32,826 nt of DNA from assembly GCA_027459705.1 (NCBI GenBank), contig DAIDHM010000059.1, positions 1 through 32,826 on the forward strand, written 5' to 3'. The number at the start of each line of letters is the position of its first letter. Within the stretch, counting starts at the first letter, position 1. The notes under the pieces are model-generated. The model was not told the DNA's origin, made no database searches, and saw only the letters and a list, made by a program, of their open reading frames with translations. This document shows positions 1-32,826 of this stretch, in pieces. A program made the position numbers and the translations under genes. The DNA comes from Ktedonobacteria bacterium. Lineage in GTDB: Bacteria; Chloroflexota; Ktedonobacteria; Ktedonobacterales; JACDGC01.

Positions 1-219
1 GGCGCCGAAGGTGTTGGTCTCAATGATCGTCGCGCCCGCGGCGATATAGTCCTGATGGATACTTTGCACCAGGTCTGGTCGCGTCCGGTTCAGGTCATCG
101 AAGCAGATCGTTGCGGAGGTCGTTCCGAGGCGGGCGAAGAGCAACGTCCCCATCGCGCCATCGCAGAGGACCGGCCCACGCGCCAGATGATCGAGGAGTG
201 GTTCGTGATGGGATGCCAT
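1..219 (-). CDS. Homocysteine S-methyltransferase domain protein, N-terminal part only (gene runs off the window start)
   Basis: The reading frame is open from an ATG at 219 to the window edge and gives 73 residues. The N-terminus has DGAMGT at residues 20-25 and ends in AAGATIIETNTFGA, both hallmarks of the homocysteine S-methyltransferase barrel, in which homocysteine is methylated to methionine by a zinc-dependent enzyme. The intervening CFDDLNRTRPDLV stretch fits the same family. The fragment cannot tell cobalamin-dependent methionine synthase (MetH) from the fused homocysteine methyltransferase/methylenetetrahydrofolate reductase common in Chloroflexota and Firmicutes, or from a stand-alone enzyme. 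A weak SD-like AAGAGAG lies about 12 nt upstream. The gene is transcribed away from clpS. Confidence 0.85.
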   Translation of the reverse strand, partial: MASHHEPLLDHLARGPVLCDGAMGTLLFARLGTTSATICFDDLNRTRPDLVQSIHQDYIAAGATIIETNTFGA

Positions 220-262
220 GACGTATGGTGCTCTCTTTTCGATTTTTTGCGATTTCCCTCAT

Positions 263-290
263 AGTATAGCGCGTTTCTCGGCTGACGTAA
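263..290 (-). promoter_or_regulatory. Possible promoter for the homocysteine methyltransferase gene
   Basis: On the minus strand a good -10 hexamer TATACT (263-268) sits about 45 nt upstream of the start codon at 219. At 16 bp spacing the only -35 candidate is TTACGT, which is weak. The call rests mainly on the -10 and on position. Confidence 0.3.
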
Positions 291-374
291 CCGGGGACTT
301 GCCATGTTCGTCATGATAGAAGAGTGAAAAACGGTACGTGAGTGCCGCTAAAGATATCCGGAGTGGCGAGATCG

Positions 375-662
375 ATGGCTATTCAGCAACCACAGATCGA
401 TACGATTATCGAAGAGCGGCTACGCATGTTGCCGCGCTATGTCGTCATGCTGCATAATGACGAATTTCATGATATGGATCACGTTGTCCGCGCGTTGTTG
501 CAGACGATTCAATCGCTGAGTGTTGATGAAGCGATCCGCATCATGTTGACCGCGCACCAACAGGGGCAGGCACCTGTCATTACGTGCCTGCGCGAGACAG
601 CGGAATTCTACTGCGCGGGCCTTGAGCGCTATGGGTTGGATTGTACCGTCGAACCCGCTTGA
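375..662 (+). CDS. clpS: ATP-dependent Clp protease adaptor ClpS
   Basis: The 95-residue product carries the ClpS signature YVVMLHNDEFHDMDHVV followed by a helix ending in L..TI. The family binds the N-terminal domain of ClpA/ClpC and delivers N-degron substrates to the ClpP protease in the cytoplasm. The asparagine-aspartate pair of the signature (HND) is part of the pocket that reads the substrate N-terminus. I chose the ATG at 375 because GGAG at 360-363 precedes it at a usable distance and because family members start about 15-25 residues before the signature. An upstream start at 342 would add 11 residues without an SD. The gene stands alone, convergent with the phosphatase gene at 723-1397. 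Confidence 0.9.
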   Translation: MAIQQPQIDTIIEERLRMLPRYVVMLHNDEFHDMDHVVRALLQTIQSLSVDEAIRIMLTAHQQGQAPVITCLRETAEFYCAGLERYGLDCTVEPA

Positions 663-722
663 TCACCAGCATCCGTTTCTCGCCCAGTCTCGATCGCCCG
701 GGTGCGGCCAGGTCGTGTGGCT

Positions 723-1397
723 TCAGTCCGTGGAAGTGGCGCACTGGCGAGCGAAAGCGATGAGTTGGTTTACCTGGCGGCGGTTGGGTGCGGCTTGCCA
801 GCGATGTTCAGCAATCAATGAGAAGGCGGCGTAGGGAGAGAGCCCTTCTTTGACCAAAGCCGCCGCTGTCAGTAAAACGCTGCGTCCCACGCCATGTTCG
901 CAGTGAATGAGTACCTTCTGACCCGCCGCCCGTTGCGCATTGATCCACTCCGCGCCGCGTTCCAGATCCTCCAGGCTCAGGGGATAGGTGTCTGGCGTAG
1001 GCAGGTAGAGCAGCTCTATGCCACCACGCTGCAACGCCGCGACATCATCCTGGTGTTCAGCCCGCACATCGACAACGCGGGTAATACCCGCGCGCGCGAG
1101 CCGTGGGATATCCGTCGGGCGGACGCGCCCCCCCACCGCCATATCCGACGCGATCCAACTGTAATCCAGACGGTCTGGTAAGGGAATACCGATGCGCTCG
1201 ATGAATGCAGACTGTGGCGCGCCCTCGGGAAAAATGCGCGCGGCGATCCGCGTCCAATAGCGATAGAGCAGACGGATCCCTCCCAGGATATAGACACGCG
1301 CGAAGGACTGTCGAAAGATCAGGTCGGTGTTGGCCGGTGGTGCCATGGGCCTGGGGTCCGACGGTGAAGTCTGAGCAGGATCGGGTGGACGGGTCAA
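723..1397 (-). CDS. Dual-specificity (cysteine-dependent) phosphatase family protein
   Basis: The C-terminal half contains the phosphatase loop HCEHGVGRS (catalytic Cys about 166, Arg about 172 from the TTG start) preceded by VLI. Upstream, YLPTPDTYPLS offers the usual general-acid aspartate. This is the dual-specificity/PTPMT-like fold, which acts on phosphoproteins or on phospholipids and polyols. The N-terminal ~60 residues include an amphipathic stretch rich in Ile/Arg that might lie on the membrane. The TTG at 1397 has a perfect GGAGG seven bases upstream; a GTG at 1433 and an ATG at 1346 are also in frame. It lies 58 bp downstream of the lipid-type glycosyltransferase gene on the same strand, so the two are probably cotranscribed, and a lipid-phosphate substrate is a reasonable guess. 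Confidence 0.75.
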   Translation of the reverse strand: MTRPPDPAQTSPSDPRPMAPPANTDLIFRQSFARVYILGGIRLLYRYWTRIAARIFPEGAPQSAFIERIGIPLPDRLDYSWIASDMAVGGRVRPTDIPRLARAGITRVVDVRAEHQDDVAALQRGGIELLYLPTPDTYPLSLEDLERGAEWINAQRAAGQKVLIHCEHGVGRSVLLTAAALVKEGLSPYAAFSLIAEHRWQAAPNRRQVNQLIAFARQCATSTD

Positions 1398-1455
1398 GCG
1401 GCAGCCTCCAGTGAGCGAAAGATGAGCGGACACGAGCGCTGAAATCTCTCAGCGT

Positions 1456-2886
1456 TCAGGTAGAATGTTGCCGCCGACTGTCGCGGCGAATAAAGAGGGG
1501 CATGCGACGAATTGCGCCAATGCGCAGTAGCCGCCGCGTCGGCCGCATCGGCCGACCACTGGCGCGGCGTCGTCGGGTGAAGGTCACGCGGCGGATGAAG
1601 CGCTGTGGAGGCTGGCTCCACGGCGAGATTGCGCGGGGCGAAGGCAGATAGCGCAAGATCATCTGGGCAATCTCGAAAGATGCGCGCGGATTACTGAGCT
1701 GGAGGGCGTGCTCGCGCATGGTGCGCAACTCGGCACTCTCGCGCTGGGCCAGTCGCTGAACCGCCGCGACAATCTCAGTGGGAGTGGTTGCTAGCAGGCC
1801 AACGCCATGTTGCACCACATAGCCAATGTTGCCGACTTCCTGGCCAGGGATGGCACCGGTAAGAATAATGGGGAGGGCACAGGCCATTGCCTCTGCGATC
1901 GTCCCAGGGCCGGCTTTGGTCACGATGAGGTCAGCTGTGCGCATGAGATCTGGCATATTTTGGACAAATCCCAGCACTGCGGTAGGTACCCCAAAGGAGG
2001 CGCGTTCTGCCATCAGATGTTGATAGAGTGACCGATTGCGGCCAGTGACGACAATCTGCTGCACAGGAAGCTCGGCATGGGCGATGGCGCGGGCGGCCTC
2101 GCCGATGCCACCCAGACCTTCGCCACCCCCTACTAACAGGATCGTCAACATCTCGGGATCAAGGCCGAGCGAACGTCGCATCTCAGAGCGATCGGCCGGC
2201 GGCAAGCAGAATTTCGGATGGATCGGCATCCCCAGGATGCGAATTTTCTCGGGCGGCATGCCCTGCTCAATCAGCAAATCACGCGCGGCATCCGTGGGGA
2301 CTGAGACTTCATCGACTTCCGGTTCACACCAGGCGCGATGGAAGCGCACCATGTCGGTGACGACAGTGACGAAGGGAACGCGCACCCCCATCTCTTGCAT
2401 GATGCGCAGCGTTGGGCGAGTCAGCAGACCATGCACCGAGACGATGACATCTGGACGGAGTCGACTGAAAAGATCGATAAGGCCACGACGTAGCATCGTA
2501 CGCGTGAAAGAACTCATGGCAGAATAGGTCAGCCGTGTATTCGTGACATGCCAGAAACTGGCGTAGACCAATGGGCGTAACTCGACGGTCGGACCATAAA
2601 GGTTGGCTAGAGGGCCGAGGGGATAGCGGCCACATTCCTGCATAATATCGTGGATCTCACCATGCCAGGGTCGTTCTGATCCGCCCCATTGTGGGGGGAT
2701 GAGGTCGTGTGGATCGAACGGTAACCGATCGGAATTGATTGCAGAGGTGTGGTTAGGATCATGGAGATTGGTTTCGGCGGCAATGAGATCCATCGCCGCG
2801 CGGATGGCGTTTGCGGCGCTACGATGCCCCCCTCCCGTGTCGGCGATGAGGAAGAGGATCACTGGGACGCGTCGCGAATTGGCCAT
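1456..2886 (-). CDS. MGDG-synthase/MurG-like glycosyltransferase (processive diacylglycerol glycosyltransferase family)
   Basis: The 476-residue protein begins with a beta strand and the nucleotide-sugar loop DTGGGHRSAA (residues 16-25). It then has VHGLLTRP (151-158) and a C-terminal half with LVGGGEGLGG, VVTGRNR and the donor-binding KAGPGTIAEAMA (324-335) plus PGQE (347-350). This order matches the family of monogalactosyl-diacylglycerol synthases and UgtP-type glucosyltransferases (GT28 C-terminal domain), peripheral membrane enzymes that add sugar to diacylglycerol. GGAGGA lies eight bases before the ATG. Residues from about 428 to the end form an Arg-rich tail (many RR/RRR) not expected in the core family, which may bind acidic lipids or be disordered. 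The sugar donor cannot be told from the sequence. Confidence 0.8.
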   Translation of the reverse strand: MANSRRVPVILFLIADTGGGHRSAANAIRAAMDLIAAETNLHDPNHTSAINSDRLPFDPHDLIPPQWGGSERPWHGEIHDIMQECGRYPLGPLANLYGPTVELRPLVYASFWHVTNTRLTYSAMSSFTRTMLRRGLIDLFSRLRPDVIVSVHGLLTRPTLRIMQEMGVRVPFVTVVTDMVRFHRAWCEPEVDEVSVPTDAARDLLIEQGMPPEKIRILGMPIHPKFCLPPADRSEMRRSLGLDPEMLTILLVGGGEGLGGIGEAARAIAHAELPVQQIVVTGRNRSLYQHLMAERASFGVPTAVLGFVQNMPDLMRTADLIVTKAGPGTIAEAMACALPIILTGAIPGQEVGNIGYVVQHGVGLLATTPTEIVAAVQRLAQRESAELRTMREHALQLSNPRASFEIAQMILRYLPSPRAISPWSQPPQRFIRRVTFTRRRRASGRPMRPTRRLLRIGAIRRMPLFIRRDSRRQHST

Positions 2887-2927
2887 AGCGCGTGTCCTCC
2901 GTCAGGCTGCAATAAAGGAAATACCTG

Positions 2928-2979
2928 GCTGTGTGGTGCGGCGAGCGAGGATGCATCCTCGCTCGCCGCACCACACAGC
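2928..2979 (-). terminator. Perfect 52-bp palindrome, probable terminator downstream of rpmE
   Basis: Every base from 2928 to 2979 pairs across the centre at 2953/2954, giving two 26-base arms with no spacer. It starts 17 bases past the rpmE stop codon on the minus strand and is followed by a T-rich stretch (ATTTCCTTTATT). That suits an intrinsic terminator, although the zero-length loop and weak T-tract are unusual. It also sits only 41 bp upstream of the glycosyltransferase start, so it separates two same-strand genes and could attenuate readthrough. Confidence 0.6.
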
Positions 2980-2996
2980 GGTGATCCTCAGACGAA

Positions 2997-3209
2997 TTAG
3001 AGCTCGTCTTGCAGGTTGAAACGCTTGCGGAACCGATCGACGCGACCGGCGGTGTCCAGAATACGTTGCTGGCCCGTATAGAAGGGATGGCATTTGGAGC
3101 ACACATCCACCTTCAACACCTTCTTGGTACTGCCGACCGTGAAGGTATTACCACAGGCACAGATCACCTGCGCGTCCTGGTGGAATACTGGATGGGTTTT
3201 TGGTTTCAT
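2997..3209 (-). CDS. rpmE: 50S ribosomal protein L31, zinc-binding type
   Basis: The 70-residue product has the complete L31 signature: HP at the N-terminus, a zinc ribbon made of CACG and CSKC (four cysteines, the C+ form), then HPFYTG and a C-terminal [10 protein letters not shown]31 bridges the 30S and 50S heads through ribosomal protein bS/uL5 contacts, and the zinc form is the one made under zinc-replete conditions. Length and start agree with the family. AAGGA lies about 12 bases upstream. The gene is followed at once by the long palindrome at 2928-2979 and appears to be a single-gene unit. Confidence 0.95.
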
Positions 3210-3592
3210 GGAAAGTCTGGGATCCTTTCACCGGACGGAACACTGTCGCGTCGTGCGACCATTTCCGCCAGGAATGCTGGCATATCGCAGTATTGATATG
3301 CACACAGGTATTGTATCACATCGTGATCGCGAGGGATAGGCCCATCGGCTGTTCGGGCCGCGCCCTGCGAGAGCCCGCCCGTGGGGCAGGTCGTGCCGCC
3401 ACGCGCCTATGATGAAGCGACCGCTGCCCACACGAACGTCGCCCATGGGCAGGCTGCCCGTGAGGGAATTTCAAGGTTTAGTGATATGAAATCGGTTAAA
3501 CCCGACCATCACCAGGCGTATAGGTGAGGGGTGGCATAGCTGTTCCTTGCCATGCACGCACACCTCGCGGGTGTCACACGCCGATCGCAGTC
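3210..3592. other. 383-bp intergenic gap without a supported gene
   Basis: The stretch between rpmE and the dehydratase gene contains no convincing coding frame. It presumably carries the rpmE promoter: a -10-like TACAAT (minus, 3310-3315) is present, but I found no matching -35. A short inverted repeat around 3444-3462 (GGGCA/TGCCC) and a loosely paired GGTTTA/TAAACC (about 3475-3500) are visible, and neither has a T-tract. Confidence 0.5.
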
Positions 3593-4537
3593 TCAATGAA
3601 ACGAGGGCAGGGTGATATTCGCGCCACAGAGCACGATGCCTACGCGTTCCCCATCTGCTGGCCGATAGGCCCCCGCGAGGATCGCCCCCAGCGCTGTCGC
3701 CCCGGAGGGTTCCGCCACCAAGCGCAGATCATTCCAGAGTCGTTGTTGCGCCGCTCGAATCGCATCATCGGTGACCAGGATCGAGTCCGCAACATAGGCG
3801 CTGGTGATCGCAAAGGGAATATCCCCGATACGCTGAGCGCCGAGGGCATCCATCGCTACTCCGCCAGGCGTGATATCGACAGGACGTCCGGCGCGGCGCG
3901 CATTGTACAATGTGGGGCAGGTTTCAGGCTCGATGGCGATAATGCGCGTTTTGCCCGCATACCATGCGGCGATCCCCGCAATCAACCCGCCACCTCCGAC
4001 AGCGACCAATATCGTGTCCAGATCTGGTGCTTGTTCAGCCAATTCTCGTCCAAGTGTTCCCTGGCCCGCGACCACTTCTGGCATATCATAAGCATGGACG
4101 ACCAGTGCCCCTGTCTCGGTGGCGCGCGCCTGACTGGCAATGAGCGCCTCGGCATAGCTCGCCCCGGTAATCGTCACGGCGGCGCGATAGTCACGCAGTC
4201 GCGCGATTTTGGCTGGCGAACTGACCTCCGGGACAAAAATCTCGGCGCGATACCCCAGACGCATCGCGGCATAGGCCACCGCCGCGCCGTGATTGCCGCC
4301 TGAGGCCGCGATGACCCCTGCTTCTGGTACGGTTGCACTCAGGATGCGGTTGAACGCACCGCGCGCTTTGAAAGATCCCGCGACCTGGGTCTGCTCCAAC
4401 TTGAGCGTGATGCGCGCCGGGCTCGCCAACGCGCCGGTTTCCAGTACCAACGTGGGGGTATTTCGGATATAAGGCGCAATGCGGCGCGCTGCCGCGGTGA
4501 TCATGCTCGGTGTCACGGGTTGTTCAGTCAACTGCAT
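3593..4537 (-). CDS. Threonine/serine dehydratase-like fold-II PLP enzyme
   Basis: The 314-residue protein shows GSFKARGA with the PLP Schiff-base lysine at about residue 57, the substrate loop SGGNHGAA (79-86), and the phosphate-binding glycine loop VGGGGLIAG (about 180-188). Near the C-terminus, CGAN supplies the residue that contacts the pyridine nitrogen. This is the IlvA/TdcB/serine racemase branch, which deaminates threonine or serine to 2-oxoacids. It has no C-terminal ACT regulatory domain, so it resembles the catabolic or short type more than allosteric IlvA. The ATG at 4537 has AGAGGA a few bases upstream; an in-frame start at 4609 would add 24 poorly conserved residues. It lies 89 bp downstream of tlyA on the same strand. 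Substrate preference is unknown. Confidence 0.85.
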   Translation of the reverse strand: MQLTEQPVTPSMITAAARRIAPYIRNTPTLVLETGALASPARITLKLEQTQVAGSFKARGAFNRILSATVPEAGVIAASGGNHGAAVAYAAMRLGYRAEIFVPEVSSPAKIARLRDYRAAVTITGASYAEALIASQARATETGALVVHAYDMPEVVAGQGTLGRELAEQAPDLDTILVAVGGGGLIAGIAAWYAGKTRIIAIEPETCPTLYNARRAGRPVDITPGGVAMDALGAQRIGDIPFAITSAYVADSILVTDDAIRAAQQRLWNDLRLVAEPSGATALGAILAGAYRPADGERVGIVLCGANITLPSFH

Positions 4538-4626
4538 CTCGTCCTCTTTTTCGGGATTCGTCTCTTTCGACAAAAATATCCCATGCTGGACGAACGATCT
4601 CGCCAGCATGCGAACTGCCTGGTCAC

Positions 4627-5496
4627 TTATTCGTGTGCGTCCGTGTTTTGCCCAGCGGCAAAACTGCGTCGGATCAGCCCATCCAGGTCGATCACGTCCG
4701 CATCCCTATCTCCCCGCTGGCGCTCTAGCCAGATTAAATATTCACGATTGCCTTCGCGGCCCTGGATCGGCGACGGCGCCAATCCGCGCACGCACACCCC
4801 ATGGGTCGGTTCGTCACACCAATCGAGGATGCTCTGCAGAATCATTCGATGGACCGCGGGGTCGCGAATGACACCGCTCCCCCGGTCAGCCTCATGCCTG
4901 CCTGCCTCAAATTGGGGCTTGATCAGCGCGACAATCCAGGCATCGGGCGTGAGGAGACGCAAGGCAGGGGGTAAGACCAGACGCAATGAGATGAATGAGA
5001 CATCGATCACGGCGCAATCCGCGCACTCACCCGTGGGGAGCGTCGTAATGTGTCGGATATTTGAGCGTTCCATGACCACGACGCGCGGATCTTCGCGGAG
5101 TTGCCAGGCAAGTTGTCCCTGGCCAACATCGATGGCATAGACGCGCCGCGCGCCACGTTGAAGTAAAACATCGGTGAAACCGCCGGTGGAAGCGCCAATA
5201 TCCAGCGCGACCAGATCGCGCGGTTGCAATGCGAAGGCATCGAGGGCATGCTCGAGTTTCAGTCCACCACGACTGACATAGCGCTCCTCAGCGGTTGGAG
5301 CCAGGCGGGTAATCACACTGGTTGGCGGGATGCGTGTCCCCGGTTTGTCACAGACCTTGCCGTCTACAAGGATCTGCCCCGCCAGGATGATTCCCTGGGC
5401 GCGCTCACGCGAAGCTGCCAGTCCCTGCGCTACTATCAGCACATCCAGACGCTCGCGTAGCGGACGGGCAATTTGCCCAGATGCGTCAGGCGTCAT
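4627..5496 (-). CDS. tlyA: TlyA family rRNA 2'-O-methyltransferase (S4 domain plus FtsJ-like domain)
   Basis: The N-terminus (about 15-75) is an S4 RNA-binding domain: RLDVLIVAQGLAASRERAQG then AGQILVDGKV. It is followed by YVSRGGLKLEHAL, which holds the catalytic lysine, and the SAM-binding LDIGASTGGFTDV (98-110). IDVSFISL and ALIKPQFE complete the K-D-K-E layout of the FtsJ/RrmJ class. TlyA proteins 2'-O-methylate cytidines in 16S and 23S rRNA. Length (289) is near the family's usual 250-280. The start codon lies inside the last 11 bases of the upstream membrane-protein gene, so the two are translationally linked, and the dehydratase gene follows. Confidence 0.9.
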   Translation of the reverse strand: MTPDASGQIARPLRERLDVLIVAQGLAASRERAQGIILAGQILVDGKVCDKPGTRIPPTSVITRLAPTAEERYVSRGGLKLEHALDAFALQPRDLVALDIGASTGGFTDVLLQRGARRVYAIDVGQGQLAWQLREDPRVVVMERSNIRHITTLPTGECADCAVIDVSFISLRLVLPPALRLLTPDAWIVALIKPQFEAGRHEADRGSGVIRDPAVHRMILQSILDWCDEPTHGVCVRGLAPSPIQGREGNREYLIWLERQRGDRDADVIDLDGLIRRSFAAGQNTDAHE

Positions 5497-6013
5497 AATT
5501 GGGACGAGAGGGTGACCCGAGAATGTGGGGTGCCTCGCTCAAACGATCACGTACCATCGACCGCTCGGAATAACTGAATCGCTCGCAACTCTCCAGGCGG
5601 GTCGTGAGATGATAGGCGCTATCGATAGCGCAGACGCCGCGATCATACGACGTGTCATCTGGTCGATAAAACTGGCAGAGTCCACAGTGTTGCGCCGTAC
5701 GCACAGGAGGTATAGCCAGCAGTCGGACCACACCAAGGATACCTGGCGCCGAGCTGACAGCTAACAACATGACTCCCATGGGTAAGAAGATCTCGGTAAG
5801 GAGTGGTTGGCGTTGGTCGGCGATCAGTAGCGCGATGATGACCATTGCCAGGCCAACACCCGCAAAGCATCCGGCAATCACAAACCAGGGCAATGCCTGT
5901 CGTCGCGCATGCTGTTGCGGAGTAGGGCTTGAATTGGTGAGGGTGAATCGTTTGCCAGGTCGATGTCGGCCTAGGAATCGACGGCGGCGCCGCTTGCTGG
6001 TCGTTTGCGTCAT
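5486..6013 (-). CDS. Two-helix membrane protein with a four-cysteine C-terminal domain, unknown function
   Basis: I do not recognise this 175-residue protein. It begins with a strongly basic segment (RRRRR around residues 8-12) and has two hydrophobic helices (about 42-66 and 75-100). A hydrophilic tail with the pattern CGLC, then C about 14 residues on and a further C about 14 beyond, could bind a metal or an Fe-S cluster. By the positive-inside rule the basic N-terminus and tail should both face the cytoplasm. The ATG at 6013 has GGAGGG upstream; the frame stays open further but without an SD. Its end overlaps the tlyA start by 11 bp, so it belongs to the same operon. Upstream lies the palindromic intergenic region shared with the E2 gene. 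Confidence 0.6.
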   Translation of the reverse strand: MTQTTSKRRRRRFLGRHRPGKRFTLTNSSPTPQQHARRQALPWFVIAGCFAGVGLAMVIIALLIADQRQPLLTEIFLPMGVMLLAVSSAPGILGVVRLLAIPPVRTAQHCGLCQFYRPDDTSYDRGVCAIDSAYHLTTRLESCERFSYSERSMVRDRLSEAPHILGSPSRPNYDA

Positions 6014-6035
6014 TGCGTACCCTCCACCTGAACCG

Positions 6036-6063
6036 TTGCCACCTCCGCATATATATGTATATG
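6036..6063 (+). promoter_or_regulatory. Candidate promoter for the E2 acyltransferase gene
   Basis: TTGCCA (6036-6041) and TATATG (6058-6063) are separated by 16 bp and match five and four of six consensus bases. The -10 overlaps the palindrome at 6044-6067. The implied leader before the start at 6282 is about 210 nt, which is long, so another start site is possible. Confidence 0.35.
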
Positions 6064-6067
6064 CGGA
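6044..6067. promoter_or_regulatory. 24-bp palindrome, candidate operator between divergent genes
   Basis: The arms TCCGCATATA and TATATGCGGA pair perfectly around a central TATG (6054-6057). The site lies 31 bp upstream of the minus-strand membrane-protein/tlyA operon and overlaps the candidate -10 of the plus-strand E2 gene. A dimeric regulator could act on both from here. A regulator is not identified in the window. Confidence 0.45.
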
Positions 6068-6281
6068 TTGTTGGAACCGTCGTTGGTCCACCCGTTCCGA
6101 GATACCCATAGCATATCGCGTCGCGACACAATATGCCAGAGGCAAAACCGTGAAACCAGGAAATTGGCAGGTGTCGTGCCTTCTGATGGCCCGAACGTCG
6201 CCCGGTGCTGTGGGGGTATCCGCGCGCGTGGTAGAATACGAGCGTCAATGGAGACGAATGCAGCGAGGAGATTTCTTGCAG

Positions 6282-7532
6282 ATGGCTATCACGCAGATCA
6301 CGATGCCGCAGTTGGGCGAGTCCGTTGCGGAAGGCACGGTGGGTTCCTGGCTTAAACAAGAAGGGGAAGCGATCCGTCGCGATGAATCGCTGGTCGAGAT
6401 CGTGACCGACAAGATTACGACCGAGCTTCCTTCACCGGTTGGTGGACGCCTCGTACGCATTCTGGTCTCGCCCGATCAGACGGTGAAAGTCGGTACCCCG
6501 ATCGCCGAGATTGAGACAGAGGCCGTGGCGAGTGCCAAAGAGGCTGGGACGTCAGCCATGCCGTCGCCAGCGCCCGTTAGTGCCCAAAATCCACCGCATG
6601 AGACCGTGCGTGGCGGCGCGACAGATCGCATCTCGCCACTGGCGCGCAAACTGGCCGCGGAGCATCAGGTCGATTTAAACCAGGTCACCGGGACCGGCGA
6701 ACAGGGCCGCGTCCGTAAGGAAGATATCCTGGCGTTTGTGGAGCGCCGCAACGCTGCGCCAGCCGCCGCTCCCAGTGCCCCACCTCGTTCGGCCCCCCAG
6801 CCCGCTCCGCAACTGGCGAGCACCGAGGACGAATACCTCCCAGTCTCGCAGATGCGCCGCCGCATCGCGGAGCATATGGTGCGGAGCAAGGCGATTGCAC
6901 CGCACGCGACCACGACGATCGAGGTCGATATGACCAGGATCGCTCGCTGGCTGGAAGCGAACAAAGCCACATTTAAGAGCCAGCATGGCTTTGGCATTAC
7001 CTTCGTGCCGTTCGTGACAAAGGCCACCATCGCGGCCCTGCGCGAAGTGCCAACCATGAACGCTTCCTGGACCGAAGATAACCGCATCGTCCTGCGCAAG
7101 CACATCCACATGGGTTTCGCGGTCTCCACCGACCAGGGTCTGCTCGTGCCGGTGCTCCGCGACGCGGATCAATATAGCATCGCGCAACTGGCGGAGCAAG
7201 TCAATGACCTGGCGAGCCGCGCGCGCGCCAATCGCCTCTTGCCCGACGACATCTCTGGCAGCACCTTTGTCGTCAACAATCCTGGCGTCTTTGGCACGAT
7301 CATCTCGGTGCCGATCATCAATCAACCCAATGCTGGCATCCTCAGCATGGACGCAGTGGTGAAGCGCCCCGTCGTTGTCGAGGATGACGCGATCGCCGTC
7401 CGCTCGATGATGTTCCTCTGCCTCTCTTTTGACCATCGTATCAATGATGGTTTGCAAGCGGCCCGCTTCCTTCAATCAATCCGCCGCAACCTGGATCTGC
7501 TCAGCGGCAACATCGATATCCATCGTCGCTGA
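6282..7532 (+). CDS. Dihydrolipoamide acyltransferase (E2) of a 2-oxoacid dehydrogenase complex
   Basis: The 416-residue protein has the three E2 parts in order. The lipoyl domain (1-78) carries the lipoylated lysine 44 in VTDKITTELPS. After an Ala/Pro linker comes the E3/E1-binding domain (about 117-153, ISPLARKLAAEH...GRVRKEDI). A second Ala/Pro linker leads to the catalytic domain, ending with SFDHRINDGLQAARFL (His 385, Asp 389). It transfers acyl groups from the E1-bound intermediate to CoA. The D-K-I lipoyl context and single lipoyl domain occur in branched-chain and 2-oxoglutarate types as well as pyruvate types, so the substrate is open. GAGGAG precedes the ATG at 6282; an ATG at 6258 with GGAG is an alternative. 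No E1 or E3 gene is adjacent, and a terminator follows. Confidence 0.9.
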   Translation: MAITQITMPQLGESVAEGTVGSWLKQEGEAIRRDESLVEIVTDKITTELPSPVGGRLVRILVSPDQTVKVGTPIAEIETEAVASAKEAGTSAMPSPAPVSAQNPPHETVRGGATDRISPLARKLAAEHQVDLNQVTGTGEQGRVRKEDILAFVERRNAAPAAAPSAPPRSAPQPAPQLASTEDEYLPVSQMRRRIAEHMVRSKAIAPHATTTIEVDMTRIARWLEANKATFKSQHGFGITFVPFVTKATIAALREVPTMNASWTEDNRIVLRKHIHMGFAVSTDQGLLVPVLRDADQYSIAQLAEQVNDLASRARANRLLPDDISGSTFVVNNPGVFGTIISVPIINQPNAGILSMDAVVKRPVVVEDDAIAVRSMMFLCLSFDHRINDGLQAARFLQSIRRNLDLLSGNIDIHRR

Positions 7533-7548
7533 GCAAACGATCATAGTC

Positions 7549-7586
7549 GCCCGCACGCCTGCACGGGCGTACGGGCATTTTTTTTT
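7549..7586 (+). terminator. Intrinsic terminator after the E2 gene
   Basis: Arms of 11 bases (7549-7559 and 7566-7576, one mismatch) enclose a six-base loop and are followed by nine T residues at 7578-7586. It starts 16 bases after the E2 stop codon and sits between the convergent E2 and moeA genes. Confidence 0.9.
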
Positions 7587-7591
7587 GCTCG

Positions 7592-8842
7592 TTAGCCTGG
7601 TTGAAACGATCCATCATCCAGCGGCAAGATGGGGATCAGTTCGCCGATGTCATACTGCGTACGATCTTCATGGGCGGCGATCAGACAATTACCGGCCACC
7701 AGCGGCGCCAGTTGGCTGGGTAATTGGCCACCAGCGAGACGTACCACTAACTGCCCATCCGCAATTGTCGCCCGCCCACGCAGAAAGTTTCGCTTGCCGC
7801 TACCATTCCGGATCGGCTCGCCACACCGGGCGGACAAAAACGCGGGGAGAGCGGTTTGTCCTTGCATACGGCGCAGAAGACTACGGCCAAAGAGCATGAA
7901 ACCGACAAAGGCCGCGATCGGATTGCCGGGCAGTCCCAGCAGTGGAATTCCGTCGATGGTGCCGAAGGCGAGAGGTTTCCCTGGCCGCATGCGAATGCGC
8001 CAGAATGCGATCTGACCCGCCACTCGCAGGACCTCTTTGATCATGTCGAAATCACCGACGGAGACCCCCCCACTGGTCACGATGAAATCGACGCCCGCCG
8101 CGATACTCTGCGCGATGACTGCCTGCATGGCATGCTCCGAATCCCCAGCGCGGCCGAGGAAGATGACTTCCGCTCCGGCGCGACGAGCGAGTGGGGCCAG
8201 CATATAATCGTTGCTGTCATAGATCTGGCCAGGAAGCAGCGGCTCGCCGGGGGGAACCAACTCATCGCCCGTCCCGAGGATGGCGACACGTGGCCGCCGG
8301 TAACAGGGCAGCCGGGCAAAACCCATACTGGCAGCCAGGCCAAGCGCCGCTGGCCCCAGCAGCATATGGTCAGTGAGCGGCATGTCGCCGCGGGTGACAT
8401 CTTCGCCAGGCAAACGAATATAGTTGCCAGAGTTCAAGGGCATATTGACAACCAATGTTCCGGGAGGATCTTCCCTCACGAGCTCGAAAGGAATAACTAC
8501 ATCGGCGCCAGCGGGGATCGGCGCGCCAGTCATGATACGCGCCGCCTGCCCGGTAGTCAGATGTCGGGTACTGACCGAGCCCGCGGCAACGCGATCGATA
8601 ATGGCCAGCCGTACGGGATTATCCACCGTAGCGCCCGTGGTATCGATGGCGCGCATCGCATAGCCATCCATGGCTGAATTCGCAAAAGGGGGCAGATCAA
8701 TCGGGCTGCTGAGATCCACAGCCAGGACGCGCCCTTCCGCCTCGAGTAGCGGGACCGATTCGACAGACAGCACGTGGGCCACAGCCAGGACGCGATCAAG
8801 CGCTTCATCAACACTGATAGGTATGGCGGCGAATGGTTCCAT
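7592..8842 (-). CDS. moeA: Molybdopterin molybdenumtransferase MoeA
   Basis: The 416-residue protein opens with the MoeA N-terminal segment (ISVDEALDRVLA) and has NSAMDGYAM (55-63). It also has the MPTase-fold motifs LGTGDELV and TSGGVSVGDFD, and later GLPGNPIAAFV. The C-terminal domain IV is present. MoeA inserts molybdate into adenylylated molybdopterin made by MogA, giving active Moco for cytoplasmic and exported oxidoreductases. Length is typical. AGAGG lies about 10 bases upstream of the ATG, and a good promoter is seen at 8914-8941. No other Moco gene or molybdoenzyme is in the window. Confidence 0.95.
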   Translation of the reverse strand: MEPFAAIPISVDEALDRVLAVAHVLSVESVPLLEAEGRVLAVDLSSPIDLPPFANSAMDGYAMRAIDTTGATVDNPVRLAIIDRVAAGSVSTRHLTTGQAARIMTGAPIPAGADVVIPFELVREDPPGTLVVNMPLNSGNYIRLPGEDVTRGDMPLTDHMLLGPAALGLAASMGFARLPCYRRPRVAILGTGDELVPPGEPLLPGQIYDSNDYMLAPLARRAGAEVIFLGRAGDSEHAMQAVIAQSIAAGVDFIVTSGGVSVGDFDMIKEVLRVAGQIAFWRIRMRPGKPLAFGTIDGIPLLGLPGNPIAAFVGFMLFGRSLLRRMQGQTALPAFLSARCGEPIRNGSGKRNFLRGRATIADGQLVVRLAGGQLPSQLAPLVAGNCLIAAHEDRTQYDIGELIPILPLDDGSFQPG

Positions 8843-9203
8843 AAGTGATGCCTCTTCGCTGAGGAATGCTCAGCCGATTGGAGCGACTAGCCCGAACTGA
8901 TCATCTGCCTTCCATTGTATGCTATGCGCGGTGTGTATCAATCTGGTGGCCCAGACCAATGGAGCAGATCGAGAGAGGGCACGCCATCCGAGATCGCCTC
9001 CTCGTCTGTCGTAGTTGAGTATTTACTGAAAATTCACTTACATTCACCCTAATCTCTACTGAGCCTATTCCCCATCTTCACTGTGGCCGAGTACAATGAC
9101 CCTATCCTAAGCGGTAGTGCAACTCTTCATGAGAAAGCTACCATTCAACCATATCGCGCGCCCTACGGGGCAGCGCACCCCACATGGGAGCGAGGATTGC
9201 AGC
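8843..9203. other. 361-bp divergent intergenic region between moeA and ccoN
   Basis: The moeA side holds the promoter at 8914-8941. The ccoN side has only weak plus-strand candidates: TACAAT at 9092-9097 without a good -35, and TTGAGT-N17-TTACAT at 9015-9043. I saw no convincing FNR-type site (TTGAT-N4-ATCAA), which one might look for before a cbb3 operon. No coding frame is supported. Confidence 0.5.
8914..8941 (-). promoter_or_regulatory. Promoter for moeA
   Basis: On the minus strand TTGATA (8936-8941) and TACAAT (8914-8919) are 16 bp apart, five of six matches in the -10 and four in the -35. Transcription would begin about 65 nt before the moeA ATG at 8842. Confidence 0.6.
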
Positions 9204-10670
9204 ATGTCCAGTGCCACTGGCACCATCGCGCCCCCGCGATACCCAGGTTACGCGGCGTCGCGCCGCATGAGCTGGCTGGAGAGTCTATCGCAACCCAATA
9301 GCGCGGCGCGGAATTTTATCTATTCCGCGACCTTCTGGGTTGCCGTGACAGACACGATCGGACTGGTCACGTCAGCGGAATTTGTCGATCCCGATCTCTT
9401 TGGCGGCATTCCCTGGCTCGAATTCGGTCGAGTCAGGCCTATGCACGTCAACGGTGTCGCGTTCCTGTGGTTGTCGATGGGCTATGTCGGAGTCTTCTTC
9501 TACATCATTCCCAAGCTCTGCGGACGGCCGCTGTATAGCGAGCGTCTGGCGAACATTACGATGATCCTCTGGAATATCTGGGGGGTAGCGTTGATCCTGA
9601 CATTAGGGGCGGGAATGACGCAGGCGCGTGAATATGCTGAAGCGATCTGGCCGCTTGATATCTGGTTTGTCATTCTGCTCGGATTGACGGCCTATAATAT
9701 CTTCATGACGCTCGCGACGCGCATAGAACCGAAGCTGTACGTCAGTGTCTGGTATATCATTGGTGCATTGGTCTGGTTCCCGAATGTCTATATGATCGGG
9801 AACGTGATCTGGAACCCGCCGTTTGGCGCGCTCCAGGGCATCGATGATTCTGTCTGGCAGTGGTTCTATGGCCACAATATTCTGGGGTTATGGTTTACGA
9901 CGGGTGGCGTCGGTATCGCCTATTACATGATTCCAGCCATCACGCGTACCCCGGTCTATAGCCACCTGCTCTCGCTGGTCGGCTTCTGGACCCTCGGCTT
10001 GTTCTATACAATGGTAGGACAGCATCACCTCTTGCAGACCCCAACGCCAGGGTGGTTGAAGACCGTGGCGACCCTCGGATCTATCTCGCTCTTCGTCCCG
10101 GTGTTGACCTTCATTACCAACATCTTCATGACGATGCGCGGGAACTGGCAAAAGATCTATGAGAGCGTGCCGCTGAAATTCATTATCACTGGCGTCATCT
10201 TCTACCTGATTACCTGTATTCAGGGCCCCTTTCAGGCGACGCAGAGTTTCAATCGCTTGATTCACTTTACCCAGTGGATTATCGGACACGCGCATCTGGC
10301 GCTGTTGGGGGCCTTCACGTTCATCCTGATGGGCGCTTGCTACTACGTCATCCCGATCACGTTGGGACGCCGTATCTTCAGCGTCAAGCTGGCCGAGGCG
10401 CAGTTCTGGTTGATGACCCTGGGTTTCCTGGGATTCTTCATCAGCTTGCAGATCGCCGGCCTGATCCAGGGTGCGTGCTGGATGACAACCAATCATTCGG
10501 TGTACTGGTGCTTGACCGCCATTCGTCCCTATCTGATTGCGCGGTCCGTCTCGGGTGCGTTGATGGTTTCGGGTGGGTGGATTCAGCTTTACAACCTGTA
10601 TAAGACGGCGACCGCAGGTGAGTTCATCACCGCGCCCGCGCCCGCCGCTGTCGAGGCTGGTGGACTCTAA
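9204..10670 (+). CDS. ccoN: cbb3-type cytochrome c oxidase subunit I (CcoN)
   Basis: The 488-residue, roughly 12-helix protein keeps every metal ligand of the family. His81 (RPMHVNG) and His364 serve low-spin haem b. His362 serves high-spin haem b3 (GHAHLAL). His224 (WFYGHN) and His274/His275 (VGQHHL) bind CuB. Tyr268, six residues before His274, is where C-family oxidases place the cross-linked tyrosine. The His224-His274 and His275-His362 gaps (50 and 87) equal those I recall for Pseudomonas CcoN. The enzyme reduces O2 with electrons from cytochrome c and pumps protons. GGGAGCGAGG precedes the ATG at 9204. It heads a 13-gene operon. NO reductase activity is less likely because the NorB-type glutamates are not evident. 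Confidence 0.93.
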   Translation: MSSATGTIAPPRYPGYAASRRMSWLESLSQPNSAARNFIYSATFWVAVTDTIGLVTSAEFVDPDLFGGIPWLEFGRVRPMHVNGVAFLWLSMGYVGVFFYIIPKLCGRPLYSERLANITMILWNIWGVALILTLGAGMTQAREYAEAIWPLDIWFVILLGLTAYNIFMTLATRIEPKLYVSVWYIIGALVWFPNVYMIGNVIWNPPFGALQGIDDSVWQWFYGHNILGLWFTTGGVGIAYYMIPAITRTPVYSHLLSLVGFWTLGLFYTMVGQHHLLQTPTPGWLKTVATLGSISLFVPVLTFITNIFMTMRGNWQKIYESVPLKFIITGVIFYLITCIQGPFQATQSFNRLIHFTQWIIGHAHLALLGAFTFILMGACYYVIPITLGRRIFSVKLAEAQFWLMTLGFLGFFISLQIAGLIQGACWMTTNHSVYWCLTAIRPYLIARSVSGALMVSGGWIQLYNLYKTATAGEFITAPAPAAVEAGGL

Positions 10671-10682
10671 TTCAGGACGATC

Positions 10683-10708
10683 CCGGATGCTCGCGTGCGA
10701 GCATCCGG
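10683..10708 (+). repeat. Intercistronic inverted repeat after ccoN
   Basis: Two perfect 12-base arms (CCGGATGCTCGC and GCGAGCATCCGG) around a two-base centre lie 13 bases after the ccoN stop. There is no T-tract, so this is more likely an mRNA-stabilising or processing hairpin than a terminator. Confidence 0.55.
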
Positions 10709-10768
10709 TTGTGATGCAGTGTCACGCGGCATGTGGGCCGCGTGCGAGAGGGAAAGAGGTGCACCACT

Positions 10769-11014
10769 ATGGCGAACCCCACACCACCAGCGGCCGACGG
10801 TCAGCCACCCGGCACCGGACCATCCGGGGCCAGTGGACGGTTGCCACGCGGCACCAGAGCAACCAGTCGACGGCGCGTTTATCGCATTGGTCAACATGAA
10901 TTTCATGCGGTCATGCCCGTCTTGATTCTGGCTGGCCTTTGGGTCACGGTTATCTATGGTCTCATCATCTACGAATCGCTTTTCCAGCTGCCTTTACTGG
11001 CGCCGGTGAAGTGA
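10769..11014 (+). CDS. Small single-helix membrane protein in the cbb3 operon, unknown
   Basis: This 81-residue protein has a Pro/Gly/Arg-rich cytoplasmic N-terminus (about 1-45), then HEFHAVMPV and one hydrophobic helix (about 49-72) ending in FQLPLLAPVK. I do not recognise it. Its place between ccoN and the ccoO-type gene suggests an accessory subunit of the oxidase, standing where other cbb3 operons may have a small anchor. AAAGAGGTG lies upstream of the ATG at 10769; an upstream in-frame start at 10733 lacks an SD. Confidence 0.6.
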   Translation: MANPTPPAADGQPPGTGPSGASGRLPRGTRATSRRRVYRIGQHEFHAVMPVLILAGLWVTVIYGLIIYESLFQLPLLAPVK

Positions 11015-11036
11015 GGGGGAAAGAGGATACACCGCT

Positions 11037-12182
11037 ATGCGCATGACGCTTGGGTCCGCCGTTGTGGGCGCCGCCATCGTCGTTTTCAGCGTGATCTTCG
11101 TGGTCGTGGCGATGCCCGTACTGGTTTTTCACCCGACTCCCTCCGACATCGCCGAACCCTATACGGCGGCGCAACTGCGAGGGCGTCAGGTCTATGAAGC
11201 CAACGGGTGCTTCTATTGCCACAGTCAATATATACGTCCACAAGACTGGAACCAGCCTGGTGTGACGGATTCTAATGGGCGTGTCGCTCAGTCGGGCGAC
11301 TTTGCCTACCAACAGCCCACCATGCTTGGCCAGCATCGCAATGGCCCCGACCTCTCCGAAGAGGGTGGCGTCCATCCTGATGATTGGCAGTATGCGCACT
11401 TCTTTAATCCGCGTTTCGTCAATCCGAAATCGATCATGCCGCAGTTCTCGTTCCTTTGGACGACCGATTCGGCAGGCAATGTGACGCCAACCCAGGATCT
11501 GAAAGATCTTGTGGCGTACGTTCAGAATCTTGGCGGCAAGCTCGCGGATGAACGCTATGCTGAGCAAGTCTCCCAGAAAGCGCTCTTCGCCAACGCGATC
11601 GGCGCGCAGGCTAACCCCAATGTTCCGGGCGATGTCTCCGGCCAGTTCAGCGACACCAATCAGAAAGCGCTACTTTCGGTTGTGCCGCAGAAATTCTGGA
11701 CCCTGCTCGATCCCGTCCCACCCGACCAACGGTCGTTAATCGATGGCAAGACGATCTATGTAACAAACTGCATTGGTTGTCATGGCGTGCAGGGCAACGG
11801 CGAAGGACCGGCATCGCAGTTCTTTCTGAACCCGTATGCGTACAACTTCACCAATGCCAAGAATATGACCAGCGGACTCAGCACCAGCCCAGGATCGCTC
11901 TATGAGCATATCCTGTACGGTATCAAGGGCACCGCGATGCAGCCATTTGGTCAGGACCTGACCGTCCAAAACATTTGGGACTTGACGAACTTCCTGTATA
12001 CGATTCCCAATGGTGGCCTGACCGCGGCTGAGCCGACAATGGACATGTTCATCCAATGGCGACCGTCAACCGAGTTGAACCAACTTTCGAATGCCCCGTT
12101 GGTTTCGCCTGGCCAGGGTTCGGCACAAATCAGCACGCAACCGCCTATTGCCTATCGTCAGCCAAATCAGGCCTGGCATTGA
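11037..12182 (+). CDS. ccoO: CcoO-type cytochrome c fused to a second cytochrome c (CcoP-like) domain
   Basis: After one N-terminal helix (about 8-31) the protein has GRQVYEANGCFYCHSQYIRPQ with haem-binding Cys58, Cys61 and His62. The CcoO features GPDLSEEGG, DDWQYAHFFNPR and SIMPQF follow, where Met134 is the distal ligand. A second class I cytochrome c domain follows from about 230: NCIGCHG (Cys245, Cys248, His249) with Met301 in GTAMQPFGQ. Canonical cbb3 oxidases keep the monohaem CcoO and dihaem CcoP separate. Here one 381-residue protein carries two haems and no separate CcoP is seen in the window. It would pass electrons from a donor to CcoN on the outer membrane face. The start at 11037 has GAGGGGGAAAGAGG upstream. 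Confidence 0.88.
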   Translation: MRMTLGSAVVGAAIVVFSVIFVVVAMPVLVFHPTPSDIAEPYTAAQLRGRQVYEANGCFYCHSQYIRPQDWNQPGVTDSNGRVAQSGDFAYQQPTMLGQHRNGPDLSEEGGVHPDDWQYAHFFNPRFVNPKSIMPQFSFLWTTDSAGNVTPTQDLKDLVAYVQNLGGKLADERYAEQVSQKALFANAIGAQANPNVPGDVSGQFSDTNQKALLSVVPQKFWTLLDPVPPDQRSLIDGKTIYVTNCIGCHGVQGNGEGPASQFFLNPYAYNFTNAKNMTSGLSTSPGSLYEHILYGIKGTAMQPFGQDLTVQNIWDLTNFLYTIPNGGLTAAEPTMDMFIQWRPSTELNQLSNAPLVSPGQGSAQISTQPPIAYRQPNQAWH

Positions 12183-12189
12183 TTCACCC

Positions 12190-12214
12190 GCGGAGGAGGA
12201 ATTTCCTCCTCCGC
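12190..12214 (+). repeat. Intercistronic inverted repeat after the ccoO-type gene
   Basis: Perfect 12-base arms (GCGGAGGAGGAA and TTCCTCCTCCGC) with a single-base centre begin eight bases past the stop at 12182. No T-tract follows. It resembles the element after ccoN in size and placement. Confidence 0.55.
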
Positions 12215-12290
12215 ATCCGCTTGCGCGGATTACTGGCAGCCGTCATACGAGCTCGAGAGGTTCGTCCTGGCGAAGGGAGCATGATATCCG

Positions 12291-12677
12291 ATGATGCATT
12301 GGCAGCGATTGGTGCAGCGGAGGCCCGCGGAGGCGGTCCGACGATTGGCCATTCTCAGTACATTGGCTATTCTTGGCGCGTTGGGTGCGATTGCCCCGGC
12401 TTTCGCGGATGATCGTCCCGATGGCGCGGAATTGGCCACCGCCCTTGGTATGCTGGTCGTGATCATGATTGCTTTCGCGGCGGCGGGTCTGGGGATGGTC
12501 TGGGCGCATCGCAACGGTGAGTTCCAGGAGCCTGAAGAGGCGAAGTATCAGATGCTGGCAATGGTTGAGGATGAAGTCGACTTCTGGGACATGGGATCGC
12601 ATGATGACGAGGAAGACGACGATGTTCTGGATGTGCCCGCTGGTGTACCGCGTCTGACGACGCCATTCGCTGAGTGA
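12291..12677 (+). CDS. CcoS-like cbb3 oxidase maturation protein
   Basis: The 128-residue protein has a first hydrophobic segment (about 17-39, ending APAFA like a signal sequence) and a second helix (about 46-70). The second helix is followed by VWAHRNGEFQEPEEAKYQML and then a very acidic stretch. The sequence after the helix mirrors the CcoS/FixS pattern of a tryptophan, a basic-Ser/Asn-Gly-Gln/Glu-Phe turn, acidic residues and a hydrophobic Leu. CcoS is needed for haem incorporation into CcoN in several proteobacteria. Here the family core is extended by an N-terminal segment and an acidic tail, so the match is partial. GGGAG lies 11 bases before the ATG. Confidence 0.5.
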   Translation: MMHWQRLVQRRPAEAVRRLAILSTLAILGALGAIAPAFADDRPDGAELATALGMLVVIMIAFAAAGLGMVWAHRNGEFQEPEEAKYQMLAMVEDEVDFWDMGSHDDEEDDDVLDVPAGVPRLTTPFAE

Positions 12678-12694
12678 GGAGGGTTGGAAATCTT

Positions 12695-12895
12695 ATGACG
12701 GTATCCCACGCTCCCACTCAATGGACGCCCGCGCAGCGACGCATGCGGCGCGTCAAACGGATGCTGAAAAAGAATCGCGAAATCATCATGATCGCGTTGA
12801 CGCTGGCAATGAGCCTGGCATTCCTCGCGGTTGGCTTTGGTATCGCATTGTACTTGGAATCACAGCATCCCAACTGGTTTACTAATGGTTTTTAA
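12695..12895 (+). CDS. Single-helix membrane protein (66 aa) in the cbb3 operon, unknown
   Basis: A basic N-terminus (RRMRRVKRMLKKNRE) precedes one helix (about 32-54) and a short outer tail SQHPNWFTNGF. The strong positive charge fixes the N-terminus inside. GAGGAGGG lies upstream of the ATG at 12695. No family is recognised; its position suggests an oxidase accessory subunit. Confidence 0.55.
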   Translation: MTVSHAPTQWTPAQRRMRRVKRMLKKNREIIMIALTLAMSLAFLAVGFGIALYLESQHPNWFTNGF

Positions 12896-12913
12896 GATCA
12901 ATGGCAACACAGA

Positions 12914-12931
12914 AGGGAAGGATGCTTCCCT
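12914..12931 (+). repeat. Short intercistronic hairpin in the cbb3 operon
   Basis: AGGGAAG and CTTCCCT pair around a GATG loop in the 56-bp gap before the next gene. It is shorter than the elements at 10683 and 12190 and has no T-tract. Confidence 0.35.
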
Positions 12932-12951
12932 CGTGAAGATGAGGTGGACGC

Positions 12952-13257
12952 ATGCCCGGCGCTGAAGGTCAAACAGGGTGGCCATGGAATTCACTACCCT
13001 GGCAGTTCAATTGGGGCTTCTTGGTTGTCGAGATCTCGCCATTTTTGATTCTGTTCGGCGCAATTCTCTTCGGTGTGATGGCGAACCGGCTGCGGCTCTT
13101 CCGCCGCCAACGTGGCGCCACCGTCGAGAATATGGCTGGGACGGTACAAGATTCTGTTGGGCCTTTGCCCTATGTACTGGTTGGATTGTACATAGTGATC
13201 GCTATTGTCGTGCTGATCTATACCATCAACAACGGCATGTTTGGCGAGCAATACTAA
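12952..13257 (+). CDS. Two-helix membrane protein (101 aa) in the cbb3 operon, unknown
   Basis: The protein has a Trp-rich start (GWPWNSLPWQFNW), a first helix (about 21-44), a basic loop (RLRLFRRQR) and a second helix (about 74-93) ending YTINNGMFGEQY. The second half, with GPLP just before a helix, faintly recalls the NPLP-helix anchor of CcoP, which would make sense because the CcoP-like haem domain is fused elsewhere; this is speculative. GATGAGGTGG precedes the ATG. Confidence 0.6.
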   Translation: MPGAEGQTGWPWNSLPWQFNWGFLVVEISPFLILFGAILFGVMANRLRLFRRQRGATVENMAGTVQDSVGPLPYVLVGLYIVIAIVVLIYTINNGMFGEQY

Positions 13258-13303
13258 ATTCGGCAGTGGGGCTGCCCAATGCGCGATACGCGAGGTGAAC
13301 AGC

Positions 13304-13498
13304 ATGCAAGAAGAATTGCCCGTGCATCCTGAACCGATGGATGAGGCCGAGTCCTATGAACTTGGTCCTGTCACCATGACAACGTGGTTCTGGATCTTCC
13401 TGATGGCGTTTTATATTCTGGCGACCGGTGTTGGCCTATATTTCGCTATGGGCAATTCGTACGTGACCATCCCCCAAGGGACGTTCCCATTACGTTGA
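13304..13498 (+). CDS. Single-helix membrane protein (64 aa) in the cbb3 operon, unknown
   Basis: An acidic N-terminus (EELPVHPEPMDEAE) is followed by one helix (about 27-48, TTWFWIFLMAFYILATG) and a short tail. The size and layout resemble subunit IIa of B-family oxidases, but I see no diagnostic residue. CGAGGTGA precedes the ATG at 13304. Confidence 0.55.
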   Translation: MQEELPVHPEPMDEAESYELGPVTMTTWFWIFLMAFYILATGVGLYFAMGNSYVTIPQGTFPLR

Positions 13499-13524
13499 GA
13501 TAAGAGGAGGAGGTCATCGCCGCT

Positions 13525-13845
13525 ATGGCTTACGTACGCACGATTCACTACACGTTTCCGTATTCCGAGATCCTCCGTCTGCAGAACGGCACCGATCTCT
13601 GGTTGCGCTTGGTCTCCGCTCAGAAACTCATCGCGCAAGAGAGTAGCGGTATGTTGAATACAGGCGTCTGGATGAGCCAGAACGCCGATGGTTCGCTCCA
13701 TGTCTTGAGTTATACCGAATGGTATACCCTGGAAGATCTGCAGTCTTTCGCGAGCGATCCGGATGTGAAGCATCATGAGACTGCACTCGCGGCGGAAGCG
13801 GTTGCAGGTAGCAGCTCGGTAGAGGTTTTTGAGACACTGAGTTAA
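13525..13845 (+). CDS. Small soluble protein (106 aa), possibly an ABM-type dimeric alpha/beta barrel
   Basis: The sequence lacks helices long enough to span a membrane and has the alternating strand/helix feel of ferredoxin-like dimeric barrels: a strand (RTIHYTFP), a helix, a strand (GVWMSQNADGSLHVLSYTEW), then a helix (LEDLQSFASDPDVKHHETAL). The last parts look like antibiotic-biosynthesis-monooxygenase/haem-degrading folds. It is the only clearly cytosolic product inside the oxidase operon. AGGAGGAGG lies upstream, though its spacing to the ATG is rather long. A role in haem handling is only a guess. Confidence 0.5.
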   Translation: MAYVRTIHYTFPYSEILRLQNGTDLWLRLVSAQKLIAQESSGMLNTGVWMSQNADGSLHVLSYTEWYTLEDLQSFASDPDVKHHETALAAEAVAGSSSVEVFETLS

Positions 13846-13873
13846 GGGTAGCGGGCACTGTGAGAGGGTGACA

Positions 13874-14002
13874 TTGGATATCTATGGATTGCCGCCAACG
13901 CCGCCGGGCGAATTATTGGCGGGCTTGATCATCGCGATCGTGATTGTCTGGTTGGGAGTACGCTCAGCACGCAAACACGATCGCCGCCGGACGACGCCCT
14001 AA
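13874..14002 (+). CDS. Very small single-helix protein (42 aa, TTG start), possible CcoQ-like subunit
   Basis: From the TTG at 13874 the frame encodes a Pro-rich start (DIYGLPPTPPGE), one helix (about 13-29, LLAGLIIAIVIVWLGV) and a basic tail (RSARKHDRRRTTP), then TAA. GAGAGGG lies just upstream, and the gene fills an otherwise empty gap between its neighbours. A GTG at 13868 is a possible alternative start. The size and helix-plus-basic-tail plan fit CcoQ/FixQ, but no signature confirms it. Confidence 0.5.
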   Translation: MDIYGLPPTPPGELLAGLIIAIVIVWLGVRSARKHDRRRTTP

Positions 14003-14046
14003 CACGAGAGTCTGTTGCGTCGCCCTTGTACTGGAGAATGCAGGTT

Positions 14047-14247
14047 ATGGACGCACCAATCTGGTCAAATGATCTGCTGTATTTGAAGGAGATGATTGCC
14101 ATCTTTATCATTACAGCGGTTATCACGGTCTACTGTTTTCGTGTCTCGCGCAAGTCTGATCGCCAACGTGCCCTACGCATGGCACATGTGAAAGATGCCA
14201 TGACGGCAACGCCGACGGCGGATGCGCCGCCTGATCCCCAATCCTGA
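14047..14247 (+). CDS. Single-helix membrane protein (66 aa) in the cbb3 operon, unknown
   Basis: The protein has one helix (about 15-36, EMIAIFIITAVITVYCF) followed by a basic segment (RVSRKSDRQRALR) and a Thr/Ala/Pro-rich tail. The helix-basic plan is similar to the 42-residue protein just upstream, so either could be the small CcoQ-type subunit. GGAG at 14033 precedes the ATG at 14047; an ATG at 14038 is in frame. Confidence 0.5.
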   Translation: MDAPIWSNDLLYLKEMIAIFIITAVITVYCFRVSRKSDRQRALRMAHVKDAMTATPTADAPPDPQS

Positions 14248-14309
14248 AGCGCTACCCGGTGTATTTCTCACCATAGTCCGGTGGGGAGTACTGAAATGAG
14301 GTCCTGACT

Positions 14310-15230
14310 ATGGCCACTCCAACCTCCTCACGGCGGCATCGCCCGACTCGCCAGGTCTCCTTACCCGTCGCGCGGGCGGCAACGAGCGCGAAAACACTTT
14401 CCCCGCTCAAATCGCCTGGCGCGGTCCGTGACACACCCCAAGTCACAAAGGGCCGCATGACGATGGCGGAACCACCACGACCGCGAGTCGCCACAGCAGG
14501 CCGTACTGCGATCGCGGAACCACCGCTCCCTGACCTTGCGGCGCCGAGTATCGAAGATGAATCGCCTGCGCTTGCGGATGCTACCCCTTCCACCAACATC
14601 TCACGCCCGGCACGCGCCGTCGCGCAGGTCGTGGATAGCTTGGCGTCGGTGCAGGGGCAGCACCATGATGCCCATCAACGACCTCGATGGTTCAAAATTG
14701 CCACCTGGTTGTTGGTGTTGATGCCGGCTTTCTCGATCGGCATTTATATTATTGGATTCTTCTATTTTCTCCCTTTTGAGCAAAAAGGGATCGGGCTGAA
14801 CGCATCCTTTAACGTCACCCCCATGGCGCAGTTGCAGGGGGTTCTCATTCCTGATCAGGAAGGCGTCTTCTTGCAGCACGGCACCACGACCCAGCAGGGC
14901 CTGGATCTCATCTTGCAGTACAACTCCACTGCGTTGCAGCCACCCGTCTCGGCCCAGGTGGTGCTTGCACCCAGTCAACTGCACTATATCCTCATTCGGC
15001 AGGCACAGGTCGAAACAGCGAATAACTATCAAGTCTTTCGCTTATTTCCCAACAAACCCAATCAGCCGGTCCCGGTTGTCGGCGTTCGAGTGCCATATCC
15101 GCGTATCGCGTTGATCGCACTATCGATGCCAACGGGTCAAACCTGGGCCGATGGCCAGTATATGGTCGTTGTCCCAGAATCTGGTCTGGATTCCGCTGAT
15201 TATTGGGTCTATTTTACGATCAAAGGCTGA
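14310..15230 (+). CDS. Anchored extracytoplasmic protein with disordered N-terminus, unknown
   Basis: The first ~125 of 306 residues are low-complexity Pro/Ala/Thr/Arg and probably disordered in the cytoplasm. One helix (about 128-152, IATWLLVLMPAFSIGIYIIGFFYFL) follows, then a ~150-residue outer domain with many short beta-type segments (GVLIPDQEGVFLQ, DLILQYNS, VVGVRVPYP, QYMVVVPESGLD, YWVYFTIKG). No cysteines or haem motifs are seen. The outer part could be an Ig-like or cupredoxin-like sandwich, but the Cys/His/Met copper set of a CoxII is absent. TGAGGT precedes the ATG. It lies inside the oxidase operon. Confidence 0.6.
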   Translation: MATPTSSRRHRPTRQVSLPVARAATSAKTLSPLKSPGAVRDTPQVTKGRMTMAEPPRPRVATAGRTAIAEPPLPDLAAPSIEDESPALADATPSTNISRPARAVAQVVDSLASVQGQHHDAHQRPRWFKIATWLLVLMPAFSIGIYIIGFFYFLPFEQKGIGLNASFNVTPMAQLQGVLIPDQEGVFLQHGTTTQQGLDLILQYNSTALQPPVSAQVVLAPSQLHYILIRQAQVETANNYQVFRLFPNKPNQPVPVVGVRVPYPRIALIALSMPTGQTWADGQYMVVVPESGLDSADYWVYFTIKG

Positions 15231-15291
15231 TCCGACGCTCTGCCGGAGGATGTTCTGAGCGTGGGAAACTGAAGAAAGGATCTACATCGCG

Positions 15292-15648
15292 ATGCGCGTT
15301 ATCTATTTGACGTTTGAAACGATCTTCGCTCTCGTTTGCTACTGGGCAGCGATCGCGACGTTCGGGCTCTTCACAGTCAATCATACTGTGCTCTCCACCG
15401 AAACGCCAGATTATGGCACTGTCATCGGCGGAATCCTCTTCCTGGCGTTCGCGGTCGGCACCACCATCATGCTGGCGCAAGAGGTCGGTCGACTCATCAC
15501 GGCGAACAAGACGACACTGCCTGTTGCCGAGGCCTCGCACGCGTCCACTGCTCCACGAGCTCTCGCGCCAGGGGACGACCTGTCTGCTGCTGTGTCCACA
15601 CCCCAACCTCCCGTCACGATGGGCGATCGTACTCTAGAGGATCAATAA
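15292..15648 (+). CDS. Two-helix membrane protein (118 aa) in the cbb3 operon, unknown
   Basis: Two hydrophobic helices (about 4-28 and 43-64) are joined by a short outer loop. A ~50-residue hydrophilic Ala/Pro/Thr tail follows. No family is recognised. AAAGGA precedes the ATG, and the stop lies 3 bp before the next ATG, so it is tightly coupled to the 716-residue protein and may form a complex with it. Confidence 0.6.
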   Translation: MRVIYLTFETIFALVCYWAAIATFGLFTVNHTVLSTETPDYGTVIGGILFLAFAVGTTIMLAQEVGRLITANKTTLPVAEASHASTAPRALAPGDDLSAAVSTPQPPVTMGDRTLEDQ

Positions 15649-15651
15649 ATC

Positions 15652-17802
15652 ATGGCTACCTCAATCACGCGCTCCAATACACAGGTACCCAGCACACGTC
15701 GCCAAACCATCGCTCGCCCGCGAGCGGTTATCGATGTCGCCCGCGAACGCAGCTATGTCCGCTTTTACGCAGCGGCGGTCATCGGGTTGGTGTTGGGTGG
15801 ATTACAGGGCATCATTCAACGCATTCCGCCAATTGCAGAATGGCTCTATGCGGCGGGTTATGGCGGCCACCTGATTACTAACCTGGCACAATCCCATATC
15901 ATTATGGTCGGTGCAGGCACATTGACAGTAACCGCGACCTTTTATTATCTGCTTCCTCGCATTCTGAATCGACCCATATATTCGACCACCTTGACCAATC
16001 TCTCGTTTTATTTTACCGTCACGGGTGTTTATAGTTTTTATTTTGTCATGCTGATTGAGGGAACCATACTGGGCAGTGCTGTGGTCCATGGCATTGATTA
16101 TGATACCGCTCGACGCACCCTCGGCATCTGGTACGATCTGCCCACTGGTATTGCGGGCGCCTTGATGGGAATTGGCTATTGGCTGTTCGTGGCGAATATT
16201 TATCTGACGACACGTAGCCCACGTACCTGGAAAGGCCCGGAGGCCTTCATTGCCAAGTATATCTTCCTTGGAACAACCGGTCTCTTCATCGGGACGCTTC
16301 AGGGATTCTACCAGATTCTCCCCTGGTCGGTAGATTTCATCCGCCTGACCGGCGAAGCGGGTCGTATGATCGACCCGGTAGCCCATGCGCACATGAATAT
16401 GGTCTGTGGCATGGCGATGGCCTTGATGGGGATGTGCTACTACTTCATTCCGCGGTTGACGGGCAAGCCTATCTGGAATCTTCCCTTAGCGCGCACCTCC
16501 TTCTGGATCACCGCGATCGGCGTCTTTGGCTTCTGGCTTGGGCTCATTTCTCTCGGACTGATCGAGGGAAACATCATGCTCGATTTGATGAAGCACGCCA
16601 GTCTCACCACGGATCAAGCCTATGCGCTGGCCGTCGACCGCGTGGGAATCTGGCATAACCTGATCCGTGCGGGTTTCGGCGCGATCATGGGTGTCGGATT
16701 CTGGACCTTTATCACGGTCATTTATATGACCTTCCGCTCGAAGCCGCGCGCCAATGCCTATCCGTCCGAATTGGTTGAAGGGGATATTGCCCCGCCTAAA
16801 CCTGATAAGAATTCTCGCTTCATTGCCGTCTTCTTTTTCACAACGGTAACGGCCATGCTGATCGGGACTATTCAGGGGGTCATCCAGATCCTGCCCTTCG
16901 TGACCAATTGGCTGCAGGCCGCTGGTCAGGCGGGTGATATGATCACGCCGGACGCGCATGCGCAGATGAATATCGTCGCTAGCATCGGGTTTGGCTTGAT
17001 GGGACTGGTGTATTATGTTTTGCCACGTGTCTGGGGGAAGCCCTGGGCAAGCCAGCACCTCATCCGTGTCTCTTTCACTCTTATCGTCGTCGGCATTGGA
17101 TTATATTACTTGTCCTTGTTGACCCTGGGATTGATCGAGACCAGCGAGGTTCATCGCCTGGTGGCGGCTGACCCGACAATGACAGTGAGCGCGGCCTTCG
17201 CCCAGGCACGCCATGATGTCGGCTGGGCGCACTACTTTTGGTTGATTTTCTCGAACTGTTTCATCGCCTTAGGCTACATCGCCTATGCGACTAACGTCTT
17301 CGCGACCCTCGGGCCAGCAGGGTTCCGTGACGCCATCGTCAACTGGGTCCTAGATGCCGCGCGACTCATGGATCGAGCAGTCAACGTCAAGAAGCGGCAA
17401 CAGGTCGCGACGGTCAGTGAGTTGAGAAGCAACGCGATCAAGGTCTTCCTGGTCGAACTTTTCGCGGGCTGTATCGGATTTCTCGGTGCGGGTTGGTTCC
17501 GATCAGGGCGTCCGGCTTTTGGTCTGAGCATCTTCTTTACCTGGTTCTGTGGCTGGATTATCTTTGTTGAATGGGTGTTGGCCGCGCAGTCACAGGTCTT
17601 TGGCCCTGACTTCAGTTTCGTACGACCCGCTTTGCCCCTCTATTTTGGCTTGATCATCGTGAGCGCGGTATCGGCGACTGTGACCTATCTGCGGCGTGGC
17701 TTGCGACGGCCGCAGGTGCCGCAGGGGACTGGCGCGCGCGCGCGCGTCATCGAGGGCGATGTCCTGCTGATTGAGGATGCGCCAACCGCTAAAGCAGAAT
17801 AG
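15652..17802 (+). CDS. Triple-repeat haem-copper-oxidase-like membrane protein lacking the CuB site
   Basis: This 716-residue protein contains three tandem ~160-190-residue modules (about 43-190, 205-362 and 395-552). Each has four predicted helices and a shared pattern: IG-LQG-Q--P, a His-bearing helix, YY--PR--GKP and GLIEG. The pattern matches the last four-helix arc of CcoN in the same operon (IQGPFQ, GHAHLALLG, YYVIP, GLIQG). The haem-ligand pair position reads Q80-x-H82, H245-x-H247 and H436-x-Q438. No HH pair for CuB exists. After a basic linker (about 560-590), residues 597-645 resemble a TM2-type hairpin (FLGAGWFRSGRP), followed by one more helix. It may bind b-type haem and relay electrons, but could be purely structural. 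It ends the operon. Confidence 0.75.
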   Translation: MATSITRSNTQVPSTRRQTIARPRAVIDVARERSYVRFYAAAVIGLVLGGLQGIIQRIPPIAEWLYAAGYGGHLITNLAQSHIIMVGAGTLTVTATFYYLLPRILNRPIYSTTLTNLSFYFTVTGVYSFYFVMLIEGTILGSAVVHGIDYDTARRTLGIWYDLPTGIAGALMGIGYWLFVANIYLTTRSPRTWKGPEAFIAKYIFLGTTGLFIGTLQGFYQILPWSVDFIRLTGEAGRMIDPVAHAHMNMVCGMAMALMGMCYYFIPRLTGKPIWNLPLARTSFWITAIGVFGFWLGLISLGLIEGNIMLDLMKHASLTTDQAYALAVDRVGIWHNLIRAGFGAIMGVGFWTFITVIYMTFRSKPRANAYPSELVEGDIAPPKPDKNSRFIAVFFFTTVTAMLIGTIQGVIQILPFVTNWLQAAGQAGDMITPDAHAQMNIVASIGFGLMGLVYYVLPRVWGKPWASQHLIRVSFTLIVVGIGLYYLSLLTLGLIETSEVHRLVAADPTMTVSAAFAQARHDVGWAHYFWLIFSNCFIALGYIAYATNVFATLGPAGFRDAIVNWVLDAARLMDRAVNVKKRQQVATVSELRSNAIKVFLVELFAGCIGFLGAGWFRSGRPAFGLSIFFTWFCGWIIFVEWVLAAQSQVFGPDFSFVRPALPLYFGLIIVSAVSATVTYLRRGLRRPQVPQGTGARARVIEGDVLLIEDAPTAKAE

Positions 17803-17824
17803 CAGAGGCGACTGCCGAAGACGC

Positions 17825-17874
17825 AAGCGGGATGGTTCGGAATGCAAGATTCCGAACCATCCCGCTTATTTTTT
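17825..17874 (+). terminator. Intrinsic terminator of the cbb3 operon
   Basis: Perfect 19-base arms (17825-17843 and 17849-17867) enclose a GCAAG loop, followed by A and six T residues. It begins 22 bases after the last operon stop. Confidence 0.95.
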
Positions 17875-17906
17875 CGGCAAATGCTGCTTTGAGGGAGATA
17901 AAAAGG

Positions 17907-18617
17907 TTAGGCGTTCACTTGTTCGGCGACCAGCGTATCGCCCAGCATAGCGCGGTTCTCTGGCGGAGTAGCGACCACGACCACGTCGCCGGGCATAAGC
18001 GATACGCGCTGATATTTCCACAAATCCTGTTCGCCGCGACGCAGCATGATCACCCGGCAGGTTGCGGGGAGACTCAATGCGTCGAGCGTCTTGCCGACCG
18101 ATGGTGACCTCTCAGCAATGACATACGAGATGACCTCGATGTTGGTAGGCAATTGGATCTGGGTAGATTCGATGGATGGAATCTGCGATTCAATGGCGGT
18201 AAGGATGCTATTCGTGAGGCTGATCGTTGTACTGATCCCCAGTTTCTTGAAGAGTGCGAGGTTCGCGGTATTGTTCACGCGCGCAATCGTACGAAAATTG
18301 CTTGATTTGGTCGCCAGAACCCGAGCGACCTGACACATGACCAGATTGTCTTCATCGTCACCGGTCACGGCAATCATATAGTCCGCACGGTCACAGCCAA
18401 TATTTTGAAGCGTGCGCACTTCGCAAGCATCACCGCGGATGACCACTTCCCCCAACTCATCTTCAAGGGCGCGGACCCGGCGAGGGTCTTTCTCTAACAG
18501 GACGACTTCATGACCAGCGATAAAGAGGTCACGGGCCAGGAAAAAACCAACCTGCCCACCTCCGCCTATGATGAAGTACAGTTCCTCAGTGGGGGGGCTG
18601 ATACTGAAATTATCCAT
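17907..18617 (-). CDS. trkA: TrkA-type potassium regulator with RCK_N and RCK_C domains
   Basis: The 236-residue protein starts with the Rossmann motif FIIGGGGQVGFFLA (about 15-28) and a strand-end acidic residue in VVLLEKD. It continues through GDACEVRTL and the MIAVTGDDEDN block typical of RCK_N. The C-terminal ~85 residues (ISYVIAERSPSVGKTL...LMPGDVVVVATPPEN) form an RCK_C domain. Such proteins bind NAD(H)/ATP/c-di-AMP and gate Trk/Ktr potassium channels from the cytoplasm. I placed the start at 18617 (MDNFSI); an in-frame start at 18656 is longer. The start overlaps the end of the upstream RCK gene by 8 bp, so the two are cotranslated. No TrkH/KtrB channel gene lies in the window. Confidence 0.85.
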   Translation of the reverse strand: MDNFSISPPTEELYFIIGGGGQVGFFLARDLFIAGHEVVLLEKDPRRVRALEDELGEVVIRGDACEVRTLQNIGCDRADYMIAVTGDDEDNLVMCQVARVLATKSSNFRTIARVNNTANLALFKKLGISTTISLTNSILTAIESQIPSIESTQIQLPTNIEVISYVIAERSPSVGKTLDALSLPATCRVIMLRRGEQDLWKYQRVSLMPGDVVVVATPPENRAMLGDTLVAEQVNA

Positions 18618-19074
18618 GGTTGGTGGTTTCCTGAACGAGAGGTGCCGCGACAGCATCGACCATCGCGTGAAAGATGAAATCAGCGCCGCTCAGTGTTGGG
18701 CAGAAGCTGTTAAGGCCCATTCGTTTATAGATCTCGTGGCGCCCTACATCATAGATACGGCATAGTACGTGAGGGACCTCGAACGTCGTTCGTGCGACCT
18801 GGGAAGCCATTATATTGCGATTATCACCGTTAGTGACGGCGATAAAAATATCTGCATCACGAATACCAGCGCGATCAAGAATTGCAGGGTCGGTGCCATC
18901 ACCGAGGATAGCGTTATCGCGCAACTGAGCATCGGACAAGCGATCGAACGAATCGGCGTTGAGATCGATGACAGTGACGACAAAGGATGCTTTGTAGAAC
19001 AGTTCCGCGAGACGCGCTCCGACACGCCCACAGCCCATAATACAGACGCGCGCGCCCGTGGAGTTGGCTGACAT
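18610..19074 (-). CDS. Single RCK_N-domain TrkA-type protein
   Basis: The 154-residue protein has CIMGCGRVGARLAELF (Rossmann loop), VTVIDLNADSFDRL with the ribose-binding Asp, LGDGTDPAILDRAGI and FIAVTNGDNRNIMASQVAR, all RCK_N features. It has no RCK_C domain. Paired RCK genes of this kind (as in CeoB/CeoC of actinobacteria) probably form mixed rings on a potassium channel. GAGG lies about 8 bases upstream. Transcription likely starts at a perfect TATAAT about 60 bases upstream. Confidence 0.85.
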   Translation of the reverse strand: MSANSTGARVCIMGCGRVGARLAELFYKASFVVTVIDLNADSFDRLSDAQLRDNAILGDGTDPAILDRAGIRDADIFIAVTNGDNRNIMASQVARTTFEVPHVLCRIYDVGRHEIYKRMGLNSFCPTLSGADFIFHAMVDAVAAPLVQETTNHG

Positions 19075-19135
19075 GGTAACAACCTCTACTTAGCCTACGC
19101 CCTGTGTTCTAGGCATAGCTCATGACTCAGCCCGC

Positions 19136-19141
19136 ATTATA
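19136..19141 (-). promoter_or_regulatory. Candidate -10 element for the RCK gene pair
   Basis: A perfect TATAAT lies on the minus strand 61 bp before the ATG at 19074. No acceptable -35 is found at 16-18 bp (the best is TGCCGC), so an activator may be needed or the match may be chance. Confidence 0.35.
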
Positions 19142-19304
19142 CCTAATATCAGAACATAGCGGCATCAGCATAGCCCATTATGGCTTCCATGGATTGACGG
19201 CCTTTATGCTAGCGCTGGTCACAATCGATCGGCTATGGACAAATCCCGACCACCACTTCTGTTCTCATCACACAGCCGTGGAGGTCGGGCGAGGTCGTCA
19301 ATGT

Positions 19305-19880
19305 TTAGAATTCGCGAGTCCGACGCGGTGTGGGTCGACGGGGCGGCTTGGGGCGTGGGACGGTACGGCGTCGCGGCCCAAGCTCTGAATCCTCGTCTTC
19401 TTCATCATCCGCCCATTCCTCATCTTCCAGGGCTTCGAGGCTGGCGGCCTCTTCCTCATCGGGGAGGACATCCTCATCTTGATCCTCCTCATCATCATCG
19501 AACCCTGATTCGATGCGTGAGATGATGGATTCGGTATCCTCATCATCGCCGATAGGTAGATCTTGAGGCTCAATATCTTTGCCAAAGCCCAATTCGGCGA
19601 GATCCGCCAGTGAGCTGAGAGTGCGTGGCTCGGGTGGTTTCGCTTTCTTGGGGGGCGGCGGCGCTGCTTGGCGAATTGGGGTAATGCTGATCGGCGGTGG
19701 CGCGACGACCTGAGGCTCAGGGAGAAAATCTTCCTCCATGTCCTCTTCGTCCTCGATAATATCTTCCGAGAGCACGGAAGGACCGCCCGATTTGCCGCTT
19801 TCCTGGCGCGCGATGTTGATCCAGTAGGTAGAGTAGTACCGGGGACGTTCCACGTCCCGCTCGCTGTCTCTTCTGCTCAT
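19305..19880 (-). CDS. Highly acidic, probably disordered protein, unknown
   Basis: The 191-residue protein has a short N-terminal segment with RPRYYSTYWINIARQE. Next come a Pro-rich middle (PPPPKKAKPPEPR) and a small hydrophobic patch (LSSLADLAELGFG). Long Asp/Glu runs (about 110-165) and an Arg/Pro-rich basic tail (GPRRRTVPRPKPPRRPTPRRTREF) complete it. The charge-block layout suggests a flexible scaffold or nucleic-acid- or ribosome-associated protein. No domain is recognised. AGGGA six bases before the ATG and a perfect -35 upstream support expression. The end-to-start gap to the RCK genes is over 200 bp. Confidence 0.6.
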   Translation of the reverse strand: MSRRDSERDVERPRYYSTYWINIARQESGKSGGPSVLSEDIIEDEEDMEEDFLPEPQVVAPPPISITPIRQAAPPPPKKAKPPEPRTLSSLADLAELGFGKDIEPQDLPIGDDEDTESIISRIESGFDDDEEDQDEDVLPDEEEAASLEALEDEEWADDEEDEDSELGPRRRTVPRPKPPRRPTPRRTREF

Positions 19881-19935
19881 GATATTCCCTTGGCGAATTC
19901 AGCACGGATGGCGTAGCACTTACACCATAGCTCCA

Positions 19936-19964
19936 CATAACGCATAGTTTGCGGGATTTGTCAA
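19936..19964 (-). promoter_or_regulatory. Candidate promoter for the acidic-protein gene
   Basis: A perfect -35 TTGACA (19959-19964) sits on the minus strand five bases past the XRE gene stop. At 17 bp spacing the -10 would be GTTATG (19936-19941), a poor match. The -35 and position are the main support. Confidence 0.35.
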
Positions 19965-19968
19965 GGTT

Positions 19969-20475
19969 TTAGAGAGATCGGTCTGGTCGCAAGACGTGGA
20001 AGACCGGCCGTCCGGGCGCTGTCGGTGGGAGGCGCACCACCATTCCCGCCTCGACGAGATGCGCGAGGGCGGCGGCGATTTCAGCACGCGTACCCGCATG
20101 TGAGCAACGGCGCTCGATGACCGGGAGAGTTACCGGTTGCCCATATTGAATTGCCAACAGAATCTCGCGTCCGACGAGGCCCACTCCCATATTCGGTGCG
20201 TCGGTGTCAGTGGCGGGAGGGAGGAACAGCGTGATGGGGACTGCCAGCGCGCGTGCCAGCGCCTCAAGATTCGCCATACTGGGATTGTCGCCTCCCAATT
20301 GACTCCGTTCGAGTCGCGAAAGATACCCGATCGAGATCCCGGCAGCGGCGGCGAGGTCTTTGAGGCGCAATCCGTGCCCGCGCCGGAGTTCGCGTATGAT
20401 CGGCCCAGGCCCCGCCCAGGGCAATTCGCGCAGGGCTGCCAGCAACTCCGCGTTGGTGGTATTATTCGACGACAA
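19969..20475 (-). CDS. XRE-family regulator with a C-terminal winged-helix-like part
   Basis: The 168-residue protein has a Cro/C1-type HTH: IRELRRGHGLRLKDLAAAAGISIGYLSRLERS, then PSMANLEALARALAV. The last ~65 residues (GREILLAIQYGQPV...AEIAAALAHLVEAGMVVRL...PVFHVLRP) look like a winged helix with a recognition helix and a beta wing. It could therefore touch DNA with two domains. I chose the TTG at 20475, 14 bases inside the upstream methyltransferase gene, with GGGAG 12 bases upstream; longer in-frame starts exist up to 20535. The overlap implies coupled translation with the methyltransferase. Confidence 0.7.
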   Translation of the reverse strand: MSSNNTTNAELLAALRELPWAGPGPIIRELRRGHGLRLKDLAAAAGISIGYLSRLERSQLGGDNPSMANLEALARALAVPITLFLPPATDTDAPNMGVGLVGREILLAIQYGQPVTLPVIERRCSHAGTRAEIAAALAHLVEAGMVVRLPPTAPGRPVFHVLRPDRSL

Positions 20476-21454
20476 AATCCCAGATCGCTCCCGTGCGCGC
20501 ATAGGTACCCTGACACGTAGAACATGCCGCGGCATTAGCCGCCCAGACCAGGTCGCCAGCGCAACGCGGGCAGCGCAAACGCGGCGCCAGAAGATTCCAC
20601 GGCGGCGCTAGCCAGAGGTTGATGCCTGGCACACTCTGGGCGGGTGTGGGACCAGGTGAGGGTGCCGGGCGGTCGCCGCGCGAAAGCCAGAGGAACTGGG
20701 CCGGCCCCCACCATCCACGCCCAGCGCGTTGCGCCACACGTTCCGCACCATAAATGACCGGGCGGACGAGGGATCGCGCCGGGCGTGGCACGGCACGCTC
20801 CCAGCGCCGAAAATTCGCGACACTCGCCACCAGGCGTGGCGACCACCCTGCTTCTTCCAATCTGGTGCGAATCGCGTCGAGATGAAAGTTATAGAACGGC
20901 TCCTCGGGAGTGCCAATCGAATTGGGCGACCAGTCGTTGAGTTGGCGACTCTGTCCTTGCGCCATCGCTTTGGCCCGCGCGAGCAGATGATGTTTGATTG
21001 GGACATCCAGGAGCCAGTTCCGCGCGATCACTCGGCTCATCTCTGCCAGCGCTTCGTTGGTCGCCGCCAAATGATGGAGTACGCGGATCGTAGCCCCGAC
21101 ATCAAAGGCACTGTCGCGAAATGGAAGATGATAGATATTGCCACGGATCAGGAAGACGCGCTCATTCGGACCATTGGGGAGGAGGGTGGCTTCGGCGTTT
21201 TTCAGGTTCGTCCATGAATAATCGATGAGGACGACGTGTGAAGCGTAGCGCAGATACAGCGGGACATTGCGACCAAAACCTCCGCCCAGATCAACCATCC
21301 AATCAATCGTGCTCAGCGGCTGAAGCAACCGACGGATGACTCGTGTCTCAGCCCATTGCTCATAGTCGCGCCCGTCCCAGAAATGGCGATAATCATAGCC
21401 GTCGGCATCGTAATTGATGACGCGCGCGGCGTTGGGTGATGACGAGGTGGTCAT
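20462..21454 (-). CDS. Class I SAM-dependent methyltransferase with C-terminal zinc ribbon
   Basis: The 330-residue protein has the SAM motif VDLGGGFGRNVP (54-65), VVLIDYS as motif II, and the FRDSAFDVGATIRVLHHL block typical of Methyltransf_11 enzymes. After a Pro-rich linker a Trm112-like zinc ribbon closes the protein (Cys295, Cys298, Cys311, Cys314; ending TGAIWDFVVE). Trm112-type ribbons usually sit at the N-terminus or in separate proteins and carry substrate specificity. The order here is catalytic then ribbon. The substrate is unknown. GGGGAGAG precedes the ATG at 21454, and the stop overlaps the XRE gene. Confidence 0.8.
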   Translation of the reverse strand: MTTSSSPNAARVINYDADGYDYRHFWDGRDYEQWAETRVIRRLLQPLSTIDWMVDLGGGFGRNVPLYLRYASHVVLIDYSWTNLKNAEATLLPNGPNERVFLIRGNIYHLPFRDSAFDVGATIRVLHHLAATNEALAEMSRVIARNWLLDVPIKHHLLARAKAMAQGQSRQLNDWSPNSIGTPEEPFYNFHLDAIRTRLEEAGWSPRLVASVANFRRWERAVPRPARSLVRPVIYGAERVAQRAGRGWWGPAQFLWLSRGDRPAPSPGPTPAQSVPGINLWLAPPWNLLAPRLRCPRCAGDLVWAANAAACSTCQGTYARTGAIWDFVVE

Positions 21455-21523
21455 GGCGTTCTGCTCTCCCCTCACGGTAACTGGCATGAAGGTGCGGAGA
21501 GATTGGACCCGCCGCCCTTCGCC

Positions 21524-21552
21524 ATTATGCGCTCAAAACCCGCAAGTTGGAA
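21524..21552 (-). promoter_or_regulatory. Possible promoter for the methyltransferase/XRE pair
   Basis: CATAAT (21524-21529) is a five-of-six -10 on the minus strand; 17 bp upstream lies TTCCAA (21547-21552), a weak -35. The leader would be about 63 nt. Confidence 0.3.
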
Positions 21553-21565
21553 ACCATGACGGGAC

Positions 21566-21602
21566 CATCGTCCGCGGGCTCTAGCTTTTCTCGCGGACGA
21601 TG
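21566..21602 (-). terminator. Stem-loop after the sedolisin gene, possible terminator
   Basis: Perfect 11-base arms (CATCGTCCGCG and CGCGGACGATG) enclose a 15-base loop, 26 bases past the stop of the peptidase gene. No T-tract follows on the minus strand, so termination would be inefficient or factor-dependent. Confidence 0.4.
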
Positions 21603-21628
21603 ATGTATCGCGGCGCTACGCGCATTCC

Positions 21629-22960
21629 TTAACCGCCACTCTTTGCCAGTGCCACAAGTGCTGGCAGAAGGTTTGCGGCGTCGGGCGTCCCCAGGCCGGT
21701 GACAGGATCCCACCCAACGGCGCAGGTGTAGCCCGTCACACTGACACCTTCTGCGGTGATTGAGTTGTTTCCTACGGTAATATCATGGAAATCCGTCGCG
21801 TACGCCGAAGTGGCGGCGAGTTTGTAGAGCAGAGGATTAAGAAATCCAATGGGTTTTCCGGCCATCTGGTCGGCAATGGCGACCAGCGCGGCCCATTGCG
21901 GTGCAGCGGCGCTCGTGCCACCAAAATCAGACTGCCATCCTCCCTGGACGTATATCGAAAGTCCCGTCGCGGGCGAAGCGTCGGCGGCGACATCTGGCAC
22001 GCCACGGCGTCCCTGAAAAGCGCTGGCGGTGGTGGCTGGCAGTGACTGTTGGTAGTTGGGCGTCTTATAGAATGCGCTGAATCCGCCACCACTGGCGCCG
22101 CTCGAGCCTCGCCCGATCTGGCTCCAGGCGGTCTCAGTGGGGGTGGTACCCTGGAAGGTCAGCGCCGTCCCCCCCACACTCGTCACCCACGGGCTGTCGG
22201 TGACGAAACTCGTAGTGGGTGTTGGTGAAAGCTGGCTGGCGTCCAGGTTGATGGCATCGGTCGCACCAAAATCGCCCGAGGAGGCGAGATATGTGATGCC
22301 GCCAGTGGTCGTGGAATTCTGCAACATCGTGTTCCAAAGCGCCAGCTCAGCCTGGCTGGCGGCGTCCTGCAACGTTGCTTCGGACGCGCCCCAGCTATTG
22401 GAAATGATCGACCCCAGATGATGATCGAGGACATATTGAATCAGTTGGCGGAATTGTGGCAGCCCCTGAATGCCCTCTGTCTCGGAGATGGGGCTCTCCA
22501 TGACGACGATCTTCGCGCCGGGGGCCAGTGCATGGTAGACCTCGACATCCAGCGCCGTCTCTCCCGCCCACCCCGCCTGGTCTTGCTGCTCGGCGGAGGT
22601 GGTCGGCGTAGGATTTGGACCGAGTGGTTGTATGACCTGCACCGTCGTCTGTGGCAAACCATAGTGCTGACTATAGGCGTCAAGATCAGACTGAATGGTC
22701 GGATCGCCAAAGGAGACGATATCGACAATCGTCTGACCGCTCCCATCAAAGCCTTGCGCCAGTAGCGGATTGACCTGATAGGCTAACCGCAGTTCGTTTG
22801 GCCCATAGGTGCCGGCATGGGCAATGGCATTTGTGGTCGCCGTGGGTACCACCACAACAGCGGTCGCTGTCGGTGCTAAGGTGCTAACGGTTGATGGGGC
22901 GCCACAACCGACCAGGAGGATGGTGAGGAGGGACATGGTCAGCCAGTGAAATCGACGCAT
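21629..22960 (-). CDS. Sedolisin (S53) family serine-carboxyl peptidase, lipoprotein, without propeptide
   Basis: The 443-residue protein starts with a lipoprotein signal (LLTILLVGC, lipobox Cys19) and a Thr/Pro/Val linker. The S53 catalytic set follows: Glu134 and Asp138 in GETALDVE, the oxyanion Asp230 in ASSGDFG, and Ser350 in GGTSAAAP. DFHDITVG plus the C-terminal GYTCAVGWDPVTGLGTPD supply the calcium site. Sedolisins cleave proteins at acidic pH outside the cell. The usual ~150-200-residue activation propeptide is absent; mature-like sequence (YGPNELRLAYQV) begins soon after the signal. AAAGGA precedes the ATG at 22960. It lies 52 bp after the Nudix-fusion gene and may be cotranscribed. 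Confidence 0.9.
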   Translation of the reverse strand: MRRFHWLTMSLLTILLVGCGAPSTVSTLAPTATAVVVVPTATTNAIAHAGTYGPNELRLAYQVNPLLAQGFDGSGQTIVDIVSFGDPTIQSDLDAYSQHYGLPQTTVQVIQPLGPNPTPTTSAEQQDQAGWAGETALDVEVYHALAPGAKIVVMESPISETEGIQGLPQFRQLIQYVLDHHLGSIISNSWGASEATLQDAASQAELALWNTMLQNSTTTGGITYLASSGDFGATDAINLDASQLSPTPTTSFVTDSPWVTSVGGTALTFQGTTPTETAWSQIGRGSSGASGGGFSAFYKTPNYQQSLPATTASAFQGRRGVPDVAADASPATGLSIYVQGGWQSDFGGTSAAAPQWAALVAIADQMAGKPIGFLNPLLYKLAATSAYATDFHDITVGNNSITAEGVSVTGYTCAVGWDPVTGLGTPDAANLLPALVALAKSGG

Positions 22961-23012
22961 GGTGCTGTCCTTTGCGAAAAGTATGTTGCGACGGATCATA
23001 GCACAGCTGTCA

Positions 23013-24572
23013 TCACATCTGCTCGGGGTGACGCTGCTGCAGTTGCAGCAAGCCGATAATGGTCTTCGCATCGACAATCTCGCCTGAAGTCACCTGCGCG
23101 ATCGCATCGCCGAGCGGCAGGCGGCGCGTGGCCATAATCTCCTGCGGATCAACCCCCGTCCGCAGGTCGGTCAGCCCCGTTGCCAGATAAACATAGAGTC
23201 GCTCATCCGTGAACCCCGCAGAAGAGTAATACCAACCCATTGCGGTGAACGCACTGGCCTCATAGCCGGTCTCTTCGCGCAGTTCGCGGCGTGCGGCATC
23301 CTCGGGCGTTTCTTGCCCATCGATCAGTCCGGCGGGCAGTTCCAGCAAGACCTGACCTACTGCATCGCGATATTGTTCCACAAACAATACTTCCTGTGTC
23401 TCCAGGAAGTAGGGGACGATCACGACGGCGGGTACGTGCTCGACGATCTCGCGTACTCCGGGAGTTCCATCTGGCTGGATAATCGAGTCGACACGCAGAT
23501 GGACGACCTGGCCATCAAAGATGCGTTTGGACGCGGTCACGGGATGGATGGGGGTCCCGGGAGTGTAGCTGGTAGGTTGTAACTGTTCTCTGAAAACCTC
23601 GGATCTTGGGGTGGTTGTTTCTGTCTCTTGGCGATTTGCCTGCCTACCACTTTCGGTATGATCCTTGACCTCTTGTTTTGGGGGAATGAGCAGCATGTCG
23701 AAAACCCACATATGCCCAGCCAGAAGTCCTAAGAAGAGGATAATCGCCACCACAACACTGTTTGGATCTGTCAGTTGCGCGTGCTGGTTGAGCCCCAGCA
23801 GGAAGATGCCAGCGAAGAATGCCGCGGAATTCAGTAACGCGATGAGGAATGCCGAGTAGTAGAACACATTGCCACGTTTATGCGTGGCCGGGATACTTTC
23901 GGGTTTGAAATAGAACGCGACGCGCAAGGCATCGCCATGCAGCGGTGAGCCATTGACAATCATGAATTCTTTGATGTAATTCATCGCCATCACGCTGCCT
24001 GCCCAGGCGACCCTCAATGCGATGATCTGCAGGAAGAGAATGCCGCCGACGATCGACATCAGCCATAGCAATGGCACTCCCGCGACGGCCAGTGTCGGAT
24101 TATTTGAAGCCAGGGATACCACACCAGTACCCACCCCACCCGCGATCAACAGGTAAAAATTGACGATTGTGAGTCGATGCTCCATCGCTTGCTCGGCGGT
24201 CTTTGATCCATACTCGTATTCTTTTTCTAAAATCTTCTCGATAGGGATGCCCTCGACTCCCTCGGGCATAGGCGTACGCGCGTGGTTCGGGAGCGGGGGG
24301 AGCTTATAGGGAAAAAGAAACCCAAGCATAGTGCCAATCGCGAGGAGTATGCCGAGGTAGAGTGCGGCGGATCCCAGCACCTGGACATTGCTTTTATCGC
24401 CCACATACGGCCCGATAATCGCGGGGATGCCAGGAATGAACGCTCCAATGCCAACAATAAGTGCAAGTATAGTCGTCATGGTGATCCCAATTCGTGCTGG
24501 TATATAAGATGGGATTTTTTGGGGTTGCTTTTCCTGTCGCGTGGACGATTGCTCGTGTTGATGCCGTGCCAT
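23013..24572 (-). CDS. Six-helix membrane domain fused to an ADP-ribose pyrophosphatase-type Nudix hydrolase
   Basis: The first ~300 of 519 residues hold about six hydrophobic helices (near 30-52, 66-86, 136-156, 164-190, 237-260 and 273-296). Between the second and third lies a charged segment, IEKILEKEYEYGSKTAEQAMEHR in two parts. After a hydrophilic linker comes a Nudix domain whose box reads G-LIDGQ-E-TPEDAAR-REL-REETG (about 415-437), with EYRDAVG-type flanks (EQYRDAVGQVLLELPAG) typical of ADP-ribose/nucleoside-diphosphate-sugar hydrolases. Catalysis would occur at the cytoplasmic face. AGAGGG precedes the ATG at 24572. The membrane part is not recognised but resembles small sensor-like TM domains. 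No partner gene makes the substrate clear. Confidence 0.8.
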   Translation of the reverse strand: MARHQHEQSSTRQEKQPQKIPSYIPARIGITMTTILALIVGIGAFIPGIPAIIGPYVGDKSNVQVLGSAALYLGILLAIGTMLGFLFPYKLPPLPNHARTPMPEGVEGIPIEKILEKEYEYGSKTAEQAMEHRLTIVNFYLLIAGGVGTGVVSLASNNPTLAVAGVPLLWLMSIVGGILFLQIIALRVAWAGSVMAMNYIKEFMIVNGSPLHGDALRVAFYFKPESIPATHKRGNVFYYSAFLIALLNSAAFFAGIFLLGLNQHAQLTDPNSVVVAIILFLGLLAGHMWVFDMLLIPPKQEVKDHTESGRQANRQETETTTPRSEVFREQLQPTSYTPGTPIHPVTASKRIFDGQVVHLRVDSIIQPDGTPGVREIVEHVPAVVIVPYFLETQEVLFVEQYRDAVGQVLLELPAGLIDGQETPEDAARRELREETGYEASAFTAMGWYYSSAGFTDERLYVYLATGLTDLRTGVDPQEIMATRRLPLGDAIAQVTSGEIVDAKTIIGLLQLQQRHPEQM

Positions 24573-24631
24573 GCGTCGCCCTCTTTTCATCGCATCGTGT
24601 GGGTCACTGAAAAAAACTTGCTCGCTGCCGC

Positions 24632-24660
24632 ATTATCCCAGATCCCAAGCTCGGCGGCAA
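24632..24660 (-). promoter_or_regulatory. Candidate promoter for the Nudix-fusion gene
   Basis: TTGCCG (24655-24660) and GATAAT (24632-24637) lie 17 bp apart on the minus strand, four and five of six consensus bases. The leader would be about 54 nt. Confidence 0.5.
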
Positions 24661-24936
24661 GAGTTCTTGATCACATTTCAGACCCGACCTCACTGCTCTT
24701 TCATAACACAAGGTGTTGTACATAGGGTGGTTGGCAACTTCCAGCTATGATGAGCGATAGTCATGCATACTGTACCTCTCGCCACATCCTGGGATGTATC
24801 GACGCAGGCGACACATCCTGTAAGTGTGCTATTATTGAATATACTTCAGCTTGATTTTTCAGGGTGGTGGCAGAGCGTGCCCTTAGCATCAAAGTAGCTT
24901 TGGGGGATGCAACATTAGCATCGACACGCTCATGAG

Positions 24937-24961
24937 TTCGCCCACAGTTCGTGTGGGCGAA
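24937..24961 (+). repeat. Leader hairpin upstream of the small membrane-protein gene
   Basis: Perfect 10-base arms (TTCGCCCACA and TGTGGGCGAA) enclose a GTTCG loop, 44 bases before the ATG at 25006. There is no T-tract on either side, so I read it as a leader structure or a DNA operator and not as a terminator. Confidence 0.45.
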
Positions 24962-25005
24962 GGCAAGCTCTGTTCCTATCGTTTTGAAGAAGAGGAATCG
25001 TACGC

Positions 25006-25362
25006 ATGCGTCGTTCTTCCGGGGTCCTCGTTGTGATCATCCTCCTGGCGGTGACGGCCGCCGGTATACATTTCAGTCGCGCGCTCGCGAACCCACGCAT
25101 TACAGCCCTCTTTATGTTGAATGGGCTGGGCTTTCTGGTGTTGGCGGCCGCGATAGCCGTACCGCGCAACTTACGCTGGCGGGCTGTCGCCCGGCGAGCA
25201 TTGATTGGGTACGCCGGTCTGACATTGGTGTTATTTTTTCTCTGGAATCTCATCAAACATGAGTGGTTGCTGATCGGCTTTGCCAGCGTCATTGTCGAAG
25301 TGGCGATCATCGCTGGCGTGTGGTGGCTGGATCGCGCGGCGTCGATGCCGCACGCAGGTTAG
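25006..25362 (+). CDS. Four-helix small membrane protein, unknown
   Basis: The 118 residues form about four hydrophobic helices (near 6-24, 32-52, 63-83 and 88-108) linked by short basic loops (VPRNLRWRAVARRAL). No catalytic residues stand out and I cannot name the family. AGAGGA lies nine bases upstream. It is 80 bp upstream of the esterase gene on the same strand, so probably the first gene of a three-gene operon. Confidence 0.65.
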   Translation: MRRSSGVLVVIILLAVTAAGIHFSRALANPRITALFMLNGLGFLVLAAAIAVPRNLRWRAVARRALIGYAGLTLVLFFLWNLIKHEWLLIGFASVIVEVAIIAGVWWLDRAASMPHAG

Positions 25363-25442
25363 CCACCGAAAGCAGAAATGGCCCAACGCCGAACCGGAAG
25401 CTGACGTAATTCATGCGCAGAACACTCAAGGAGATCCGCACT

Positions 25443-26429
25443 ATGCTCGCCGACATGCCATTGGGCGAATTACGTATATATCGCCCCGAACTGACCCACG
25501 CCCCGGATTTTGATACGTTCTGGGAGAGCACCCTGGCAGAGAATGCCGCCCAACCACTGGATGCTACTGTGGAAACTCTTGAGTATCCCGTCGAGCGCGT
25601 CCGTGTCATGGATGTGCGCTACACGGGCTTCGGCGCGGGCACGACGCGCGTCGCGGCGACCTTATTGGAGCCGACGGAACCCTATCGCGTGGCGACGGGC
25701 CGCTTTGCTGGGCAGACGCCGACACTCATAATCTTCCATGGCTACAGCGGTTGGCGCGGCTATGTCTCAGATTCGCTCGTTTGGGCCTTGCAAGGCTTCA
25801 ATGTGCTCGCGATCGATACGCGTGGCCAGAACGGCGATACCCCCGATCACCAACCATACCCTTCCGGATCTGTCGTTGGCCATATGTCGAAAGGCATCGC
25901 CAGTCCCGAGACGTATTATTATCGCTATGCGTATATGGATTGCGTCCGCGCGTTGACTTTCCTGCGCGATCGCTTCCCAGGCGCGCCGATTCTCCTCAAG
26001 GGCAAGAGTCAGGGCGGCGGATTGACGCTGGCGGCAGCGGCGCTCGGTGGCCAGGCTGATCTCGTGGGGATTATGCCTGATGTCCCCTACCTCTGCCATT
26101 TCGCCCGTGCGCTGGAGGTCTTCGGCGACGGTCCCTATCAGGAATTGGTGCAATATTTCCGCATTCATCCTGAGCGCTATGAAGTTAGCATGCGGACACT
26201 GACGTACTTTGATGGCATGAATCTGGCGGCGCGCATCAACACCCCATCGCTGGTCTCAGTCGGATTGCTCGATACGATCTGTCCGCCATCGACAGGCTTT
26301 GCCGTCTTCAATCATCTGGCCTCCGCCACCAAAGAGTTGGTGGTCTATCCATTTGGCGAACACGCGGGCGGCATCAGTGCGCACGATGAGCCACAGTTCC
26401 GCTTCGCGCGAGCTTGCCTCGCCAGGTGA
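25443..26429 (+). CDS. Acetyl xylan esterase / cephalosporin-C deacetylase family (AXE1) hydrolase
   Basis: The 328-residue protein begins like the AXE1 family (PELTHAPDFDTFWEST) and has IIFHGYSGW as oxyanion strand. GKSQGGG (nucleophile Ser189), VGLLDTICPPSTGFAVFNH (Asp277) and PFGEHAGG (His307) complete the alpha/beta-hydrolase triad. DTRGQNGD and YYYRYAYMDCVRAL are typical conserved blocks. The family removes acetyl groups from xylo-oligosaccharides and cephalosporin C, mostly inside the cell; no signal peptide is seen. AAGGAG precedes the ATG at 25443. The GNAT gene starts 10 bp after its stop. Confidence 0.9.
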   Translation: MLADMPLGELRIYRPELTHAPDFDTFWESTLAENAAQPLDATVETLEYPVERVRVMDVRYTGFGAGTTRVAATLLEPTEPYRVATGRFAGQTPTLIIFHGYSGWRGYVSDSLVWALQGFNVLAIDTRGQNGDTPDHQPYPSGSVVGHMSKGIASPETYYYRYAYMDCVRALTFLRDRFPGAPILLKGKSQGGGLTLAAAALGGQADLVGIMPDVPYLCHFARALEVFGDGPYQELVQYFRIHPERYEVSMRTLTYFDGMNLAARINTPSLVSVGLLDTICPPSTGFAVFNHLASATKELVVYPFGEHAGGISAHDEPQFRFARACLAR

Positions 26430-26439
26430 GGAGGGCGAC

Positions 26440-27018
26440 ATGACGGAGCCAATCCTGTTGCCATTGTTCGATGCTCTACGCGGCCCGCGTGTCACCATCC
26501 GCCCTTATGAGGATGGGGATGCGCAAGGACTGTACGACGCGGTTGCCGCTTCACGCGATCACATCCGCCCCTGGCTGCCTTTCGCGGACGCGCATCAAAC
26601 TGTTGAGGCATCGCTCGTTTTCATCCGCCAGGCACGTGCCAGGTGGATCATCCGCGAGGATGGGAACCTGGCACTGATTGCCAACGCCGACGGGCACTTT
26701 CTGGGCGGCATTGGCATGCATCCGCGCAATTGGGACCTGCCCGCGTTCGAGATCGGCTACTGGTTGCGAGTCGATGCCGAAGGTCAGGGCTATATGGTGG
26801 AAGCGGTCCGGCTGCTGACGCGCTACTTGTTGGAGGACCTTGGGGCGCAACGCGTCATGATCCGTTGTGATGAGCACAATACTCGAAGTGCCAACGTCGC
26901 ACGGCGCCTGGGTTTTGCCGAGGAAGGTCGACTCCGCAATGCCGAGCCGGGTCCCAATGGCCCGCGTACCATGCTTTATTTCGCGCGCGTCCCGGGCGAC
27001 CCACCGCTACCCGCGTAA
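26440..27018 (+). CDS. GNAT N-acetyltransferase, RimJ/RimL type
   Basis: The 192-residue protein has the RimL-like order: LRGPRVTIRPYEDGDA at the start, SRDHIRPWLPF, GGIGMHPRNWDLPAFEIGYWLRVDAEGQGYMVEAV with the acetyl-CoA-binding Q/R-G-x-G turn, and the end motif CDEHNTRSANVARRLGFAEEGRLR. Members acetylate ribosomal protein N-termini, amino acids or small amines using acetyl-CoA. The real substrate is unknown. GAGGAGGG precedes the ATG closely. It follows the esterase gene by 10 bp; pairing an esterase with an acetyltransferase may be coincidental. Confidence 0.88.
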   Translation: MTEPILLPLFDALRGPRVTIRPYEDGDAQGLYDAVAASRDHIRPWLPFADAHQTVEASLVFIRQARARWIIREDGNLALIANADGHFLGGIGMHPRNWDLPAFEIGYWLRVDAEGQGYMVEAVRLLTRYLLEDLGAQRVMIRCDEHNTRSANVARRLGFAEEGRLRNAEPGPNGPRTMLYFARVPGDPPLPA

Positions 27019-27558
27019 TGGTGGCAATACAGGGTGTATGACGCTGGCTCACAAGGATGCGACGCATGGTCGCAGCTGGCAGTCATATGCGCAAATGATT
27101 GTGCCACACTGTTGTTGCGAGGATCAGATTTCATTCAATCTTTGAGGAAGATACCGCTCCCCCAGATGCGATCCTAGGCGGTAGATACCAAATTCGCTCG
27201 GTTTTGCGATGTGAGACGCACGACCGGGCTACTCGAACTATATTCCACTGGCATACCCCTGATGGTCACCCCTGCCTAGAATGTTGTATTACAACCGACC
27301 GATCCTGTAGAGATCGAGACAAAACCAAGTGTATCCCTGATCGGCGTGTCTCCGCATTTGCTGTTCACCAGCCCATGCATAGGCCTCACCGCAGAGTTGC
27401 CTTTACCCATTCGTCCTGATCTCGCCATCCCCGGTGGTCTCTCTTACTCAAGAAATTCGTTGCACAGGTCGACGAAATACTTGTGTACATCCTGTGTGAC
27501 AGATGCGCCAGGAACTAGGGGACTCAGTCCCCGACGCCGTGAAGGGGTGACCACCTGT
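27019..27558. other. 540-bp region upstream of the flagellin gene, mostly non-coding
   Basis: No well-supported gene. A plus-strand frame (27099-27419) encodes DAILGGRYQIRSVL, which recalls the start of a bacterial Ser/Thr kinase N-lobe, but no glycine-rich loop or catalytic part follows, so it is at most a remnant. A sigma-28-like pair is weak: TCAA at 27448-27451 and GTCGACGA at 27468-27475. A small hairpin lies at 27518-27532. Confidence 0.4.
27518..27532 (+). repeat. Leader hairpin before flagellin
   Basis: GGGGACT and AGTCCCC pair around a single C, 26 bases before the flagellin ATG. It could influence message stability or translation. Confidence 0.35.
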
Positions 27559-29478
27559 ATGGGATTCTCCATCGACCCGAGTAGTTACGCAAACCTGATT
27601 GAAAGTAGCCTCTACACCAACAACGCCAACCTCACCCAGGCCATGACGCGTCTGGCGACCGGGTTACGCATTAATAGCGCTGCTGATGATCCTGCTGGTA
27701 TGGCCATCAGCAATGTCTTACAAAGTCAGGTGAGCGGTCTTAACCAGGGCGTCAGCAATGCGCAGGCGGGCATCTCGCTGATTCAGACCGCCAGTGGAGC
27801 GCTGCAAAATACCTCGACCACACTGCAGAACATGCAAACGCTCGCGACAGAGGCGGCAACCGGCACCTACTCAGCATCACAGGTCGCTGCCATGCAACAA
27901 CAAATGAATGAGTATGCCCAGCAGATCGACAACACCGTCAATACAACGACCTATAACGGTAAGAGCCTGCTCTCTGGCGCGCTGCAGAATATCTCGCTGC
28001 AGATCGGTCCCAATGCCGGCGATACCCAGACGCTCAATATTGGTCCGATGGACGCCGCCACGCTAGGCGTCGCGGGCAATGCCGCCAATCTCATTCAGGG
28101 GCAGAACGCCGCCAACGTCACCACGCTCTCGAATGTTGGCACGGGCTTCGCGGCGTCCTCGACAGGCGAACAATTCGCGGTCAAAGCAACCAATATCACC
28201 ACGACCACCGCGGCGACCTACAACGCGGCGGGGGTGGCCTCCACCACCGCCTCGGCAGCGCAGAACCAGGGTGGCGAATCCGTGACGCTGGGCGGCACCT
28301 ATTCTGGCGGTACCAATCAGGACTATGTCATGAAAGTGACCAGCGTCAACAGTCAGGGTACCATCACCGGCCTCGAATATGCTCAGGCCAATACCGGCGC
28401 GACCGGGACGCTCGGATCCTGGACCGCGGCCACCTACAACGGGACGAATTTCACACTCAATAACGGCATCACGGCGACCTTCACCAATGGCGCGGCCACT
28501 GCTCAGAATGGCGATACTTTCACCTTTACCGCCAACTCAGGCGCGGGCTATACGAATCAGCAAGCGAGCACGAACTTCAGCCAGGCGACCGGGACGCTCT
28601 CGGGCACATATACTGGGACGACCAACACCAATTATGCCGTACGCGCCGTCGCGCTCGATAGCTATAACAACGTCTCGGGCATCCAGGTCTCTACCGATGG
28701 GGGTCATACCTGGGGATCGACCATTACCACCACCACCGTCACCGCCGCGGCAGGCACTGCCACGGCATTCTCAATCGGCAATGGCCTGACCTACACCTGG
28801 AATCCAGGGACCTCTGGCGGAGCTTTCCTGGCAAGCTCCGCCGCCAGCAACAACGACACTTTTACCTTCAACGCTGTCGCTGCCAATCAAAATGTGCAGT
28901 TCTTGCAGATGAGTGATACCACTCTGAACAGCGGCGGCACCGCCAAGTATAGCGGTACTGCGGCCAACATAGGGGTGGGCGTGATGCTCAATGCCGGGCA
29001 GACCAGCGCTAATCTGGGTGTTGGAACTCAGACGTTGACCGCCACCTTCAATGCCCCTGGCACGACCGGCGGCATCCAAGCCGGAACTTCGACCTTCACG
29101 GTCAGCGCGCCCCAGGCCGCGGTTGTCAGCAACGGATCGGTGCTCACTAATGCCACCGCGCCCGCCGGCATCAACATCTCGACCACCGCGGCGGCATCGG
29201 CGGCGATCACTACAATCAGCAACGCCATCAGCCAGGTTGCGGCGCAGGAGGGGCAACTTGGCGCGGTTCAGGATCAATTGACCCAGTCGATTACACAGAT
29301 GACCAATACCAGCACTAACTTGCAAAACTCATATACCCAGATCACCTCGGCAAACATCGCCCAGGAGACAGTGAACCTGACGCGCGCCCAGATAACCCAA
29401 CAGGCAGCCCTGGCGATGCTGGCCCAGGCCAACCAGATTCCCAGCTATGCCCTGAAACTCTTACAGAACCTGCCATGA
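27559..29478 (+). CDS. fliC: Flagellin with a large duplicated insert domain
   Basis: The 639-residue protein has classical flagellin ends. N-terminal D0/D1 helices (about 1-145) include TRLATGLRINSAADDPAGMAIS, given here in part (LRINSAADDPAG), and NTTTYNGKSLLSG. The C-terminal D1/D0 (about 535-639) has QVAAQEGQLGAVQDQL and ETVNLTRAQITQQAALAMLAQ-type helices ending ALKLLQNLP. Between lie Thr/Gly/Ala-rich beta domains. Two related units (about 239-327 and 344-441) share L-GTY-G-TN-Y--, G-T-TFTN/TYTWN and NGDTFTF/NNDTFTF. Flagellin is exported through the flagellar type III system and forms the filament. AAGGGGTGA precedes the ATG at 27559. No other flagellar gene is near. Confidence 0.92.
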   Translation: MGFSIDPSSYANLIESSLYTNNANLTQAMTRLATGLRINSAADDPAGMAISNVLQSQVSGLNQGVSNAQAGISLIQTASGALQNTSTTLQNMQTLATEAATGTYSASQVAAMQQQMNEYAQQIDNTVNTTTYNGKSLLSGALQNISLQIGPNAGDTQTLNIGPMDAATLGVAGNAANLIQGQNAANVTTLSNVGTGFAASSTGEQFAVKATNITTTTAATYNAAGVASTTASAAQNQGGESVTLGGTYSGGTNQDYVMKVTSVNSQGTITGLEYAQANTGATGTLGSWTAATYNGTNFTLNNGITATFTNGAATAQNGDTFTFTANSGAGYTNQQASTNFSQATGTLSGTYTGTTNTNYAVRAVALDSYNNVSGIQVSTDGGHTWGSTITTTTVTAAAGTATAFSIGNGLTYTWNPGTSGGAFLASSAASNNDTFTFNAVAANQNVQFLQMSDTTLNSGGTAKYSGTAANIGVGVMLNAGQTSANLGVGTQTLTATFNAPGTTGGIQAGTSTFTVSAPQAAVVSNGSVLTNATAPAGINISTTAAASAAITTISNAISQVAAQEGQLGAVQDQLTQSITQMTNTSTNLQNSYTQITSANIAQETVNLTRAQITQQAALAMLAQANQIPSYALKLLQNLP

Positions 29479-29501
29479 TCCGTAGTGCACGAACTACGGA
29501 T
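29478..29501 (+). repeat. Inverted repeat just after the flagellin stop
   Basis: ATCCGTAGT and ACTACGGAT (nine-base arms, six-base loop) start at the last base of the stop codon. It lies between convergent genes and lacks a T-tract; it may still act as a 3' stabilising stem. Confidence 0.4.
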
Positions 29502-30045
29502 GGGGCGCGACACGCGCTGGCCAGGGTGCGGATTCTGGCAAAAGTGTGTACATACCTTCGTAGAAAGGGCGGACATATGGTGGAATCAACCGCATATCGG
29601 CCATCATACCGCTCGCCAGCCCTGCGAACATCTCCCAGTCGTTGCGCTCCACCAGCATCCCTGCCCAGTTCTGGGCGGGGATGCCATAGATATACCCACG
29701 TGCCAGCCCCTGCATACGCGCATAGCGCGGATCAGTCTCATGGGCCAGGACGTACGTGATATCCATCATTTCATCCTCGTGGCCGATGCGGCGGTCATGC
29801 CACCAGGCATGCGCCAGCTCATGGATGGCCGCCTCGAACTGGGCAGTATAGAGGAAAACGCGACGCAGATCTGGCACCCAGAAGCCGCCGCCGCGATAGC
29901 TCTGCAGATCTTCGACAGCGAAATCGATCTCAGCGCGGAACCACGCTTTGGCGTCATCCGCATAGGGGAAGCGCGTGAAAACCTCCTCACGAAATTTGGC
30001 CACGGCGGGATTATTACGCGCCAATTGCGCGTCAGTTCCATACAT
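29494..30045 (-). CDS. Putative zinc metallopeptidase-like protein (HExxH), unknown substrate
   Basis: The 183-residue protein has IHELAHAWWHD (His75, Glu76, His79), a full HExxH zinc-peptidase motif in a helix. About 60 residues later NDWEMFAGLASG offers Glu138 as the third ligand, an ExxA-type gluzincin layout. No signal peptide or membrane helix is present, so it would act in the cytoplasm unless exported by another route. I do not recognise the family. GGAGG lies eight bases before the ATG. It is 75 bp downstream of ftsY on the same strand and could be its operon partner. Confidence 0.65.
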   Translation of the reverse strand: MYGTDAQLARNNPAVAKFREEVFTRFPYADDAKAWFRAEIDFAVEDLQSYRGGGFWVPDLRRVFLYTAQFEAAIHELAHAWWHDRRIGHEDEMMDITYVLAHETDPRYARMQGLARGYIYGIPAQNWAGMLVERNDWEMFAGLASGMMADMRLIPPYVRPFYEGMYTLLPESAPWPARVAPHP

Positions 30046-30120
30046 ACGTCACACCTCCAATGCGCAATGGCATCGCGCGTTCAGCATGAACAGTGGCGTC
30101 TCGCAAAGAGCCTCAAGCGC

Positions 30121-31329
30121 TCAGTCCGCAAAGAGCGCGTCCACAAAGCTCTGTGGATCGAACGGCGCGAGATCCTGGACCTGCTCGCCAGTGCCGATAA
30201 ATTTGATTGGCAGACCCAATTCCGAACTGATGGAGAAGACCACGCCACCCCGCGCCGTGCCATCGAGCTTCGTCAGGATGATGCCACTGCACCCAACATC
30301 CTTGACGAAAGTCTTGGCCTGCAAAATGGCGTTCTGTCCCGTCGTCGCGTCCAACACCAACAGAACTTCGTGGGGAGCTTCGGCGTCGTAGCGCGCCAGG
30401 ATGCGTTCGATCTTCTTCAATTCTTCCATCAAATTCGACTTGGTATGGAGCCGACCGGCGGTATCGACAATCAGCACATCGGTTTTGCGCGCCTGGGCAG
30501 ATTCCATCGCATCGAAGACGACCGCTGCTGGGTCAGAGTTCTGCTGATGGCTGACGACAGGCACTTTCAGCCGATCGCCCCAGGTTCGCAGCTGTTCGAT
30601 GGCGGCAGCACGGAACGTATCGCCCGCTGCCAGCAGGACGCGGTGATTGTTCCGTTTGAGCATATTGGCCAGCTTGGCGATGCTGGTGGTTTTGCCCACG
30701 CCATTGACCCCTACGACCAGATAGACGGTGATTGGAGAGGACTCGGAGAAGACCAGTTCTTCTGGCTCACCCAGCAGGATCTGCAATTCTTCTTTGAGCG
30801 CCTCGCGCACTTCGGTACCGCGCTTCATACCCTCATAGCGGGCCCGCTCGCGCAATGTCTCCATCAACTTCTCGCTCAGTTGGACGCCAACATCGGCTTC
30901 CAGTAGGCTCTCTTCAAGGTCATCCCATAGTTCGTCAGTGATGACATCGCGAGCTAAGGCGTCATTGACGCGACCAAAAATGCCCCGGGTCCGCTGCAGG
31001 CCAGTGCGGAAGATATTGAAGCGTCGGGTCCGTTCGACTTCCGGTTCCTCTACCGATGCGTCGCTTTCTTCCTCATCGCTCTCGTCTTCGGCATACTCCA
31101 TTTCGTCATTCGCCGCGAGTATCGCTGAATCTGTGTCCACCGCAGACTCGGACATGAGCACCTGGTCGTCCTCCTCGGCGAAATCAGTGCTGTCATCTCC
31201 TAGGGCTTGGTCGTCCTCAGCGGCCTCTACGTCAACCGCATCCTCTGCCGCGACGACCGCCTCTGGTGCTAGCTGGGCTTCTTCCTCATCCGCGGATCGT
31301 CCGAAGATTGAGCGTATACGTTTGAACAT
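30121..31329 (-). CDS. ftsY: Signal recognition particle receptor FtsY
   Basis: The 402-residue protein has a very acidic A domain (about 10-100), the four-helix N domain, and the SRP-GTPase G domain. Visible G-domain motifs are P-loop GVNGVGKTTS (207-216), DTFRAAAIEQL (237-247), DTAGR (289-293), TKLDG (353-357) and the closing GTGEQVQDLAPFDPQ. FtsY docks Ffh-ribosome complexes at the membrane and releases the nascent chain to SecYEG. The acidic domain helps membrane and translocon binding. GAGGC precedes the ATG. Length and motif order are typical. Confidence 0.97.
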   Translation of the reverse strand: MFKRIRSIFGRSADEEEAQLAPEAVVAAEDAVDVEAAEDDQALGDDSTDFAEEDDQVLMSESAVDTDSAILAANDEMEYAEDESDEEESDASVEEPEVERTRRFNIFRTGLQRTRGIFGRVNDALARDVITDELWDDLEESLLEADVGVQLSEKLMETLRERARYEGMKRGTEVREALKEELQILLGEPEELVFSESSPITVYLVVGVNGVGKTTSIAKLANMLKRNNHRVLLAAGDTFRAAAIEQLRTWGDRLKVPVVSHQQNSDPAAVVFDAMESAQARKTDVLIVDTAGRLHTKSNLMEELKKIERILARYDAEAPHEVLLVLDATTGQNAILQAKTFVKDVGCSGIILTKLDGTARGGVVFSISSELGLPIKFIGTGEQVQDLAPFDPQSFVDALFAD

Positions 31330-31517
31330 GTTGCCTCATTTTCTATCGAGCGCATCGGGTAGCGATGCTTAACGTCTCGAGGGTGCGCTGGCCTGCCATA
31401 GCCGGCGACCGCGGAAAAAGTGTGCGATCCCCTTCGCATTGTACCCGAAAACACAAGGGATCGCCCGTGCTTTCGTCGGGGGAGTGTGAACTGGTTTTTG
31501 TCTGTACGCCCGATTCC

Positions 31518-31546
31518 TTGTGAGCACCCAAATAGCGCGATACAAT
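31518..31546 (+). promoter_or_regulatory. Promoter for the HicB-DinB fusion gene
   Basis: TTGTGA (31518-31523) and TACAAT (31541-31546) are 17 bp apart, four and five of six consensus bases. Transcription would start near 31553, just before the hairpin at 31561. Confidence 0.6.
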
Positions 31547-31560
31547 GCCACTGTACTTAT

Positions 31561-31579
31561 CGTGAGCGTTTCGCTCACG
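31561..31579 (+). repeat. 5'-leader hairpin
   Basis: CGTGAGCG and CGCTCACG pair around TTT. It would lie almost at the 5' end of the transcript from the promoter at 31518-31546, where it could protect the mRNA from 5'-end decay, or serve as a regulator site on DNA. Confidence 0.45.
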
Positions 31580-31621
31580 TATTCGCCACGATTATGGTGG
31601 CCAGAACGGAGGCCTTGTACG

Positions 31622-32332
31622 ATGCTGCAGGTAACCTATCAGGTGTTTGTAGAAACTTATCCATCAGGGAATGTCACCGCCCATATCCTGGAACTGCCGG
31701 GATGTTTCGCCAATGGGGCAGACGAAGCGCAGGCACTGGCGTATCTCCAGGTGGTCGTCCCGGATTACTTTCGGTGGCTCAGCATGCAGGACGCCGACAC
31801 ACCAACCATGTCGGGTGAAGTCGCCCTGGTCGTGGCTGAGCGCTTCACCGTCACCACCGACGGGATGCGCGAGGTGCGCGCATTCTTTACCCCCGATGCT
31901 GTACCACTGAGTGAAGATGATCTGGGTTGGGGGCTGGCATTGATGAGTTATGCGCATATCGATCTGCAACAGATTACTCGCGACCTCAGTATCGAACAGA
32001 TGGATTACCAACCAGATCCCCAGCACCGGTCAATCACACACATCATCGATGCTCTCGCCCAGAACGAACTATGGCTCGCCGTACGTCTGGAAGAATCGCC
32101 GGCGATTCCATTCATCGGGGACCTGCCGGGAAGTCCGTTAGCGCGCTATGATGCCGTCCATGAGCAGGCGATGCTCATGATCAGCGGGGCGACCGCTGAG
32201 CAGCGCGCGGTGATTCGCGAACAACATGGCGAACACTGGTCATTGCGCAAAGTACTGCGACGATCGATTCAGCGGGAACGCGAGGCGACTGAGCAGATCG
32301 CCATCTTGCTGGGGCAGATGCACAGTCATTGA
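31622..32332 (+). CDS. HicB-like domain fused to a DinB-fold domain
   Basis: The first ~60 of 236 residues resemble the HicB-like antitoxin fold: a strand (YQVFVETYPSGNVTAHILEL), PGCFANGADEAQAL, then a helix. From about 100 a four-helix DinB-type domain follows: GLALMSYAHIDLQQITRDL, SITHIIDALAQNELWLAVRL and EHWSLRKVLRRSIQREREATEQI. The usual DinB metal histidines at the second and third helices (L-H-L-x-E and L-R-H/H-E-R-E-H positions) appear replaced by Ala and Arg, so metal-dependent thiol transfer is unlikely. GGAGG lies nine bases before the ATG at 31622. It is a single-gene unit ended by a terminator. No HicA toxin gene is next to it. Confidence 0.75.
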   Translation: MLQVTYQVFVETYPSGNVTAHILELPGCFANGADEAQALAYLQVVVPDYFRWLSMQDADTPTMSGEVALVVAERFTVTTDGMREVRAFFTPDAVPLSEDDLGWGLALMSYAHIDLQQITRDLSIEQMDYQPDPQHRSITHIIDALAQNELWLAVRLEESPAIPFIGDLPGSPLARYDAVHEQAMLMISGATAEQRAVIREQHGEHWSLRKVLRRSIQREREATEQIAILLGQMHSH

Positions 32333-32352
32333 AGCATCTGCGTATCTACCAA

Positions 32353-32381
32353 GCCGTGGGCACATTGCCCACGGCATTTTT
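32353..32381 (+). terminator. Intrinsic terminator after the HicB-DinB gene
   Basis: GCCGTGGGCA and TGCCCACGGC pair around a CAT loop and are followed by A and five T residues, 20 bases after the stop. Confidence 0.9.
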
Positions 32382-32479
32382 ATGCCTTCGATAAAGTGAT
32401 AACTGGATTTTTCTACGTTATTGGCACGGATTATGTAGTACACAAGGAGACAAGAGACAACGGGAGTCATGAGCACCTA

Positions 32480-32495
32480 TTGCAAGCGGTTGCAA
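32480..32495. promoter_or_regulatory. LacI/GalR-type operator, upstream site
   Basis: TTGCAAGCGGTTGCAA has TTGCAA half sites around a central GCGG, the CG-centred plan of LacI-family operators. Its centre is 295 bp from the downstream site, about 28 helical turns, which would suit DNA looping. Confidence 0.55.
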
Positions 32496-32740
32496 AAAAT
32501 ATACGGCGCACGATGGCGATGTTGTCTGGCCATAAGAAGGGGTCAAGGTTTCGTCGTGAGCAATAATCGACAGAAGTATGTTGCCGGAGATTTCAACCTT
32601 CGCGGCGCCAGATCTCAGGCACTTGCGCGCTGTCAATCAATCAAATAGCGTGGTGAAATGTTTGAGCTTGATGATCCGTGATGCGACCGATCATCAAGCG
32701 TCACGTGCGTATGAGTTCCTGAAACACCTCACCTGCCCTC

Positions 32741-32770
32741 TTGACAGAGTGGTAGGTGGCATGGCATAAT
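32741..32770 (+). promoter_or_regulatory. Sigma-70-type promoter facing out of the window
   Basis: A perfect -35 TTGACA (32741-32746) and -10 CATAAT (32765-32770) are 18 bp apart. The predicted start near 32777 falls inside the operator palindrome. Confidence 0.65.
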
Positions 32771-32775
32771 CGTTC

Positions 32776-32789
32776 TGCAACCGGTTGCA
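32776..32789. promoter_or_regulatory. LacI/GalR-type operator over the transcription start
   Basis: TGCAACCGGTTGCA is a perfect 14-bp palindrome with a CCGG centre and the same TTGCA half site as the upstream operator. It starts five bases after the -10, the classic position for repression. Confidence 0.6.
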
Positions 32790-32826
32790 TGAAGTAGTAC
32801 GAGTTGTAGATTGGCGCATCACCCCC

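Follow-up and report, generated by a model that had tools for sequence, protein, structure and literature searches.

A haem-copper oxidase relative of three similar arcs in the cbb3 operons of Chloroflexota, proposed as a di-haem partner of the oxidase

The cbb3 oxidase operon of a Ktedonobacteria bacterium ends with a gene for a membrane protein related to the haem-copper oxidases (HCOs), in which three similar arcs make up the core and the ligands of CuB are absent. The predicted fold, the repeat structure, the conservation of the ligand positions, the linkage to the operon and the absence of the CuB ligands are shown here. In our reading, the protein has no catalytic role and instead transfers electrons through two bis-His b haems, as a subunit or partner of the Chloroflexota-type cbb3 oxidase. 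This reading is given a probability of roughly 0.52, hardly better than an even bet, and within it haem binding, the geometry of the pairing, a physical complex and the electron donor are all inferred. The window is the whole stretch of DNA analysed, 32,826 nucleotides in length, and its features are collected in Table 1.

Table 1. Features of the cbb3 operon and of its final gene, in window coordinates
Feature	Position	Strand	Basis or remark
CcoN, canonical	9204..10670	+	helix II H, helix VI H, helix VII HH, helix X HxH
CcoO fused to a second cytochrome c domain	11037..12182	+	FixO + Cytochrome_CBB3
FixS/CcoS-like maturation protein	12291..12677	+	slightly under the Pfam cut-off; counterpart in the G288 operon
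Small membrane protein, 101 aa	12952..13257	+	conserved in the operon
Small membrane protein, 85 aa	13241..13498	+	weak match in a distant operon
ABM/Dabb-like protein, 106 aa	13525..13845	+	conserved across the operons examined
Single-TM protein with extracytoplasmic domain, 306 aa	14310..15230	+	gene of similar plan at the same place in other operons
Membrane protein, 118 aa	15292..15648	+	ends 3 bp before the ATG of the HCO-fold gene; counterpart in L036
HCO-fold protein, 716 aa, three COX1-like arcs + C-terminal 3-TM domain	15652..17802	+	exact ORF with ATG start; PF00115; AF2/Foldseek
Arc 1 (aa 34-192)	15751..16227	+	Q80-x-H82; in homologues Q or L at position 1, H at position 3 (8/8)
Arc 2 (aa 193-372)	16228..16767	+	H245-x-H247, invariant (8/8); third helix without a His pair
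Arc 3 (aa 385-560)	16804..17331	+	H436-x-Q438, both invariant (8/8)
C-terminal domain (about aa 575-716), three predicted TM helices	17374..17799	+	hydropathy; profile matches

The gene after the HCO-fold gene (18656-17907) lies on the opposite strand. Seven further distinct full-length homologues share the plan of the protein, and they are spread over three families in two Chloroflexota classes. The window's own family contributes those of G032 and G041, with a partial one in G220; the order of G288 contributes those of G288, G400, G401 and G402; and a third family contributes that of G448 (L087 6663-8756). Some of these coincide with L035-L039, which were taken from GTDB genomes. The order of the operon is conserved in L036, L037, L056 and L087, and CcoN is found on the same contig as the homologue in G000, G041, G288, G400 and G448. 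For G032, G220, G401 and G402, the contig appears to stop before CcoN would be reached, and the linkage to a cbb3 operon holds wherever the contig reaches. The family has a dN/dS of 0.06-0.16, and thus its selection is purifying. Three genomes from the same families as carriers (G009, G132, G403) have neither a protein of this type nor any PF00115 match, and no such gene was found in Chloroflexota with a more distant CcoN (L010, L014, L022, L028). In total, only eight distinct full-length sequences of the family were found, all from Chloroflexota.

The neighbourhoods of these genes differ in some details. An ABM/Dabb-like gene sits inside the cbb3 operon of every lineage examined, including L056 (8575-8886) and L087 (9481-9792). 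The G288/G400 group carries two CcoO-P fusion genes per operon, one before and one after CcoN (L037 1714-3901, L056 2506-4773), with a membrane protein of ~360 aa encoded between the first fusion gene and CcoN. Upstream of the G448 operon (L087 13864-15858) are genes for a CxxCH-motif protein of ~290 aa and an exported protein of 337 aa.

The core of the protein contains 12 predicted TM helices, and three more belong to the C-terminal domain. The three modules carry the same motifs with small variation: LQG-x-x-Q reads LQGIIQ, LQGFYQ and IQGVIQ in modules 1 to 3, the YY-x-x-PR segment reads YYLLPRILNRP, YYFIPRLTGKP and YYVLPRVWGKP, and GLIEG reads MLIEG, GLIEG and GLIET. Profile models built from a single module find the other two at 79-128 bits, far above chance. 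When compared with the arcs of the CcoN of the same operon, these models score 31-60 bits on arc C, the last arc, 16-20 on arc A and 5-14 on arc B, such that arc C is the closest to each module. Other Chloroflexota encode relatives of the C-terminal domain in ORFs of ~200 aa (E about 1e-4 to 1e-5, e.g., G244:C516, G156:C57, G148:C110), and given these matches the domain is likely to be a separate 3-TM module.

The only Pfam family to match the protein is PF00115, at 86.5 bits versus a cut-off of 34.8; the match falls in three stretches, each within profile positions of about 270-407 in the genome search. The cut-off of the CcoN equivalog TIGR00780 is not reached (52.1 versus 583.15 bits), and all other NCBIfam matches are likewise far under their cut-offs. 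A single-protein phmmer search of the PDB sequences gave no match, whereas the family profile reached CcoN chains in them. The fold was predicted with AF2 from seven sequences over 543 core residues (window 15724-17352), since a four-sequence model was poorer (pLDDT 64). The seven-sequence model has a pLDDT of 83.6, a pTM of 0.82 and 12 core helices. Its best Foldseek match in the PDB is the CcoN of P. aeruginosa (8smr_E, E 3.3e-9, TMt 0.75, 554 columns), followed by other CcoN chains and the cNOR subunit NorB (3o0r_B, TMt 0.73). These alignments span nearly the whole target in sequence order, and therefore modules 1, 2 and 3 occupy the places of arcs A, B and C. With the PF00115 cut-off and the 12-helix, three-arc plan both met, membership of the HCO superfamily is shown by sequence and fold, the fold being that predicted by the model.

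A phylogeny of the individual arcs bears on how the three came to be alike. It places all the modules in a single clade (UFBoot 93), with arc C next to it (57), and the AU test rejects a topology in which they follow the order A-B-C (p = 0.0053, and p = 0.014 with another alignment and an eighth homologue). A topology in which only module 3 joins arc C survives the test (p = 0.18-0.22), and the alignment is short and deep, at only 145-160 columns. The rival explanation is a diverged but otherwise ordinary HCO that has lost CuB, with arc 1 descending from A, arc 2 from B and arc 3 from C. In its favour, the PF00115 match of arc 1 in the G288-group homologues runs over profile positions 2-190, the N-terminal arc, and the full-length structural alignment is sequential. 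Against it stand the single clade, the rejection of the ordered topology and the finding that the best CcoN arc for every module is C. Descent arc by arc is thus held unlikely, and the likely course is a triplication, or homogenisation, of an arc-C-like unit, predating the divergence of the copies in the two classes.

An earlier note, made from the sequence alone, had described an HCO-derived protein of three tandem modules with shared motifs, resembling the last arc of the operon's CcoN. The tandem modules held, the three-module description is to be extended by the C-terminal domain, and the likeness to the last arc held but is weaker than the likeness among the modules. HCO derivation is supported by the sole Pfam match and by the full 12-helix HCO fold of the model, and the case that would have refuted it, a better match to an unrelated transporter family, was not borne out. 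Between the two origins it had offered, a distinct branch or an arc triplication, triplication fits better than an ordered descent from a normal HCO.

The ligand positions were located by aligning the modules de novo, arc by arc, with nine C-type and nine B-type HCOs, and counting back from the P of the Y-x-x-P segment. In this alignment, position 1 takes the helix-II His of the HCOs, position 3 takes the helix-VI His, and the H-x-H of helix X fills both; a profile alignment with PDB sequences agrees. Helices TMII and TMX hold haem b, and the proximal His of haem b3 and the His of haem b flank one residue as His-x-His (PMC10256718). Together, the alignment and this published account imply that each arc has its position 1 opposite position 3 of the arc that precedes it. 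In known HCOs, the low-spin haem site is thus formed by arc A position 1 with arc C position 3, and the high-spin haem and CuB site by arc C position 1 with arc B position 3. A cyclic extension of the rule to the third interface, arc B position 1 with arc A position 3, is inferred from the pseudo-symmetry. This interface holds no cofactor in known HCOs, and non-ligands (N/V/M and Y/T/S) occupy it in all 18 compared.

The same columns were scored over the protein and its seven homologues. Position 1 of arc 1 reads QQQLLLLQ across the eight sequences, and position 3 is His in all of them; both positions of arc 2 are invariant His, and arc 3 has invariant His at position 1 and invariant Gln at position 3. 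The protein contains 12 His, of which five are invariant, namely H82, H245, H247 and H436 at the ligand positions, and H335. Under the pairing rule, H82 and H245 would face each other across the third interface, whose pore is empty in the oxidases, H247 and H436 would line the former active-site pore, and the former low-spin site would be left with Q80 (or Leu) and Q438, having lost both His. Two interfaces thereby retain a His/His pair and one has lost both residues; this rests on the conserved residues and the pairing rule, and no distances were measured. Two losses among six positions would share one interface by chance with a probability of 3/15 = 0.2, so that the pattern of pairing is by itself weak evidence, and the invariance of the His is the stronger.

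Set against the requirements of an oxidase, the proximal haem His on helix X is present (H436, 8/8). The low-spin pair of a helix-II His and the second helix-X His is not, as the two positions hold Q/L and Q in 8/8. A CuB or FeB site requires one helix-VI His and the HH of helix VII. The equivalent of the former is present in H247, but no HH pair was found in the protein at the helix-VII equivalent, and hence there is no CuB site. With neither CuB nor an open haem site, O2 reduction or oxidase chemistry is inferred to be unlikely. The earlier note had read the ligand positions exactly as found here, with no HH pair, and had taken a homologue with a complete CuB site over the same helices as grounds for refutation; none is present among the homologues found. 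Its question of whether homologues always lie in cbb3 operons is answered positively for all that could be checked. It had missed that the lost ligands belong to one interface and that the kept ones make two complete His/His pairs, and the haem-subunit role that it had considered remains an inference.

In the proposed mechanism, an HCO fold made of three copies of one arc-C-like four-helix unit would be dedicated to the cbb3 oxidase. Two b haems, each six-coordinate through a bis-His pair, would sit near the outer face, one at the former O2-reducing haem site and the other in the pore that oxidases leave empty. The CcoO-P fusion would receive the electrons, perhaps drawn from menaquinol, at its c haems. 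Several points count against this di-haem reading: no haem has been detected and no His-His distances have been measured, a different metal or a structural role could account for the His pairs, only a small family was found and all of it in one phylum, and the genomes also encode cytochrome b homologues, so an additional quinol route is not obviously needed. A role as replacement for a missing quinol:cytochrome c complex was considered separately and is weakened, as a cytochrome b homologue (PF00033) is present in each of the seven genomes checked; the protein is therefore not simply a substitute for a bc complex.

Two further rivals were weighed, and both appear unlikely. The first is a structural subunit, a cofactor-free scaffold of HCO fold that binds CcoN or organises a supercomplex, with the His serving helix packing or hydrogen bonding. 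Duplicated enzyme folds often turn into structural partners, and the invariance of Q438, N249 and N440 indicates that polar packing is conserved too. However, the HCO ligand positions account for four of the five invariant His, which make up two complete pairs, and plain packing would need no His there. The second is an assembly or haem-delivery factor, which would hold b haems transiently and aid the loading of CcoN together with the FixS-like and ABM/Dabb-like proteins. The presence of that maturation protein and of the conserved ABM/Dabb-like protein in the operon speaks for it; the ABM/Dabb fold includes haem-handling enzymes, and the conserved His pairs would suit haem. Most cbb3 oxidases, however, mature without such a protein, and where a 12-TM core holds a bis-His haem, the haem usually serves as a stable redox cofactor.

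The di-haem reading can also be put in a bolder form, to which we lend rather less credence: a symmetric electron wire, in which a triplicated arc-C-like unit would place haem b in the oxidase-empty pore and in that of the active site, would have abandoned the low-spin site, and would feed the cbb3 oxidase. HCOs are generally held to consist of three arcs that came to differ in their ligands. A family with three arcs that are still similar, and a different choice of haem pores, represents a natural experiment on the origin of this asymmetry. It bears on whether the third HCO pore can hold haem, and suggests an additional redox subunit of the cbb3 oxidase.

No triplicated or CuB-less HCO relative is described in NCBIfam, Pfam or the papers searched, which did not cover subscription papers; within this scope the earlier claim that no family of such a plan is known stands. 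The closest other non-oxidase relative is NnrS (PF05940), a membrane protein that contains haem and copper and belongs to the NO response. It is alike in its H-x-H ... Y-x-x-x-P-R segments, and profile-profile comparison (hhalign) of the family gives a probability of 84.5% (E 7e-6) versus NnrS and 99.5% (E 1e-22) versus CcoN. NnrS membership is rejected, with no PF05940 match at E 0.1 and G000 negative, and with only a weak hhalign likeness. In Chloroflexota NnrS-family proteins (L088-L092), a Y-x-x-x-P-R-like segment comes after an H-x-H helix, as in HCO arcs, and these proteins score 82-85% in hhalign to both CcoN and the present family. The shared segments hint at a possible distant common origin of NnrS and HCO arcs. 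NorB, the catalytic subunit of nitric oxide reductase, is alike in fold (3o0r_B, TM-score 0.73), but the present protein is without the FeB ligands and the low-spin haem pair. CcoN, the C-type cbb3 catalytic subunit (TIGR00780, PF00115), shares the 12-helix three-arc fold (TM-score 0.75), the H-x-H helix with its YY-x-x-P segment, and the operon itself. The present protein differs from it in having no helix-II His, no helix-VII HH, Gln for the second helix-X His, three near-identical arcs and an additional 3-TM C-terminal domain, and is likely to represent a new variant of the HCO fold.
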